The notes below the pieces were generated by a model that was given only the letters and a program-made list of their open reading frames with translations, did not search any database and was not told where the DNA came from. This document shows, one piece after another, positions 1 to 61,020 of a stretch of 61,020 nt of DNA. The position numbers and the translations under genes were made by a program. Origin of the DNA: Clostridia bacterium. Its GTDB lineage: Bacteria > Bacillota > Clostridia > Oscillospirales > CAG-272. The stretch spans positions 1 through 61,020 of the forward strand of contig JAFOEU010000036.1 of the NCBI GenBank assembly GCA_017387685.1. Direction: 5' to 3'. Each line of letters starts with the position of its first letter. Position 1 is the stretch's first letter.

Positions 1-1
1 C

Positions 2-496
2 CAAATGGAGCGACTTGATAATGCAATGGCTATGTCAATCTCCAAGGCAAAGGTCGATGTTGTGACATTGCGGCGCAGGGATGAAGATCTGAATACCTTA
101 TTCAAGCGGTTGTATGAGGATATGGTATCGGGACGAATTACGGCAGAACGCTTTGATATGCTTGCGAGTGAATATGAGCAGGAGCAAAAAGAACTCAAAG
201 TAAAGATTGTCGAGCTTGAAGATCTAATCGAGAACGGAGAAACACAGACAAAGGATCTGAAGCAGCTTCTTGTCAATGTTCGCAAGTACACCGATCCACA
301 AGAGCTGACCGCACAAATGGTTAATGATTTGGTTGACAAAATAATAGTCCACGCTCCCGATAAGAGCAGTGGACATAGAAAACAAAAGATTGAAATTTAC
401 TACAATGCTGTCGGTATCATTGATTTGCCTACTGCCCAAGAGGACGATTGCATTGCACTACATGGCAGGTGCAAAGGCAAAAAGATAGCCGTATGA
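2..496 (+). CDS. Large serine recombinase, C-terminal part (partial at left edge)
   Basis: The frame is open to the left edge of the window, so only the last ~165 residues are present. They are mostly charged helix (motifs such as LNTLFKRLYEDMVSGRI and FDMLASEYEQEQ) followed by a short beta-like tail with VDKIIVHAPDKSSG and KIEIYYN. This matches the coiled-coil and DUF4368-like C-terminus of Tn4451/TnpX-type large serine recombinases; the catalytic N-terminus lies outside. In that family the coiled coil helps synapsis of attachment sites and controls direction of recombination. The gene looks AT-richer than the chromosomal genes that follow. It is probably the terminal gene of an integrated element whose end lies in the gap to the right. 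Confidence 0.75.
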   Translation, partial: QMERLDNAMAMSISKAKVDVVTLRRRDEDLNTLFKRLYEDMVSGRITAERFDMLASEYEQEQKELKVKIVELEDLIENGETQTKDLKQLLVNVRKYTDPQELTAQMVNDLVDKIIVHAPDKSSGHRKQKIEIYYNAVGIIDLPTAQEDDCIALHGRCKGKKIAV

Positions 497-502
497 ATAG
501 CA

Positions 503-534
503 AAAGGCAGTGTGACCTTTTCGGTCACACCGCC
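503..534. terminator. Bidirectional hairpin terminator
   Basis: GTGTGACC and GGTCACAC pair around a TTTTC loop, with outer GGC/GCC pairs. On the minus strand the stem is followed by CCTTTTGC. It sits 7 bases past the recombinase stop and can end that gene as well as the short minus-strand transcript starting near 651. Confidence 0.6.
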
Positions 535-552
535 TCTTACATAAATACTTCG

Positions 553-606
553 TTATGGGGCGTGCGCTAATAATATAAATCTTTTTTGCTTGAATAATCG
601 AAACAT
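553..606 (-). CDS. Putative 17-residue basic peptide
   Basis: ATG at 606 is preceded by an AAAGGA ribosome binding site about 9 bases upstream and lies about 45 bases downstream of a good promoter (658-686). The peptide begins MFRLFKQKRFILL and ends AHAP, so it is short, basic and hydrophobic. It could be a leader peptide, a small membrane-active peptide, or an accident within a small RNA. Only the arrangement of promoter, binding site, short frame and terminator supports it; no family was recognised. Confidence 0.35.
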   Translation of the reverse strand: MFRLFKQKRFILLAHAP

Positions 607-657
607 CGCACACGCTTCCTTTCACATTTTCAAACAGGTGAAATTGTCTGCGTATAC

Positions 658-686
658 AGTATAACACAACCGCATTATTATGTCAA
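658..686 (-). promoter_or_regulatory. Sigma-A-type promoter for short minus-strand unit
   Basis: TTGACA (681-686), 17-base spacer, TATACT (658-663) on the minus strand. The transcript would start near 651 and meet the hairpin at 503-534 after about 150 nt. It therefore drives only the 17-residue frame or a small RNA. The remaining stretch 687-843 holds no gene that could be recognised and probably contains the chromosome-element junction. Confidence 0.6.
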
Positions 687-843
687 TATGCTATTTTCAA
701 ATTATTTATTCGATTCGAAAAGATTTCTACATTTTGATTAACCAAGCATATAAACTTTCGAGCAATATTGCAACAAGGGCTGCCCATTTTCTTTTACTAA
801 ACGTAAAAGCAGAACGAGCAGCCATTGACTTATTTACTTATAT

Positions 844-1515
844 TCAGTTAAGATCGAAGTTTTTCCAGTTTGCGAAATCGTCAAAGGCGCCGTCAACACC
901 GCCGACGGACTCATATCTGTCGGGTGTGTAGCCGGGACCGAAGCCGTAAACTCTGCCGATCTTCGCGCGCTGTGCGGCGAGAACGCCCGAAAGCGAATCC
1001 TCGAATACTATGCAATCCTCGGGCTTTCTGCCGAGCAAAGCCGCGCTTCGGAGATAGATATCGGGATCGGGCTTGCAGGGCATAATGCCGTCATCGTAGA
1101 TAATATGATCCCAATCAAACCAACGGTCAAGCTTGAAATACTCAAAATAGCACTTGACGTTGTAGATCTCGGAGCCCGTCGCGATCATCATCGGATAGCC
1201 TTCGGCTTTAAGATAATCAAGGAATTCCTCAACCCCCGGAACGAGCACGAAAGTCGGATCAAGCACCGCGCGGCGGCGGTATTCGGCTTCCTTTTCATAG
1301 GTAAGTCTTTCGATCTCCTCGGGAGTAATGGGACTGAAAAATCGGGTCAAAATTTCGGTATTTCCGCAGCCGAGAAGATTTTTCTCCATCTCCTCCTCGG
1401 TGAGGGGTTCTTTGCCGTGAAGCGGGAAAAAGTCCTTCCATACAGCCTTGTGGATATGCGAATCAAGCACGAGAGTGCCGTTGAAATCGAATATCATGCC
1501 CTTCTTTTCGCTCAT
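844..1515 (-). CDS. HAD-superfamily hydrolase, beta-phosphoglucomutase-like, atypical motif I
   Basis: 223 residues with the order of motifs of the beta-phosphoglucomutase/phosphatase branch: motif I DFNGTLV (Asp10 as nucleophile), a helical cap (~17-85), motif II MIATGS, lysine motif MPCKPDPD, and acidic motif IVFEDSLSG. Length is normal. The odd point is motif I: the usual second Asp, the general acid/base, is Asn12. Activity may be changed or weak. It follows the TrpB2-like gene by 18 bases and should share its T-box-controlled transcript. The substrate cannot be told from sequence: a sugar phosphate or a similar small phosphoester are possibilities. Confidence 0.8.
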   Translation of the reverse strand: MSEKKGMIFDFNGTLVLDSHIHKAVWKDFFPLHGKEPLTEEEMEKNLLGCGNTEILTRFFSPITPEEIERLTYEKEAEYRRRAVLDPTFVLVPGVEEFLDYLKAEGYPMMIATGSEIYNVKCYFEYFKLDRWFDWDHIIYDDGIMPCKPDPDIYLRSAALLGRKPEDCIVFEDSLSGVLAAQRAKIGRVYGFGPGYTPDRYESVGGVDGAFDDFANWKNFDLN

Positions 1516-1533
1516 ATTTTTACTTCCTTTTCT

Positions 1534-2907
1534 TTATTCAATGTTAGGCATTCCGTCGAAGCCTTTTTGAATTTCTTCGTCGGTGGGTGCGTAATCGGTC
1601 GGCTGTCCGTCGTTGTACTTGCCGTAAGCGAGCATATCGAAGTAACCCGTTCCGGTCAGACCGAAAACGATGGTCTTTGCCTCACCCGTTTCCTTACACT
1701 TAAGTGCCTCGTCGATAGCAACCTTGATCGCGTGCGAGCTTTCGGGAGCGGGAAGGATACCTTCAACTCTCGCAAACTCGACAGCCGCCTCGAAGACCTC
1801 GGTCTGCTTGACCGAAACAGCCTCCATAAGTCCCTGATCGTAGAGTGCGGAAAGAGTGGTGTTCATGCCGTGATAGCGCAGACCGCCCGAGTGGTGAGGC
1901 GCGGGGATGAATCCGCTGCCGAGCGTATACATCTTCGCAAGCGGGCAGACCATACCCGTGTCGCAATAGTCGTATGCGTATTTACCTCTTGTGAGCGAGG
2001 GGCAGGATGCGGGTTCAACCGCGATAAAGCGGTAATCAGCCTCGCCGCGGAGCTTTTCGCCCATAAAGGGAGCGATAAGACCGCCAAGGTTCGAGCCGCC
2101 GCCCGCACAGCCGATGATGATATCAGCCTTTTCGCCGTATTTATCAAGTGCGGTCTTGGTTTCAAGACCGATGACGGACTGGTGAAGCATAACCTGATTG
2201 AGCACGCTTCCGAGAACGTAGCGGTAGCCGGGAGTGTTCGTTGCGACCTCAACAGCCTCGCTTATCGCACAGCCAAGGCTTCCCGAGGTACCGGGATGAG
2301 CCGCGAGGATCTTTCGTCCGACAACGGTATCGGGCGAGGGCGAGGGAGTTACGGTTGCGCCGTAGGTCTTCATGACCTCGCGGCGGTGCGGTTTCTGCTC
2401 ATAGGAAACCTTAACCATATAGACCTTGCAGTCGAGTCCGAGGTAAGCGCACGCCATCGAAAGAGCGGTGCCCCACTGGCCCGCACCCGTTTCGGTGGTA
2501 ACGCCCTTGAGCCCCTGCTGCTTTGCGTAGTAAGCCTGCGCGATAGCGGAATTGAGCTTGTGGCTTCCGCTTGTGTTGTTTCCTTCAAATTTATAATAGA
2601 TCTTAGCGGGCGTGCCGAGCTTTTCCTCAAGGCAGTATGCGCGGATGAGGGGCGCGGGACGGTACATCTTATAGAAATCGCGGATTATATCGGGAATTTT
2701 GAAAAATCTCGTAGTGTCGTCAAGCTCCTGACGGATAGCCTCGTCGCAGAAAACAGCCGAAAGAGCCTCTGCGGTGATCGGCTTATGCGTTGCAGGATCG
2801 AGGAGCGGTGCGGGCTTATTCTGCATATCAGCGCGAAGGTTGTACCATTCGCGGGGAAGCTCGTTTTCACTCAGGTAAATTTTGTAGGGAATCTGATTCT
2901 TTTCCAT
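1534..2907 (-). CDS. TrpB2-like PLP-dependent tryptophan synthase beta chain
   Basis: 457 residues from ATG 2907, chosen because AAGGAG lies just upstream; an upstream in-frame start is disregarded since it would lie inside the T-box terminator. The lysine expected to bind PLP lies in NNTSGSHKLNSA, and the phosphate-binding glycine loop is CAGGGSNLGG. The extended N-terminus (NELPREWYNLRADMQNKPAP) and length above the ~400 of TrpB1 point to the TrpB2 branch, which makes tryptophan from indole and serine. There is no trpA nearby, so it probably works alone, salvaging indole. The tryptophan-type T-box upstream supports this function. Confidence 0.9.
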   Translation of the reverse strand: MEKNQIPYKIYLSENELPREWYNLRADMQNKPAPLLDPATHKPITAEALSAVFCDEAIRQELDDTTRFFKIPDIIRDFYKMYRPAPLIRAYCLEEKLGTPAKIYYKFEGNNTSGSHKLNSAIAQAYYAKQQGLKGVTTETGAGQWGTALSMACAYLGLDCKVYMVKVSYEQKPHRREVMKTYGATVTPSPSPDTVVGRKILAAHPGTSGSLGCAISEAVEVATNTPGYRYVLGSVLNQVMLHQSVIGLETKTALDKYGEKADIIIGCAGGGSNLGGLIAPFMGEKLRGEADYRFIAVEPASCPSLTRGKYAYDYCDTGMVCPLAKMYTLGSGFIPAPHHSGGLRYHGMNTTLSALYDQGLMEAVSVKQTEVFEAAVEFARVEGILPAPESSHAIKVAIDEALKCKETGEAKTIVFGLTGTGYFDMLAYGKYNDGQPTDYAPTDEEIQKGFDGMPNIE

Positions 2908-2945
2908 TTTGATTTCTCCTTTTTCTTTGTGAGCTCGGGCAGGGA

Positions 2946-2985
2946 TAAAAAACAAAAACCCCGCCCCGGTGAAATTAGCCGGGAC
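2946..2985 (-). terminator. T-box intrinsic terminator
   Basis: On the minus strand CCTGTCCCGG pairs with CCGGGGCGGG (10 pairs including G-U) and is followed by GTTTTTG. It overlaps the 3' half of the T-box, so it is the conditional terminator that forms when charged tRNA is abundant. Confidence 0.8.
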
Positions 2986-3205
2986 AGGAAAAATCCTGCG
3001 GTGCCACCCTGCTTGATGCTATACGCATCCACTCACGTGTACTTCATACACTCGTTCTGTAACGGGAACACCCGTCTCGGCTACTCAGCTCGCGCATTTC
3101 ACCTCGCCCTCAAAAGCCCATTCACAAGCCCTATCCCACCGCGATCACACCACCCGCGGCTCTCTGAACGGAATCGAAACCTGATACTACTCTTTCTCAT
3201 CGGTT
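2946..3205 (-). promoter_or_regulatory. T-box riboswitch, tryptophan specific
   Basis: The hallmark AGGGTGGCACCGC box is read on the minus strand at about 2999-3011. Upstream are the GATGAGAAAGAGTAGTA start of stem I (about 3187-3203), an AGAGAGCCGCGG apical element, and a candidate specifier loop GTGAATGGGC in which TGG (3118-3120) would be the tryptophan codon. A terminator follows the box directly. T-boxes bind uncharged tRNA and then form an antiterminator, so tryptophan starvation should switch on the TrpB2-like gene and the HAD gene. The specifier is an inference from position and agrees with the enzyme downstream. Confidence 0.88.
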
Positions 3206-3212
3206 TAAAAAA

Positions 3213-3241
3213 ATTATACTGCAAAACCGTTCCGTTGTCAA
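3213..3241 (-). promoter_or_regulatory. Consensus sigma-A promoter of the T-box operon
   Basis: TTGACA (3236-3241) and TATAAT (3213-3218) on the minus strand with a 17-base spacer: a perfect consensus. The start near 3206 leaves just enough leader for the T-box. Confidence 0.9.
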
Positions 3242-3322
3242 GACCTTTTCGCAAATTTGTTCAAAATTTATACAAACTTCTATGATATAATGGACTTATA
3301 AACGTCAACGGAGGACAAAATC

Positions 3323-3724
3323 GTGAAGAAATGCAACATTTGTAATTGTATTGTCGACGAGATCAGCGAATGTCCGATCTGCGGGAACACAATCACGTAC
3401 GAGCCGACCGTTACGGAAGATAAAGAAAAGTTTGTTTGGAACAAATATTATCTGATCTATTTGCTGAAAAATACGTGGTTTGCCAGCATCTGCACTGTTA
3501 TCGGATTGGTGATCGCAATAATCACAAAACCCGAACTTGATACAACTCTCATTTTGGCAATCGCACTCCTGATAGCATCGTTTTTATTCGGCGTATTCAA
3601 CAGAAGATATGCCCGAGCAATTCAATGGAAGTATTCCGAAAAATGGGCAAAGAACCGCGCAATCAGCGCGCATTTCACCACAGGCATTCTCGCATTAGTA
3701 TTCTTTATGATGTCCGCATTATAA
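3323..3724 (+). CDS. Small zinc-ribbon membrane protein, unknown role
   Basis: 133 residues from a GTG start with GGAGG about 8 bases upstream; a TATAAT at 3286-3291 can serve as -10 although no good -35 is seen. The N-terminus carries two CxxC pairs (CNIC and CPIC), a zinc-ribbon, followed by about three hydrophobic segments (roughly 47-67, 71-88, 112-132). It is flanked by a divergent T-box operon and a convergent AraC gene, so it is transcribed alone. No family was recognised beyond the general zinc-ribbon plus membrane layout. Confidence 0.7.
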   Translation: MKKCNICNCIVDEISECPICGNTITYEPTVTEDKEKFVWNKYYLIYLLKNTWFASICTVIGLVIAIITKPELDTTLILAIALLIASFLFGVFNRRYARAIQWKYSEKWAKNRAISAHFTTGILALVFFMMSAL

Positions 3725-3727
3725 CAT

Positions 3728-3768
3728 AAAAGCAGTATTTCAAGGAAACGGAAATACTGCTTTTGTTA
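3728..3768 (+). terminator. Intrinsic terminator
   Basis: AAAAGCAGTATTTC (3728-3741) and GAAATACTGCTTTT (3751-3764) form a 14-bp stem with a 9-base loop, then TGTTATT. It ends the small membrane protein gene. Confidence 0.85.
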
Positions 3769-3776
3769 TTAATGAT

Positions 3777-3884
3777 AATTTTCGCCATAGCGAAAATTCA
3801 CCTTCATTCCGCCGAAGGCGGATTATCATTCGCGCATCGCGCGATTATCATTCTGCGAAGCAGATTATCATTCGCCGAAGGCGA
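3777..3884. repeat. Modular hairpin array 1 (five hairpins, TTATCAT linkers)
   Basis: Five short perfect hairpins in a row: AATTTTCGC/GCGAAAATT (3777-3798), TCCGCC/GGCGGA (3808-3822), TCGCGC/GCGCGA (3830-3844), TCTGC/GCAGA (3852-3864), TCGCC/GGCGA (3872-3884). Loops of 3-4 bases, three of them GAA. The last four are separated by an identical linker TTATCAT. Stem sequences differ from one another while pairing is kept. The array ends 5 bases from the stop of the AraC gene. Confidence 0.9.
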
Positions 3885-3889
3885 TAGAC

Positions 3890-4786
3890 TCACGCCCCTT
3901 CACGCACCATCCTCCTATACTCCGACGGTGTCATATCCGTCGCCGACCGAAAAGCTCGGATAAAGGTCGAAAGCGAAGAATATCCCACCGCATAGCAAAC
4001 ATCTATCATTTGCAACCCCTCACCGATCAGCGACTTTGCTTTGGCAACGCGAAGCTCGTGGATATAGTCCATCACCGTGGTGTCGTAATACTTCTTGAAA
4101 AGCCTTGAAATATACTCGCGGCTGTAAAAGAAATGCTCGGCTACCTCTCCGACCGACTCTATCTCAGCAAAATGCGCGTCGATGTACTCTTTCAGCGCAA
4201 GAATGTTCTCGGGCAGGCTTTCGGTGTTTCCGCGTGTGCGGATATCCTTTCTGCCGAGCAGACAAAATATCTCGATAATATACCCGAATCCGAGCGCCCG
4301 CGACAAAGGCTCGTCCGCTCTCTTTACCGCCCCCGCGAGTTTTTCGGCAAGCGCGAGAAGCTCCTCGCCCTTCTCCTTCGAGGAAAGCGAGAAAAGCACA
4401 GCATCCTCGGCGCGCAAAAGCACGTCCGCAAGACAATCTCCAACAGCTTCAAAGGCGTTCGGATAAAGATAAAACACGTGTCGGGCGTAGTGCGTGCTCT
4501 CGCCCTTTATCTTCGACATGTGAAATTTACCGGGCGGGATGATAATAACGTCACCCCTGCGCGGCGAATATACGCTTGACTCGCAAACGTAATTGATCTC
4601 GCCCTCCGCGAAAATGACGAGCTCGTAGTAATCGTGGCTGTGCAGACTCGACGGAAAGGTGTTGCGGTCATAGCGTGTGCTTCGCGCTGAGTAATAGAGC
4701 GAATCGTTGATCTGTACATTCTCCCAGTTGACTATCTCGTGCCGCGGGGCGTTCTTATTTTGCAGATAATGCGATAATAGCTTCAT
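3890..4786 (-). CDS. AraC-family transcriptional regulator with cupin sensor
   Basis: 298 residues. The first ~110 are a cupin-like effector domain (SLHSHDYYELVIFAEGEI, RRGDVIIIPPGKFH), the last ~100 the double helix-turn-helix of the AraC/XylS family, with VGEVAEHFFYSREYISRLFK and the second HTH around IDVCYAVGYSSLSTFIRAFR. The gene is divergent from the FAD oxidoreductase, and the intergenic region carries two direct repeats 21 bases apart just upstream of the oxidoreductase promoter, the usual layout for AraC-type activation. It is therefore the likely activator of that gene; the ligand, perhaps a sugar or acid taken by the oxidoreductase, is unknown. Confidence 0.9.
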   Translation of the reverse strand: MKLLSHYLQNKNAPRHEIVNWENVQINDSLYYSARSTRYDRNTFPSSLHSHDYYELVIFAEGEINYVCESSVYSPRRGDVIIIPPGKFHMSKIKGESTHYARHVFYLYPNAFEAVGDCLADVLLRAEDAVLFSLSSKEKGEELLALAEKLAGAVKRADEPLSRALGFGYIIEIFCLLGRKDIRTRGNTESLPENILALKEYIDAHFAEIESVGEVAEHFFYSREYISRLFKKYYDTTVMDYIHELRVAKAKSLIGEGLQMIDVCYAVGYSSLSTFIRAFRSATDMTPSEYRRMVREGA

Positions 4787-4796
4787 ACCGTTCTTG

Positions 4797-4827
4797 ATGT
4801 CACAAAATGCAAATTTAATGTCACAAA
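4797..4827 (+). promoter_or_regulatory. Candidate AraC operator: two direct repeats
   Basis: ATGTCACAAA occurs at 4797-4806 and again at 4818-4827, exactly 21 bases apart (two helical turns), ending 5 bases before the -35. A related inverted copy, TTTTGTGATGT, is at 4844-4854. AraC-family proteins bind two direct half-sites per dimer, so this is the probable binding site of the divergent regulator. Confidence 0.7.
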
Positions 4828-4832
4828 TGCGA

Positions 4833-4861
4833 TAGACATTTTATTTTGTGATGTGTATAAT
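4833..4861 (+). promoter_or_regulatory. Promoter of the FAD oxidoreductase gene
   Basis: TAGACA (4833-4838), 17 bases, TATAAT (4856-4861). The -10 lies within a perfect 19-base palindrome GTGTATAATTATTATACAC (4853-4871), a possible second, repressor-type site. An alternative TATAAT at 4872-4877 has no good -35. Confidence 0.65.
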
Positions 4862-4929
4862 TATTATACACTATAATGGTGTAAATTGCAATAGTAAAAA
4901 TTATTTATTTATATAAAGGAGATATTCCT

Positions 4930-6747
4930 ATGAGCGAAATGCTTAAAACAAAGGTACATAACGTAGACGTCTGCGTTATCGGCGGCGGCATCGGCGGTAT
5001 GTTCACCGCAATTTCCGCGGCGAGACACGGCGCAAAGGTTGCGCTTATGCAGGACAGACCCGTTCTCGGCGGTAACTGCTCGAGCGAGATCAGAATGTGG
5101 ATCTCTGGTGCGGGAACCCGAGTGCGCGATCTTCAGGAAACGGGTATTCTCGAGGAGCTTCTCCTTGAAAATATGCACCGCAACCCCAAGAGAAACTTCA
5201 CCATCTGGGATTCCATCCTCTACGAGCTTGTCCGCTTTGAGGACAACATTGATCTTATGCTCAACTGCGCTTGCTGTGATGCAAAGATGAACGGAAACAA
5301 GATCGAATCGGTAAAGGGCTTCCAGCTCACCACCTACACCTGGCACGAGGTTCACGCAAAGATCTTCGTTGACAGCTCGGGCGACTCGATCCTCGCTCCC
5401 CTCACGGGCGCGGAATATCGCGTAGGTCGCGAGGCAAAGAGCGAATTCGGCGAGGAATTCGGACTTGAGGTAGCGGACAACCATACCATGGGCATGAGCC
5501 TTATGATCCAGTGCCGCGAGACCGACCATCCCGTCAGCTACACTCCCCCCGCTTGGGCATACGACTTCCCCGATGACGATGCGATGAACAACAAGCCCCA
5601 CAAGCTCTACGAGATGAATACCAACTTCTATTGGATCGAGCTTGGCGGTATGCAGAACTCGATCGACGACACCGAGGAGGTCCGCGACGAGCTTCTCAAG
5701 ATCGCGTTCGGCGTTTGGGATCACATCAAGAATCACGGCGACCACGGCGCGGAGAATTGGGATCTTGAATGGATCGGCTTCCTCCCCGGCAAGCGCGAGA
5801 GCCGCCGCTACGTTGGCGACCATATTCTTACTCAGCAGGACGTTGAAAGCTGTCCTCGCTTCGAGGATACCGTCGCATACGGCGGATGGCAGATCGACAA
5901 CCACCTTCCCGGCGGTTTCCATATGAACGCCAAGGGCGGAGCGCACCTTCAGAAGCGTCGACTCTCCGAGCCCTACTCCATCCCGCTCAGATGCCTCTAC
6001 TCCAAGAACATCGAAAACCTTATGTTCGCGGGCAGAAATATCAGCGCATCCCACATCGGCTTCAGCAGCGCGCGTGTAATGGGTACTATCGGTACTATCG
6101 GTCAGGCTGTAGGTACTGCGGCGGCTGTTGCGACAAAGAATGATCTCACTCCCCGCGAGGTCTGCGCACAGAAGATCAAGGAAATCCAGAAGCTCCTTAT
6201 GGACGACGACTGCTTCCTCCCCGGCTTCCGCCGCGAGCCCTCCGAGCTTACCAAAAAGGCAACCCTTACCGCTGATTACGGCGATTGCTCCGCGCTCCTG
6301 AACGGCATCGACCGCCGCATCTGGGGCAACGATAACGGCTACTACGGCAAGACCAACAAGGCGATCACCTACACCTTTGACGAGCCCACACATATCGGCG
6401 GCGTTCGTCTGGTATTCGACAGCGACCTTGACCGCGAATATACCGACGGTAACCCCGACGGTCTGCATACCTCAATGATCCTCTTTATGGCGGCAAGCCA
6501 TAATAATACCACCTTCGGCTTCCCCAAGTGCCTCATCAAGCACTATAAGATCGAAGCACAGAACGAAGAGGGCGAATGGAATACCGTAGTTGAGGTGTTC
6601 GACAACCATCAGCGCTTTATCAAGCACGATCTCAATATCACCGCAAAGGCTATCCGCCTCGTTCCCCTCTCGACCTACCATAGTGAGAGCAAATGCGAGG
6701 ACTACGGCAGCTCGACGGCACATATCTTTAACTTCGAGCTCTATTAA
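4930..6747 (+). CDS. FAD-dependent oxidoreductase, secreted-type family but cytoplasmic here
   Basis: 605 residues with AAGGAG 8 bases before the ATG. The N-terminal dinucleotide fold is VDVCVIGGGIGGMFTAISAARHG, followed by the RPVLGGNCSSEIRMW segment typical of the FAD_oxidored family (PF12831), and a C-terminal FAD-contact segment near 350-390 (LMFAGRNISASHIGFSSARVMGT). The last ~170 residues (from about 430) look like a beta-rich discoidin-like domain (HIGGVRLVFDSDLDREY). No signal peptide is visible. Relatives are common in carbohydrate loci of Bacillota and Bacteroidota, with uncertain substrates. Divergent AraC regulator and its direct repeats indicate substrate-induced expression. Confidence 0.85.
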   Translation: MSEMLKTKVHNVDVCVIGGGIGGMFTAISAARHGAKVALMQDRPVLGGNCSSEIRMWISGAGTRVRDLQETGILEELLLENMHRNPKRNFTIWDSILYELVRFEDNIDLMLNCACCDAKMNGNKIESVKGFQLTTYTWHEVHAKIFVDSSGDSILAPLTGAEYRVGREAKSEFGEEFGLEVADNHTMGMSLMIQCRETDHPVSYTPPAWAYDFPDDDAMNNKPHKLYEMNTNFYWIELGGMQNSIDDTEEVRDELLKIAFGVWDHIKNHGDHGAENWDLEWIGFLPGKRESRRYVGDHILTQQDVESCPRFEDTVAYGGWQIDNHLPGGFHMNAKGGAHLQKRRLSEPYSIPLRCLYSKNIENLMFAGRNISASHIGFSSARVMGTIGTIGQAVGTAAAVATKNDLTPREVCAQKIKEIQKLLMDDDCFLPGFRREPSELTKKATLTADYGDCSALLNGIDRRIWGNDNGYYGKTNKAITYTFDEPTHIGGVRLVFDSDLDREYTDGNPDGLHTSMILFMAASHNNTTFGFPKCLIKHYKIEAQNEEGEWNTVVEVFDNHQRFIKHDLNITAKAIRLVPLSTYHSESKCEDYGSSTAHIFNFELY

Positions 6748-6780
6748 TCTCACAGCACTAAACAGACTAAAGTTTTGATC

Positions 6781-6893
6781 AAACTTTTTCAAAAGTTTGC
6801 GGATTCTTAAGGCAGAGCCTTAAGTCGACCTCCGCAGAGGTCGAAACTTCCCTTATGCTTCCGAAGCGACGGCGCCCCGCCGGCGTTTCGGAC
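6781..6893. repeat. Cluster of contiguous short inverted repeats
   Basis: Three perfect hairpins follow one another: AAACTTTT/AAAAGTTT (6781-6798), CTTAAGGC/GCCTTAAG (6806-6824), TCGACCTC/GAGGTCGA (6825-6844). A fourth imperfect one pairs CCGAA..CGGCG with CCGGCG..TTCGG (6861-6891). They occupy the gap between the oxidoreductase stop and the bidirectional terminator. Unlike the arrays at 3777 and 33164 there is no fixed linker. Confidence 0.75.
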
Positions 6894-6935
6894 AAAAGCA
6901 CAGCCTCGCGCCAAAGCGCGAGGCTGTGCTTTTGT
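6894..6935. terminator. Strong bidirectional terminator
   Basis: A perfect 17-bp stem, AAAAGCACAGCCTCGCG (6894-6910) and its complement (6917-6933), with loop CCAAAG and A/T tracts at both ends. It lies between convergent genes and serves both. The inner CGCG-CCAAAG-CGCG core is identical to that of the terminator at 47431. Confidence 0.92.
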
Positions 6936-7351
6936 CATTTATTCAACCCGTAATGTTCCTTAACCGACTGCGAGCAGATCACCTTTCCGCGGTGCTTGAT
7001 GCTCTCAACAACAGCAAAAAGCTTTTCTTCGTCACAGTTTTTGTCGATAGACAGAACGCCGTAGCCAGAAAGAGCAAACTTCTCCCCTGCGGCATACAGC
7101 TCTTCAATTTCCTTTGCGGTAAAGCCGTAAACTCCGATAAACCAGTTGCTTTCTTTGCCGGAAGACTTCGTATTTTTTTCAATAATTCTGTCAATGGTCG
7201 AACGGTCCTCTTTAAGCGCAAGGCGAAGCGCGTGATTGATAAAATCACTGCGATTTGAATAATAACCGTTGTCCACAAGCAAGTCAATTTCGGAAAGCGT
7301 CGACGTGTTGATATTTACAGATACCTTTTCATTAAGATTTTCGTTAGCCAT
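6935..7351 (-). CDS. Ribbon-helix-helix (CopG/NikR-like) regulator
   Basis: 138 residues. Residues ~7-50 form a ribbon-helix-helix: the strand KVSVNINTSTLSEIDLLV followed by NRSDFINHALRLAL. The remaining ~85 residues form a separate domain (ESNWFIGVYGFTAKEIEELY, YGVLSIDKN, KVICSQSVKEHYG) that could bind a ligand or mediate tetramers, as the ACT-like domain does in NikR, though NikR nickel ligands are not evident. A perfect palindrome lies at its own transcription start, so it very likely represses itself. Other targets are unknown. Confidence 0.75.
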   Translation of the reverse strand: MANENLNEKVSVNINTSTLSEIDLLVDNGYYSNRSDFINHALRLALKEDRSTIDRIIEKNTKSSGKESNWFIGVYGFTAKEIEELYAAGEKFALSGYGVLSIDKNCDEEKLFAVVESIKHRGKVICSQSVKEHYGLNK

Positions 7352-7373
7352 TTTTACACCTTGTAATACAATT

Positions 7374-7391
7374 ATGCTCCAATTGGAGTAT
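7374..7391. promoter_or_regulatory. Candidate operator of the ribbon-helix-helix regulator
   Basis: Perfect palindrome CTCCAATTGGAG (7377-7388), extended by AT/AT at the ends, located just downstream of the -10 and over the expected start. A bound regulator would block its own promoter. Confidence 0.7.
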
Positions 7392-7395
7392 AAAT

Positions 7396-7424
7396 ATTAT
7401 ATCACAGACTGAACAAAATGTCAA
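7396..7424 (-). promoter_or_regulatory. Consensus promoter of the ribbon-helix-helix gene
   Basis: TTGACA (7419-7424), 17 bases, TATAAT (7396-7401) on the minus strand. The unit begins only 15 bases after the stop of the upstream SGNH gene, with no terminator between, so read-through is also possible. Confidence 0.9.
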
Positions 7425-7438
7425 CACTATTCAAAAAA

Positions 7439-8488
7439 TCACTTATTAATAACTTCAAGATATCCTTTTTCCGCAATATACCTGTCGATAAGCTCCTGAA
7501 TGCCCCTCATATCGCCCTCGGATGCAAAAACATCGGGGAAATTGGTAGTGATCTCTGCCGTATAATAGCTCTTGACGTAATTTGCGAAGCTGAATTTCGC
7601 ATTTACTCTTACGTCGTTGCAGAAACCATAGGGCTGCCCGACCGCCCCTTCGCCCGTGACGGCGCAGTACGCCATCAAAGTCGTAATATATCCCGCAAGC
7701 ATATTCGGGTGGAAGCCGTCCTTGACGATGAAGGTATTCTTGCCGTAACTCTGTGAGCCGCCCGGAACTTTATATATTCCGTGCATAATGCGATAGACGA
7801 GTCCGCCCCAATCCGCCATTATAACGCCCTTATCTGCAAGGGTCGGATAATGATTATATATCGCGGGCAGATCGGTTCCGAAGGAGGAATAACCGTGGCA
7901 TCCGAGATTGGCAAGGCAAACGATCTTAACGTCGGGATTGGCATCCTTGAAGAACTTGATTATGTTGTCAAAGTCATCTGCAATCGTGCTCGCCTGTCTG
8001 GCGCCGCCTCCCGGGGAAACGAAAACGTAATCGTAATAGCGGTTTTTAAGCTCATCCTCGTGCCTAGTTCCCTTACAAGCACTTGAAGAATGAGCGCAAG
8101 GTGCGCCGAAGAAGTCGGCAAGTCCGTGACCGCCGAAGGTCCAGTTGGTTACATTTACCTCCATACCGTTTTCCTTGCAAAGCTGATAAAAGAATCCCTT
8201 ATCATTCTCGCGCTCCACCTGAGTCATAACCGACGATGACTGATTTATAACGGTTCTGCCGTAGTAAACGTAGGAATTGCCTATAAAAATTACTCTCTTG
8301 CCGTCAAGCGATACCTTTTCCTTGATTTCTTCCATTTCAGTAGTCTCCTCAATCGTAGTTTCAAAATCGGTTACAACAACTTCCCCCGCCGTGGTTTCTG
8401 CCAGAGGTTCCCTGTTGTTACAAGCAATCAAGCCGATAAGACTTGATATTAGTAAAGCCAAAACTATAAACAATTTGCATTTATTCAC
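7439..8488 (-). CDS. SGNH-like hydrolase lipoprotein
   Basis: 349 residues from GTG 8488, preferred because GGAGGTGAGG lies just upstream and because the protein then starts with a lipoprotein signal (NKCKLFIVLALLISS... lipobox LIAC). A Thr/Glu-rich linker follows (~25-55). The catalytic-like domain begins VIFIGNSYVYYG, an SGNH block I variant (GNS), and ends with DGFHPNMLAG, giving the Asp-His pair. Substrates in such lipoproteins are usually acylated glycans, but the exact one is unknown. It has its own promoter and is anchored outside the membrane. Confidence 0.75.
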   Translation of the reverse strand: MNKCKLFIVLALLISSLIGLIACNNREPLAETTAGEVVVTDFETTIEETTEMEEIKEKVSLDGKRVIFIGNSYVYYGRTVINQSSSVMTQVERENDKGFFYQLCKENGMEVNVTNWTFGGHGLADFFGAPCAHSSSACKGTRHEDELKNRYYDYVFVSPGGGARQASTIADDFDNIIKFFKDANPDVKIVCLANLGCHGYSSFGTDLPAIYNHYPTLADKGVIMADWGGLVYRIMHGIYKVPGGSQSYGKNTFIVKDGFHPNMLAGYITTLMAYCAVTGEGAVGQPYGFCNDVRVNAKFSFANYVKSYYTAEITTNFPDVFASEGDMRGIQELIDRYIAEKGYLEVINK

Positions 8489-8516
8489 TGCTACCTCACC
8501 TCCGACTTCTGGTTTA

Positions 8517-8545
8517 ATTATAGCATAAATAATCATTCATTGCAA
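8517..8545 (-). promoter_or_regulatory. Promoter of the SGNH lipoprotein gene
   Basis: TTGCAA (8540-8545), 17 bases, TATAAT (8517-8522), minus strand. Confidence 0.8.
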
Positions 8546-8627
8546 GTTAAAATGCAGAAATTCTCTACAAAATTACATCCGTAGGGACCGACGTCCTCGG
8601 TTATAATTAATAATGTAATAAAAATGC

Positions 8628-8668
8628 AAAAGAGCAGCTTGGCCTACAAAGCCAAACTGCTGTTTTTT
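8628..8668 (-). terminator. Terminator of the pfl-chrA operon
   Basis: AGCAGCTTGGC (8633-8643) pairs with GCCAAACTGCT (8651-8661) with one mismatch and flanking A/T tracts, so it can work in both directions. It overlaps the last bases of the second chromate-type gene. Confidence 0.8.
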
Positions 8669-9236
8669 ATGCAAATAACAATATTCCGAAAACCGCCGAA
8701 ATGACGATGAGCAAGATCGGCGAAAATTCCTTTTTGACGAGCTTTTTATACGCGATCGGAACTGCGATTACGACCGCGAGTATGACGACTGTGCGCCAAT
8801 CGAATGAAAGCGGCGAGGATACGTTTTCGAGTCCGAAAAAAACCGTCAGCCCCATCGTCGCCGCGGTGGCGAGGATAAGTCCGCCGAGTGAGGGGCGCAT
8901 TCCCGTGATAAATGCATTTACTGCGGGATATTTCATCAGATTGTTTATCAGCGCGGCGATTATCAGTATAATTATAAAGGAAGGAAGCACAACGCCGACC
9001 GTAGCAAGAAGCGCGCCGAGGAATCCACCCTGATCGTAGCCGATAAATGTTGCCATATTGACCGCGATCGGTCCGGGGATCACAGTCTCGACTCCCGCAA
9101 AGTTAAGAAGCTCCTCCTCTGTCATCCAACCGTAGGCAAGGACCGAGTCACCGATCAGGGACAGCATCGCGTAACCGCCGCCCAAGGCAAACGCACCGAC
9201 CTTGAGGAATGTGAAAAATAACTGCAGATAGATCAT
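8667..9236 (-). CDS. Chromate-transporter family protein, single domain (second of pair)
   Basis: 189 residues, the usual size of short-chain ChrA proteins, which pair up to make one transporter. The N-terminal signature FFTFLKVGAFALGGGYAMLSLI and the segment PGPIAVNMATFIGYDQGG are typical of the family. About six hydrophobic segments. Start overlaps the stop of the preceding subunit by four bases (ATGA), so translation is coupled. Chromate is only the historic substrate; within a pyruvate formate-lyase operon a physiological anion is more likely (inference). Confidence 0.85.
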   Translation of the reverse strand: MIYLQLFFTFLKVGAFALGGGYAMLSLIGDSVLAYGWMTEEELLNFAGVETVIPGPIAVNMATFIGYDQGGFLGALLATVGVVLPSFIIILIIAALINNLMKYPAVNAFITGMRPSLGGLILATAATMGLTVFFGLENVSSPLSFDWRTVVILAVVIAVPIAYKKLVKKEFSPILLIVISAVFGILLFA

Positions 9237-9811
9237 TTCTTCGCCCCCTTGCGCTTTTTATTAATAAGGAAGGAAGAAAGTCCGACAACTCCCGCGGTAA
9301 ATATAAATATAATGGAAGAAATACGGAAATCAAAAAGAGTGCAAGCCGTCATTCCGCCGAACGTCACGGCAAAAACCGTCACGTTACGCGCGGTCTTCTT
9401 CATCTTTTTGAGCATTTTGAGTGCCGCTGATGCGATAAGGTAGACCACGCAGATCTGCACTCCGCGGAACGCCGCCATAACGATCGATAACTCCATAAAT
9501 CTCTCGTAAAAAAGCGAAACAACGTACATTATAATAAAAGACGGCGTGCAAACGCCAACGGTCGCAACCGTCGCACCGAAGATGCCTTTGAGCTTGTAGC
9601 CGATATAAGTCGCTACGTTGATTGCGATCGGTCCGGGCGTGCTTTCGGCAATCGCAACGACGTTCATAAACTCATCGTGATCGATCCACGAGCGCTTCGT
9701 CACGAACTCATTTTCAAGAAGCGCAATGATCGCATATCCGCCGCCAAAGGCGAACGCTCCGATCTTGAGCATTGAGATAAACATTTGAAGCAATATCATT
9801 GTTTGGTACAC
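9233..9811 (-). CDS. Chromate-transporter family protein, single domain (first of pair)
   Basis: 192 residues with FISMLKIGAFAFGGGYAIIALL near the N-terminus and STPGPIAINVATYIGYKLKG after the second hydrophobic segment. It is the partner of the downstream homologue and, in this family, the two halves are expected to insert with opposite topology and form a heterodimer. The start lies inside the pflA gene (16-base overlap), so all four genes pflB-pflA-chrA-chrA are one coupled operon under a ZTP riboswitch. Confidence 0.85.
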   Translation of the reverse strand: MYQTMILLQMFISMLKIGAFAFGGGYAIIALLENEFVTKRSWIDHDEFMNVVAIAESTPGPIAINVATYIGYKLKGIFGATVATVGVCTPSFIIMYVVSLFYERFMELSIVMAAFRGVQICVVYLIASAALKMLKKMKKTARNVTVFAVTFGGMTACTLFDFRISSIIFIFTAGVVGLSSFLINKKRKGAKK

Positions 9812-10506
9812 CTATCCTTTAAGTCCTCGATCTCCTGCGCCGTCGTTTCGGGAATGTTGCCGAAAGGAAATTCGATCCCGAGATTTTCGTATTTAGGAGC
9901 ACATAGCTTGCGGAATTTGAGTAATTCGACCTTTTTAACGCAAGAATGCGCATCGGCAACCTCATAAAGCGTTTTAACGCTATCCGCAGAATCGTTTATA
10001 CCCTTAACAATTACCTGACGAAGCCAAGTATCTATACTTCTCTTCTGAAGCTCGGAAAGAAAATGATCAACCGATTCCTTTTTGCATCGGGTGTATTTCT
10101 CATAATCCTCCGCGTTACACATTTTATAGTCAAGCAGACAAAGATCTGTCACTTCAAGAAGCTTTTCAATCTTTTCGTTCCACAAGCATCCCGACGTATC
10201 GAGAGCGGTATGTATTCCCTCGCTTTTACAAAGCGTGAAAAGCTCGCGAACAAAATCGGCTTGTACCGTCGGCTCACCGCCCGAAACGGTAATGCCTCCG
10301 TCTTTGCCAAAATATTCGCGGTATCGCTTAACCTTTTCAAAGATCTCCTCTGCGCTGACTTCATAACCGCCCGCGAAATCCCAGGTGTCGGGATTGTGGC
10401 AATATCCGCAACGGAGCGGACATCCCTGCATAAAAAGCACAAAACGCACGCCGGGACCGTCAACGGTCCCGAGCGTTTGTATTGAATTGATCCTGCCCTT
10501 CATCAC
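9796..10506 (-). CDS. pflA: Pyruvate formate-lyase activating enzyme
   Basis: 236 residues, a radical SAM enzyme with the iron-sulfur motif CPLRCGYC and following HNPDTWDF, then [13 protein letters not shown]. It installs the glycyl radical on PflB under anaerobic conditions, using S-adenosylmethionine. Its ATG overlaps the end of pflB by four bases, and the immediate pairing with pflB settles the function among related activases. Confidence 0.95.
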
Positions 10507-12734
10507 AGTCTTTCGTGGAAGGTGCGGCTGATAACCTCTCTCTGCTGCTCCTTCGAGAGCTTGTGGAAGTTAACGGCGTAACCCGAAACACGGATGGTGA
10601 GGTTGGGATAAAGATCGGGATTCTCATAAGCCTCGATAAGCTTCTGCTTATTGAGCACGTTTACGTTGATATGATGCGCATGCTTCTTGAAATAGCCGTC
10701 GAGAATGTTGACAAGATTGTCCACTCTCGCCTCGTCGCTGTTTCCGAGAGCATCGGGAACTATCGAGAATGTGTTGGAAATACCGTCGCGGCAACAATCA
10801 TAGGGCATCTTGGTCAGCGTATTGAGAGATGCAAGAGCACCGTTCTGCTCGCGGTTGTGCATAGGATTTGCACCGGGAGCAAACGCCTCGCCCTTCTTTC
10901 TGCCGTCGGGAGTAGCACCCGTCTTCTTTCCGTAAACGACGTTCGAGGTGATCGTCAGCGCGGAAAGGGTGTGTCTTGCGTTCTTATATGTGGGAGTCTT
11001 GCGGAGCTCCTCGATAACGTCCTTGAGGATCGCCTTGGCAATCGAGTCAACGCGGTCGTCGTCATTGCCGTATTTCGGGAAATCTCCGGTAGTTTCAAAA
11101 TCAACGATATATCCGTTTTCGTTACGGATCGGCTTGACGTTCGCGTACTTGATCGCGCTCATAGAGTCCGCGATTACGGAAAGTCCTGCAACGCCGAACG
11201 CCATCATACGGTCAACGTCGGTATCGTGGAGCGCCATCTGCGTCTTTTCGTATGCATACTTATCGTGCATAAAGTGGATGACGTTCATTGTGTTGACGTA
11301 GAGACGGCAGAGCCACTCAAGATAAATGTGGAAACGAGCCTGAACAGCCTCATAATCGAGCTTATCGGATCCGTAAGGCTCGATCTGGGGGCCGATCTTC
11401 ATATCGGAGGTATTGTCGTAACCGCCGTTGAGCGCGAGAAGCATAAGCTTCGGAAGATTGCATCTTGCGCCGAAGAACTGCATCTGCTTACCGATCTTCA
11501 TTGCGGAAACACAGCAAGCAATTCCGTAGTCGTCACCGTAGCTTACGCGCATAAGATCGTCATTCTCGTACTGAATGGAGTCGGTGTCTATCGAAACCTT
11601 CGCGCAGAACTTCTTGAAGCCCTCGGGAAGATGCTCCGACCAGAGAATGGTAAGGTTGGGCTCGGGTGCGGGGCCGAGGTTATAAAGGGTGTTGAGGATT
11701 CGGAAGGAAGACTTGGTAACAAGAGTCTTACCCGAAACGCCCATACCGCCAACGCTCTCGGTGATCCACATCGGGTCGCCGCCGAAGAGCTCGTTATATT
11801 CGGGTGTGCGGAGATGACGTGCCATACGAAGCTTCATAACGAAATCGTCGATAAGCTCCTGCGCGCCGACCTCGTCGAGGATGCCCGCATCGATATCGCG
11901 CTGAATGTAAATATCAAAGAAGGTTGCAACGCGACCCATAGACATAGCCGCGCCGTTCTGCTCCTTGATAGCTGCAAGATATGCAAAATAAGTCCACTGA
12001 ATAGCCTCGCGCGCGTTCTTTGCGGGCGCGGAGATATCGTAGCCGTAAATAGCCGCCATTTCCTTGGTCTTACCGAGGAAGGTGATCTGCTGGAAGAGCT
12101 CTTCCGCAAGGCGGATAGTGTCTGTATTCATATTGCCAAGGCCGAGCTTAGCCTTGTCTGCTTTTTTCTGTTCAATAAGATAATCAATACCGTAAAGCGC
12201 AACGCGGCGGTAGTCACCGATAATGCGTCCGCGACCGTAAGCATCGGGGAGACCGGTCATAATACCGATGTGTCGCGCCTTCTTCATTTCATCGGTGTAA
12301 ACGCGGAAGACGCCGTCGTTGTGAGTGGTACGGAACTGAAATTCGTTTTCGATCTTGTCGGAAAGCTCATATCCGTAAGCCGCGCAAGCGGAACGAGCCA
12401 TTCTGATACCTCCGAAGGGATTTACTCCGCGGCGGAGGGGTGCATCGGTCTGAAGACCGACGATGAGTTCATTTTCTTTGTCGAGATAACCTGCGCCGTA
12501 GCTTGTAAGCGAGGAAACGGTCATAGTGTCGATGTCAAGAAGACCGCCGTTGTCGCTTTCCTGCTTGAAAAGGACGTTGAGCTTGTCCATCAAAGCCGAG
12601 GTACGCGCAGTAGGTCCCGCGAGGAAGGATGCGTCACCCGTGTAGGGTGTGTAGTTGTCCTGGATAAACTGACGGACGTTTACCTCATTCTGCCATTCTT
12701 CTCCGTAGAAGCCGTTCCATTGTTCAAATTTCAT
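10503..12734 (-). CDS. pflB: Formate C-acetyltransferase (pyruvate formate-lyase)
   Basis: 743 residues, normal length. The two adjacent active-site cysteines are in GIACCVSAM, and the glycyl-radical loop near the C-terminus is [11 protein letters not shown]. It converts pyruvate and CoA to acetyl-CoA and formate, the anaerobic source of acetyl-CoA and of formate for one-carbon metabolism. GGAGG lies 7 bases before the ATG. The upstream leader is a ZTP riboswitch, linking formate production to a shortage of formyl-tetrahydrofolate. Acetyl-CoA made here could feed the acetate kinase encoded at 36459. Confidence 0.97.
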
Positions 12735-12749
12735 AGTGAAACCTCCATA

Positions 12750-12834
12750 GTAAGCCCGTAAACGCCCAGACGGTCGGCAAGGCTCAAAAATGTATTTGCA
12801 TCACACTGTGTTAATTCACTTCTCCGCCAGTGAT
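12750..12834 (-). promoter_or_regulatory. ZTP (pfl) riboswitch
   Basis: In the ~100-nt leader of pflB the minus strand shows ACTGGCGG (12824-12831) near the 5' end, and GCCTTGCCGACCGTCTGGGC ending at 12764 near the 3' end. These are the two conserved parts of the pfl motif, which binds ZTP/ZMP, signals of low 10-formyl-THF. A variable stem lies between. No T-run terminator follows; only 17 bases separate the core from the GGAGG of pflB, so control is more likely at ribosome access. The location directly before pflB is the one that gave the motif its name. Confidence 0.85.
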
Positions 12835-12842
12835 ACATAATA

Positions 12843-12871
12843 ATTATACTATACTATCTTATAAAAGTCAA
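12843..12871 (-). promoter_or_regulatory. Promoter of the pfl operon
   Basis: TTGACT (12866-12871), 17 bases, TATAAT (12843-12848), minus strand; the expected start near 12836 lies directly at the 5' end of the riboswitch. Confidence 0.88.
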
Positions 12872-12981
12872 GAATTTTTTCAGTATAAGATGTAACAGCA
12901 TTATTATATCATTATTTTCACCGCTTTACCGTGACTGGATCACTAAACCCAAAAATAAGGATGCAGTCGGATTCCGTTTCT

Positions 12982-13578
12982 TCATTGGTTGATCATACTG
13001 TTTATTATTTCAATCGCCTTTGCGGTATTCTCGGCAAATTCCGTATCCGTAGCTCTCGATGACGGTGAACGGTCGCTTACGTATTCGGTGAAACCGAACT
13101 TTCGGTAAAGCGTGACGGCGTGCCAATTGCGCGTACCCGTCAAAAGGTAGATAAATCCCGAATATCCGAGTGAACAATAGAGATCCATCAATCTGCAAAG
13201 CATAGCTTTGGCTATTCCCTTGCCCGAGTGGCTGTCCTTGACAGCGACCCAATGTATGCGTTGCTTCTTTTCGCCGTAAAAAAGACCGTTCCAAAGCGAC
13301 GCTGTGCCGACGTATTCCCCCTCGGGTGAAACGACAAACAGCATCCTCTCCTCGGGGACGAGATCCTGCCCCGTAAGAAATTCGCGGTTGAAGCACTCGA
13401 GTCCCTTTTCGACGCTCGAAAACTGAGCAACATCGGCTTCGATCTCCGCCCAATGCTCCTCGTCACCTTTTTGATAAAAAACGAATTTATATCCCGCAGG
13501 CAAATCGTAACGCGGATAGTTCTCGGTATCTTCCTTGACCATCGTCAAGGGATAATAAGGTATACTTTTATCGACCAT
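12982..13578 (-). CDS. GNAT-family N-acetyltransferase
   Basis: 198 residues when started at ATG 13578, ten bases after the stop of the preceding gene; a longer frame would overlap that gene. The acetyl-CoA binding stretch is WVAVKDSHSGKGIAKAMLCR (motif A, with the Gly-x-Gly/Ala turn), followed by the typical C-terminal AVTLYRKFGFTEY. N-terminal ~45 residues are less conserved. Substrate unknown. Forms a two-gene operon with the unknown protein upstream. Confidence 0.85.
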   Translation of the reverse strand: MVDKSIPYYPLTMVKEDTENYPRYDLPAGYKFVFYQKGDEEHWAEIEADVAQFSSVEKGLECFNREFLTGQDLVPEERMLFVVSPEGEYVGTASLWNGLFYGEKKQRIHWVAVKDSHSGKGIAKAMLCRLMDLYCSLGYSGFIYLLTGTRNWHAVTLYRKFGFTEYVSDRSPSSRATDTEFAENTAKAIEIINSMINQ

Positions 13579-13588
13579 TTTTTCACCT

Positions 13589-14368
13589 TTACCAAACTCT
13601 GTCCTCAAGAATCCTATTCCAATGATACTGCACCTCTCGCGCAGATATCTTAAGTACACATTCCCTGCTGTATGGCTTCCGATCCGACCAAAGCCAGCAC
13701 TCCACGATTCTCGACATACCGTCTACGTACTGATATAGAAACTCTACAACGACCTCTTCATTATTGATGCTGTCAACGAGCTTTTGAACCGACCACTCTT
13801 TTTTTACGGTCTGTCCTAATATGTTCTTCTCAAACACAAACACGTTAACGTCATACTCGTCTCCATCAAGAAGTTCATATTCAACCCTTGAAAAATCGGT
13901 TTTGACAAGCGTATCAAGATGGCTTTCGGGATGCTCGGGAGTTATCCAGAATCCGTCGATAAATTCAAATCCGAGTACACCGTATTCAAAATATGCTCGC
14001 TTCGATTTGCAATCGTGAAGAGAAACATATCTATCATTCGTGTCGCAGTGTGAAAAAGTTCTCCAATCCTCAAGCAAATCTTGGAAATAGTAGGAATTAT
14101 ATTCACCCACAAGAAGTTCAACATTCAAAAAGGTGTACCACATATGTTTTTTATCACATATCGCGGCAATTTCTTTATTGATTTCATAATTTGGCGGTTC
14201 AATCAGGTTAAGGACAACCCCGTAATACGAACCGTACCCCGAGATATATCCAAAAGCGGTTATTCCGTTTTCCTCGTCCAGAAGATACGGACTTATAAAG
14301 GTAAAGCCGAATTCCTCTGACGCGCGCATAAAATGCGACCGCGCCTTTTCAATCATAATCTTATCCAT
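13589..14368 (-). CDS. Protein of unknown function
   Basis: 259 residues, soluble, acidic and aromatic-rich, no signal peptide, no membrane segment, no catalytic motif recognised. Notable segments are GYISGYGSYYGVVLNLIEPP near the N-terminus and GFWITPEHPESHLDTL in the middle. AGGTGGTG precedes the ATG and its own promoter is good, so it is expressed. It is the first gene of a unit with a GNAT acetyltransferase. It resembles the small single-copy proteins of immunity or unknown type seen in Bacillota, but no assignment is justified. Confidence 0.7.
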   Translation of the reverse strand: MDKIMIEKARSHFMRASEEFGFTFISPYLLDEENGITAFGYISGYGSYYGVVLNLIEPPNYEINKEIAAICDKKHMWYTFLNVELLVGEYNSYYFQDLLEDWRTFSHCDTNDRYVSLHDCKSKRAYFEYGVLGFEFIDGFWITPEHPESHLDTLVKTDFSRVEYELLDGDEYDVNVFVFEKNILGQTVKKEWSVQKLVDSINNEEVVVEFLYQYVDGMSRIVECWLWSDRKPYSRECVLKISAREVQYHWNRILEDRVW

Positions 14369-14391
14369 AATTACACCACCTTTCCTAAACC

Positions 14392-14420
14392 ATTATATCA
14401 TAAATATTTTTCTTTTTCAA
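14392..14420 (-). promoter_or_regulatory. Promoter of the unknown-GNAT unit
   Basis: TTGAAA (14415-14420), 17 bases, TATAAT (14392-14397), minus strand. Confidence 0.85.
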
Positions 14421-14447
14421 TCCCTACGTCTTTTTTCTTTCAAATTA

Positions 14448-14476
14448 TTGACACGGGGGGCAAAATGTGATAAAAT
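14448..14476 (+). promoter_or_regulatory. Promoter of the PHP gene
   Basis: TTGACA (14448-14453), 17 bases, TAAAAT (14471-14476). The start would be near 14483, only about 20 bases before the ATG. Confidence 0.85.
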
Positions 14477-14504
14477 CATAAAAAATACTGCGAGGTGACC
14501 TCTC

Positions 14505-15533
14505 ATGAAAAAATATCTGCTCCCCGAAAACGGCGACTTTTATAAAGCCAATCTTCATTGCCACACTACCGTTTCCGACGGCAACTGGACTCCCGAGGAA
14601 GTTAAAAAGAACTATATGGCGATGGGTTATTCCGTCATCGCTTACACCGATCACGACGTCCTCATTCCCCACCCCGAGCTTGCGGACGAGAACTTCCTTC
14701 CCCTCAACTCTTATGAAATGGAAGTGAACGCACCCGGCAAGTGGGATAAACACTGCAAATGCTGTCATATGTGCTTCATCGCGCTTGAGCCCGATAATAT
14801 CACACAGGTCTGCTGGCACAGAAATAAGTACACCTGGGGCAACGCGAAGAATATTTACAGCTCGCAGGTCAAATTTGACGAAAACGAGCCCGATTACGAG
14901 CGCGTTTATTCCCCCGAGGGCATCAGCGATATGATGAAGCGCGGACGCGACGCGGGATTCTTCGTAACATATAACCATCCCGCGTGGTCGCTTGAAACAG
15001 CACTTGATTTCGCCTTCTATGAGAATATGAACGCTATGGAGATCGTCAACGGAAGCTGCTGGTTCCACGGCTACGATGATTACAACCCTGCGGCATACGA
15101 TACGATGCTTATGACCGGCAAGCGACTCTACTGCATAGCAACCGACGATAACCACGACGGTCAGCCCTTTGGTCATCCGGGTAACGACTCCTTCAAGGGA
15201 TGGACAATGATCAAAGCCGATAAGCTTGAATACAGAACCATCACCAAGGCACTCGAGGCGGGCAATTTCTACTCATCGCAGGGACCCGAGATCAAGGCTC
15301 TTTGGTTTGAGGACGGCAAGGTCCACATCGAATGCAGCGGAGCAAGACGTATCACCGCCAACTACGGCGTTCGCAGAGGACGCAAGGTCGAGGCAAGAGG
15401 CGAGCTGATCACGTCTGCGGCATTCCCCTTCGATCCCGACGATAACTACATCCGCATCACAGTCGAGGACGAAAACGGACTCCACGCAAATACAAATGCA
15501 TATTTTGCAGACGAAGTTTACAAAAACGAATAA
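14505..15533 (+). CDS. PHP-domain metal-dependent phosphoesterase
   Basis: 342 residues. The polymerase/histidinol-phosphatase metal ligands are visible in order: ANLHCHTTVSDG (HxH), VIAYTDHDVL, FVTYNHPAW and ATDDNHDGQPFG. The PHP fold fills about residues 10-245; the rest is a small beta domain (RITANYGVRRGRKVEARG). Such enzymes hydrolyse phosphoesters of nucleotides or sugars, and this longer form is often found with carbohydrate genes. GAGGTGA precedes the ATG. Transcribed alone; substrate unknown. Confidence 0.82.
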   Translation: MKKYLLPENGDFYKANLHCHTTVSDGNWTPEEVKKNYMAMGYSVIAYTDHDVLIPHPELADENFLPLNSYEMEVNAPGKWDKHCKCCHMCFIALEPDNITQVCWHRNKYTWGNAKNIYSSQVKFDENEPDYERVYSPEGISDMMKRGRDAGFFVTYNHPAWSLETALDFAFYENMNAMEIVNGSCWFHGYDDYNPAAYDTMLMTGKRLYCIATDDNHDGQPFGHPGNDSFKGWTMIKADKLEYRTITKALEAGNFYSSQGPEIKALWFEDGKVHIECSGARRITANYGVRRGRKVEARGELITSAAFPFDPDDNYIRITVEDENGLHANTNAYFADEVYKNE

Positions 15534-15543
15534 TTATTCACGG

Positions 15544-15572
15544 AGAGACTGTCAATGCTTGGCAGTCTCTCT
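15544..15572 (+). terminator. Weak terminator candidate
   Basis: AGAGACTG (15544-15551) and CAGTCTCT (15563-15570) pair with an 11-base loop, but only CTT follows. Likely end of the PHP transcript. The AT-rich stretch to 15717 shows nothing else. Confidence 0.5.
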
Positions 15573-15717
15573 TGCCATCAAAGACGGAAATGTCTTCTTT
15601 TTCTGCAAAAAATGTCATTTTAAAGGCGCAATTCGTTGTTTTTCTTTCATTTTTGAATGTTTCTCAAAAAAAGTTGCATTTTTTGCAAAAAAATCGAAAC
15701 AAATCGCTCCATAAGTA

Positions 15718-15746
15718 TTGTAATTTTATTAAAAATGTGATACAAT
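15718..15746 (+). promoter_or_regulatory. Promoter of the peptide-import operon
   Basis: TTGTAA (15718-15723), 17 bases, TACAAT (15741-15746). Confidence 0.75.
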
Positions 15747-15779
15747 TATTAAAACAAATTTTAAAGTGAGGTTTTCATC

Positions 15780-17747
15780 ATGAAAAACACCTTCAAGCGC
15801 GCACTTGCTATGATGCTTGTGCTTTGTATGCTCCTCGTTGGTTTTGCCGGCTGTAAGGATAACGGCGGCGAGATCAATCCCGAACAGGCAATCAAGGATG
15901 CAGAGAAGATTCTTGCAAGCAAGGAATACAGAGATACCTACAAAACGTATTTCTCCACTTCTTATTCTTCCCTCAACTATTTCTCCACCTCTTACGCAAC
16001 CGTTCGCGAGATCGTTTCCAACTGTATCGACGGTCTTGTTGAGCCCGACATCTATGGCAATTACGTAGGCTCTATGGCTGAAAGCTGGGAGCACAACGCA
16101 GACTATACCGTTTGGACCTTCAAGATCCGTCAGGGTCTCAAGTGGATCGACCACACCGGTGCTGAGACCGAGTACGCTCTCACCGCTCAGGACTTTGTTG
16201 ACGGTATCAAGTACATCGGCGATCCCCTCAACGGCGCATACTCCCTCAGAGTTGTCCGTAACCTCATCAAGGGTCTCTACGACTACTACTGGGGTCTCGA
16301 CGATATCGACTGCGGTATCGACACCACCACCAAGCGTGAGGATCTTGAGGCGCGCTTCTCCGAGATCGTAGGCGTTAAGGCTCTCGACGATTACACCGTT
16401 GAGTACACCCTCGAATCCGGCGCACCCTACTTTCTCTCCCTCATCGAAAGCTCTATGCTCCTCCTCCCCATTGAGTACGATTACGCAATGGCACTCGGCG
16501 AGGACTTCGGCGTTGATAACACCAAGATGCTCTACTGCGGCGCTTACTACGTTTCCGAATTCAAGCGTGACAAGCTCATCAAGCTCACCGCTAACGAAAA
16601 GTATTGGGATGCTGCAAACGTAAGCCTCAAGACCGTTGAATATCAGATGATCCCCGACGGAACCACCTCTCTTGAGATGTTCCAGCGCGGCGAGCTCGAC
16701 TACACCTCCGTTGAGTCCGAAGCTTACCAGTCTCTCCAGAGCGGCGAGTGGGGCGATAACCTCATCCCCAACGAGTTCAGCTTCTCCACCAACTACCTCT
16801 GGCTCGACTTCAAGGGCGCTAACCCCGAGTTCAATACCTTCGTTCAGAACCAGAATTTCCGTCTCGCACTTCAGCACGCTGTAAACCGTGCTTCCTTCGG
16901 CGCACTCCGTGAGCCCGTTGATCCTTCCAGACTCATTCGTAACACCATCAACGCAGAAGGCGCTATCTTCAACTCTCAGGGCGTTGACTACACCCAGCTC
17001 GCTCCTCTCGCAGACGTAACCAACGCTGACTACAGCGCAGATCCCGAGGCAGCACGCAAGTATATGGAAGCTGCTATCGCAGAGCTCTGCAACGCAGACG
17101 GCACCATCAAGGGCGTTACCGCAGGCGACGTTGATTACCTCCCCGTTATCAAGACCAAGGTTGACGGCAAGCTTCCCGTAACCCTCATCTACGTCGGAAC
17201 CGACGATGAGAGCGAGATCATTATGGCTCAGCTCTTCGAGGCTATGGTCGAGCAGGCAATCGGTCAGGATTACATCGACGTTGAGCTCGCATTCGACACC
17301 AGCGGAGACTTCTACGGCACCGTTGGCGGTAGCGTAGACGGCCCCTTCAACTACGATATTTACTGGGATTCCCTCTCCACCGGTTACGCAGATCCCTCCG
17401 GTATCCTCGGCAGAATCACCACCGAGGGTGTTGAGAACGTAGGCTCCTACACCGTTCCCGAGTACGATGCTCTTATCGAAAAGGCTCTCGCAGCTACCAC
17501 CTTCGATGAAAGACTTCAGTACTTCGCAGAGGCAGAGGCATTCCTTCTCAAGGGCGCATACATGATTCCCGTTATCTCCTCTCTCCGCGGCTACCATATG
17601 AGCTACGAGATCCCCTTCACCTCCCCCAGATGCCTCTACGGTAACGTACGCTTCAAGGGTCTGAAGGTTGCAACCGAAGCCCTCACTCTTGACGAGTACA
17701 AGATCCTTGAGGCTGCTTGGGAAGCAAACAAGAACGCAAAGAACTAA
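15780..17747 (+). CDS. Peptide-type ABC transporter substrate-binding lipoprotein (family 5)
   Basis: 655 residues. Lipoprotein signal with lipobox VGFAGC around residue 24. The body has the family 5 (OppA/DppA) layout: VWTFKIRQGLKWIDHTG near 105-120, FVDGIKY, and FRLALQHAVNRASF, all landmarks of the group. It should capture peptides or similar amides outside the membrane and pass them to the two permeases encoded next. At 655 residues it is somewhat longer than DppA. A terminator-like hairpin after it suggests it is made in excess over the rest of the transporter. Confidence 0.92.
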   Translation: MKNTFKRALAMMLVLCMLLVGFAGCKDNGGEINPEQAIKDAEKILASKEYRDTYKTYFSTSYSSLNYFSTSYATVREIVSNCIDGLVEPDIYGNYVGSMAESWEHNADYTVWTFKIRQGLKWIDHTGAETEYALTAQDFVDGIKYIGDPLNGAYSLRVVRNLIKGLYDYYWGLDDIDCGIDTTTKREDLEARFSEIVGVKALDDYTVEYTLESGAPYFLSLIESSMLLLPIEYDYAMALGEDFGVDNTKMLYCGAYYVSEFKRDKLIKLTANEKYWDAANVSLKTVEYQMIPDGTTSLEMFQRGELDYTSVESEAYQSLQSGEWGDNLIPNEFSFSTNYLWLDFKGANPEFNTFVQNQNFRLALQHAVNRASFGALREPVDPSRLIRNTINAEGAIFNSQGVDYTQLAPLADVTNADYSADPEAARKYMEAAIAELCNADGTIKGVTAGDVDYLPVIKTKVDGKLPVTLIYVGTDDESEIIMAQLFEAMVEQAIGQDYIDVELAFDTSGDFYGTVGGSVDGPFNYDIYWDSLSTGYADPSGILGRITTEGVENVGSYTVPEYDALIEKALAATTFDERLQYFAEAEAFLLKGAYMIPVISSLRGYHMSYEIPFTSPRCLYGNVRFKGLKVATEALTLDEYKILEAAWEANKNAKN

Positions 17748-17769
17748 TCAGATCAAACTGAATTAAATA

Positions 17770-17813
17770 ACGCCGCTCCGTCCCCCAACCAATGCGGGCG
17801 GAGCGGCGTTTTC
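17770..17813 (+). terminator. Intercistronic hairpin after the binding protein gene
   Basis: AACGCCGCTCCG (17770-17781) pairs with CGGAGCGGCGTT (17800-17811), then TTC. A 12-bp stem with a long loop and short T-run: probably partial termination or mRNA end protection. Confidence 0.7.
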
Positions 17814-17848
17814 AATCACCAACTTACTGATCGAAAGGATCGGGCCTT

Positions 17849-18781
17849 ATGACAAAATATATTCTCAAAAGACTGCTCCGTTCGCTGATAACGATAGCCA
17901 TCGTATTCGTTGTGGTATTTATGCTTCTGCGCTTTATGCCGCTCAACGGATATTTTCCCGATGAAATGATCAAGGAAACAGATGAGCAGACGCGAATGGC
18001 GTATCTGCGAAATCTCGGACTTCTTGACCATCCGATAGTTCAGCTCGGACGCTTCGTTAAAAATCTTTTCAAGGGTGACCTCGGACGAAGCATAACCGTA
18101 TATCCAAAGGTTCCCATCACCACACTCCTTGCGGAAAAGATCCCCGTAACCGCATTCCTCGGCTTCTGGTCGATGCTCCTCGGTATCGTTGCGGGACTTG
18201 CAATGGGTCTTATGATGGTACGCTTCCGCGACCGCGCGGGAGACACCCTCGGCAACGGATATATAATGATCATCCGCGCCGTGCCCAGCTTGCTTTATCT
18301 CTTCTTCATTCAGGTGCAGATATCCAAATGGTTCAATCTGCCAATGGTTTATTACGATGACAAGCCTCTTTCCTGGCTGCTACCCATCATCAGCCTTGCG
18401 CTCTCGAGCATCGCGTGGTACGCGCTGTGGCTGCGCAGATTTATGGTTGACGAGGAAAATCAGGATTACGTTAAATTCGCAACAGTCAAGGGACTTTCCA
18501 AGAGCGCTGTGCTTAAAAAGCACATCTTCCGCAACGCGATCATCCCGCTCTCCGCATACCTCCCCGCAGACCTCCTCAACATCATCTCGGGCTCGCTCGT
18601 CATCGAGACACTTTACGCGATCCCCGGCACGGGCGGTCTTCTCACCACCGCCATTAAACAGCAGGATAACAATCTTGTGCAGATACTCGTGCTTATGTAC
18701 GCGGTAATGTCCATCCTCGGCGTATTCCTCGGTGACATTCTGCTTACCTTCGTAGACCCCAGAATTAAACTTGCAGATTAA
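17849..18781 (+). CDS. Peptide-type ABC transporter permease (DppB/OppB type)
   Basis: 310 residues, about six membrane segments. N-terminus ILKRLLRSLITIAIVFVVVF is the first segment; the coupling region LRRFMVDEENQDYVKFATVKG and the conserved C-terminal GSLVIETLYAIPGTGGLLTTAI are typical of DppB/OppB. Works with the DppC-type permease 27 bases downstream and the fused ATPase. AAAGGATCGG precedes the ATG. Confidence 0.93.
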   Translation: MTKYILKRLLRSLITIAIVFVVVFMLLRFMPLNGYFPDEMIKETDEQTRMAYLRNLGLLDHPIVQLGRFVKNLFKGDLGRSITVYPKVPITTLLAEKIPVTAFLGFWSMLLGIVAGLAMGLMMVRFRDRAGDTLGNGYIMIIRAVPSLLYLFFIQVQISKWFNLPMVYYDDKPLSWLLPIISLALSSIAWYALWLRRFMVDEENQDYVKFATVKGLSKSAVLKKHIFRNAIIPLSAYLPADLLNIISGSLVIETLYAIPGTGGLLTTAIKQQDNNLVQILVLMYAVMSILGVFLGDILLTFVDPRIKLAD

Positions 18782-18808
18782 TAATTATTTCAATTTACCG
18801 GAGTCATT

Positions 18809-19768
18809 ATGAACCATTCCGAAAAGAAATTAAATTCATTACATAATTCCCTCGTGCGCGATCCGTCGCTCTTTGAGGCGGCTGAATTCAGCGCAACGGA
18901 AAGCGAAAAGACGGGTGCCTCCAATTATTCATATTGGAGAAGTACCCTTCGCACCTTCTTTAAATCAAAAGCAGTCATCGCACTTTGCGTACTTGTATCG
19001 ATCATACTGCTTATGAGCTTTTTATACCCCCTGATCTCGCCCGTTGATCCCACCAAGGTATCGATCAACCCCATGGACTGGAACCACCGTCCGAGCTTCA
19101 AGCACCCCTTCGGCACAGACGCGCTCGGCAGAGATATCTTTGCCCGCGCGTGGTACGGATGCCGCAATTCCTTCATCCTCGCATTCTGCATCGCACTCTC
19201 CGACGTTGGAATCGGTATGATAATGGGTGCGCTTTGGGGCTACAATAAAAAGCTCGACCCCATTATGATCGAGGTCTACAACATTATGACCAACGTCCCC
19301 TCGACAGTTTATCTCGTTCTGCTTGCTTATATTATGAACACGAGCTTTATCACGCTGTTCATATCAATGGCATCGCGTGGCTGGATAGTTGAAGCGCGAT
19401 TCTTCCGAAACAGAATTCTTTCCATCCGCGATGCCGAATACAACATCGCATCGCAGTGTCTCGGCACACCTATGCGCCGAATCGCGACGAAGAACATCAT
19501 CCCCCACATCATCAGCCTTATCATTATGGAAGCCGCACTCTGCATCCCCTACTCGATCGGCTCAGAGGTATTCCTCGGCTTCGTCGGCGTAGGTATGCCC
19601 GTTGACGCGATCACCCTCGGTAATATGGTCAACCACGGACGTGCCTCCTTCACCCTTCACCCCTATCAGATGCTTCTGCCCGCCGCAGTTCTTTGCATCA
19701 TTACTGTTGCATTCTACTACCTCGGCAACAAATTTGCAGACGCATCCGACCCCAGAAACCACGTATAA
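18809..19768 (+). CDS. Peptide-type ABC transporter permease (DppC/OppC type)
   Basis: 319 residues. It has the long cytoplasmic N-terminus of this type (~50 residues), a first membrane segment near AVIALCVLVSIILLMSFLYP, the family landmark HPFGTDALGRDIFARAWYG, and the coupling loop VEARFFRNRILSIRDAEYN. Second permease of the complex. Confidence 0.93.
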   Translation: MNHSEKKLNSLHNSLVRDPSLFEAAEFSATESEKTGASNYSYWRSTLRTFFKSKAVIALCVLVSIILLMSFLYPLISPVDPTKVSINPMDWNHRPSFKHPFGTDALGRDIFARAWYGCRNSFILAFCIALSDVGIGMIMGALWGYNKKLDPIMIEVYNIMTNVPSTVYLVLLAYIMNTSFITLFISMASRGWIVEARFFRNRILSIRDAEYNIASQCLGTPMRRIATKNIIPHIISLIIMEAALCIPYSIGSEVFLGFVGVGMPVDAITLGNMVNHGRASFTLHPYQMLLPAAVLCIITVAFYYLGNKFADASDPRNHV

Positions 19769-19780
19769 AGGAGTACTGAT

Positions 19781-21883
19781 ATGATAAAAAAGAAGAAAAA
19801 AGCAGCACTCCTTGAAGAATCCGCTCCCCTCACTCCTGAAGAGATTGAGGCTATCGAGCGTGAAAGAAAGATCATCGACCAAAGCGCACCCTATCACAAC
19901 GGCGAGAGATTACTCTCCGCGAGAGGTGTCAAAGTCAATTTCAACCTCCGCGGCGCAGAGCTGACAGCCATCCGAGGAGCTTCCCTCGACGTTTACGAGG
20001 GCGAAACCCTCGCCATCGTCGGTGAGTCGGGCTCGGGTAAATCGGTATTCACCAAGACCTTCCTCGGTATGCTCGACAAAAACGGTCGCATCACAGACGG
20101 TGAGCTCTGGTTCCACGGCGAGGATATGGTCAAATATACCACCGAGGAGCAATGGCTCAAGGTGCGCGGCAAAAAGATCGCAATGGTCTTCCAGGACCCT
20201 ATGACCTCTCTTAACCCCGTCCGCACGATAGGCGAACAGATCGCCGAGGTCATTATGTGGCATTTCGGCAAAACTCACGATGAGGCAAAGGCTGAAACAA
20301 TCGAGCTTCTCGCGAAGGTCGGCATACCCGAGCCCGAAAAGAGATACAAGCAGTATCCCGGTCAGTTCTCAGGCGGCATGCGTCAGCGAGTAGTCATCGC
20401 AACAGCAATCGCTTGCAGACCTGAAATCCTCATCTGCGACGAACCTACCACCGCACTTGACGTTACCGTTCAGGCGCAGGTGCTCGACCTTATAAAATCG
20501 CTCCAGAAGGAGCTGAAGATGAGTGTCGTATTCATCACTCACGACCTCGGCGTAGTTGCAAACGTAGCCGATTGGGTAGCAGTTATGTACGCGGGCAAGA
20601 TCGTAGAGTACGGCAACGTGCACGACATCTTCAAATCTCCCGAACACCCCTATACCAAAGCACTCCTCCGTTCCCTGCCCCAGCTCGGAACAAAGGGCAA
20701 TGATCTCTATTCAATCCACGGTACACCTCCGAGCCTCTTCAAGAAGATAGTCGGCGATGCTTTCGCTCCCCGTAACGTCGATGCAATGAAGATCGACTTT
20801 GAGGAAGAGCCGCCCGTTTTCCCCGTCAGCGACACACATTGGGCAAGAACTTGGCTCCTTTCCCCGCAGGCGGCGGATTACCGCGCCGCGCTTATCAAGC
20901 GTGATGCCGAGCTTCACGAAAATCAGATCCCCGAATCCCCATTTGATTACACGAACGCCGAAAAACTTATCACGGTCCGCGATCTTTCGGTAAAATTCAA
21001 GGTCGCAGGCAGTATCTTCCGCGCAGTTGACGGCGTAAGCTTCGATATTTTCAAGGGCGAAACACTCTCCCTCGTCGGCGAATCCGGCTCGGGTAAAACC
21101 ACTATCGGACGCGCAATTATGCGAATCTATACAAACAACGTCGACGGCGAGGTCAAGTTTAACGGAACAAAAATCACAGGAAAGCTCTCCCGCGCAGATA
21201 AAAAGAAGCTTCATATGCAGATGCAGATGATCTTCCAAGACCCGATGGCATCGCTCAACGAGCGCGCCAAGGTCGATTACATCGTATCCGAGGGACTTTA
21301 CAACTATCACCTCTACGAATCCGAGGAAGACAGAATTGCAAAGGTTGAAAGCATCCTCTCCGAGGTTGGCTTGACGGGTGAATTCACATCCCGATTCCCG
21401 CACGAATTCTCGGGCGGTCAGCGTCAGAGAATCGGTATCGCGCGAAGCCTGATTATGAATCCCGACTTCCTCGTCGCAGACGAGCCCATCTCCGCGCTTG
21501 ACGTATCGATACGAGCGCAGGTCATCAATCTGCTCAATAAGATGAAGCGTGAGCGTAAGCTTACCTACCTCTTCATCGCCCACGATCTCTCCGCTGTCAG
21601 ATTCATTTCCGACCGAATTGCCGTAATCCACAAGGGACACCTCGTTGAGCTCGCTCCCGCAGAGGAGCTCTTCGCGCATCCGCTTCATCCCTACACAAAG
21701 GCTCTGCTTTCCGCAGTCCCCCATCCCGATCCCGACACCGAGCGCGACAAGGTGCTCGTGAAATACGATCCCGCTATGCACGATTACTCGGAGGATAAGC
21801 CCACTTGGACGGAGATCACCCCCGGTCACTTCATTTACGCAAACGAAAAAGAGCTGGAAGGTTACAGGAATGAAATCTCCTGA
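19781..21883 (+). CDS. Fused double ATPase of a peptide-type ABC transporter (DppD-DppF fusion)
   Basis: 700 residues containing two complete ABC ATPase domains. First domain: Walker A GESGSGKS near residue 85, signature FSGGMRQR, Walker [13 protein letters not shown]. Second domain: Walker [10 protein letters not shown] near 430, signature [13 protein letters not shown], Walker [13 protein letters not shown]. Each is followed by an Opp/Dpp-type C-terminal extension ([24 protein letters not shown]). These are usually two genes; here they form one chain, which fixes 1:1 stoichiometry. AAGGAG precedes the ATG. All key residues are present in both halves. Confidence 0.93.
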
Positions 21884-22337
21884 TAACAAGCTTTCGCCCC
21901 GGGAGGCAAAAACCTACCGTCTGGTTCTCTTCCGCCGAACCTTTTCATGCTTCGGCACAGGGCTCGTCATCTCCGCTATCGTCGGGGGTATATACCGCGA
22001 CAGAATGCACTTTATCTGGGCACTTTGCGCGGCGGGTGCTATACTCATCGCGTGCGGTTGGTTTGAATATCTGAAAATGACCGATTCGCTCCCATTTTTC
22101 CACAATCGCAAACAAAAAAAGATAAAAACTCCTTACGCTTGGCGCAAGGAGAAGGATACACAGCGGCACAAGCCCGCATTTATGCAAAAAAGCGAGGATT
22201 TCGAGGACGATCTCACCCCCGAGGTCACCGCAGACATCGAGATCTTCAGCGAAAAGCGTCGTTCTTACGCGCTGATAATCTCACGCATAGCGGCGGGCGT
22301 GCTGCTCTTGGTCGCATCTTTCATAATTCCTCAATAA
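21870..22337 (+). CDS. Small membrane protein of unknown function in the peptide operon
   Basis: 155 residues overlapping the end of the ATPase gene by 14 bases, so probably translationally coupled. Two hydrophobic segments near 26-66, a basic and acidic cytoplasmic-like middle ([19 protein letters not shown]), and a final segment near 132-153. No family recognised. Its position between transporter and hydrolases suggests an accessory to this uptake system, but that is inference only. Confidence 0.7.
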
Positions 22338-22350
22338 AGGAGAAAGTATT

Positions 22351-23490
22351 ATGATTCGTATACAAAACGGTCTGCTTCATACTGTAGAATGCGGCAGCTA
22401 CCAAAACGGTTACGTTGATATTGAAAACGGCAAGATCATCGCTTTCGGTGCACTTGCCGATGCTCCCGCCTTCACGGGCGAGATATTTGATGCCGAGGGC
22501 GGATTCATCTTCCCCGGTATGATCGACGCGCACTCCCACATCGGTATTTCCGAAGAGGGAAAGCGTTGGGAGGGTGAGGACTGCAACGAGACCACCAATC
22601 CCGTCACTCCCGATATGCGCGTAATGGACGGCTTTTATCCCTTTGATATCGCTATCCCGAAGGCAAGACGCGCGGGCATCACCACTGTAAACGCCTGCCC
22701 CGGATCAACGAACGTCATCGGCGGTCAGACCGCCGCAGTCAAGCTTTACGGCAGAAATATCGCGGATATGGTCATCAAGACTCCCGCCGCAATGAAGTGC
22801 GCGATGGGCGAAAATCCCAAGCGAAATTACGGCGAATCGGGCGGTTCTACTCCCATGACCCGTATGGCGATCGCCGCTATCTTCCGCAGAACAATGGTTG
22901 AAGCACAGAGATATATGGCTAAAAAGGAAAAGGGCGACGATGTGTTTGATGCAAAATACGAGGCTTTGATCCCCATGCTCAAGTGCGAGATCCCCATGCA
23001 CGTTCACGCGCACAGAAGCGATGATATTCTCACCGCCATTCGTCTTGCCGAGGAATTCAATCTCCGTTGCGTAACCGTCCACACCACGGGCGGATCGGAT
23101 ATTATCGAAGAGATCGCGCGCGCGGGCATTATGCCCATCGTCGGTCCCTGCATCGGTCCTGCGGGCAAACCCGAGACAGTTGGCGGCAATCTCGCAATGT
23201 GCGCAGAGCTCGCTCGCGCGGGCGTTGAGTTCACCCTCACGACCGACCACGACGTTTGCGCGCTCTGGATGCTTCCCTACTTCGCAGGTCTTGCAGTCCG
23301 CGAAGGACTTGACGAGCAGGCGGCGTTCCGCGCGATCACCCTCAACGGCGCAAAGGTCTGCGGAATCGAAGACCGCGTCGGCTCGATCAAGGTCGGCAAA
23401 GATGCCGATATCGTAGTTTACAACGGCCATCCCTTCCACTATCTGACCAAAACACGAGCTGTCTTTATGGACGGTAAGCAGGTAGACTGA
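22351..23490 (+). CDS. Amidohydrolase, imidazolonepropionase-like
   Basis: 379 residues of the metal-dependent amidohydrolase superfamily. Metal ligands expected: GMIDAHSHIG (HxH), MHVHAHRSDD, VTVHTTGG and TTDHDV. The end KVGKDADIVVYNGHPF is the usual strand pair of the small beta domain. AAGGAG precedes the ATG. Family members hydrolyse cyclic amides and dipeptide-like compounds. As the operon imports peptides or amides, this enzyme probably opens the imported substrate, with the M20 enzyme after it. Confidence 0.88.
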   Translation: MIRIQNGLLHTVECGSYQNGYVDIENGKIIAFGALADAPAFTGEIFDAEGGFIFPGMIDAHSHIGISEEGKRWEGEDCNETTNPVTPDMRVMDGFYPFDIAIPKARRAGITTVNACPGSTNVIGGQTAAVKLYGRNIADMVIKTPAAMKCAMGENPKRNYGESGGSTPMTRMAIAAIFRRTMVEAQRYMAKKEKGDDVFDAKYEALIPMLKCEIPMHVHAHRSDDILTAIRLAEEFNLRCVTVHTTGGSDIIEEIARAGIMPIVGPCIGPAGKPETVGGNLAMCAELARAGVEFTLTTDHDVCALWMLPYFAGLAVREGLDEQAAFRAITLNGAKVCGIEDRVGSIKVGKDADIVVYNGHPFHYLTKTRAVFMDGKQVD

Positions 23491-24641
23491 TGAATATTTC
23501 TTCCGAAATAGAGCGCGTACTGCCCGGGGTTATCGAGATACGCAGACACGTGCATATGTATCCCGAGCTTTCGGGCGAGGAAAGAGAAACCACCGCGTAC
23601 CTTTGTGACGTTCTTGATAAAAACGGTATTTCATATACCGTACTTCCCGACAATTGTGGGGTCGTAGCTTCCGTAGGTCACGGCAACTATGCCGTCGGTG
23701 TACGCGCCGAGCTTGATGCTCTTCCGATCACCGAGGATACGGGACTTGAATACGCCTCCCGAAACATCGGAGTTATGCACGCTTGCGGACACGATATCCA
23801 CTTTGCCGCGGCGCTCGGACTTCTTCTTTTGCTCAAACCGCACGAAAACGAGCTTGATCACGCGATCAAAGTCTTCTTCCAACCCGCGGAGGAAACCGTG
23901 GGCGGAGCGGACGATATGATCCGTCACGGATGTATGCAGAACCCCGAAGTACGCGAAGTTTTCGGATTCCACATCGCGCCGACAGATAAGGTCGGAACGG
24001 TTGCATATCTCCCGGGTGCAATGAATGCGGCTGTCACCGATTTTGAGCTGACCGTCCGAGGACGATCCTGTCACGGCGCACACCCCGAGCAAGGCATCGA
24101 CGCGATCGTTGCCGCCGCGGGTGTTGTCAGCGCATTGCAAGCGGTCCCCGCTCGCAGATTCGCTCCCACTACGCCGACTATCGTGACGGTAGGAACGATA
24201 AACGGCGGCACGGCGGGCAACGTAGTCGCGGGCGAGGTTAAAATGACCGGCACTCTGCGCGCACTCGATATGGACGTTATGGCAGAACTCAAAAGGATCG
24301 TTCTCGAGACCTGCGAAAATACCGCACAAGGATTCGGAGCGACGGTAGAGATCGATTACACCACAGAATATCCCGTGCTTTACAACGATTCTTCACTGAC
24401 CGAGAGCACTATCCAAAAGATCGGCAAGCTAATCGGCAAGGAAAATATTCACAAGATGGACGCCCCGAGCCTTGGCGCGGATGATTTCGCATTTTTCTGC
24501 TCTCACGCACGGTGCTGTTATTTCAACATCGGCTGCCGTGGCGCAAACCAAGGCGATGATCAAGTGCTCCACACCCCTTGCCTCGCACCCGACGAGGACT
24601 CACTCCGAATCGCGCTCCAAATACTCTGTGCTATTGTTTAA
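23490..24641 (+). CDS. M20-family amidohydrolase/metallopeptidase
   Basis: 383 residues whose ATG overlaps the preceding stop (TGATG). Motifs of the hippuricase/IAA-amino acid hydrolase group: VMHACGHDIHFAA (metal-binding Cys/His), FQPAEETVGGADDM (catalytic Glu pair), VFGFHIAPTDKVG, and a C-terminal LGADDFAFF. A dimerisation domain occupies about 180-290. It cleaves N-acyl amino acids or similar amides in the cytoplasm. Last gene of the import operon, before a strong terminator. Confidence 0.92.
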   Translation: MNISSEIERVLPGVIEIRRHVHMYPELSGEERETTAYLCDVLDKNGISYTVLPDNCGVVASVGHGNYAVGVRAELDALPITEDTGLEYASRNIGVMHACGHDIHFAAALGLLLLLKPHENELDHAIKVFFQPAEETVGGADDMIRHGCMQNPEVREVFGFHIAPTDKVGTVAYLPGAMNAAVTDFELTVRGRSCHGAHPEQGIDAIVAAAGVVSALQAVPARRFAPTTPTIVTVGTINGGTAGNVVAGEVKMTGTLRALDMDVMAELKRIVLETCENTAQGFGATVEIDYTTEYPVLYNDSSLTESTIQKIGKLIGKENIHKMDAPSLGADDFAFFCSHARCCYFNIGCRGANQGDDQVLHTPCLAPDEDSLRIALQILCAIV

Positions 24642-24653
24642 TTTAATAAACAG

Positions 24654-24680
24654 AAAAGCCACGCTTAAGCGTGGCTTTTT
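24654..24680. terminator. Bidirectional terminator
   Basis: AAAAGCCACGC (24654-24664) and GCGTGGCTTTT (24669-24679) with a TTAA loop and flanking A/T tracts. Shared by the plus-strand import operon and the minus-strand GH43 gene. Confidence 0.92.
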
Positions 24681-24684
24681 CATA

Positions 24685-26112
24685 TTATTTTTTCTTCCAA
24701 ATATCCCAAACGATCGTTCCGTTCTCCTCGCGCACCGGGATAAATACTGGCGTTTCAACGCGCCCCGCTTTGCTATTGTTCGGCGAGTGTATGGAAAGAT
24801 ACATCTGCCCGTCGGTGTCGTAAAAGAGCATTCCGTGCCCGCCGTCATATTTCATACCTGCCATACTCTTCGAGTAGAGCAAGTCCTTATCCTGAGTCCA
24901 AGTACCGTCAACTCGTCCGTCGGCGGAGCGTGCGATGCCTACACAGTATCCCGCGCTGTCGCTGTTTGACCAAAGCATCAAAAGCTGTCCGTCCTCGGTG
25001 CGGTACATCCAACAGCCGTCGGTAACCTGCGCCTTCGACCAATATGGATCGTCAGCACGGAAAAGCTCGACGGGTTCGGAAATAAAATGAGTCAGATCGT
25101 CCGAAAGCTTCGCCGCCGCCATTCTGCCGATTCCGTCGTCGGTGCTCGTCCATTCGTGAACGAATACCATCCACGGCTGACCGTCGGGATCAACGTAGAA
25201 TGTACCGTCTATCGAATCCCAATCGCTCGGCGTAATGTGACCGTCCGTGATCTCAACGAAAGGTCCTTCGGGGCTGTCCGATTTCATAATAGTACATCCT
25301 CGATGGCCCGTAACCGACGAGCGGTACGTTGTAAACATATAGTACGCACCGTTGTATTTATGCACCTCGGGAGCCCAATAGTTAGTTTCAGCATTTTGAG
25401 GAATCTGCGCGACCACCCCAAGCTCTTCCCACTCTCCGCGAAGATCGCCCGAAGTGTTTTTGAAAGCGATCCAACGAGTGCCGTAAGCGTAATAAACACC
25501 GTCCTCGACCAAAATGCAAGGGTCGCGGAGCTGCGGAAGAGTAGAAACTATCATCGCATCCTGCGCGGAAAAGCTACCGCTCACGTCAAGATCGGCAGAC
25601 ACTGCCAAGGTTCCGCTTTCTTCATTTAAGCATTCTTGATTAAATCTATCCATAGCACACATCAGTGCAAGTTCTCCTTTATAAGCAAAAATTATTTTGG
25701 TCTTCTCGCCGTCGGATACGACCTTTATGGCATATTCGTCATCCTTCAGCGTGTCAGTCAATTCGGCACATTCCGGGCGATTATACGCGCCGATCAGTAT
25801 TTCGCAGTTCTTCTCTTTCGCCGCCTGTGCATCGGCAATTCGCTCCAAATCAATATCGGTAAAGCCTTTGATTAAACTCGCCAAACGGAAAGCAGCCTTT
25901 GGTGATTCATCGTCCTTTAGTCCGTAGACGAGTTGAAACTCGGTGCCCTTACCCCTCTCGGCAATAATAACCGTTTTCTCTTTTTCGGGAACAGCTTCAG
26001 TTTCTTGATGTTCCGAAGTTGTCACTTCAGGTGTTTCTGCTCCACCGCACGAAATCAAAATAGCAAAAAGCAATAAACACAATGCAGATATAAATAATTT
26101 AGTATTTTTCAT
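24685..26112 (-). CDS. Glycoside hydrolase family 43 lipoprotein
   Basis: 475 residues from ATG 26112, chosen for the GGGAG before it and the immediate lipoprotein signal (MKNTKLFISALCLLLFA, lipobox ILISC). After a Thr/Glu-rich linker and a small N-terminal region (~60-150), a five-bladed propeller domain starts at LRDPCILVEDGVYYAYG, whose Asp is the expected general base. SDWDSIDGTFYVDPDG gives the second Asp and AQVTDGCWMYR is the family position near the acid. GH43 enzymes act on arabinan, xylan or related side chains. Its exact substrate is not evident. Confidence 0.85.
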   Translation of the reverse strand: MKNTKLFISALCLLLFAILISCGGAETPEVTTSEHQETEAVPEKEKTVIIAERGKGTEFQLVYGLKDDESPKAAFRLASLIKGFTDIDLERIADAQAAKEKNCEILIGAYNRPECAELTDTLKDDEYAIKVVSDGEKTKIIFAYKGELALMCAMDRFNQECLNEESGTLAVSADLDVSGSFSAQDAMIVSTLPQLRDPCILVEDGVYYAYGTRWIAFKNTSGDLRGEWEELGVVAQIPQNAETNYWAPEVHKYNGAYYMFTTYRSSVTGHRGCTIMKSDSPEGPFVEITDGHITPSDWDSIDGTFYVDPDGQPWMVFVHEWTSTDDGIGRMAAAKLSDDLTHFISEPVELFRADDPYWSKAQVTDGCWMYRTEDGQLLMLWSNSDSAGYCVGIARSADGRVDGTWTQDKDLLYSKSMAGMKYDGGHGMLFYDTDGQMYLSIHSPNNSKAGRVETPVFIPVREENGTIVWDIWKKK

Positions 26113-26134
26113 TATTACTCCCACCGTTTTTTGT

Positions 26135-26163
26135 ATTTTACCACAGACATTGAGAGTTGTCAA
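26135..26163 (-). promoter_or_regulatory. Promoter of the GH43 gene
   Basis: TTGACA (26158-26163), 17 bases, TAAAAT (26135-26140), minus strand. Confidence 0.85.
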
Positions 26164-26183
26164 GCCTTTTTCGAAATTTCATA

Positions 26184-26217
26184 AAGAAAAACCGCGCTGG
26201 CGCGCGGCTTTTCTTTA
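26184..26217 (-). terminator. Terminator of the 624-residue SGNH gene
   Basis: CCGCGC (26191-26196) and GCGCGG (26201-26206) with a TGGC loop, extended by A/T tracts that allow use from both sides. Located just past the stop at 26225 on the minus strand. Confidence 0.82.
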
Positions 26218-26224
26218 TTTAGCA

Positions 26225-28099
26225 TTAATTAGCCTTTTTAGCAGCGTAGAAATCAGCAATAGCCTTTTCAAACGCGGGGAATACGAGCTTCATACCTGCC
26301 TCGTTGAGATGGCTGATATCGTTTGCCTTCATACAATACTTGCTTCTGAAGTTTGCATCGGTCATATAAACGCCGGTAGCCGCCTGATCCATTGCGTTGA
26401 TGCAAGGAACGCCCATATCGGCGCAGACCTCAAGGAGTGCGCGGCCGTAATCGGAGCAGAGGTTGCCCGCGCTGTTAGCGCTTCCGCCTACTTCCCAAAC
26501 GGTGAGGCAGATGATGAGCGCGTTCGGATACTTTTCCTGAACCTTGGTGATAAGGAATCTAGCCGCACCCTTCATGGTCTTTGTATCGGTGCTTCCGTTT
26601 TCACCGATCGGAACGTTCTTGTTGTAATCGTTACGTCCGCCCTCGATGATAACGATATCGGGGTTATTGTCAACCATATTGGCGTATCTGACGACCATGG
26701 GGTTGTTGGTTGTAACGTAATTCGACATAGTCGAGCCGTTCATACCGTAGTTGTTGAAGGTCATATCGTACTTCTTTGCGAGAAGTGCGGGCCATACGAG
26801 ATTCTTGTCAAGACCGTTACCTGCAAGGTAGCTGTCACCGATAACGGTGAAGGTCTTGCCCTTGAGGATATCGTAGAACGCGCGAGCCTTGTCGTCGTCG
26901 AACCACTTTTCAGCCGCTGCTGCCGCATCGATGATATCCTGAAGAGTACCGGGCTCGTTGGTTTCGGAGGAGTAGATCTTAGGTCTGTTGTTAACGCCGT
27001 TAGAGCGGAAGCAGAAACGGATGCACTCGTTATCCTCGCTCGAAATATAGGTGTATTCCACACCGCGAGAGCCGGAGGAGATTACGTACTGACCGCCGCC
27101 GGGTATATTGTTCTTGGTAGTGTCGATGACCCAATTCGAGCCATCCTTCTTCCAAAAGGAAACAACGTAAGCGTTGCCGGAGGTAGAGCCGGATGCCTTA
27201 TCGGTAAAGGTCACCTTGGTGCCCTTCTTTGCGATCTCGATAACGTCGGTGTATGCGTAATTATTCTCGTTCGGGTTGATGTCATTTGCAAATCCGTAGC
27301 CGTTGGTCGAAGAGCCTACGTAGCCGGCATTCCAGTTAACGGAAAGCTCGGTTCCTGTGGGAGCTTCGGGAGCGGTAGTATCCGCACCTGCGTTGGGATT
27401 GTCCTTTTCAACAACGGGAGCCTTGGTCGACTTTACGGTTACAACAGGATATGCCGCGGGAGTAAAGGATGTCGACTGACCCGAGCGGAAGCAGAGGCGG
27501 ATGCACTCATTGTCCTTTTCGGAGGTGTAAGTATAGGTTCTCGCACCGTTTGCGTCGGTGTACTCTGCCATAGTACCGTTAGCCTTGTAGCCGTTAAGGT
27601 CAATTACCCAAACGCCGTTTTCCTTCTTCCAGGAAGAGAAAACGTAAGCAGCTGCGGATGCGAAATTGGTGTCGCCATTGGCATTGGTGTTATCATCGGC
27701 AAAGGTAATGGTACTTCCCGCAGGGCCGAGATTGATAACTTCGCTGTAGGAATAGTATCCGCCCGAGGGGTTGATCTTTTCCTTCCAGCTCGAGTTTGTA
27801 TCTGAGCCGACGTAGCCGAGATTCCACTCAACAGCAACAACGTAATCCTTAGGCTCGGTAGAAGGTGCCGCTGTGGTAACTTCTTCCTTGGTCGTAGCCT
27901 CGGGTGCAGTTGTAGCTTCAGCCTCGGTGGTAGCTTCAGCCTCGGTAGTTGCTTCGGGAGCCGTGGTATCGACGGGGGGAAGATTTTCGACAGTAGTTTC
28001 TGCGCCGCCCTCTGCGGGTGTGCAAGCAACGATAGAAGCCGTCATCATTGCAAGCAGAAGTGCAATTGCTGTAAGTCTGATAATTGCGTTCTTTTTCAT
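26225..28099 (-). CDS. Large SGNH hydrolase lipoprotein with tandem N-terminal domains
   Basis: 624 residues. Lipoprotein signal (lipobox ASIVAC), then a Thr/Glu/Ala linker with repeats of EATTEA (about 35-85). Two homologous beta-type domains follow, at about 86-205 and 253-365: each begins WN.GYVGS.TN, contains a SFWKK or SSWKK segment and ends with NECIR.CFRS. The SGNH catalytic domain is C-terminal: VIGDSYLAGNG (Ser near 421), GMNGSTM, GGRNDYN near 486, and DISHLN near 597. Probably deacylates a surface or dietary glycan, with the tandem domains binding it. It has its own promoter and terminator. Confidence 0.82.
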   Translation of the reverse strand: MKKNAIIRLTAIALLLAMMTASIVACTPAEGGAETTVENLPPVDTTAPEATTEAEATTEAEATTAPEATTKEEVTTAAPSTEPKDYVVAVEWNLGYVGSDTNSSWKEKINPSGGYYSYSEVINLGPAGSTITFADDNTNANGDTNFASAAAYVFSSWKKENGVWVIDLNGYKANGTMAEYTDANGARTYTYTSEKDNECIRLCFRSGQSTSFTPAAYPVVTVKSTKAPVVEKDNPNAGADTTAPEAPTGTELSVNWNAGYVGSSTNGYGFANDINPNENNYAYTDVIEIAKKGTKVTFTDKASGSTSGNAYVVSFWKKDGSNWVIDTTKNNIPGGGQYVISSGSRGVEYTYISSEDNECIRFCFRSNGVNNRPKIYSSETNEPGTLQDIIDAAAAAEKWFDDDKARAFYDILKGKTFTVIGDSYLAGNGLDKNLVWPALLAKKYDMTFNNYGMNGSTMSNYVTTNNPMVVRYANMVDNNPDIVIIEGGRNDYNKNVPIGENGSTDTKTMKGAARFLITKVQEKYPNALIICLTVWEVGGSANSAGNLCSDYGRALLEVCADMGVPCINAMDQAATGVYMTDANFRSKYCMKANDISHLNEAGMKLVFPAFEKAIADFYAAKKAN

Positions 28100-28131
28100 A
28101 GCAATATCCTTTCAAAATATTAGATAAATAT

Positions 28132-28160
28132 ATTATATAATTAAATTTAATAAAAGTCAA
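28132..28160 (-). promoter_or_regulatory. Promoter of the large SGNH gene
   Basis: TTGACT (28155-28160), 17 bases, TATAAT (28132-28137), minus strand, starting 12 bases after the stop of rhaM. Confidence 0.88.
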
Positions 28161-28171
28161 TAGCTTTTTTA

Positions 28172-28495
28172 TTATTTGAAAGAAAATACCTTTTTCAGCT
28201 GAGGCTGTGCGCCCGTGATGGGGTCGAGCTCCATTATGAGAATGTCTTTCATATACTCGTTCCATTTCTCAACGATCGGACTTTCTCTTTGCACGCGCGC
28301 GGCGTGCTCTATTCCCTTTTCGCATTCATAATAACCGAAAAGCTCGTCACCCACGTTCCAAATGGTATAATTTACGATACCCGCCTCGGAAAGAACCTGC
28401 TTCATTTCGTCCCAAAGCGCATCGTGGCGACGGACGTATTCCTCGATCGTGCCCGAAACTATCCGAGCCTTCCAAGCATATTTTTCCATTTTCAT
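28172..28495 (-). CDS. rhaM: L-rhamnose mutarotase
   Basis: 107 residues from ATG 28495, preferred since GTGAGG lies just upstream and this gives the usual length; an upstream ATG would overlap the SGNH gene. Family residues are in YVRRHDALWDEM (His), VNYTIWNVGDELFGYYE, and SPIVEKWNEYM. It interconverts alpha and beta L-rhamnose, or a similar 6-deoxyhexose. Last gene of a five-gene unit starting at 32678. Confidence 0.9.
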   Translation of the reverse strand: MKMEKYAWKARIVSGTIEEYVRRHDALWDEMKQVLSEAGIVNYTIWNVGDELFGYYECEKGIEHAARVQRESPIVEKWNEYMKDILIMELDPITGAQPQLKKVFSFK

Positions 28496-28499
28496 ATCC

Positions 28500-29489
28500 T
28501 CACTTTGCTTCTTCAATAGCTATATCTGTCTTGTCAAGCGCATCGACAAAAATACTGTAATTCTCGGGTTTGGGGTGAACTCCGTCCTTGAGCATATTCT
28601 TGTCGATCAGCGAAGGAGTATCGATGTATGTAATAAAATCAAGCGCATCGCACCACTTCTGCATTTTAGCATTGATCTCTGAAACTCGCTCGATCTTTTC
28701 GTTATCGTGCGCTCTTTGCGTTACGCCAAACCAATAAATATGCGTATCGGGGAACTGCTCGTGCATCAGAAGAAACATCCGCTGATATGCCGAAAGTGCA
28801 GCGAAGATACTGTCGCCGTCGTCGTAGACGTTGTTCGTTCCAATATGCATAACGATGCTCTTTGGCTTTGTCGCCCCAAGCCAACCGCCGAGCCACTGCT
28901 CCCAATCGTATGTGGTAGTCGCGCTTATACCGAGGCAAAGAGCGTCTTTACCCGTATAAGATTCGGTATAAAATCCCGCCCAAAATGAAGTATCAAAGAA
29001 TGAATCGCCGATAAAGAGCGTGGTCTTGCCGTCACATCCGCCCGACGCCCATTGCGCCGCTCTGTTCTCTGCTGCAGCCGTATAGTTAACCGCGCTGAAC
29101 TTCGCGCTGTTGAGGTCGACCTCCTCGGCTCTTACGATAAACTCCGCGCTGAAATGCTCGGATTTTGCCGTCACCTCGTATCTGCCCGCCTTGAGCGCGG
29201 TAACGCAATTGGTCTCGGGATCGATACTGATGCCGCTATGATCGTACTCATAAATCAATTTCTCGGCAAGCTCGGGCTTCGAAAAGACGGGGATCACTAT
29301 GTTTTCAGGATACCCTACCCAAGCAAAAACGTCATCGATCGCAAGAGTGCCGTAGTCGATCGCTTCGGTGCTCTCCGCGGAAGTTTCGGGCAAGGTCTCC
29401 GCAGTCTCTTTATCATCCGTACACGCCGAAAGCGAGCATCCGAGAAATGCGCAAGTTACCGCTAAAAAGGATGTCATAAGCTTTTTCAT
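28500..29489 (-). CDS. SGNH/GDSL hydrolase lipoprotein
   Basis: 329 residues from ATG 29489 with a lipoprotein signal (KKLMTSFLAVTCAFLGCS, lipobox LSAC). N-terminal ~110 residues are beta-rich and may be a binding domain. SGNH motifs follow: TLFIGDSFFDTSFW (Ser), IVMHIGTNNVYDD (Asn), and DGVHPKPENY (Asp and His). Tightly spaced after the UroD-like gene (13 bases) and before rhaM (4 bases). Presumed carbohydrate esterase acting outside the membrane; related in function to the two other SGNH lipoproteins in the window. Confidence 0.82.
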   Translation of the reverse strand: MKKLMTSFLAVTCAFLGCSLSACTDDKETAETLPETSAESTEAIDYGTLAIDDVFAWVGYPENIVIPVFSKPELAEKLIYEYDHSGISIDPETNCVTALKAGRYEVTAKSEHFSAEFIVRAEEVDLNSAKFSAVNYTAAAENRAAQWASGGCDGKTTLFIGDSFFDTSFWAGFYTESYTGKDALCLGISATTTYDWEQWLGGWLGATKPKSIVMHIGTNNVYDDGDSIFAALSAYQRMFLLMHEQFPDTHIYWFGVTQRAHDNEKIERVSEINAKMQKWCDALDFITYIDTPSLIDKNMLKDGVHPKPENYSIFVDALDKTDIAIEEAK

Positions 29490-29502
29490 AGTTCTTCGAC
29501 TT

Positions 29503-30507
29503 TTATTTGATCTTGCTGTTTGCAACTATAACGTCCTGTGCCCAATGTGCCCAGGCGTGATCTATGCCGATATCGGAGTAAGAGGGATAATCCTTTGCGA
29601 TCCAACCGCCGCCCGCCTTGCGGAAAAGCTCGCACATTTCAAGTGCGCGCCTTTCGATGAGCTCGCGGTCACCCGTAGGAAGAACCTTCTGAATATCAAC
29701 GGGAGAATAGAAGACTGCACGGTCCGCAAATTCACTCGCAAGCACCTCGCTCGGATACGCATCGGGCTGATCGAACTGAAAAACGTCGATTCCCGCGTCG
29801 ATAAGATCCTCCATAAGACCGTAATTATAGCCGCAGGAATGAAGGAACATCGCCATTCCCGCCTCATGCACGGCATCGGCAAGCTTCTTATACGCGGGCT
29901 TGTAGATCTCGCGGAAGGTGGAAGGCGACATAAACGTGGTCGTCTGCATTCCGAGATCATCGTAAATTATCCAACCGTCAATGCCGCATCCTGATATATT
30001 CTTGATAATTGCGATCTCCTGATCGACGAGTGAGTCAATGAAGCTTGAAACCTCGTCGGGATACTCGATCGTATCCATAAGCGCGTTCGACATAAGCCGC
30101 GCATCGCGGTGACGCGAAAAGATCGCTCTGCCCGTGGTCAGCACGAATTTTTCGTGACGCGCGAGATCCTTCGCCAAAAGCTCGTCGCGGTAGGAGGGAT
30201 CAAATTCGATTGTGGGATAACGATAATCGTCCCAATCCTGAATAGCACCCATAATGCACTCGCCCTTGGTCTTTCCATTGAATCTGCCGTAAATATTGCC
30301 GTAAAAGTCGCGGCGCACCTCACCGCTGAAGCCGGTCAAAGCCTTCAGCTCGGGATGTTCGCCCCATTGATCATAAGGATCAAGCGGCATATTTATCTGT
30401 CGAAGATTTCTGACACCGATAAAATCGGTCTGATCCAAAAAAGCATAGCCAAAGCGCGGCGCATCATCGTGCGCGATCAATCTTTTGATTATTTCTTTTG
30501 AAGTCAT
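29503..30507 (-). CDS. Uroporphyrinogen decarboxylase-family (methyltransferase-like) protein
   Basis: 334 residues. The zinc-site motif typical of the MtaA/UroD-like methyltransferase branch is seen in AMFLHSCGYNYGLMEDLIDAG, followed by VFQFDQPDAYP. The N-terminus (GYAFLDQTDFIGVRN) lacks the conserved arginine-rich substrate motif of haem-pathway UroD, so haem synthesis is unlikely. In Clostridia such proteins occur often in sugar and glycan operons with unknown reactions. GAGGG precedes the ATG; 15 bases after the unknown gene. Confidence 0.8.
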   Translation of the reverse strand: MTSKEIIKRLIAHDDAPRFGYAFLDQTDFIGVRNLRQINMPLDPYDQWGEHPELKALTGFSGEVRRDFYGNIYGRFNGKTKGECIMGAIQDWDDYRYPTIEFDPSYRDELLAKDLARHEKFVLTTGRAIFSRHRDARLMSNALMDTIEYPDEVSSFIDSLVDQEIAIIKNISGCGIDGWIIYDDLGMQTTTFMSPSTFREIYKPAYKKLADAVHEAGMAMFLHSCGYNYGLMEDLIDAGIDVFQFDQPDAYPSEVLASEFADRAVFYSPVDIQKVLPTGDRELIERRALEMCELFRKAGGGWIAKDYPSYSDIGIDHAWAHWAQDVIVANSKIK

Positions 30508-30522
30508 CTTTTTGCCCTCATC

Positions 30523-31866
30523 TTATTCGTTTATTGCATCTGCGACAAACTGCGCAAGACTGTTCCATTCCTCTGTCACCGTGGGTGCTTCGTGGCTAAA
30601 ACGTATTACTGCCCCGTCGGCACAAAGCAAGATCCTATCTCCGTCGGGACATTTTGCAAAAACTGCCCCATTCGGTTTTTCTTCAATCAATTCTTCGGAG
30701 CAAAGCTCCTCAAAAAACAACGCATTCTCTGCTGTTGCTTTATCATAGGAGAGAAATTCATACTCATCCGAAAGATATCCACCGTTTGAAACCAAATAAT
30801 ACGGCAAGATTGGAGCATATGCATCACCGATATCCGCAACTGCATTTTTCGGCAAAGCTTTTCCAAAATCGCTCTTTCGCTCCTTCTTCGCGGCTCTGAG
30901 TAATTTCAGTGCATCCTTTTCGGATACCAAACGAGCAGGTCGGTCGGATTCTTTCAGCTTTTCGTATTCAATAATACTGCGCTCGCAATATTCGCGTTTC
31001 GGCCGTTCTACGAAAAAAGTTTTATCGAGTATATACCCGCTCGGAACGTCGCTCACAGTCACTACGGGGCACAGATCGCTTGGCGAAACTGCTTTTTCTT
31101 TCAGCAGCTTTTCAGCAAGTCTTTTATGGATAAGAAACGTTGGCGTAGTTCGGCGCGGAAAATACGCATAAGCAATATCACATTCGGGCATTTGCGATTC
31201 GAGATAGCAATCCTGCAGATTGACTATCTGAAGAGTGCCGAAGACCTCGGCTATTCTCGGCAGATATCCGCCAAGCGCATCAATTCTTTCCTTGTCTTCA
31301 ATCCCGATGCGGCCGTCAACCGCAACCTGCGGAATCCGGAGATTTCCGAAAATATGGAAATACTGCTCCGCTTTATACTTCCCCTTATCCCTCGCCCAAC
31401 AAAAATCAACGTCGGTAATACCGTTGCGGATACAGGAATCCCTGAATCGTTCCGGCACCAAAACCCAACGGTACCACCATTTCGGCGACGGTCGGAGCTC
31501 GTGGTACGCGCGGACAGTTAGCACATCACATTCGCCTCCGTCCTCGCTTTCAACCTCCAAACATTCGCACATAGTATTTTCTTTCAGCGTTGAGGGAATC
31601 AGCTCATACCAATCGCTCGAAAAATCTGTATAATTCCTTGTATAAATACCTCTTGCCCTCCATCCGTTTTTCTTGCAAAAGGAATCAATGGCGGAAAGGA
31701 TTTCATCAGCCCGGGGATTGTGAAGATCGAGCGTACTCCATCCCACACAGTCGCATTTCAAGCCGAGCGAATGAACAAATTCAATATTGAGACGGTATTT
31801 TTCATCATTCGAGATGCTTTCATCGTCTTTGTCAAGAATCCAATCAAGTAATTCAACAGTTTTCAT
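30523..31866 (-). CDS. Unknown 447-residue protein
   Basis: Start at ATG 31866, two bases after the stop of the ADP-ribosylglycohydrolase gene; a TTG five codons upstream is possible but overlaps that gene. Soluble, no signal peptide. N-terminal half holds GLKCDCVGWSTLDLHNP and a WWYRWVLVPERFRDS segment. The last ~100 residues (PYYLVSNGGYLSDEYEFLSY to the EEWNSLAQFVADAINE end) are faintly like SUKH/Smi1-Knr4 immunity-type domains, but this is weak. Function not assigned. Position suggests a role with the glycan-related operon. Confidence 0.65.
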   Translation of the reverse strand: MKTVELLDWILDKDDESISNDEKYRLNIEFVHSLGLKCDCVGWSTLDLHNPRADEILSAIDSFCKKNGWRARGIYTRNYTDFSSDWYELIPSTLKENTMCECLEVESEDGGECDVLTVRAYHELRPSPKWWYRWVLVPERFRDSCIRNGITDVDFCWARDKGKYKAEQYFHIFGNLRIPQVAVDGRIGIEDKERIDALGGYLPRIAEVFGTLQIVNLQDCYLESQMPECDIAYAYFPRRTTPTFLIHKRLAEKLLKEKAVSPSDLCPVVTVSDVPSGYILDKTFFVERPKREYCERSIIEYEKLKESDRPARLVSEKDALKLLRAAKKERKSDFGKALPKNAVADIGDAYAPILPYYLVSNGGYLSDEYEFLSYDKATAENALFFEELCSEELIEEKPNGAVFAKCPDGDRILLCADGAVIRFSHEAPTVTEEWNSLAQFVADAINE

Positions 31867-31868
31867 CT

Positions 31869-32678
31869 TTAAGCCATCCAATATTTTTGATCAAACTCTT
31901 TCACGGCAGCTTTTATCGAACCGTCGATCCGCCTGTCGCAAAAGCGTTTTATATGCTCGGGAATTTCCTTATAATACGCCTCCGCGATGCCGCCCGCTAT
32001 GCAAGCCTGCGTATCGGCGTCGCCTCCGAGGGAGATCGCATTTCTGATCGCGCTTTCATAATCGGTCGATTCAAGGAATGCAATGATTGCGGGCGGCACG
32101 CTGTACGACGATCGGCAGTTGAAAACGTGACTCTCTTTGATAACGGAAAGAGGAATCGATAAATTATACTTGAATTTCTTTTCCAAGAATTCTTTTATCT
32201 TATCCTTCCCCTCCCCGTGTCGCGCAAGATAAACCGCCGCGGCAACAGCTTGTGCGGCTTTTATTGCCTCGCGGTTATTATGCGTGGGCATACCGGAAAC
32301 CTTTGCCTGCAGGAGAGTTTGCTCCATATTCGAGTAAGCGTATCCGATCGGGATCACACGCATTGCGGCACCGTTTGCATAACTGCGCCCGTTTTTGGCA
32401 TACGGATTTTTCGCCCAAGCGATAAACATATTTCCGAATCCCGCGTGCGGATAATAAGCATAATACTGACGGTACAGCGCGGCATATTCCTTAATGCGAG
32501 CGTTCACACGAAAGGCTGTAATATCCGAAGGATCATCGATTATCGCCTTGCATACAGCCGCGATCAGTACGCTGTCATCGGTAAAGCTGCTGTCTTGATT
32601 AAAAACGAAATTATAATCCTTGGTACAATGAACCTCATAATACGAGCCGATCACATCGCCGTATATCGCACCGAACAT
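31869..32678 (-). CDS. ADP-ribosylglycohydrolase (DraG-like) protein
   Basis: 269 residues. Starts MFGAIYGDVIGSYYE, followed by SSFTDDSVLIAAV (the Thr-Asp-Asp magnesium ligands) and SLGGDADTQACIAGGIAEAYY (second metal site). These are the DraG family hallmarks. It removes ADP-ribose from modified proteins or hydrolyses related N-glycosides; several family members occur in nucleoside or sugar operons, which fits here. First gene of the five-gene unit ending with rhaM. Confidence 0.88.
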   Translation of the reverse strand: MFGAIYGDVIGSYYEVHCTKDYNFVFNQDSSFTDDSVLIAAVCKAIIDDPSDITAFRVNARIKEYAALYRQYYAYYPHAGFGNMFIAWAKNPYAKNGRSYANGAAMRVIPIGYAYSNMEQTLLQAKVSGMPTHNNREAIKAAQAVAAAVYLARHGEGKDKIKEFLEKKFKYNLSIPLSVIKESHVFNCRSSYSVPPAIIAFLESTDYESAIRNAISLGGDADTQACIAGGIAEAYYKEIPEHIKRFCDRRIDGSIKAAVKEFDQKYWMA

Positions 32679-32757
32679 AACTCCACCGCCTTTCTATTTC
32701 GCTTAACTGTCTTTTCAGAGATCGAGCCAGCACCCTTGCGGTGCTTTTATCAAATTA

Positions 32758-32786
32758 ATTATAGCACAAACAAAGCGATATTGCAA
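32758..32786 (-). promoter_or_regulatory. Promoter of the five-gene operon
   Basis: TTGCAA (32781-32786), 17 bases, TATAAT (32758-32763), minus strand. The start near 32751 leaves a leader of ~70 nt with a small hairpin AGCACCGC/GCGGTGCT-like (32729-32746). Confidence 0.82.
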
Positions 32787-32805
32787 GAGCATGCAATATA
32801 AAAAT

Positions 32806-32836
32806 CCGCCCCGCGGATATACCGCGAGGCGGGAGG
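32806..32836 (-). terminator. Terminator of the microprotein unit
   Basis: On the minus strand CCGCCTCGCGG pairs with CCGCGGGGCGG (11 pairs with one G-U) around TATAT, then ATTTTTAT. It ends the 27-residue frame's transcript. Confidence 0.88.
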
Positions 32837-32854
32837 CTATATGAATCAGAGCAT

Positions 32855-32938
32855 TTAAGCTATCAAAAGCCCTACTGCAAACAGCACGAGCAGAGCTCCG
32901 AGAACTGCGCTGCTGTTGAATCTATATGAATTAAACAT
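32855..32938 (-). CDS. 27-residue single-span membrane microprotein
   Basis: ATG at 32938 is preceded by AAAGGT about 8 bases upstream. The product begins MFNSYRFNSSAV and continues as one hydrophobic helix LGALLVLFAVGLLIA to the end. It stands alone between its own promoter region (-10 at 32984-32989) and a strong terminator 20 bases past the stop, so the unit makes sense only for this small frame or a small RNA. Too short for family recognition. Comparable one-span small proteins regulate membrane enzymes or transporters, but none is identified here. Confidence 0.6.
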   Translation of the reverse strand: MFNSYRFNSSAVLGALLVLFAVGLLIA

Positions 32939-32983
32939 TTTGTTTTTACCTTTCTTTTATGTTTCCTTTTTCTTTACGAGTAT

Positions 32984-33025
32984 ATTATACCACTTAATTC
33001 CCTGTTTTTCTGTGATTTAGTCACA
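32984..33025 (-). promoter_or_regulatory. Microprotein promoter with possible CRP/FNR-type activator site
   Basis: TATAAT (32984-32989) on the minus strand has no -35 at 16-18 bases. Instead TGTGA-N5-TCACA lies at 33011-33025, centred about 41 bases before the expected start, the classical position of an activator that replaces a -35. The spacer is one base shorter than in standard CRP sites, so this is tentative. Confidence 0.45.
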
Positions 33026-33163
33026 AATGAGAATTATTCCTGATATATTAGCGATAAATTCCGAATGATAGGGATCGTTGAAAGGCTTCAGAAAATGTGT
33101 GTTGGTTCGAATCCGGCTACAGACCCAAAATGCCCGAAAATCTTCGCATTCTCGCATCCCAAT

Positions 33164-33354
33164 CACGCCGAAGGCGTGTATGAAATCAAGGCGAAGCCTT
33201 GTATGGAATCCGCAACTTGTTGCGGTATGGAATCATCACGCAGTGATGCATGGCATCAATCCGAAGGAAGATACACGCTATCGCGTGATGCCATACGCCT
33301 GCGGCGATTCCATACACGACTGCGTCGTGATTACATACCAATCCTTCGGATTGG
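33164..33354. repeat. Modular hairpin array 2 (nine hairpins, mirrored linkers)
   Basis: Hairpins at 33164-33178 (CACGCC), 33187-33201 (CAAGGC), 33210-33225 (CCGCAA), 33234-33248 (CATCAC), 33257-33268 (degraded), 33274-33287 (CACGC), 33296-33306 (CGCC), 33315-33329 (CACGAC) and 33338-33354 (CCAATCC); each stem pairs with its own complement. The first four are joined by 8-base linkers TATGAAAT/TATGGAAT/TATGGAAT/CATGGCAT, while later linkers are ATGCCATA and ATTCCATA, the reverse complement. Thus the array is mirrored about its centre. GAA loops in the left half become TTC at the right end. Confidence 0.9.
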
Positions 33355-33358
33355 ATAG

Positions 33359-33388
33359 AAAAAAGCAAGTCTTGCGACTTGCTTTTTT
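33359..33388 (-). terminator. Terminator after tRNA-Gln
   Basis: AAAAAAGCAAGTC (33359-33371) and GACTTGCTTTTTT (33376-33388) with a TTGC loop: a 13-bp stem with T-runs on both strands, directly past the tRNA 3' end. It also closes hairpin array 2. Confidence 0.88.
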
Positions 33389-33389
33389 C

Positions 33390-33464
33390 TGGCTGGGATG
33401 GCCGGATTCGGACCGACGAATGCGGGAGTCAAAGTCCCGTGCCTTACCGCTTGGCGACATCCCA
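33390..33464 (-). tRNA. tRNA-Gln (anticodon TTG)
   Basis: Read on the minus strand: acceptor TGGGATG/CATCCCA, D-arm GCC-AAGCGGTAA-GGC, anticodon arm CGGGA-CTTTGAC-TCCCG giving anticodon TTG, T-arm GTCGG-TCCGAAT-CCGGC, discriminator G and an encoded CCA (33390-33392). The cloverleaf is complete. Position 54 is followed by C rather than the common second T in the T-loop (TCCGAAT). It lies 53 bases after the DUF3048 gene on the same strand with a hairpin (33471-33496) between them. Confidence 0.95.
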
Positions 33465-33470
33465 TTGCGG

Positions 33471-33496
33471 TCCCGAAGTGCTTTCGCACCTCGGGA
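33471..33496 (-). terminator. Hairpin between the DUF3048 gene and tRNA-Gln
   Basis: TCCCGAaGTGC and GCACcTCGGGA pair around TTTC with one mismatch. No T-run follows on the minus strand, so it may be a processing site for the tRNA precursor rather than a terminator. Confidence 0.5.
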
Positions 33497-33517
33497 ATTA
33501 AATTGTTTTTATAAGTG

Positions 33518-34780
33518 TCAGTTGCTGACCTTGAAATTCAGCTCGACGGACGAGGTGCCCTTGAGTGATGAATTTACAACAGAGATAAAGGTTTTTCCGC
33601 GGTTTATGGTAAGCTTTTCGCCGCCTATACCCGTGATCACGAGCTCTGCGGTATCATTTGCGCGGCTCCATCTGATCGGAACGTATCTGCCGTCAGATAT
33701 GTAATAGCCCTCGCCGCTGCCCGTGGTCTGGACGTTAAGTCTGCCCTCGGTATCGCCTGCGATATTATTGGTCTGCGCAAAAAGTATAATTACGTTGCGG
33801 AAATTCAACTGTTCGCCGTTTTCAGCGTCAAGGTGCGGAACGTCGCCGTGCTGATAACGGTAATAATTTCCCGTAGAGCTGCTGTATACAAGCTGTACCT
33901 GCTGATAGAGCGAATACTTGAGTATAACGTGCGTTGCCGCACCGCCCGAGAGATACATCTGCTTGCCTTCCTCGATAAAGTTGAAGGCATTACCCGTGTT
34001 GCTTGCGATCGAAAAGGCATTCGTCGCCGCAAGATCGGTGATTCCCTTGCCCGTTACCATGAGCGAATGCTCGTAGCCGTCGCTCTTGTAGCGTTCAACG
34101 TCTCTGTAAAAGCCCTGAAGCGCATAGCGGTCGTTCACTCCGTCAACGTAGTTAAGACCGAGCTTTGAGATGATCTCATACCCCTGCGGACTTCCGCCCG
34201 CGCCGACCATCAGACTTCCGAACGCCTGCGAAAGGCTGACCATATAAGGTCTTGTCGAACGGATCGGACCGTAGATATCAAGCGTACCCTTTCCGTCATC
34301 GCCGAGATAATCGTTCGTAATTCCAACAAGGCGCGAAATTCCGCCCTCGACCATCGTCTCGATCAGTATATCCATCTTCGATATACCGCTTTGAGGCGCA
34401 GCGATGCTTACGTTATCAAATATCAACGAGATCGGACGGACGCCCGAAACATTCTTTGTGTTGCGAAGACCTGTCAAAGGATCAACGTAGGTAATGATCT
34501 GTCCCTGTTCATCGGTTTCGGGAGCCTTTGTCGTTTCCTCCGGGGGAAGAGTTCCCGTATCGACAGGAGCTGACGTACCATCGGGAAGAGTTTCATCGGG
34601 ACTAAGCTCGACGGTCGTTTCGTCCGTAGCTATAGTCTCTGCATCCGTTTCATCAGGGGAAGTTATATCTTCACCGAGACCGTAAATATAATCGCATCCG
34701 ACCGTGCAGAAAAGCAAAGTCGACAGCAAAAGCAGCGTCAAGATCCGCATAATGCGGGAATCCTTTTTGTGCCTCTTCAT
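33518..34780 (-). CDS. DUF3048 (YerB-like) lipoprotein
   Basis: 420 residues from ATG 34780, just after the preceding stop; a TTG further up is unlikely. Lipoprotein signal with lipobox CTVGC, then a Pro/Thr/Glu-rich linker (~30-95). The first conserved domain starts at PLTGLRNTKNVSGVRPISLI with GPIRSTRPYMVSLSQAFGS and GGSPQGYEII; the second ends with VPIRWSRANDTAELVITG. YerB-type proteins are surface lipoproteins of unknown biochemical role in Bacillota. Co-transcribed with the 98-residue protein upstream. Confidence 0.88.
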   Translation of the reverse strand: MKRHKKDSRIMRILTLLLLSTLLFCTVGCDYIYGLGEDITSPDETDAETIATDETTVELSPDETLPDGTSAPVDTGTLPPEETTKAPETDEQGQIITYVDPLTGLRNTKNVSGVRPISLIFDNVSIAAPQSGISKMDILIETMVEGGISRLVGITNDYLGDDGKGTLDIYGPIRSTRPYMVSLSQAFGSLMVGAGGSPQGYEIISKLGLNYVDGVNDRYALQGFYRDVERYKSDGYEHSLMVTGKGITDLAATNAFSIASNTGNAFNFIEEGKQMYLSGGAATHVILKYSLYQQVQLVYSSSTGNYYRYQHGDVPHLDAENGEQLNFRNVIILFAQTNNIAGDTEGRLNVQTTGSGEGYYISDGRYVPIRWSRANDTAELVITGIGGEKLTINRGKTFISVVNSSLKGTSSVELNFKVSN

Positions 34781-34781
34781 A

Positions 34782-35078
34782 TTACGCTCTGTTAGCTCTT
34801 TCAAGCCAGATCATACCGATGGAAAGCGCATTCGAAAGGCCTTCTTTTTCGCCCTGCTTGATGATCTTGCCGGGGTCCTTGGAATCAACGACCTGAATGA
34901 AAATCTTTTCGGGCAGATCGTATCCGCGCTCTTTCTTATAAGACATTATCTCAAGGATCAGGAAGCACTTCTCGCTCTTGTCACCGTAGCAGATCGTGTG
35001 ACCTTCGCGGACGAGGGGCTGTTCCATATAACTGAGATACTTACCCTCGACGGGGGCAAATTTTTCTTCGTTTGCCAT
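34782..35078 (-). CDS. Small conserved-looking protein of unknown function
   Basis: 98 residues with GGAGG before the ATG. The sequence is balanced and beta-like (GKYLSYMEQPLVREGHTICYG, EKCFLILEIMSYKKERG, KIFIQVVDSKDPGKII) and lacks signal or membrane segments. The start has a well-formed promoter. It is the first gene of a two-gene unit with the DUF3048 lipoprotein (two bases apart). No family recognised. Confidence 0.75.
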   Translation of the reverse strand: MANEEKFAPVEGKYLSYMEQPLVREGHTICYGDKSEKCFLILEIMSYKKERGYDLPEKIFIQVVDSKDPGKIIKQGEKEGLSNALSIGMIWLERANRA

Positions 35079-35128
35079 CTGTTACCTCCAAATTGAGTAT
35101 TTGCCGATAAATCGGCATAATATATTAT

Positions 35129-35157
35129 ATTTTACCACATTTTAATTGAAAAGTCAA
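35129..35157 (-). promoter_or_regulatory. Promoter of the small protein-DUF3048 unit
   Basis: TTGACT (35152-35157), 17 bases, TAAAAT (35129-35134), minus strand. A small hairpin TGCCGA/TCGGCA (35102-35117) is in the leader. Confidence 0.85.
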
Positions 35158-35185
35158 TCATATTTCGGATTTTCTTTGATTTTTC

Positions 35186-36337
35186 TCAAAATTTATTATC
35201 AATTTTTATGACTTGCGGGCTTTGGCGGTGAAAGAAGCCCACGTCTACCGGATAATTCATTGCCAAGGTGTAAAGCGCATCGAATTTCAGACAAAGCTCG
35301 GCTTGCCTTTTACTTTCCGCATCATCGGGTATTCTCGACGGCTTGGATATTACGTTTATCCCCCGAACGTCGGAAAGGAATTTGAGTCCTTCGAACTTTG
35401 CACCAAGAAAATTGACGTACGGTGCGCGCCTTCTCAGATCCTCGAGTGTAACGCCCATCATACCAAATATCACGGCGCGGCGCAGGCGGGCGTCGGTATA
35501 TCTCTTCGTTGCCGCAAACCCGAGCATTTCCTCAAGCGTTCCCGCGCATTTTGCCGCCGCAGCAAGCCTTTCGGCAACACCTCCGCCACATTCCGCGCAA
35601 GCGGAAACCGATTTTATATCCGCAGTGCGCCAGAAAAAGAGTATCGAGCTTTCGACCTTCTTCATCAGCGTGATCTGCCCCTCATCGAGAGCTTCGCGGA
35701 TCGCGTATTTTGAATCCTCAGGGAGCTGTTCCTCGTTGTATGCCTCAAAATTTCCCTCAAGAATCGCGCGTCTTATCTCGGTCGCCGACGGGAACGCGCC
35801 GTTTTGTGCATCCTCATGATATCCCGCGCCCTCTCGTTTTATTGTTACAAAATTCATATCGGGCGCGAACCTCTTCCCCGCCTTCAGATACTCAATTCCG
35901 AGGATGTCGTTTGACTTCAGGTCACCGAGCGAAGCAAAATAATCCGCCGCCGTACCTATGCTTTTGTCCTCGGATGGTGTAAAGCTCTCCGCCCTCTTCG
36001 CAAGCTCGCGAAGGACGTTAATATCGCCCGACTCCGAGCCGAATGCGATCGTATCAACGCCGAGCCGCGCGAGAATGTCCACACCCGCAGAGGCAAAGAA
36101 CTCCGCGCTTCCCATCGAATACGGAAAAGGCAGCTCAAAAACCACGTCAGCGCCCGCGGATACCGCAGATGCCGAGCGCAGCTGTTTCGGCATTATCGCA
36201 AGGTCGCCCCTTTGCACCGCATTTCCGCTCATAAGGCAGACGATCCTCTCCGCTCCCATTTCACGCAAGCGCGAGATCATATATTTATGTCCGCCGTGAA
36301 GCGGATTGTATTCGCATATTATTCCGACGTTTTTCAT
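35186..36337 (-). CDS. tmcAL: tRNA(Met) cytidine acetate ligase (TmcAL, YlbM family)
   Basis: 383 residues. The nucleotidyltransferase N-terminus is clear: NVGIICEYNPLHGGHKYMI with the HxGH motif, then CLMSGNAVQRGDLAIM and ADVVFELPFPYSMGSAEFFA. The family makes N4-acetylcytidine at the wobble position of elongator tRNA-Met from acetate and ATP. It is divergent from acetate kinase (ackA) with 121 bases between, a sensible pairing as both handle acetate. Confidence 0.9.
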   Translation of the reverse strand: MKNVGIICEYNPLHGGHKYMISRLREMGAERIVCLMSGNAVQRGDLAIMPKQLRSASAVSAGADVVFELPFPYSMGSAEFFASAGVDILARLGVDTIAFGSESGDINVLRELAKRAESFTPSEDKSIGTAADYFASLGDLKSNDILGIEYLKAGKRFAPDMNFVTIKREGAGYHEDAQNGAFPSATEIRRAILEGNFEAYNEEQLPEDSKYAIREALDEGQITLMKKVESSILFFWRTADIKSVSACAECGGGVAERLAAAAKCAGTLEEMLGFAATKRYTDARLRRAVIFGMMGVTLEDLRRRAPYVNFLGAKFEGLKFLSDVRGINVISKPSRIPDDAESKRQAELCLKFDALYTLAMNYPVDVGFFHRQSPQVIKIDNKF

Positions 36338-36384
36338 TTTTCGGGTGAATCTCCCTATAATTTACTTAAATTTGATATTTATAC

Positions 36385-36413
36385 TTGAAATTATTTAAAA
36401 TATGTAGTATAAT
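36385..36413 (+). promoter_or_regulatory. Promoter of ackA
   Basis: TTGAAA (36385-36390), 17 bases, TATAAT (36408-36413). Confidence 0.85.
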
Positions 36414-36458
36414 ATATAGGTTAATATTATTATTTCAATTTCACGGAGGAAATTTCAA

Positions 36459-37688
36459 ATGAAACTGCTTGTTGTAAACGCAGGCTCCAGCTCCCTTAAG
36501 TATCAGCTTTTCGACACCTCTGACTATTCCGTCAAGGCAAAGGGTATCTGCGAGCGTATCGGCCAGGAAGTAGGACTTCTCGACCACAAGAATCTTGTTA
36601 AAGAGACCCGTACCCAGAAGGATCTTCCCATCGCAACTCACACAGACGCTGTCCGTATCGTAATCGACGCTCTCACCGATAAGGAAATCGGCGTTATCGC
36701 TGATATGTCCGAGATCGAGGCAGTAGGTCACAGAATCGTCCACGGCGGCTACTACTTCTCCGAGTCCATGCTCCTCACCGAAGAGGTCCTCGAGAAGCTC
36801 AAGCTCTGCTATGACTATGCACCTCTCCACACCGGCGCACACATTCAGGGTATTCAGGGATGTCTCGCAGTTATGGCAAACGTTCCCCAGGTTCTCGTAT
36901 TTGACACCGCATTCCATCAGACAATGGCTCCTGAGGCTTATATGTACGGTCTTTCCTACGATATGTACGAAAAGCACGGCATCCGTCGCTACGGCGCACA
37001 CGGTACCTCTCACCGCTACGTTGCAGGCGAGATGATCAAGCTCCTCGGCGGCAAGGCTGAGGGCACCAAGATCGTAACCTGCCACATCGGTAACGGTTCT
37101 TCGATCTCTGCTGTCAAGGACGGCAAGGTTATGGACACCTCTATGGGCTTCACTCCTCTTGCAGGCGTTCTTATGGGCACTCGCTGCGGCGATATCGACC
37201 CCGCTATCGTTCCCTACATTATGCAGAAGGAAAATATGACCGCTGACGAGGTTGCTTCCTATATGAACAAGAAGTGCGGCTACATCGGTCTTACCAAGGG
37301 CTTCTCTTCCGACTCCCGTGACCTCGAGGCTGCGATTGCTAACGGTCCTTCCGATCCTCACTACGAAACCTCCAAGCTCGCAGTTGATATGCTCAAGCAT
37401 CAGATCAAGAAGTTCATCGGTTCCTACACCGCTATCATGAACGGTCTTGACGCAGTAGTATTCACCGCAGGTCTCGGCGAGAACAACCCCCGCCTTCGTG
37501 AGATCGTTTGCGAGGATATGGAATACTTCGGAATCAAGATCAACAAGGAAATCAATGACGTAACTCTCCGCCAGCCCAACATCGTCAAGATCTCTACCGA
37601 CGATTCCAAGGTTGCAGTTTACGTTATTCCTACCGACGAAGAGCTCGTTATCTGCCGCGATACCGAGGCGATCGTTAAGGCTCTTTAA
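36459..37688 (+). CDS. ackA: Acetate kinase
   Basis: 409 residues, full length. Landmarks: LLVVNAGSSSLKYQLFDTS at the start, VFDTAFHQTM, VTCHIGNGSSISAVKDGK, and MGFTPLAGVLMGTRCGDIDP. Converts acetyl phosphate and ADP to acetate and ATP, the energy-yielding end of acetyl-CoA fermentation. GGAGG precedes the ATG. No phosphotransacetylase gene is adjacent in this window; it must lie elsewhere. Codon use is strongly biased, as in highly expressed genes. Confidence 0.97.
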   Translation: MKLLVVNAGSSSLKYQLFDTSDYSVKAKGICERIGQEVGLLDHKNLVKETRTQKDLPIATHTDAVRIVIDALTDKEIGVIADMSEIEAVGHRIVHGGYYFSESMLLTEEVLEKLKLCYDYAPLHTGAHIQGIQGCLAVMANVPQVLVFDTAFHQTMAPEAYMYGLSYDMYEKHGIRRYGAHGTSHRYVAGEMIKLLGGKAEGTKIVTCHIGNGSSISAVKDGKVMDTSMGFTPLAGVLMGTRCGDIDPAIVPYIMQKENMTADEVASYMNKKCGYIGLTKGFSSDSRDLEAAIANGPSDPHYETSKLAVDMLKHQIKKFIGSYTAIMNGLDAVVFTAGLGENNPRLREIVCEDMEYFGIKINKEINDVTLRQPNIVKISTDDSKVAVYVIPTDEELVICRDTEAIVKAL

Positions 37689-37704
37689 TCAATATTACAT
37701 AAAT

Positions 37705-37740
37705 AATACCGACGCCCTATGTGGACGTCGGTATTATTTT
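37705..37740. terminator. Bidirectional terminator between ackA and the ATPase gene
   Basis: AATACCGACG (37705-37714) and CGTCGGTATT (37726-37735) with an 11-base loop, then ATTTTAT. Works for ackA and for the minus-strand spoIIIA unit. Confidence 0.85.
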
Positions 37741-37758
37741 ATCATAAATTCGGCTGAC

Positions 37759-38793
37759 TTACAAGTCCCCGCGCGCGATTTTTGCGCAAAGTTCTGCGGA
37801 ATATGCTTCTTTTTCCTCAAAATCCATAGCGGACACGAATATTTCCTCGAGCTTCATATGCGCCGCGCCCGCTTCGAAGAAGAGTATTTTCGCCTCGTCA
37901 AGCGCGCCGTCGGCAAGTAAGCGGAGTTTATCAACCCTATCCATCCGAGTCAAAAAGACGCGTCTGTCAACAAAATCCGAGATATCTACCGCATTTTCCC
38001 CTGCTTCGGTTATACTCTTACACACCACCGCTACACCGTCAGCCAGTATCGAGGTGATCCTTTCGGCAAGAATCGGATCGGGTGCCATCCTGCAAGAGCC
38101 GACCGCACGAAAAAGCGCATCCATATACAGGTATGAACACCCGTACCCTCGCACATCGGTAACACAGAGTATGTGCCGTGCGTCTTCTGCAAAGGTATCA
38201 AAGCTTCTGACTCCCTTCATACCGATAGCTGACAAAGGCGTCCGAAGTTTCGGAAGAGGTTTAAGATTGACTGCAATTTTTGCACATTCCTCTGCGATCG
38301 CGGCAGTGTCAACGCATTCGGCAACAAGTGCATCAGCTAACCTTGTAAGCGAACCGTAAGCCGAAAGCGCGCGATATGCCGACGAGTAGGCTTTTTTCTT
38401 TTTCTCACCTAAATCTCCGATCTCGTGCCGCCGCTCACGCAATATTCGCGAGTCCCAGAACCGCCCGAGATCAAGAATGTTGTCAACGCAGCCCGGGGAG
38501 ATCACGTCCTCCGCGTGCGGTGCAGTTCCGTCAAGGACCGCAAAGCTGTCACCGCATCGCTCGGCGAATATTCCGTCAAGGGAATCGGGATCGGACGAGC
38601 AATAATAGTATTCAACGCTGTATCCTACGCCCTCTGCCGCCTCTGCCAGCTCGCGCATCAACCGCGATTTACCCGTCCCGGGTCCCCCTTTGATTATGTA
38701 GCATCGACGTGCCCTCTCGCGGAATATTTCAGAGAAGTACGAGAGAAAGCCGCGCTCTGTGTTCGAAGCTGCAAAATAACTCTTTTCGCTCAC
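37759..38793 (-). CDS. P-loop ATPase at the end of the spoIIIA operon (PRK06851-like)
   Basis: 344 residues. Walker A is IIKGGPGTGKSRLMREL near residue 35. The rest holds YYCSSDPDSLDGIF and AHAEDVISPGC, and a second, degenerate half. It resembles a family of uncharacterised ATPases found in spore formers (PRK06851 type), assigned here by memory of the motifs. Its start overlaps the stop of spoIIIAH by four bases, so it is coupled to the sporulation operon. A role in mother-cell sporulation is inferred from this position. Confidence 0.75.
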   Translation of the reverse strand: MSEKSYFAASNTERGFLSYFSEIFRERARRCYIIKGGPGTGKSRLMRELAEAAEGVGYSVEYYYCSSDPDSLDGIFAERCGDSFAVLDGTAPHAEDVISPGCVDNILDLGRFWDSRILRERRHEIGDLGEKKKKAYSSAYRALSAYGSLTRLADALVAECVDTAAIAEECAKIAVNLKPLPKLRTPLSAIGMKGVRSFDTFAEDARHILCVTDVRGYGCSYLYMDALFRAVGSCRMAPDPILAERITSILADGVAVVCKSITEAGENAVDISDFVDRRVFLTRMDRVDKLRLLADGALDEAKILFFEAGAAHMKLEEIFVSAMDFEEKEAYSAELCAKIARGDL

Positions 38794-39347
38794 TTTTCGA
38801 TAATGACCGTCTTATCGGGGGTTATTCCCGTCTGCTCGTAGACGATGGTATTGATCTGTGCGATCTGCGCAGGAGTCAGCGCGGTTTCAGCAACGTCAAC
38901 AACAACGCTGATGCCGTTATCCGAAATGACCGCAACACACTGCGCAAAGCCCTTTGACATAACGAGAGTTTCGACGTTTGCCTCGGCTTCCATATCCTCC
39001 GCCATCTTTGCGATATCCGCAAGCGCGGTAGCCTTGACCTCTTCGTTCGAGTTTTCATCCTCGATCACGCTCTGAAGGACCTCCATAGCATCGTCGCGAG
39101 CCTTCTGACGGCTGAGCTGGGATGCTACAAAATAGCCGTCCTCATTGTTCGCTGCGCCGACATCCGCTGTACCCTCCGCACCGTCTGCGCCCGAAGGCAT
39201 ATCGTCGGCTTTGTCTGCGGGAACGAGCGCCCAGCCTGCCGCGGCAATCACACCTACTAAAAGTACGCTGCAGATGATAATAAGATTTCTCTTGCCGAGC
39301 TTATCAAAAAACTCCCGCATCTTCTCGCCAAATTCTTCCTTGTTCAT
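38790..39347 (-). CDS. spoIIIAH: Stage III sporulation protein AH
   Basis: 185 residues. A basic, short cytoplasmic N-terminus, one membrane segment (IIICSVLLVGVIAAAGWAL, ~22-42), then an Ala/Asp/Glu-rich extracytoplasmic part with the ring-building YscJ/FliF-like domain (VLQSVIEDENSNEEVKATAL, FAQCVAVISDNGISVVVDV). It forms the mother-cell channel ring that contacts SpoIIQ in the forespore. The intermembrane linker is long. 66 bases after spoIIIAG. Confidence 0.92.
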   Translation of the reverse strand: MNKEEFGEKMREFFDKLGKRNLIIICSVLLVGVIAAAGWALVPADKADDMPSGADGAEGTADVGAANNEDGYFVASQLSRQKARDDAMEVLQSVIEDENSNEEVKATALADIAKMAEDMEAEANVETLVMSKGFAQCVAVISDNGISVVVDVAETALTPAQIAQINTIVYEQTGITPDKTVIIEK

Positions 39348-39413
39348 TGTTTTCCCTCCGTGAATCTGATTTGGTTTGTGTTATAACTTATTCCCGAGCT
39401 TGGACAAATATTC

Positions 39414-39893
39414 CTACCCGGCTTCGGTAATATAAATTTTATTTGCACCAACACCGAAAGCGGCGCATAAAAGCTCGGTCAGCTCGGCGCGCACTCGCTC
39501 ACTTCCGCCTCCTCGACAAGTAACACCTATTCCCGCCACCCTCGGTGCAGATACCGAGACCGCGCAAAGCTGTGCCCCCGTTCCGGCACCGAGCTTTACG
39601 TGCTCGAAGCTCTGTGTATTACCCGTAACCGTCTTGTCTGTTGCATAGACCTGCTCAAATCCGCCGTCAAGAGTCAGAGTGACCGTCACATCCGACACAC
39701 CCTTTACACTCTCGCATAGCTTCACCGCTTGTCTCTCGAGGTAAGCGCAATACGCTTCTATTTCCGCCGTATCGGATAAGGACGCCGCCTCCGGGCGCGT
39801 TCCGCCAAAACTTCCCCACAAAAGAAGCAACAGACCTGCCGCCGCACCGAGGATCGCGTAGACCGTCGCGCGGTTCTTTTTTTCATTCATCAA
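39414..39893 (-). CDS. spoIIIAG: Stage III sporulation protein AG
   Basis: 159 residues. One membrane segment near 10-28 (VYAILGAAAGLLLLLWGSFG), then the ring-building domain with VSDVTVTLTLDGGFEQVYA and VAGIGVTCRGGGSERVRAEL, typical of the family. Part of the SpoIIIA-SpoIIQ feeding-tube complex. Start overlaps the end of spoIIIAF by four bases. Confidence 0.92.
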   Translation of the reverse strand: MMNEKKNRATVYAILGAAAGLLLLLWGSFGGTRPEAASLSDTAEIEAYCAYLERQAVKLCESVKGVSDVTVTLTLDGGFEQVYATDKTVTGNTQSFEHVKLGAGTGAQLCAVSVSAPRVAGIGVTCRGGGSERVRAELTELLCAAFGVGANKIYITEAG

Positions 39894-40363
39894 GGTTTTC
39901 CTCCCACAATTTCACATTCTGCATCCGTGTATTCCGCAATCAAGCTCTCTATCTCACGCGGATCGGTCAAGAGAGCCGTTCCCGAAAGCCAAACTGTCAC
40001 AGTATCGAGCGACACACCCGTTTCCGTCACGTCGACCGATGCCGTCACCGCGATCTTATCACCGTCGAGGTCAAAAGATTTGCACACCAATTCTTCAATT
40101 CTTTCTTCTATCATCCTCTCACTTTCCTCCGCAAGCAGATCCGAAGCCGCCTCGCCCGAGGGAATCTCGGCTTTGGAAATCAGAGATTCAAATGCGCTAT
40201 CATCTATCCTCTCTCCGGCTGACTTCAGCATACCGCCCATTGGAGTCACAACGGCTACAAGCAAGCAAAGCGACAAACAAAAATCAAGCGCGCGCCTCAC
40301 GCCCGAGCCGTCATCGGGATAAAGCATTCCGACAAGAGTAATAGCCGCCGAAGCGCAGACCAC
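39890..40363 (-). CDS. spoIIIAF: Stage III sporulation protein AF
   Basis: 157 residues from GTG 40363; the true start may be a few codons upstream, since the frame stays open without a standard start codon to the preceding gene. Two hydrophobic segments (VVCASAAITLVGML and ALDFCLSLCLLVAVVTPM), then a soluble domain with VTETGVSLDTVTVWLSG. Membrane component of the mother-cell channel. Lies 17 bases after spoIIIAE. Confidence 0.88.
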   Translation of the reverse strand: MVCASAAITLVGMLYPDDGSGVRRALDFCLSLCLLVAVVTPMGGMLKSAGERIDDSAFESLISKAEIPSGEAASDLLAEESERMIEERIEELVCKSFDLDGDKIAVTASVDVTETGVSLDTVTVWLSGTALLTDPREIESLIAEYTDAECEIVGGKP

Positions 40364-40380
40364 TCCGATAAAATATTCAC

Positions 40381-41517
40381 CTACCCCATACTACCTCCGA
40401 TCGCGACACTGCCGACGGCAAAAATCGTCAAAGAAAATATACAAAGCAGAGATGCCATCGCCGCCGCGGCTATGATATAGCCGTAAAGCGACGCGATCTC
40501 GCGGTAAAGTCCCGCCTCCGTCTTACATCCGATAAGCTCCCCGACTGCCGCTGACATATTGAAAACGAACCTCGTCAAAAACAGCTCGATAAGCGTCGGC
40601 AACAGCACGAGCGCAACCGCGATCATCCCCGCAACCCCAACGCTACCGCGAAGAAGCTTGACCGATGCGGCGAGAGTCCGTAGAGTCTCCCCGACTGTAC
40701 CGCCGACCACGGGTATCATATTGCCCGCAACGAATTTCACCGCCCGCGCGCCCGCGCTGTCACCTGCCGAAGCAAGCACGCTTTGTGCCGAGAGCGACGC
40801 CATCAGAAGTGTTGAGCAAAGTCCGTAAACAAATGCAAGTGTCCGCTTTATCGAAGCCGTTATACCCGAAAAATTCGGTGACGATGTTCGCAGAGCATCC
40901 GAAAGCGTGAGTGCCATACATACGCTGACTGCGGGAATAACGAGTGCCGTCGTGCCGAGTTCAATCAAGTTGATCTGCAAAAGAAGTGACGCGCTTGATA
41001 CTGCCGCGCCCATCGTATTGCCGCCCGAGACATACAATACCCCCATAATTGGTATCAGCGAATTCATCAAAACCGCAAGTCTGCCAAAAAACTCCCCCGC
41101 CGCAACGATTCTGGGCAGCTGAAGTCCGACCACAGCCGCTGACGTTGAAGCTCCGATCGCAAAGGCTATTCCTTTTTTTAAATTTCCGACGCTACCCTCG
41201 GCAACCGTATGTAAAAGTGCTGACAAGATCATTATTCCGACAAGTACCCCAAACGTACCCGCCGCGCTCCCCAAGCCTCCGCAAAGCAAGCGCCATGCGG
41301 TTCCGAGTAAAAATCCCGGGGCACTCGCCTCGTTCACCGCTCCCGAAAGCTCGGCAAAATCTCCCGACAAAAAACCATCGGGCAACAAGCTTGCCACGTC
41401 CTCGGGTATCGCATCTGCGAAATCACCGTACTCCTCGGGGAGAGCAATATCCTCCGCATAAATGCAGAGAGGACATGATAAGATTAGTAATGAAATAATA
41501 AAAAACAGCGCTTTCAT
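40381..41517 (-). CDS. spoIIIAE: Stage III sporulation protein AE
   Basis: 378 residues. Signal-like N-terminus (FFIISLLILSCPLCIYA), then many membrane segments including LLLQINLIELGTTALVIPAV and the conserved ending FNMSAAVGELIGCKTEAGLY. The large polytopic subunit of the SpoIIIA channel. ATGA overlap with spoIIIAD. Confidence 0.92.
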   Translation of the reverse strand: MKALFFIISLLILSCPLCIYAEDIALPEEYGDFADAIPEDVASLLPDGFLSGDFAELSGAVNEASAPGFLLGTAWRLLCGGLGSAAGTFGVLVGIMILSALLHTVAEGSVGNLKKGIAFAIGASTSAAVVGLQLPRIVAAGEFFGRLAVLMNSLIPIMGVLYVSGGNTMGAAVSSASLLLQINLIELGTTALVIPAVSVCMALTLSDALRTSSPNFSGITASIKRTLAFVYGLCSTLLMASLSAQSVLASAGDSAGARAVKFVAGNMIPVVGGTVGETLRTLAASVKLLRGSVGVAGMIAVALVLLPTLIELFLTRFVFNMSAAVGELIGCKTEAGLYREIASLYGYIIAAAAMASLLCIFSLTIFAVGSVAIGGSMG

Positions 41518-41918
41518 ATTCCGATACCCGCAAATAGTCCGCGCACGCTTTCGATCACCGAAGAAACAAGGGGCAGAGTCAGAATAATTATCTCAAATTT
41601 AGCCGCCATTTCAAGTGACGATGCCACCGACGGCGTTCCCATATCGCGGCAAAGGTCGGATGCTAACTTCGTCATCATTGCGATCGCAAGAGCGCGCAAA
41701 AGCGTATTCGCGGCATCACCGACAAGATGAGATGCACCGATCAGTTCGGTCAGATATTCTGCGATCGGACGAGCCATTGCGCAGGCGGATATCAGCAAAA
41801 GTATACTCCCCGCCAAGGTCAGCGGAAGCTCAAATTCCCGCTTTACATAGCGCAAAAGGAACGCCGCGACCGCGCATAATAATGCCGCGCCGCAAAGCTT
41901 GTACGTATCCATACCCAT
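41514..41918 (-). CDS. spoIIIAD: Stage III sporulation protein AD
   Basis: 134 residues from ATG 41918, which overlaps the spoIIIAC stop (TGATG); a further upstream start would overlap spoIIIAC deeply and is rejected. Membrane segments near 6-25, 35-55 and the C-terminus; KFEIIILTLPLVSSVIESV is the conserved end. Small membrane subunit of the channel. Confidence 0.9.
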   Translation of the reverse strand: MGMDTYKLCGAALLCAVAAFLLRYVKREFELPLTLAGSILLLISACAMARPIAEYLTELIGASHLVGDAANTLLRALAIAMMTKLASDLCRDMGTPSVASSLEMAAKFEIIILTLPLVSSVIESVRGLFAGIGI

Positions 41919-42118
41919 CAGATTCCAAAAATTCCGCGCAGTGCTGTCAGCAGATCTCCAATCTCGCCCACAAGCATAAGAAGCACGGCAAGTATGCCCG
42001 ATACCGTCAGCCAAGTTACCTGCTCGTCTCTGCCCGTTTTTGACAGAATCTGTCCCGAGACCGCCACCAAAATACCTACTCCGAGCACCTTCAGCACCAA
42101 GGTTATATCCAAACCCAA
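41918..42118 (-). CDS. spoIIIAC: Stage III sporulation protein AC
   Basis: 66 residues, two membrane segments: VLKVLGVGILVAVSGQILSK and VSGILAVLLMLVGEIGDLL. Family length is ~65. Five bases after spoIIIAB and coupled to spoIIIAD. Confidence 0.92.
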   Translation of the reverse strand: MGLDITLVLKVLGVGILVAVSGQILSKTGRDEQVTWLTVSGILAVLLMLVGEIGDLLTALRGIFGI

Positions 42119-42123
42119 TCCCC

Positions 42124-42612
42124 CTAAATCAAAATTATTACAATCCCCGCCGCAAGACAGAGCGCGAGCACCGCCCTTCCCTTCCTCTCCCGAGGCAAGT
42201 CCCTTTTAAGCCTTTCATAAACCTCACAGAGCCCGCGAATACAAGTATCGCACCCCGCAATTTCTCCCTCGCGGTAGGACGTCCCAAGGCATAAAAGAAA
42301 TGAATCCATTATCTCGCCGCCATCCGAGTAATACGTCCCCGACTTCAATAGAGCTTGCAATGCCTGCACATCCACGCATTCCGAGTCTGCGCAACCAATG
42401 CAGACGCCGCGAAGTATATCCCCATCGCAATCTCGCATTATTTCCGTGATCGGAGCAAGATAACGGTCTATTTTGTCGCGGATAAAGCGAACGAAGGCTA
42501 TCTGTGACTCAAGTCTTTTAAGCCGCGCGGAATCCTTGCTTTTTTGTGCTGAACTCCAAAATATTGCAGAAGAAATAACAGCTACCGCTCCGACAGCTTT
42601 AAGGATAAGCAT
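42124..42612 (-). CDS. spoIIIAB: Stage III sporulation protein AB
   Basis: 162 residues, N-terminal membrane segment (AVGAVAVISSAIFWSS), a long helical middle with RLKRLESQIAFVRFIRDKID, and a hydrophobic end (VLALCLAAGIVIILI). Overlaps the end of spoIIIAA by 14 bases. Resembles type II secretion F-like proteins in its family and works with the SpoIIIAA ATPase. Confidence 0.9.
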   Translation of the reverse strand: MLILKAVGAVAVISSAIFWSSAQKSKDSARLKRLESQIAFVRFIRDKIDRYLAPITEIMRDCDGDILRGVCIGCADSECVDVQALQALLKSGTYYSDGGEIMDSFLLCLGTSYREGEIAGCDTCIRGLCEVYERLKRDLPRERKGRAVLALCLAAGIVIILI

Positions 42613-43492
42613 ACTTCAAATCCTCCGTTTTGCAAATATCGTAGTTAAATCCAAATTCTCCCTTGCGTGAAAGCCCAACGTATGCGCCAAAGCATCCGGA
42701 TCTGTGCAATACCGAAATTCCCGCCTTGCCCATCAGCTCGGGTATACTCCCCGCGTGCGCCGTTGCAATAAGGGGAACGCCGCAGTTATGCGCCTCGCAG
42801 ATCGCATCAGCCTCCGCACGGTTTCCGATCTCATCGCAGATGATCACCTCAGTTCCAAGCGTGCGTGCCGCGATCGAAATTCCGATATGCTTGGGATATC
42901 CCGTCAGAATATCCACGCAGAGTGCGGGATTATCGAGCGAACAAGAAAGCTCTCCGCGCGTATCTACAACGCTCACCCTCCGAGCGTCTCTTCCCGAGGA
43001 AAGCTCTGCCGCAAGCGCACGCAAAAGCGTAGTTTTGCCCACTCCCGGCGGCGAATATATCAGAACGCCCGAGGTATACCGCCGCTCACGTATCAGCTCT
43101 GCAATTTCTTTTCCGACCTTCGGCACAGGATGAGGAATTCGTATGATCAACGAATCAATGTCGTAGATTCCGCATATTTTTCCTCCCGACATAGCGGCTC
43201 GTCCGCACACACCCACGCGTATTCCACCGCGCAGACCGATGTACCCATCTGCGATCGTATCGCGGAATGCATAGACAGACCCCTCGCAAAGCCGCGTCAC
43301 AGTACGGTCCATCTCCACGCCCGTCAGTATCGCGGGAGTCGGAATATTCCTTCCCGCGGATGTAATGGTCACCCTGCGCCCTCGGTGGAGCCTTATCTCT
43401 TCAACTCGCGACAGTCCGCTTGCAACCGACTCGATCTCGCCCCTTACCCTATCAGGCAAAGCCAGCAACACTATACCCGGAATATCCGTCAT
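42599..43492 (-). CDS. spoIIIAA: Stage III sporulation protein AA, secretion-type ATPase
   Basis: 297 residues. Walker A in GVLIYSPPGVGKTTLLRALA near 150, Walker B-like GTEVIICDEIGNRAEADAI, the latter strongly conserved in the family. N-terminus VEEIRLHRGRRVTITSAG is also typical. ATPase that powers the feeding-tube complex from the mother cell. First gene of the eight-gene operon. No sigma-A promoter is visible upstream; an AATATT at 43540 region could belong to a sigma-E promoter but the -10 is not convincing. Confidence 0.95.
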   Translation of the reverse strand: MTDIPGIVLLALPDRVRGEIESVASGLSRVEEIRLHRGRRVTITSAGRNIPTPAILTGVEMDRTVTRLCEGSVYAFRDTIADGYIGLRGGIRVGVCGRAAMSGGKICGIYDIDSLIIRIPHPVPKVGKEIAELIRERRYTSGVLIYSPPGVGKTTLLRALAAELSSGRDARRVSVVDTRGELSCSLDNPALCVDILTGYPKHIGISIAARTLGTEVIICDEIGNRAEADAICEAHNCGVPLIATAHAGSIPELMGKAGISVLHRSGCFGAYVGLSRKGEFGFNYDICKTEDLKYAYP

Positions 43493-43643
43493 TTTCCGCC
43501 TCCTTGCTTGTCTACTGATAAAATTTATTCAAAAAATCAAAAAATATTCCTTACGCACCAAACCTTTTCTCGTTTTCCGACACTTATATAGTGAAAGGCA
43601 AAAATATCAACCTCGGCGTTATATGAGCTCAACTGCGCGGTTA

Positions 43644-43671
43644 TTGACTTTCACCGATATTTTGGTATAAT
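43644..43671 (+). promoter_or_regulatory. Promoter of the 214-residue membrane protein gene
   Basis: TTGACT (43644-43649), 16 bases, TATAAT (43666-43671). A second TATAAT (43745-43750) within GCTAT-AAT-ATAGC lies nearer the gene but lacks a -35. Confidence 0.7.
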
Positions 43672-43776
43672 TAAAGCAGATCGATCGATTATCCCAAAAA
43701 ATTTACCGTTTATCCCAAAATCAAAAATTCTAAGACTTCTATGCTATAATATAGCAAACAGCAAAGGAGAAATAAG

Positions 43777-44421
43777 ATGGCAAAAAACAATCAAAATACA
43801 GCGACACGTTATTTCACACAGCCGAACCGCGACAAGCTTGAGAGTGTCCTTTTCGCGGGCGGCATCGTCGGAATGATCGGTTTTCTCGTCGGATGGCTAA
43901 CCTATTATTGGTGGTACTCAATGATAGGCTGTTACATCGGCGGAAGCTGTATAATCGCTTACATCTTTCTTACAAGCAAGAAGGTCAAGGACGACGGATA
44001 CGACTCCCACGTCCGCGAGTTCCTCGAAAAGAACTCCCTCGAGCCAAAATCAATCTACAAGCTGAAGCTTTTCGACTGCCGCCGCGGATACGTTAAGCTC
44101 GGCAAGGATCGCAAACTGCGTTCGAGCATCTACTGCATATCCGAGTTTGATTTCTGCCGCGATACCTTCACCATCAAGGTCAAGGAGATCGACTTCTGCG
44201 CAACACCGGAGGGCGCTCCGCAGATAGCCGAGAGAAGCTACACACTTCCAATCGGTACGAAGACCGCAATCGAAGAGGTCGAGATCGAAGCACCCGAAGG
44301 CAAGAAAAAAGCGCATTTTCTCGTCCTCGCCCCCGAAGAAGGCGCAACCGTCCGCATCCCCGCTGATCCCAACTCCTGCGATACCGACGAGATTATTGAG
44401 AAAATTAAGCGCAAAAGATAA
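43777..44421 (+). CDS. Membrane protein of unknown function
   Basis: 214 residues with AAAGGAG before the ATG. Two adjacent membrane segments near 25-66 (GMIGFLVGWLTYYWW, GCYIGGSCIIAYIFL), then a cytoplasmic-like domain of beta character (YKLKLFDCRRGYVKLGKDRK, TIKVKEIDFCATPEGAP). No family recognised. Transcribed alone between the divergent spoIIIA operon and alaS. Confidence 0.75.
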   Translation: MAKNNQNTATRYFTQPNRDKLESVLFAGGIVGMIGFLVGWLTYYWWYSMIGCYIGGSCIIAYIFLTSKKVKDDGYDSHVREFLEKNSLEPKSIYKLKLFDCRRGYVKLGKDRKLRSSIYCISEFDFCRDTFTIKVKEIDFCATPEGAPQIAERSYTLPIGTKTAIEEVEIEAPEGKKKAHFLVLAPEEGATVRIPADPNSCDTDEIIEKIKRKR

Positions 44422-44422
44422 G

Positions 44423-44450
44423 AAAAACGCACCGATTTGGTGCGTTTTTT
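44423..44450 (+). terminator. Intrinsic terminator
   Basis: AAAAACGCACC (44424-44434) and GGTGCGTTTTT (44439-44449) with a GATT loop and T-run. Ends the 214-residue gene, 20 bases before the alaS promoter. Confidence 0.9.
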
Positions 44451-44471
44451 CTTCTTTTTTATACCTTTTTA

Positions 44472-44500
44472 TTGACTTTCACTTCATATTATGATATAAT
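44472..44500 (+). promoter_or_regulatory. Promoter of alaS
   Basis: TTGACT (44472-44477), 17 bases, TATAAT (44495-44500). The leader is only ~40 nt, so no T-box is present for this tRNA synthetase. Confidence 0.9.
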
Positions 44501-44546
44501 AAAATATCTATGTAGTAATTTATTTTTCGAAAGGATATATACAGTC

Positions 44547-47177
44547 ATGCAATGGACATCCCTTAACGACATTCGTGAGAAGTACCTTGCTTTCTTTGAA
44601 TCGAAAGGTCATCTCCGTCTGCCGTCCTATCCCCTTATTCCCCACAACGACAAATCCCTTCTTCTCATCAACTCGGGTATGGCGCCTATGAAGAAGTTCT
44701 TCACCGGCGAGGAGATTCCTCCCCGCAACCGCGTTACCACCTGTCAGAAGTGCATCCGTACCCCCGACCTTGAGCGCGTAGGTCACACCGCGCGTCACGG
44801 TACGTTCTTTGAAATGCTCGGCAACTTCTCCTTCGGCGATTACTTCAAGGAGCAGGCAATTGCTTGGGCTTGGGAATTCCTCACCGTAACCCTCGAGATC
44901 CCCGCAGAGCTTCTCTGGCCCTCGATCTACGAGCAGGACGAGGAAGCTTTCCACATCTGGCACGATCAGATCGGCGTTCCCGCAGAGCGCATCGTTCGCC
45001 TCGGCAAGGCTGACAACTTCTGGGAGCACGGCTCCGGCCCCTGCGGCCCCTGCTCCGAGATCTACTTCGACCGCGGCGAAAAGTACGGCTGCGGCTCTCC
45101 CGACTGTAAGCCCGGTTGTGACTGCGACCGCTTTATGGAGATTTGGAACAACGTATTCTCCCAGTTCAACAACGACGGTCAGGGCAACTACACCGAGCTC
45201 GCACAGAAGAACATCGATACCGGTATGGGTCTTGAGCGTCTCGCTTGCGTAATGCAGGGCGTTGACAATATGTTCGAGGTTGACACCATTCAGAAGGTCA
45301 TCGGAAAGGTCTGCGAGATCTCCGGCAAGAAGTACGGCAACGACAAGAAGAATGATATCTCCATCCGTGTTATCACCGACCACGTCCGCTCCGCAATGTT
45401 TATGATCTCCGACACCGTTATCCCCTCCAACGAGGGACGCGGCTACGTTCTCCGCAGAATCATCCGTCGCGCTTGCCGCCACGGTAAGCTCCTCGGAATC
45501 GACCATCCCTTCCTCGTTGACGTTGTAGCTGTTGCTATCGGCGAAAGCTGCGGTGCATACCCCGAGCTTGCAGCAAAGGCTGACTATATCAAGAGAGTTC
45601 TCTCGATCGAGGAAGAGCGCTTCGATGCAACCATCGACGCAGGTCTTTCGATCCTCTCCAACCTCGTTCGTAACGCTCTCGCCGAAAACTCCGGCGTGAT
45701 CTCGGGCGAAGAGGTATTCAAGCTTTATGATACCTTCGGTTTCCCCATCGACCTCACCCGTGAGATCGCTGAGGAAAGCCACCTCGCAATTGACGAGGAG
45801 ACCTTCCAGATGCTGATGACACAGCAGAAGAAGCGCGCTCGTGAGGCTCGCGCTAACATCGGCGGTTGGGATTCCTCCTCCAAGTCGCTTCTTGAAAACA
45901 TCCCCGCTACCGAATTTGCAGGCTACACCGAGGCTACCGCAGACGCAAAGATCCTCGCTGTTATGGCTGACGGCGAGCTCGTTGATTCCGTCAGCGAAGG
46001 CGATTGCACCATCATTCTCGATCGCACCCCCTTCTATGGCGAAGGCGGTGGACAGATCGGTGACAAGGGTACCATCTACGCTGACGGCAAGCTTCTCTGC
46101 GTAACCGATACAAAGAAGACCGACGGCATCTACCTCCATCTCTGTACCGTTGTAAACGGCGTATTCAGCGTCGGCGACACCGTAACCGCAGAGATTGAGG
46201 CTATGCGCCGCGCTTCTATCAAGCGCAACCACTCTGCTGCTCACCTTCTCCAGGCGGCTCTTCGTACCGTTCTCGGTGAGCACGTTGAGCAGGCAGGTTC
46301 CTACGTCAGCAACAAGGTCTGCCGTTTCGATTTCTCCCACTTCCAGGCTCTGACCGCTGAAGAGATCGAAAAGGTTGAAGGTCTTGTAAACGCTCATATT
46401 CTCCTCGCTTCTCCCATCGTAACCAAGGAGACCGACATAGAGACCGCAAAGAGCGAGGGTGCTATGGCACTCTTCGGCGAAAAGTACGGCAAGACCGTTC
46501 GTATGGTCAAGATGGGCAACTTCTCCACCGAGCTTTGCGGCGGTACTCACTGCTCCAATACCGGTGAGATCGGTCTGTTCAAGATCACTTCCGAGACCTC
46601 CGTTGCGGCGGGCGTTCGCCGTATCGAGGCTGTGACCGGACTCGGCGTTCTCGAGCTTATCAAGCAGAAGGACAACCTTATCACCGAGACAGCACGCGAG
46701 CTCAAGGCTCCCAATCCCGCAGACGTTGCAAAGAAGGCTTCTGCTACCGTGGCAGAGCTTGCAGCAGCTAAGCGTGAGATCGAGTCCCTCAACTCCAAGC
46801 TCGCGGCTACCAAGCTTGATTCGCTCCTCTCCGGCGCAAAGGCAGTAGGCAGCGTAAACCTCTGCACCGCTCGTTTCGACGGTATGGCGATCGAGGTTGC
46901 GCGTTCTCTTGCAGACGAGATCAAGGCAAGCCGCTCCGATGTTGTTGCAGTTCTTGCAGTTGCAACCGACGGTAAGCTCAACTTCATCACCGTTTGCGGT
47001 GCTGATGCAGTTAAGGCAGGCGCACACGCAGGCAAGATCGTTTCCGCAGTTGCCGCAGTAACCGGCGGTAAGGGCGGCGGACGTCCCGACAACGCTATGG
47101 CGGGCGGACGCGACGTAGCTCTCATCGCAGATGCACTCGCTGCTGCAGAGACTACCCTCGCAGGAATGATTAAATAA
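44547..47177 (+). CDS. alaS: Alanyl-tRNA synthetase
   Basis: 876 residues from ATG 44547, chosen for the AAAGGAT before it and because MQWTSLNDIREKYLAFFESK is the family start; an upstream in-frame ATG lies inside the promoter. Catalytic core segments: LLINSGMAPMKKFFTG, RHGTFFEMLGNFSFGDYF, GSGPCGPCSEIYFDRG. Editing domain: RNHSAAHLLQAALR (HxxxH) and ELCGGTHCSNTGEIG. The C-Ala domain contains GKGGGRPDNAMAGG. All key residues are present. Charges tRNA-Ala. Heavy use of C-ending codons, typical of strong expression. Confidence 0.97.
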   Translation: MQWTSLNDIREKYLAFFESKGHLRLPSYPLIPHNDKSLLLINSGMAPMKKFFTGEEIPPRNRVTTCQKCIRTPDLERVGHTARHGTFFEMLGNFSFGDYFKEQAIAWAWEFLTVTLEIPAELLWPSIYEQDEEAFHIWHDQIGVPAERIVRLGKADNFWEHGSGPCGPCSEIYFDRGEKYGCGSPDCKPGCDCDRFMEIWNNVFSQFNNDGQGNYTELAQKNIDTGMGLERLACVMQGVDNMFEVDTIQKVIGKVCEISGKKYGNDKKNDISIRVITDHVRSAMFMISDTVIPSNEGRGYVLRRIIRRACRHGKLLGIDHPFLVDVVAVAIGESCGAYPELAAKADYIKRVLSIEEERFDATIDAGLSILSNLVRNALAENSGVISGEEVFKLYDTFGFPIDLTREIAEESHLAIDEETFQMLMTQQKKRAREARANIGGWDSSSKSLLENIPATEFAGYTEATADAKILAVMADGELVDSVSEGDCTIILDRTPFYGEGGGQIGDKGTIYADGKLLCVTDTKKTDGIYLHLCTVVNGVFSVGDTVTAEIEAMRRASIKRNHSAAHLLQAALRTVLGEHVEQAGSYVSNKVCRFDFSHFQALTAEEIEKVEGLVNAHILLASPIVTKETDIETAKSEGAMALFGEKYGKTVRMVKMGNFSTELCGGTHCSNTGEIGLFKITSETSVAAGVRRIEAVTGLGVLELIKQKDNLITETARELKAPNPADVAKKASATVAELAAAKREIESLNSKLAATKLDSLLSGAKAVGSVNLCTARFDGMAIEVARSLADEIKASRSDVVAVLAVATDGKLNFITVCGADAVKAGAHAGKIVSAVAAVTGGKGGGRPDNAMAGGRDVALIADALAAAETTLAGMIK

Positions 47178-47426
47178 GTTACTAGTTACTAGTTACTAGT
47201 TGCTAGTTACTAGTTGAAGGTAGATTTCCTCGCGTTGCTCGGAAATCAATATAATAGAAAAAACTCTCGGATATCTCAAAGCGTTGCTTTAGGTTATCCG
47301 AGAGTTTTTTGTTTACTCGTTTGAAATTTATACCGTACAAAATCTTATCCGCAAAGCACAAAATTATTGAATGTAATTTTTGCTCTGCAAAAATTTACCT
47401 TCAACTAGCAACTAGTAACTAACAAC
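47178..47426. repeat. Heptad-repeat inverted element after alaS
   Basis: Five GTTACTA heptads (one GTTGCTA) run from 47178 to 47212, followed by GTTGAAGGTA (47213-47222). The mirror image is at the right: TACCTTCAAC (47396-47405) followed by three complementary heptads TAGCAAC, TAGTAAC, TAACAAC (47406-47426). The 173 bases between hold a terminator. This 249-bp unit looks like a miniature, possibly mobile or slipped-strand repeat. No gene is seen inside. Confidence 0.75.
47258..47310 (+). terminator. Terminator of alaS
   Basis: AAAAAACTCTCGGATA (47258-47273) pairs with its near complement TATCCGAGAGTTTTTT (47295-47310), with a second small hairpin AAAGC/GCTTT in the loop. Flanked by the heptad repeats, so it may have come in with the element. 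Confidence 0.85.
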
Positions 47427-47430
47427 TAAA

Positions 47431-47470
47431 AAAACACCGCATCCGCGCCAAAGCGCGGATGCGGTGTTTT
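47431..47470. terminator. Terminator of the long sugar-transport operon
   Basis: Perfect 17-bp stem AAAACACCGCATCCGCG (47431-47447) and its complement (47454-47470) with loop CCAAAG. Same inner core and size as the terminator at 6894. Confidence 0.92.
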
Positions 47471-47494
47471 GCGTATTGGATAATAACGCGGAAA

Positions 47495-48625
47495 TTAATC
47501 TGCGGTAAGACCCGAACGCTCGATACCCTGTACCAGGAAGTTCTGGCAGAAGAGGTACATAATGACAAGCGGAAGAATGATGAGCAATCCGCAAGTATTT
47601 CTGATTGCCGAGTAGTAGAGGTTCTGACCTGCGTACTGGGTCTCCAGCGAACGAGGAATGTCTACAACGTCGGGCATAAGTACGGTCTTATTCGTGGTGA
47701 AGAAGAGCGTGGTATAGAAGTCATCGGTCCACTGCCAAGAGAAGGCGAAGAGGAATACGGTGATCATCATGGGTACCGACAGAGGCAGAATGATCTGCAG
47801 GAAGGTACGTCCAACGCCCGAACCGTCGATGTAAGCCGACTCTTCAAGCTCATTGGGAACTCCCATGAAGAACTGACGGAGCATGAATACGTAAAGTCCG
47901 TTCTTAAATCCAAGTCCGGTGAGGGAGAGGATGATGAGAGGCCAATAGGAGTTGTTAAGGTTGAATGCGCCATCCTCAACGACAGCCTTCAGGAACTTAG
48001 AGGTAGGCTCTGCTCCGAAGATGTTGATGTTTGCGAGAATGTCATTCAGGAATCCGATCTCGCCAACGGTTGCATTACCCGAGAGGAACTTGATAATTCC
48101 GAAGATATCGAAATATCTGAAGTTCATAAACATCGAGTACTGAATCGTCTGGTGAGGAACGACCATCGTAAAGATAACCGCCATAAACACAAGTCCCGAA
48201 CCCTTGAACTTAAACTTTGCAAGTCCATATGCAATAAGGCAGCAGATGAATGTCTGGATAAGCGCTGTCGATCCCGAAAGAAGGAGCGTATTTCCAAATG
48301 CAGAAAAGTACTGATTTTCAAGAAGTATGAACTTATACATATCAAGCGAGAAATCCTTAGGAATAAGCATAACCGTTACGTCAACGAAGTCATTTCTACC
48401 CATAAAGGAACCCGCGATCTGTGTGAAGAAGGGGTAAAGTACGATGTAAGAGATACCGAGAAGCAGGACAAAGCGGACGATATACCAAATCACACCACCG
48501 ACGAAAGCCATATTAATGAACTTCGCCTTAAGTCTTTCCTTAAGCGGGGTACGCTCAAATTCAACTCTGATCTTATTTTTAGTCTCCTTAGTGATCTGAG
48601 GAGAACCGGTCTGTTGTGCGTTCAT
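47495..48625 (-). CDS. Sugar-type ABC transporter permease, MalG-like (pair 1)
   Basis: 376 residues, about 100 more than usual. Six membrane segments; the EAA coupling loop is ELEESAYIDGSGVGRTFLQI. Excess length comes from a ~60-residue N-terminal cytoplasmic part and an insertion of about 60 residues after MNFRYFDIFGIIKF, placed between membrane segments on what should be the outer side. Family role: moves a sugar or oligosaccharide with a MalF-type partner, the gene 19 bases upstream. No ATPase in the operon. Last gene before the terminator. Confidence 0.88.
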   Translation of the reverse strand: MNAQQTGSPQITKETKNKIRVEFERTPLKERLKAKFINMAFVGGVIWYIVRFVLLLGISYIVLYPFFTQIAGSFMGRNDFVDVTVMLIPKDFSLDMYKFILLENQYFSAFGNTLLLSGSTALIQTFICCLIAYGLAKFKFKGSGLVFMAVIFTMVVPHQTIQYSMFMNFRYFDIFGIIKFLSGNATVGEIGFLNDILANINIFGAEPTSKFLKAVVEDGAFNLNNSYWPLIILSLTGLGFKNGLYVFMLRQFFMGVPNELEESAYIDGSGVGRTFLQIILPLSVPMMITVFLFAFSWQWTDDFYTTLFFTTNKTVLMPDVVDIPRSLETQYAGQNLYYSAIRNTCGLLIILPLVIMYLFCQNFLVQGIERSGLTAD

Positions 48626-48643
48626 TGAAATATCCTCCTTTCT

Positions 48644-49627
48644 TTAGTCTTTCTTCTGATAGAATACGAATGCGGATGCAATACCTGCAACTGCAGCGAC
48701 GATGAGGATAACGATCAGGAAGTACATCCAAGACATTGCGGAGGAAATTTCCTTACCGTTTGTGGTGGTGTAAATACCGTCGATAAATCTCATAACTGTA
48801 TTCTGGTCTGTGGTAAACGAGTCGATAATAGTGTAAACAGCGTTAACAAGGATCATCGGGCTTATCATCGGGAAGGTGATCTTCCAGAAGGTTTCCCAAC
48901 CGGTTGCACCGTCGATCGAGCAAGACTCATAGATCGCAGGAGAAATAGACTGAAGACCTGCAAGGAAGATAAGCATCTGTACGCCGGAACGGTTAACGAT
49001 ATCGTAGATATTGTTGATCATTGTTACAACGTACTCAACAAGCTCCGTACCGACCTTCATACCCGCGAATAGATTTTCAATATCTATCGCGGATACGATT
49101 TCACTTGCGGTGCTGACCTCAGTACCGTCTGCAATTCCTTCTTCACCCATATCATCCATGATGTTCTGGGATGCGATGGACTCCATAAGACCTGTAGAAA
49201 TAATAACAGGAACGAAGAGGATCGCACGGAATGCTGCACGGCCTGCCATCTTCTGGTTGAGAAGAACTGCCATGAAGAGCGAGAAAAGGATGATCGCAGG
49301 AATATCGAAGGCAAGCTCCTTGATACCTGTTACGAGAGTTTTAATAAAATCGGGGTTTACAAAGAGAGCTTCGTTGTAGTTTTCCCATCCTACGAACTCG
49401 GTTACCGAGCCTTCACCTGCGACGATCGTTACGTGGCTGAAGCTGTATACGATCGAGTCCCAAATCATAGGAAGGTAAATTGCGATAAAACCTACAAGGA
49501 AAGGAAGAACAAAGAAATAACCGGATCTGGCTTTACGTTTGTCAAGCGATGCGCTGCCGCGACGCTTTTTGGGCGCCTTGAGCTTCTGCTCGCTGACGGT
49601 AGTATTAAGTTTCATTTCATTCGTCAT
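48644..49627 (-). CDS. Sugar-type ABC transporter permease, MalF-like (pair 1)
   Basis: 327 residues. Basic N-terminus (APKKRRGSASLDKRKARSGY), first membrane segment VLPFLVGFIAIYLPMIWD, and the EAA loop IYESCSIDGATGWETFWKI. Like its partner it has an insertion of about 60 residues, ending near NNIYDIVNRSGVQMLIFLAG, rich in Asp/Glu, in the outer loop before the coupling region. Insertions in both partners may fit an unusual binding partner such as the giant protein encoded 14 bases upstream. Confidence 0.88.
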   Translation of the reverse strand: MTNEMKLNTTVSEQKLKAPKKRRGSASLDKRKARSGYFFVLPFLVGFIAIYLPMIWDSIVYSFSHVTIVAGEGSVTEFVGWENYNEALFVNPDFIKTLVTGIKELAFDIPAIILFSLFMAVLLNQKMAGRAAFRAILFVPVIISTGLMESIASQNIMDDMGEEGIADGTEVSTASEIVSAIDIENLFAGMKVGTELVEYVVTMINNIYDIVNRSGVQMLIFLAGLQSISPAIYESCSIDGATGWETFWKITFPMISPMILVNAVYTIIDSFTTDQNTVMRFIDGIYTTTNGKEISSAMSWMYFLIVILIVAAVAGIASAFVFYQKKD

Positions 49628-49641
49628 TTTTGCCGCCTCCT

Positions 49642-52600
49642 TTAATTAGTTTTTGTAGTGGTCTCGAAGTATATGGGCTCGTTGCCGGGGATGACCTTAA
49701 CGCCGCCGTATCTTACGAGAGTGTGGGTTACGCCGTCGAATACGACGCTTACGCTGTAGTAGTTGTAGTTCATGATGAAGTAAGTACCGTTTTCGTACTC
49801 AACGAGAACGATGTTACCGGAGTCGTCGGTGTACTTGGTGTACTCATACTCGGGCTCCTTCTCTTCCTCTTCCTCGGTTACTTCCTCTTCGGGCTCAACG
49901 TAGTCGGGAACGATTACGGTGCCGTCAGCCTTAACCTCAACTCTGAGAGCAGTAAGCTCGAATTCAGTGTTGGTGTTAGGAATAACTGCCTTTGCAAGCT
50001 CGAGAGTATCAATGAAGAGTGCAAGAGTCTTATCTACTACTTCGTTAGCAGCCTTAACATTCTCGCGAGTCTCATTGTATACGCCCTCAAGCTTGGAGAG
50101 GAATACGTCGGAGTAAACGCCCTTGAATTCAGCACTGTTGTAGTACTCCTTCGCGATGACGGAGTTAGCAAGTGCATTGTTAAGAGTGCTTGCCTGAGTG
50201 TTAAGGGACTTGAAGAGGTTGTTTACAGTGGTAACACAACCCTTAACAGCACCGAATGCGGTGTTGTATGCCTTGAGCGCTGCAGAATACTCAGTAATGA
50301 TGTTGGGATTGGGAGCGAGGGAAGCCTCGTAAGCTCCGAGAATCTTAGAGAAGTTATCAATACCGGTGTAAGGAGCAACAACGTCAAGCTGTGCCTTAGC
50401 ATCGTTATCCTTAGTGGTTGCGGTTACAAGGCTGGACTTAGCAGTTACGAGCTGAGTGAGAGCAGCCTTGAGATCATCACTCTCAAACGCGAATGCGTTG
50501 ATAAGCTTTGCGTTATCGGTCTGCTGAGTTCTGAGTGCTACGTATTCAGCGGAGCTCTTTACAGGACCGGTCTTGGTGTTCTTGTAAGAATTTACTGCGG
50601 TCAGAGCTGCATCAAGCGCGCTCTTTGCAGTCTTGTACGCCTCGGTAGCCTCAGCTGCCTTCTGATACTTGGTGATGTAATCGTTTTCGATATAACCTGC
50701 ACCAATTACGAATCCTTCTGCATTCTTGGTTACTCCAAGAAGGATGTTGTAGTTAGCATCGCCCTCTGCCTTCTTGGGCACGGTAACCTTGGTGTACTTA
50801 ACGTTGATAAGGTTGTAGAGCTCGTTCGCGATCTTGATCTGCTGCTCTGCATTTGCGCTGCTGATCTTAGAGGTAAGCTCTGCGATCTTCGCATCAATGG
50901 GAGCGGTGAGCTTTTCAACGATATCCTTGTAATCAGCTTCCTCAAGGTAACCGTCGAGAACCTTCTGGAGTGCAACCTTCTTTTCAGCATAGGTCTTAAG
51001 AAGATTGGTGTATTCAGCAGTGTAAACAACTGCATTTTCCATAGCTGTCATAGACGCGGTTACTTCTGCCTGAGCATTGGTAAGAGCAGTATAGTCAGCC
51101 ATGATCTTCTTGTACGCTGCGGTTACGGAAGCCTCAATCTTAGCGCCGAGAGACTCGATGGTCTTTTCGCTTGCCTTGAGGATAGCATCCTGTGCAAGGT
51201 AGTCAGCAGTAGTGGTATAGTTCTCATATGCATTGTATGCTGCCTCGTAAGCGCTCTTGAGAGCTGCGAAGGAAGCATCCTTTGCGAGGTGATATACGTC
51301 AATCTCGTTGTTAGCTGCCTTGATAGCTGCCTTGGTATCAACGATCTTCTGCTCGTACTCTGCGATAGCAGCGATAACCTTCTGGTGCTCAACGCTATTG
51401 GGATAAGCGATAGAAATAGTGTTAAGATTCTTCTTGAGCTGGTCAAGAACGATCTCATAGGTGGAAAGCGAAAGCTTGATTGTTTCAGCGTTTGCCTTCT
51501 TTGCTACATAGTCAGCATCGGTGATGGTTGCGCCGATAGTCTTCTGAGCCTGCTCGTATGCACTCTGTGCAGAGCCCATAGCCTGGAAGAGTGCGCTCTT
51601 GAGATCATTGATAGCCTTCTCTGCTGCTGCCTTTGCATCGATAGCCTCGGCATAGGTACGTGCATCAGTGAGGGACTCAACGAACTTGGTGATGTTAGCA
51701 AGAGCTGCATCAGCACCGGTTCCTGCAGCAACTGCAGAATCGTATGCCTTAATGAGAGTGGGAAGCATATTGATCTTCTTGGTTACTGCAGTTTCAAGTG
51801 CAGTCTCAAGAGCAGCTTCCTTCTCTGCAACTGCGTTAACAGCAGTCTTAAGAGATGTCTGGGTGTTGTTCCAAGCAGTAAGGAACTCGCTGTAAACCTT
51901 ATTGGAACCGGTATGCTTGAAGTTGGTGTTGAGGAGGTTATAAACCTTAGTCCAAGCATTAGCAAGCTCGTAAGCATCCTCAAGAGGAGCCTTAGCAGCT
52001 GCCTTTGCAAGAGCATCCTTAACGAGAGTATTCATACCCATAGTTACGGAAGGAACACCCTTAGCGTTTACGGTAACAGCTCCGTCATAGTAAGCATTGA
52101 TGCTGTCGTAGATCTTGTTGATCTCGTCGCTGGCAGTTCCGGAAACGATTGCTGCGTATACACGGCCTTCAAGGAGAGATTCCTGAAGCTTCTTAGCAGC
52201 AAGCTCCTCAGCGAGCTTGTTAGCGATCTCTTCTTCCTTCTTCAGAGCTTCCTCGTCAGCAATAACCTCGTCCGCATCGGGGATACGCTCGCCGATAAGG
52301 AACTGGTGGCCGACGATCTTCTGGAGCTGGAGATCCTTGGTAAGATCGTTAAGTACGGTGTAGTACTTGATAACGTCGGACTTAAGAATGTCATAACGTA
52401 CAGAGTAGTATTCACTCAGATGCATATCTTCCTTAAGCTCCTCGTAGTTTTCGTAGCAAAGTACGAAGTAGAGACCTGCACCGTTTTCGATTGCCTTGAG
52501 CATGCTGTAACCGATGTTACCTTCCATGTTCAGAGGAGTACCTGCGAACTCAACGCTTCCGTGGAGAACTACACCAATGAAAGGAACTGCGTTCGATGAC

Positions 52601-55176
52601 ATATTGTAACGGCTGGAGTCAAGGGGAGCGTTGAGGATGTAGTCAACGTACTTCCAAGTGTACGCATTTGCGCCATCGGTCATAACGAGATCGTAATCAT
52701 CGCCCATGGTTTCGAAGAGCGCCTGAGTATGCTTCTTAGCGTCTTCGCGGTTGTAAGGCTCATCCTCATCAAAGTCGGAGTTAAGCTCGGTACCGAGTGT
52801 GCTTACCGAAATAGCCTTGAGAGCCTCGGTATTCTCGTAGTTCTTGAGGAGGTTGGCTGTGAGCTTTTCGTAGAAGTGAGTGTAATATGCAGAGGAAATT
52901 GCAAGCTCAAAGCGTCCTACGTGAGTCTGACGGGTTGCGCTGTAATAACGTCTGGACATATAGGTATCGTTAATCGACTTAACGATGTGTTTCTTAAGAG
53001 TCAGACCGTCAAAGAACTGGTCCTGACGAGTGTAAACGAAGTTGAACTCGGGGAAGATCTCAAAGCCCTTCTCTGCAGAGTAGTCAAGGAGATCCTCATA
53101 TCCTTCATCGCCGCCAACAGACTTTTCCCATTCAAGCTTGTAAGGAACGGAAGAATACATACCGCCGTTTGCGTAACCGTTGAGCTTGAACTTGATGTTC
53201 TTAACGCCCTCTGCGGAAAGCTCGTCGTACATAGTCTTGACATTCTCAAAGGAAGTAAGGGAGGTCATTACGTTTACGGGGATGGACATGATCTTCTCGA
53301 GAGTCTCGAGAGTACCGAAGGTCTCGATGTACATAGGAATATCTTCCTGAACATCCTTCTCTTCGAGAGCCTCAAGTCCGCCGGTTGCGTAGAGGTAGTC
53401 GCGGTAAGCTTCTGCCATACCCATCCAGGTGCACTCATAGTAATCGGTGAGTTCTTTTTCCTGTGCGATGGTTTCATCGGTGAGCATGATGTAACGGATC
53501 TTGTAGTTACCTACGTACTTACGGGAAGATACGACGGTCCAAGAAGCGTTAGCACCAACGGAAATTGCGTTTGCAAGGTTGTAAGAGTCCTTAGGTCTGG
53601 GGTAGAACAGCATCTGAACGGTGTTGTACTTACCCGAAGATCCCATATGGTAGTCGGAAAGCTCTGCGAGCGCGTCGCCTTCTTCAATGATAGCAACGAA
53701 GCCCTTGTCTTCCTCAACGTAATTGTCAACGAGAACCTCTTCGTAGATATGCTCGGGAACTACGTTTCCTTCCTTATCAACGATGATTACGTTGCCGTTT
53801 GCGTCGACTGCTTCCTCAGTGGTAGCCTGCTCGACCTTGATCTGCTCGGTACGGTGAGTATTCGATACGATACCGAATACGGGGTAACGGATTACCTGCT
53901 GGTTTGCACCAACGATAGTGTTGTAAGCATAGTCCTGACCGTAAACCTTACCGTTAACAACGGTCTGTGCCTTGTCAACGAGATCCTCGTGACGGAAGAG
54001 AGTACCTGCACCGTCGGGGAAGAAGTTATAACCGGTATAAAGATCTTCCTTATCACCGAGCTGATAGTTAGCTCCGGCACCCATGTAAGGAAGAATGCTT
54101 ACGTAAGTGAGCTGATAGAGAGACTCGTCGAAACGGAGACCGTTTGCGGGAAGTCTGACGCTCATACCCCACTCGTCAAGAGTGTACTCAAGAGCCATCT
54201 TGAAGAGAGGAGGAGCCTTATCCTGACCCGAATACTCGGTGAGGTTGTGGTCGTATTCGAGCTGCTCGAATGTGTATGCGGGGATATAGGTCTTGATATA
54301 ACCCTCGATAGTGATAAGCTCGTTACGGCTTACGTCGGGGGTACATACCCAGATATCCATCTTTGTACAGATAGGATAGAGAGCCTTCATAGAAAGCTTT
54401 TCCTTCTCTGTTTCTGCCTCATCAAGGAACTTCTCGGAGTAGAACGCGAGGAGCTTAACGAACTTAAACCACTCGGTATTACCATCCTTGGGGTTGCCTG
54501 TGGGAGAGCTTGCCTCGATCATCTTGTTACGAAGAGCCATGGGGAGGTAGTCTCTCCACTCGACGAACAGATAACCGTTTTCTTCAGAGATCTTGTTGAT
54601 CTCGTCTGCGAAGGGCTGAAGAATGTTCTCTTCAAATCTGGTTCTCTCGATAATACGGGGAACAAGCATTCTGGTCTCTTCACGACCGATACTGTACTCA
54701 ACGCGGATACCGTTCTTGATATACTCAAAATTGATCTGTCCGCGGGCTGCAGCCTCAGTGAAGCTGTTCATAACCTTATCAGTATCGTTATCGGTATACT
54801 TAACGATGATCTGAGAGAAGAGTTCCTTCTTGATGGCGTCACTGGAACCAGATACACCAATGTCATAGGGGTTGGAGAAGAGGATCTGACCGGTTGCCTT
54901 GTTTACTGTTGCTGTTTCACCGGTGTAGGTATCAGCCCACAGCTCAAAGCCGTCATTCTCATAGAGCTTCTCCATTGTTTCGAGCTTTGCCTGCTCATTT
55001 GCAAATTCTACTGTAAGATACTGCTCGAGGGTTGCCTCATAGTCAACCTGTCCGACGATATCCTTGTTTTCGGAGTTCTTAGCCCAAATGTCAGCTACTG
55101 CTACAGCGGAAATATCGATCGCGATAGCACCGAACATCATAACTACAGTCAAAAGTAATGCCAATATTCTTTTCAT
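49642..55176 (-). CDS. Giant secreted DUF5696-like protein with long helical insertion
   Basis: 1844 residues. Signal peptide MKRILALLLTVVMMFGAIAI. Residues ~60-600 are beta-rich (FELWADTYTGETATVNKATG, PDGAGTLFRHEDLV). A TIM-barrel-like stretch starts near 614 (MYIETFGTLETLEKI, then EFNFVY, DLVMTDGANAYTWKYVDY) and ends about 956 (KIVGHQFLIGERIPDADEV). Residues ~960-1735 are long helices rich in Ala/Lys/Glu with few breaks, probably coiled coil. The end is acidic (EEEVTEEEEEKEPEYEY) and a beta strand domain (GTYFIMNYNYYSVSVVFDG). Layout resembles DUF5696 proteins, where barrel and last domain normally adjoin. Glycan-binding or hydrolytic role inferred. Confidence 0.7.
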   Translation of the reverse strand: MKRILALLLTVVMMFGAIAIDISAVAVADIWAKNSENKDIVGQVDYEATLEQYLTVEFANEQAKLETMEKLYENDGFELWADTYTGETATVNKATGQILFSNPYDIGVSGSSDAIKKELFSQIIVKYTDNDTDKVMNSFTEAAARGQINFEYIKNGIRVEYSIGREETRMLVPRIIERTRFEENILQPFADEINKISEENGYLFVEWRDYLPMALRNKMIEASSPTGNPKDGNTEWFKFVKLLAFYSEKFLDEAETEKEKLSMKALYPICTKMDIWVCTPDVSRNELITIEGYIKTYIPAYTFEQLEYDHNLTEYSGQDKAPPLFKMALEYTLDEWGMSVRLPANGLRFDESLYQLTYVSILPYMGAGANYQLGDKEDLYTGYNFFPDGAGTLFRHEDLVDKAQTVVNGKVYGQDYAYNTIVGANQQVIRYPVFGIVSNTHRTEQIKVEQATTEEAVDANGNVIIVDKEGNVVPEHIYEEVLVDNYVEEDKGFVAIIEEGDALAELSDYHMGSSGKYNTVQMLFYPRPKDSYNLANAISVGANASWTVVSSRKYVGNYKIRYIMLTDETIAQEKELTDYYECTWMGMAEAYRDYLYATGGLEALEEKDVQEDIPMYIETFGTLETLEKIMSIPVNVMTSLTSFENVKTMYDELSAEGVKNIKFKLNGYANGGMYSSVPYKLEWEKSVGGDEGYEDLLDYSAEKGFEIFPEFNFVYTRQDQFFDGLTLKKHIVKSINDTYMSRRYYSATRQTHVGRFELAISSAYYTHFYEKLTANLLKNYENTEALKAISVSTLGTELNSDFDEDEPYNREDAKKHTQALFETMGDDYDLVMTDGANAYTWKYVDYILNAPLDSSRYNMSSNAVPFIGVVLHGSVEFAGTPLNMEGNIGYSMLKAIENGAGLYFVLCYENYEELKEDMHLSEYYSVRYDILKSDVIKYYTVLNDLTKDLQLQKIVGHQFLIGERIPDADEVIADEEALKKEEEIANKLAEELAAKKLQESLLEGRVYAAIVSGTASDEINKIYDSINAYYDGAVTVNAKGVPSVTMGMNTLVKDALAKAAAKAPLEDAYELANAWTKVYNLLNTNFKHTGSNKVYSEFLTAWNNTQTSLKTAVNAVAEKEAALETALETAVTKKINMLPTLIKAYDSAVAAGTGADAALANITKFVESLTDARTYAEAIDAKAAAEKAINDLKSALFQAMGSAQSAYEQAQKTIGATITDADYVAKKANAETIKLSLSTYEIVLDQLKKNLNTISIAYPNSVEHQKVIAAIAEYEQKIVDTKAAIKAANNEIDVYHLAKDASFAALKSAYEAAYNAYENYTTTADYLAQDAILKASEKTIESLGAKIEASVTAAYKKIMADYTALTNAQAEVTASMTAMENAVVYTAEYTNLLKTYAEKKVALQKVLDGYLEEADYKDIVEKLTAPIDAKIAELTSKISSANAEQQIKIANELYNLINVKYTKVTVPKKAEGDANYNILLGVTKNAEGFVIGAGYIENDYITKYQKAAEATEAYKTAKSALDAALTAVNSYKNTKTGPVKSSAEYVALRTQQTDNAKLINAFAFESDDLKAALTQLVTAKSSLVTATTKDNDAKAQLDVVAPYTGIDNFSKILGAYEASLAPNPNIITEYSAALKAYNTAFGAVKGCVTTVNNLFKSLNTQASTLNNALANSVIAKEYYNSAEFKGVYSDVFLSKLEGVYNETRENVKAANEVVDKTLALFIDTLELAKAVIPNTNTEFELTALRVEVKADGTVIVPDYVEPEEEVTEEEEEKEPEYEYTKYTDDSGNIVLVEYENGTYFIMNYNYYSVSVVFDGVTHTLVRYGGVKVIPGNEPIYFETTTKTN

Positions 55177-55201
55177 TATTGTATTTCTCCTTTCCTGTCA
55201 G

Positions 55202-57337
55202 TTACATTCGGTAGCTAATCTCGGTTACGATGTTGGTAATGAAGCTGATAATCTTACCAACGAGGGTCGTGAACAGGATCGCAACGAACATGATAAATAC
55301 CATTGCTACGATCGTTCCGAGCGATGTAATAAAGTTCTTTGACAGGGTATAATCGTGTGTTACCATCATACCAACGAAGATCAGGAGCATAGTCCAGATG
55401 AATCCGACTGTTACCAGGAGATCAGTGATGTCAAGCTCCTCAAGAAGAGCAAAGTTGGTGTAGATAGTACAGGGGACTACCATCAAAATGAGAGGAACAA
55501 GCGAATAGCCGCATGCAATAAAGATATCCTTAAAGCTTCCTTCACCGTCAAAGAGAGTGGTGAGACACCAGTTTGCAACTACCCACAGGAAGAGAGGTAC
55601 GAGTACGCTAAGCGCCTGTGCGAAGATGGTGGTGTAGGAACCGTGGGGGTTAACAAGGTAGCCCGAACCGATTGCCTGATAGAAGAATACTACTACTGTG
55701 ATAACGACATAAACAATTGCTGCTCTGAGAGAGCCTCTCTTTTCGTGCTTGAGGTCCCAGAAACCATCGAAGGGATGGAAGATAACGTGGAATGCGAAGA
55801 GAAGCTCTTCACCGAAGGTTCTCTTTCCACCTGCGGTAGCAGCGCGCTTGTTGACCTTTGCTGCCTTCTTAAAGAAGAGGGAAACAACGAGAACGATCGC
55901 TACTACGATTACGGGAATGAGAAGAACGTACTTAGCGATCCACTCTTTTCTGATTTCCTTGTAGGAGTCAGACCAACCCTTGGTATCGTAAGCTGCCTCA
56001 TAGTAATTCAGCGCCTCACTGTACTGACCGCTTCTGTAAAGCGCATCACCGATGCCGATGTAAGCGGCGTCGAAGTTGGAGTTTCTCTTAAGGATCTCTT
56101 CCCAGTCCTGCTTTGCCTGGTCGAAACGACGCATATTCTGATTTGCGATAGCCTGAATCAGAATATCACCGTACTCTGTACGCTGGAAAACGGTGATGTT
56201 ATCATCGTTCTTGTCGAGGATAAGCATAGTACCGTCGCTCATATAAGTGATACCCTCAATGGACTTGAGGTTACCAAGCTGCGAGCCCTTGTCACCGAAA
56301 GCGAAAAGGAGGTTACCGTTATCATCGTAGGTAAATACCTTCTGACGCTTTTCGTCGATGATCGACCAAGTATTTTCGGGACCAACAGCTACGTCTACGA
56401 TTGTGGATACACCGGTGGTAGCACCCTCGGATGCACGACCGGAAAGGTCGATTTCACCGGAAGGGGGCCAGAAGCCGTTACGCGACATAACCTCGTCACC
56501 GGACTGGTTAAGCATCTTAACGGGAGCATAGTCACCGGCTTTGGACTTACCGGTGATTGCCTTTCTTACGTCGCTCTCCTTGATAGTGGAGGTGGTTACG
56601 TAAATAAAGCCCTTTTCATCAATAGTGATGTTGTTAAACTCGGTAGAGATGTTTGCAGCGGTAAGCTCTCTCTGGTCATCGGTCTGGAACATTCTCCAGA
56701 TTCTGTCCCAAGCGGAGATGGAAACCTTCTGCGCACCAACGAATCTGATGAATCCGCCGTCTTCGGTCATAACGATGATACCCTGATAGGTAGTGGAGGA
56801 TACGACGTAAAGTCTGTTATAATCGTCAACTGCGATAGCAACAGGCTTGTATACCGCATTCTCATCGAAGAGCGAGGACTTAGGCTGAGGGATGATTCTG
56901 ATAAAGTTACCTTCTCTGTCGAAGGTTACGATACGGTTCTGGTCGGTATCGCATACCCAAATGGTATCCGCGGTTACGAATACACCCTGGGGCTTGTTGA
57001 GCTTATCGTCGATACCCTGGTCGTTGATGAACTCGCTGATCTCGAACATTACCTTGAAGTAACGGTCAAGAACTACGATACGATTATTATTGGTATCGGC
57101 AATGTATACGTTGTTCTTTTCGTCTACAACGATATCGTGAGGAGTATCGAGCTCCTTCTCAAGACCCATATCCTTCCAGTTAACGTTTTTAACGGGAGTA
57201 TATGCATCGGGAGAATGAAGCGCATAGCCTTCAATCGAGTAGGTGTAGGTCTGATAGGTCTTTGCCGCACCTACGGGAAGTGCAAGCACGGTTGCCAGTA
57301 CGAATACGAGGCAGAAAATGCTTATTAACTTTTTCAT
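55202..57337 (-). CDS. NHL-propeller, TPR and YIP1-like membrane protein
   Basis: 711 residues with signal peptide (LISIFCLVFVLATVLALPVGA). NHL propeller repeats run from ~60 to 400: PHDIVVDEKNNVYIADTNNN, RIVVLDRYFKVMFEI, NKPQGVFVTADTIWVCDTDQ. A short TPR-like pair lies near 410-455 (AAYIGIGDALYRSGQYSEAL). A membrane segment near 470 (VLLIPVIVVAIVLVVSLFF) is followed by a polytopic YIP1-like domain (~530-705, FHPFDGFWDLKHEKRG). So the outer propeller is tied to a membrane domain. Encoded between permease pair 2 and the giant protein; function unknown, perhaps assembly or sensing at the transporter. Confidence 0.82.
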   Translation of the reverse strand: MKKLISIFCLVFVLATVLALPVGAAKTYQTYTYSIEGYALHSPDAYTPVKNVNWKDMGLEKELDTPHDIVVDEKNNVYIADTNNNRIVVLDRYFKVMFEISEFINDQGIDDKLNKPQGVFVTADTIWVCDTDQNRIVTFDREGNFIRIIPQPKSSLFDENAVYKPVAIAVDDYNRLYVVSSTTYQGIIVMTEDGGFIRFVGAQKVSISAWDRIWRMFQTDDQRELTAANISTEFNNITIDEKGFIYVTTSTIKESDVRKAITGKSKAGDYAPVKMLNQSGDEVMSRNGFWPPSGEIDLSGRASEGATTGVSTIVDVAVGPENTWSIIDEKRQKVFTYDDNGNLLFAFGDKGSQLGNLKSIEGITYMSDGTMLILDKNDDNITVFQRTEYGDILIQAIANQNMRRFDQAKQDWEEILKRNSNFDAAYIGIGDALYRSGQYSEALNYYEAAYDTKGWSDSYKEIRKEWIAKYVLLIPVIVVAIVLVVSLFFKKAAKVNKRAATAGGKRTFGEELLFAFHVIFHPFDGFWDLKHEKRGSLRAAIVYVVITVVVFFYQAIGSGYLVNPHGSYTTIFAQALSVLVPLFLWVVANWCLTTLFDGEGSFKDIFIACGYSLVPLILMVVPCTIYTNFALLEELDITDLLVTVGFIWTMLLIFVGMMVTHDYTLSKNFITSLGTIVAMVFIMFVAILFTTLVGKIISFITNIVTEISYRM

Positions 57338-57347
57338 AATTGCCTCC

Positions 57348-58220
57348 TTAGTCTTTCATACCGGACGAACCCATCGTTTCAATGATGTTCGACTGAGAGA
57401 TAACGAATACCGCGATCGGAACCATCATCATAATAACCTGAGCTGCTGCACTCGCGCCGGCACGCTTGATACCACCTGCGGTGATCTGACCGATCGCGTA
57501 GTTGAAGGACTTGAACTGCTCGGAGTGGATGTAGATCGAGGAACCTGCGTTCCAGAGTCCCTGGAAGCAGTAGATAATGAGGGTAAGCCATGCGGGCTTA
57601 ACCATGGGCATTGCGATTACCCAGAAGGTCTTCCACTCGGTTGCACCGTCAAGTCTCGAGGACTCAAGTACCGAGTCGTTAACGTTGGTCTCCATGAACT
57701 GCTTCATGAGGTAGAGACCAAGGGTAGAGCCGAATGCGGGAATGATGAGCGCGAGAGGAGTATCGATGAGAAGAAGTACACTCATGATGGTGAAACGGGT
57801 TACAGCGGTAACGGTCTCGTGGAACATGAGAGAGGTACGAATGGTCTTAAAGATACCCTTGCGGCCGGGGAATTTGATCTTCGCAAGTGCGTAAGCACAA
57901 AGAGAAGCGAAGAGAAGGTTACCTGCAGTACCGCAAACGGAAACGAGTACGGTATTGAAGATGTAACGGGAGAAAGGAACCCACGATGTGTTCATAAGCA
58001 CGAACAGGTCGGAGAAGTTACGAAGCGTGGGGTTCATAACGATAAATCTCGGAGGGAACATCCAAAGCTCGTCAAGAGGCTTGAGCGACTGCATGACTAC
58101 GTAGAGCATAGGGAGGAACATGAATGCTCCGAGGAATGTAAGCATCAATGTGATGCCGAGGTCACCACCGACAGAGCGGTTAAGAACGACCTTATGTTTT
58201 CTTGTTCTTAATCTTGCCAT
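57348..58220 (-). CDS. Sugar-type ABC transporter permease, MalG-like (pair 2)
   Basis: 290 residues, normal length. First membrane segment near LGITLMLTFLGAFMFLPMLY, EAA loop DSVLESSRLDGATEWKTFWV, and C-terminal VIMMMVPIAVFVISQSN. Starts 1 base past the MalF-type gene. Without the insertion found in pair 1, so it is the more ordinary MalG partner, probably the one used with the upstream binding protein. Confidence 0.92.
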   Translation of the reverse strand: MARLRTRKHKVVLNRSVGGDLGITLMLTFLGAFMFLPMLYVVMQSLKPLDELWMFPPRFIVMNPTLRNFSDLFVLMNTSWVPFSRYIFNTVLVSVCGTAGNLLFASLCAYALAKIKFPGRKGIFKTIRTSLMFHETVTAVTRFTIMSVLLLIDTPLALIIPAFGSTLGLYLMKQFMETNVNDSVLESSRLDGATEWKTFWVIAMPMVKPAWLTLIIYCFQGLWNAGSSIYIHSEQFKSFNYAIGQITAGGIKRAGASAAAQVIMMMVPIAVFVISQSNIIETMGSSGMKD

Positions 58221-58221
58221 C

Positions 58222-59169
58222 TTACTGACCTACCTTTGAGAGCATTTTCTTAACCAGCATGTTAGCGCCGATCATGATTGCGAAGAGTACAACTGCTATT
58301 GCGGAACCGTATCCAACTTCGAAACGGGCACCGAGATAGTCGTTGAGGTGATGCATTATCGTCCACGCGCAGTAGTCAACCGAGGGGTTACCTGCAAGTG
58401 CGTCAACGACGCCGCCGAAACCGAACGAGCTGGTGATAGCCATGATAGCACCGAACATCAGCTGAGGCTTCATAGAGGGAAGAGTTACGTACCAAAGCTC
58501 CTGCCAACGGTTACGGATACCGTCAACGGCTGCAGCCTCGTACATAGAGCGGTCGATACCCTGAAGACCTGCGATAAAGGACAGGAAGGAGGTACCGAGC
58601 GAGGTCCAGAGCGCTACGACGATACAAAGAGGCATAACGTACTTTTTATCCTCGAAGAACTGAATCTCCTTTGCGATAAGACCGAGGTCAAGGAGAGTTG
58701 CGTTAACCCAACCGTAGGAGTCACCCGAGAAGAGTGTACCCCAGATAAGGTAAACCTGACCTGCGATGGAGGGAGCGTAGAAGATAAGGGTTACGATCGC
58801 ACGGATACGAGGACCAAGCTCGTTGATGAACCAAGCGACCATAAGGGACATAAGGTAGGATACAGGACCTACGATGATTGCGAAAATAAGTGTGTTCTTA
58901 ACGGCGAGAAGGAATATATCGTCGTCAAGGAAAAGGCGGATGTAGTTATCCAAGAAAAGGAAGTTGGGTACCTGGATCATATTAAAGTCAGTGAAACTCA
59001 TTATGATCGATACGATAACGGGCGCCATTGTAAAGAGGGTGAATACGAGGCAGAAGGGAGCGATCATAAGATAAGCAACCCAGTTACGCTTCATCTCTTT
59101 CCATGTCCACTGAAGGCGCGTCATATCTTTTCTGGCGACAGCCTTTTTCGTTGCTGTTTTCTGTGACAT
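58222..59169 (-). CDS. Sugar-type ABC transporter permease, MalF-like (pair 2)
   Basis: 315 residues. Basic N-terminus, first membrane segment YLMIAPFCLVFTLFTMAPVI, and EAA loop MYEAAAVDGIRNRWQELWYV. Lies directly downstream of the binding protein gene (41 bases), the usual order SBP-MalF-MalG. The coupling loop differs from that of pair 1, so the two pairs arose from different families, not a recent duplication. Confidence 0.92.
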   Translation of the reverse strand: MSQKTATKKAVARKDMTRLQWTWKEMKRNWVAYLMIAPFCLVFTLFTMAPVIVSIIMSFTDFNMIQVPNFLFLDNYIRLFLDDDIFLLAVKNTLIFAIIVGPVSYLMSLMVAWFINELGPRIRAIVTLIFYAPSIAGQVYLIWGTLFSGDSYGWVNATLLDLGLIAKEIQFFEDKKYVMPLCIVVALWTSLGTSFLSFIAGLQGIDRSMYEAAAVDGIRNRWQELWYVTLPSMKPQLMFGAIMAITSSFGFGGVVDALAGNPSVDYCAWTIMHHLNDYLGARFEVGYGSAIAVVLFAIMIGANMLVKKMLSKVGQ

Positions 59170-59210
59170 GAACTTTTTCTCCTTATATTATTTTTCAGAT
59201 TAAACCGTAA

Positions 59211-61020
59211 TTACTTCTGGGGGTAAGAAGCCTGATACTCTTTGAGAGCCTTTGCACAGGTGTTGATATATTCACAGATCTTTGCGAGTACTTCTGCATC
59301 TGCGCCCGAAGCGGATGCGGTAGCAGCCTTGAGAGCAGCGCCTGCGTCACGGAGAGCGGTGATGTATTCATCTGCACAGTATGCGGTATAAGTAGGAACA
59401 GCGTCGAGAGCGTCGGTTACAGCCTTGAGCTCATTTGCGTATGTGCTCTTTGCGCTGTCGGAGAGGGCTTCGATACCGTACTTGTTACCGTTTGCATCCT
59501 CAATGATCGTGATGTTTCCGGTAGCTTCATCTGTGGAGTAACCAAGGATCCAATCGCGTCTCTTGGAAGCAAGAGTCTGACCGATTTCAAGAGTTTCGAG
59601 GTTAAACTCGGAACGCTTACGGTTGATTTCCTTATTAATAGTAGTGATATAAGAGAGGAGTTCCTGAACAGGGTCTGCGTTGTCGTTATAAGCGGAGAGG
59701 AACGCAAACTTGGTGTAACGTCCAATAATATATGCACCGGGGTAGTTGGGGATGGATGCGAGGTTGTTGAACTGACCCATGAGGTTGGTGTATTCCTTGT
59801 TGGTCCAAGGCATAGTCTCAAGAGCAGCGATGTTAGCGGTAGCGTGCTTAGCGGAGTCACCGAGGATGGCAACCATCTCGTTGGAGTACTCAACCTGGCA
59901 CTCGGAACCGGAATGCCACTTCATGAATTCCCAAGCTGCTTCCTTATTCTCACAACCGTTAATCATAACGATGGAGGATACGGAGGATACCGATATGTTG
60001 TTGAGATACTCATTGCCGTTAGCATCGGTGAGGTAGTAACCGGGCATAGGAACGAATTCCCAAAGACCGCGGAGCTCGGTTGCGAATACGATGAGGTGGT
60101 TGTATGTACCGTTGTATCCGGCAATACCGATAGGCATTTCACCGGTACGGAAACGGTTTACGAAGTCGTACTTGTAGGGGAAGGAGTACTGAGTGAACAT
60201 GTTACACATGGTCTCAAACGAGTCAAGAGCAAGGTTGGAATCAAGGTTGATTCTCATACCGCCATCAGCGAAGAGGGTTCCGCCCATCTGATAGAGGAAG
60301 ATCTTGTAGTCGTTGTTAAGACCGATGGTCATATTGTTCTCTGCAAGAGTAGTAGCTGCTGCCATAAGGTCATCCCAGGTGTCAAGGGTATCGATTCCAA
60401 GGCTGGAGAGGATATCGGTACGGATGAACATCATCGGGAAGGACTGAGTCTCGGGCAGACCGTAGTAGTGCATCTTGTTCTCCGCGTCCGGAATACCAAG
60501 AACGAACATTGCAGCATCGTTGAACTGTGCGTTCGGGTTAACGATGGGATTTCCGTTCTCATCAAGGAGAGGATTGAACTCCTCGTCTACCTGATAATAA
60601 AGAGCGAAGTCTGCAAAGCCTTCCATTGTCTCAATGGGAAGAGCTGCGCCACGAATAGCGTAGTTGATAACGCTATCGTCGCCAAGACCGATGTATACGT
60701 CAGGTCCCTGTCCGGAAAGGATGGAGGGAAGGAGCGTACCGCCGGCAACGAGCTTAAGGTCGACGGTAATACCGGTCGAGGGAGTGAACTCGTTGTTGAT
60801 AAGGTTTCTGATAACCTGTGTCTGGTCACGTCCGTATGCAAGCCATACCTCGGATGCACCTGCAACCTCGGATGCGTCAACGGTCGATCCCATACGGTCG
60901 TAGTTACGGATGAAGGACTGGAAGAATCTCTGCATCTCGTGCCAGAATGCCTGGAAGAAGTTGTCTGCTGCGCGCGGAATCTCTTCCTCAGAGCTCTGAA
61001 TCATAATGTAGTCGAGCTGG
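59211..61020 (-). CDS. Extracellular solute-binding protein, family 1 type (partial at right edge)
   Basis: At least 603 residues; the frame is open to the window edge (residues before the first Met read QLDYI), so the signal peptide and an N-terminal extension lie outside. The binding fold begins near GASEVWLAYGRDQTQVIRN, with FTPSTGITVDLKLVAGGTLL and GQGPDVYIGLGDDSVINYA, the hinge FMFIRTDILSSLGIDTLDTW-like region, and EAAWEFMKWHSGSECQVEYS. The last ~150 residues are helical, Ala-rich. Over 100 residues precede the fold or lie at its edge, unusual for the family. First visible gene of the long operon. Confidence 0.88.
   Translation of the reverse strand, partial: QLDYIMIQSSEEEIPRAADNFFQAFWHEMQRFFQSFIRNYDRMGSTVDASEVAGASEVWLAYGRDQTQVIRNLINNEFTPSTGITVDLKLVAGGTLLPSILSGQGPDVYIGLGDDSVINYAIRGAALPIETMEGFADFALYYQVDEEFNPLLDENGNPIVNPNAQFNDAAMFVLGIPDAENKMHYYGLPETQSFPMMFIRTDILSSLGIDTLDTWDDLMAAATTLAENNMTIGLNNDYKIFLYQMGGTLFADGGMRINLDSNLALDSFETMCNMFTQYSFPYKYDFVNRFRTGEMPIGIAGYNGTYNHLIVFATELRGLWEFVPMPGYYLTDANGNEYLNNISVSSVSSIVMINGCENKEAAWEFMKWHSGSECQVEYSNEMVAILGDSAKHATANIAALETMPWTNKEYTNLMGQFNNLASIPNYPGAYIIGRYTKFAFLSAYNDNADPVQELLSYITTINKEINRKRSEFNLETLEIGQTLASKRRDWILGYSTDEATGNITIIEDANGNKYGIEALSDSAKSTYANELKAVTDALDAVPTYTAYCADEYITALRDAGAALKAATASASGADAEVLAKICEYINTCAKALKEYQASYPQK

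Follow-up and report, generated by a model that had tools for sequence, protein, structure and literature searches.

A polarised family of hairpin cassettes, dispersed between the genes of a Clostridia bacterium and its sister species, keeps its pairing while its letters change

The window analysed here is a stretch of 61,020 nucleotides from a Clostridia bacterium (contig JAFOEU010000036.1 of assembly GCA_017387685.1), in which an earlier note, made from the letters alone, had drawn attention to an array of five hairpins. As that note had claimed, the array lies between a terminator-like repeat and the stop codon of a convergent gene. The inverted repeat with its T run on the left side (~3727-3767) was read by eye and is absent from a consensus scan; the convergent ORF on the right is presumably AraC-like, to judge by its translation. 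The features of the locus are as follows:

3323-3724, + strand: small ORF left of the array, then the terminator-like repeat
3777..3798, + strand: head hairpin with an AT-rich outer stem, 9 bp, loop CATA (4); the same kind of head precedes other tails
3800..3806, + strand: ACCTTCA motif after the head, from pattern scans
3808..3822, + strand: tail hairpin 1, TCCGCC GAA GGCGGA, 6 bp, from the fold
3823..3829, + strand: linker TTATCAT
3830..3844, + strand: tail hairpin 2, TCGCGC ATC GCGCGA, 6 bp, from the fold
3845..3851, + strand: linker TTATCAT
3852..3864, + strand: tail hairpin 3, TCTGC GAA GCAGA, 5 bp, from the fold
3865..3871, + strand: linker TTATCAT
3872..3884, + strand: tail hairpin 4, TCGCC GAA GGCGA, 5 bp, from the fold, ending 5 nt short of the convergent stop codon
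3890..4786, - strand: convergent ORF facing the array tail

Direct reading and folding as single-stranded DNA agree that the five perfect hairpins at 3777-3884 are real, and that the last four are joined by identical TTATCAT linkers and carry three GAA loops and one ATC loop. The + strand folds into exactly these five hairpins (-29.3 kcal/mol, z -4.94), and the - strand folds with z -3.59 as RNA and z -5.85 as DNA; in each case 0/200 shuffles equal the observed value. Rfam 15, at gathering score, has no match over the array, its matches in the window being one T-box leader and one tRNA. A T-box leader at 2977-3209 (-) precedes the ORF at 1534-2955 (-), which is presumably tryptophan synthase beta-like, to judge by its translation. 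Positions 3700-3950 have no match among phages and plasmids at E 1e-3, and phage or plasmid cargo was rejected on this ground.

The array belongs to a family of intergenic cassettes that is dispersed and polarised; each copy consists of a head hairpin, then ACCTTCA, then about four tail units. The constant part had been put at 7 bases; it is larger, and includes the head hairpin and ACCTTCA. The tail units, spaced by 7 nt, are hairpins, mostly with C(GNA)G loops and with TTATCAY linkers, or else plain heptamers, ACTAGCA for example, and the same head and ACCTTCA also precede tails of the plain kind. Two further cassettes of the window have heptamer tails:

47178..47247, - strand: second cassette, with head GATTTCCGAGCAACGCGAGGAAATC, ACCTTCA and a heptamer tail that reaches the stop of a + strand gene
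47375..47432, + strand: third cassette, with head AATTTTTGCTCTGCAAAAATT, ACCTTCA and a tail of the ACTAGCA type

Similar arrays recur in the same genome and in sister species when searched for as the earlier note had proposed, so that a local accident was rejected and the suggestion of a hairpin family is borne out as a dispersed family. The comparison set comprised 13 genomes of the genus, the window's own being G000, and reversed patterns served as controls in the genus-wide scans. The pattern ACCTTYATTN{9,26}ATCAYTC is found at 14 places in G000, 9 in G009, 5 in G004 and 1 in G012, and at none in the other 9 genomes; the reversed pattern gave 0. Heads with any tail (pattern GAAAWYYNACCTTCA) number 19 in G000, 9 in G009, 9 in G004 and 2 in G012 among the same 13 genomes, together with one match in G010 that reads as chance and one reversed-pattern match in G004. 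In the fetched stretches, reciprocal best hits with G000 have a median protein identity of 90.4% for G009 (99 pairs), 87.9% for G004 (58 pairs) and 87.5% for G012 (72 pairs). To judge by matching arrays in loci L044 and L047, G004 appears to be RGIG9562 (yak colon) and G009 RGIG1801 (goat cecum). A pattern scan of genome contigs returned 29 stretches, of which, by context reading, only L044 and L047 hold arrays of the window's kind; the scan of viral contigs returned at least 120, with a palindrome in the gap in 0/80 of those examined. A family search of 295 genomes gave, beyond G000 and G009, six genomes with one match each, none palindromic by eye. In samples of 2-80 kb from 42 genomes, too small to speak for absence, a strict array finder detected arrays with similar linkers only in G000 (2); those whose linkers are unlike came from G000, G008, G009 and G012. 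By reading, the same plan with other linkers is present in two more distant members of the genus, G005 (after typA, L161) and G008 (L273). A search of open-licence papers found no description of this cassette family.

The number of tail units is narrow. An automatic count over 29 headed arrays gave four hairpins in 22 (at least two of which, L074 and L083, have three, the fourth token being the following terminator), two in 3, five in 3 and nine in 1; four hairpins are also the count in 29 of the 54 non-nested arrays of the four species. Heptamers of ACTAGCA, ACTAGTA, ACTAATA, ACTAACA, TTTTGCA, CTCTGCA and CTCTTCA types were seen. The heptamer tails in 546 kb of G000 measure 36-45 nt in 35/41 cases. 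Three side observations concern variants and neighbours of the cassettes. A sequence of ~95 nt with inverted repeats of its own interrupts an early tail hairpin in two cassettes (L067, on contig C1 of G000, and L136, ~11681, -), which looks like the insertion of a small mobile piece. A further dispersed repeat, in which a hairpin around CTTTTTGAAAAAG precedes AAAACTTTCCCGCTG or the like, often stands just before the head, as it does to the left of the head in L071, L077, L079, L083, L085, L087 and L088. A five-hairpin array at L139 2421-2530 (contig C48 of G000) has ATTCCAT-type linkers and non-GNA loops.

Placement was counted over 546 kb of G000, many stretches of which were picked for holding heads (parts of contigs C48 and C63 were also taken after their matches were known), with gene calls from a purpose-written script. 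An automatic finder located 58 cassettes, none of them inside a gene: 24 lie in convergent, 33 in co-directional and 1 in divergent gaps, the available gaps of at least 60 nt being 36, 139 and 50, respectively. The tail points to a stop codon in 43/58 cassettes and to a start codon in 15/58, and its side is nearer the gene than the head side in 55/58. Tail scores divide the 58 into 41 heptamer and 17 hairpin tails, at least one of the latter (C57 10348) being a heptamer tail by eye. Among stop-facing tails, 28/34 of the heptamer kind end no more than 13 nt from the stop codon, and 5/9 of the hairpin kind end 1-10 nt from it. The GC skew around 40 arrays is mixed (cassette strand C-rich in 17, flat in 14, G-rich in 9). 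The window, C48 1-140000 and C63 1-60000, 261 kb in all, hold 25 cassettes, a choice of stretches from which no safe genome-wide number follows.

The earlier note had described freely varying stems with a pattern of covariation. That pairing is kept while the sequence changes was confirmed, but the stems are not freely variable, being drawn from a small vocabulary with fixed closing pairs. A linker test that allowed two mismatches proved too loose, and exact and relaxed linkers were used in its place. Defined by two exact TTATCAY linkers, and thus blind to pairing, 46 units were collected, 35 of them of 15 nt; these 35 hold 10 distinct stem pairs, in which the outermost T-A and innermost C-G are constant and the middle pairs vary. 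Watson-Crick pairing is complete in 31/35, the others having a tandem G.A mismatch (3) or a T.G pair (1). Counting distinct TTATCAY units, 15/18 are fully paired, where 2000 shuffles gave 2.5 on average and 10 at most. When the linker is relaxed to HHAYMAY, fully paired units amount to 74/137 at 15 nt, 32/89 at 13 nt and 3/85 at 17 nt, and with the reversed linker to 0/53 (15 nt), 0/55 (13 nt) and 0/61 (17 nt). In DNA, minihairpins with GNA loops have unusual stability, as do tandem sheared G.A pairs. Units of the form TCGAGC..GCGAGA and heads of the form TTTTCGAGC..GCGAGAAAA retain the tandem G.A mismatch, with CGAG on both sides (L089, L092, L093 and many heads), as if it were kept like an allowed pair.

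At the 3' end of typA, an array occupies the same position in four species, past the terminator-like repeat of the gene, and its stems and linkers differ between them. In four scored helices 108/108 cells pair and 7/27 pairs have changed on both sides, a combination that 0/500 shuffles reach, although the structure was taken from one aligned row, which favours pairing, and gapped inner hairpins fall outside the scored helices. Five of the seven double-sided changes lie in array hairpins and two in the terminator-like stem; none is in the head. Elsewhere, entire tails differ between sister species. The FAD-gene locus has hairpin tails in G000, G004 and G009 and a TTTTGCA-type tail, behind a similar head, in G012. 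At C57|5, where the flanks are alike, a CTCTGCA-type tail in G000 stands against a TTTTGCA-type tail in G004, and at C48|6, where the head is nearly the same, an ACTAGCA-type tail in G000 against a TTTTGCA-type tail in G009. Smaller changes are also found: by reading, the G012 array at C1|14 is the G004 array minus two inner units, and at C63|49, behind nearly the same head, G000 has TCTGC/GCAGA as its second hairpin where G004 has TCGGC/GCCGA.

Linkers are typical of the species that carries them. TTATCAC (28/46) and TTATCAT (9/46) are common in G000; CTATCAT (10/46), TTATCAT (8/46) and TCATCAT (6/46) in G009; TAACCAT (15/43) and TTATCAT (7/43) in G004; and TCTTAAC (3/9) in G012. These counts use non-nested arrays, nested arrays with TAACCAT linkers being counted once; with one vote for each of the 54 non-nested arrays, 1/5000 permutations is equally extreme. 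An automatic test of gene sides that bear a cassette in G000 detected no cassette in the sister at 15/21 for G009, 0/6 for G004 and 4/9 for G012, and many cassette positions are thus probably unshared between G000 and G009. At 17 shared sites, heads and tails are more alike than in random pairs, although by eye at least three of these pairs are false and the choice of stretches was centred on matches, so that the statistics are biased and were not relied on; the greater similarity of units at matching sites suggests that tails are partly inherited.

A second kind of array lies at 33164-33354 of the window, with TATGGAAT linkers on the inward side and their reverse complement on the outward side, then a terminator-like repeat and a tRNA gene (33393-33464, - strand). 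In other genera, too, arrays of this plan lie next to tRNA genes, there with TATATCAT linkers. Hairpins of this sister family, with CGAAG between TATCAT linkers, were found in 53/394 genomes of the order and in 32/169 genera, and no match of the reversed pattern was tabulated. Outside G000, the stem reaches 4 bp or more in 81 of the 94 listed strings and falls short of this in 13, the pattern itself having demanded no stem, and a tRNA gene is present in 16 of 20 such loci that were fetched.

The cassettes may be set beside known repeats, within the parts of the cited accounts available to us. An array in which a short constant part alternates with variable parts recalls a CRISPR array; this was rejected, in agreement with the earlier note, because the repeat is 7 nt rather than ~20-50 nt and the variable parts are palindromes rather than unique, non-palindromic spacers. 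BOX, RUP and SPRITE of Streptococcus pneumoniae, as described in part of one source (PMC3049150), are likewise short, multi-copy, intergenic, enriched in convergent gaps and predicted to form stem-loops. BOX is moreover built of modules, with inner units that vary in number (PMC3049150), and the cassettes too are dispersed copies of a fixed module with variable inner units, namely a head and 2 to 5 or more tail hairpins. In the same partial account, however, BOX modules are recognised by sequence (PMC3049150), whereas stems and linkers of the cassettes change while pairing stays, and the cassette tail may be plain heptamers and abuts a gene end. The TAACTGA repeats of Beggiatoaceae also consist of two to six 7-nt repeats, intergenic and at gene ends, with 7-nt-step indels and stop codons in the repeat, but they use one fixed heptamer, mostly before start codons, and the portion of the account available mentions no head or inter-repeat hairpins (PMC4679880). 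TAACTGA is not among the cassette heptamer types. Hairpin-forming elements of sponge mitochondria proliferate in intergenic DNA, with stems conserved and loops varying according to the part of the source at hand (PMC2800124), the reverse of the cassettes, in which stems vary and loops are kept. Finally, the promoter hairpins of the phage N4 virion RNA polymerase share the short stem, the three-base C(GNA)G loop and strand specificity, but in the excerpted description they stand singly, as promoter elements that a phage polymerase reads (PMC4496689), and the likeness is one of shape only.

The cassette family is real, repeated and polarised, it keeps pairing while its sequence is replaced, and it is a new variant of the small interspersed repeats. 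How it comes to do so can be read in several ways. The reading that we prefer, although we regard it as no better than evenly balanced, is that of a small interspersed repeat whose tail would be rewritten repeatedly at the DNA level, tolerated and perhaps used at transcript ends. The head with ACCTTCA would act as a one-sided anchor for tail copying; tails could be copied between loci, or slip within one locus, through template switching or gene conversion while the DNA is single-stranded; and perfect palindromes could be restored when one arm folds back and is copied onto the other. Template switching or gene conversion is proposed because the shared anchor, the whole-tail differences, the gain and loss of units and the likeness within a genome fit such processes. 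Cassettes might survive mainly at gene 3' ends since they would do little damage there, and read-through transcripts would gain hairpins from them, with a possible benefit to the host. Loop polarity bears on this reading. GNA loops are on the cassette strand in 28/37 hairpins that face starts and in 86/113 that face stops (TNC or TNNC in 1 and 1), counts that may include nested arrays. Selection on RNA predicts GNA loops on the transcribed strand; they follow the cassette strand instead, which favours DNA-level descent or constraint over a purely RNA role. Descent from one master copy would give the same cassette-strand loops, and its recent spread with ordinary inheritance could be another source of both the species-typical linkers and the GNA loops. 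No enzyme or intermediate for tail rewriting was found, and the proposed copying leaves the narrow unit number unexplained. The retention of inverted repeats as structures despite sequence change has been described in nematodes, in the part of that report available (PMC1803023). A stronger form of DNA-level rewriting, which we think rather unlikely, would make this a structure-inherited repeat family, in which a head-anchored process of the cell rewrites tails in place, homogenises them within a genome and preserves both unit number and perfect pairing; gene ends throughout the genome would then carry a hairpin code typical of the species.

The chief alternative, a minority possibility that we take seriously, is a device acting in RNA, either a structured 3' UTR or a hairpin-cluster terminator, which would stop transcription or protect the ends of mRNA, the compensating changes then reflecting selection on RNA. 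The predominance of stop-facing tails, the enrichment in convergent gaps and the RNA fold of the window array's - strand, which the convergent gene would transcribe, all agree with such a role, as does the resemblance, by eye, of some heads to terminator hairpins with runs of A and T; a terminator function has been proposed for hairpin clusters that follow stop codons (PMC8355165, seen in part). Against it, and against the transcription-stop or mRNA-end role suggested in the earlier note, the 15 start-facing cassettes would be transcribed on the opposite strand, and the typA arrays lie past the terminator-like repeat of their gene; moreover, GNA loops stay on the cassette strand in both classes, and the same places may be taken by hairpin-free heptamer tails. 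Those heptamer tails also speak against a device driven by supercoiling, since they are unable to extrude as cruciforms. Such a device, which would extrude as do the phage N4 early promoters and so absorb or sense supercoiling at the ends of transcription units, seems to us improbable, even though the loops are strand-specific and stems of 5-7 bp closed by C(GNA)G fit what extrusion of the N4 hairpins needs, on the partial description used (PMC4496689). Transcription leaves negative supercoils in divergent gaps, where only 1 of the 58 cassettes lies, and this near absence, with 24 in convergent gaps, speaks against the idea that placement is determined by transcription-driven negative supercoiling.

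That each array merely expands alone, by replication slippage of a 7-nt repeat, with neither traffic between loci nor function, is very improbable in our judgement. Heptamers are a frequent slippage unit in bacteria, according to the part of the source available (PMC4679880), and units are gained or lost in whole steps, but slippage in isolation sits poorly with the narrow unit number of both tail kinds, with a head and ACCTTCA common to the cassettes, and with linkers that are alike across unlinked loci of one genome. Scarcely probable, lastly, is a REP-like element mobilised by a Y1 (RAYT) transposase that works on single-stranded hairpins. REP/BIME repeats with TnpA-REP, as partly described (PMC8266576), are likewise dispersed extragenic palindromes able to act as single-stranded hairpins, and the cassettes share their position at gene ends; in the same source, however, REP palindromes are preceded by GTAG and accompanied by a Y1 transposase. 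A RAYT-mobilised REP/BIME was rejected for the window, where no GTAG-like tetranucleotide precedes the head palindrome, and for want of a Y1 match in G000. The search of the 13 genus genomes with PF01797 gave matches in G004, G009 and G011 and none in G000, which is 84.67% complete, so that a gene may be missed. Y1 transposases do not track cassettes across genomes: the cassette-bearing G000 and G012 have no Y1_Tnp match, whereas G011 has one and, by the patterns used, no cassettes (genomes 84-86% complete). Nor are cassettes evident beside the three Y1 genes (L102-L104), where a weak head candidate in L103 and in L104, each with a GTGG-type hairpin, was all that was seen.

Pairing that is kept while letters change is usually taken as proof of a selected RNA structure. 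With loops that follow a DNA strand, and with hairpins in one species and heptamers in another at a single site, the cassettes suggest that a DNA copying process may imitate RNA covariation. If this is true, structure-based searches for non-coding RNA among gut Clostridia might pick up arrays of this sort as false families, and the cassettes would provide a natural record of the writing and upkeep of palindromes. If they serve transcript ends instead, they would constitute an abundant gene-end module that Rfam does not match in the window.
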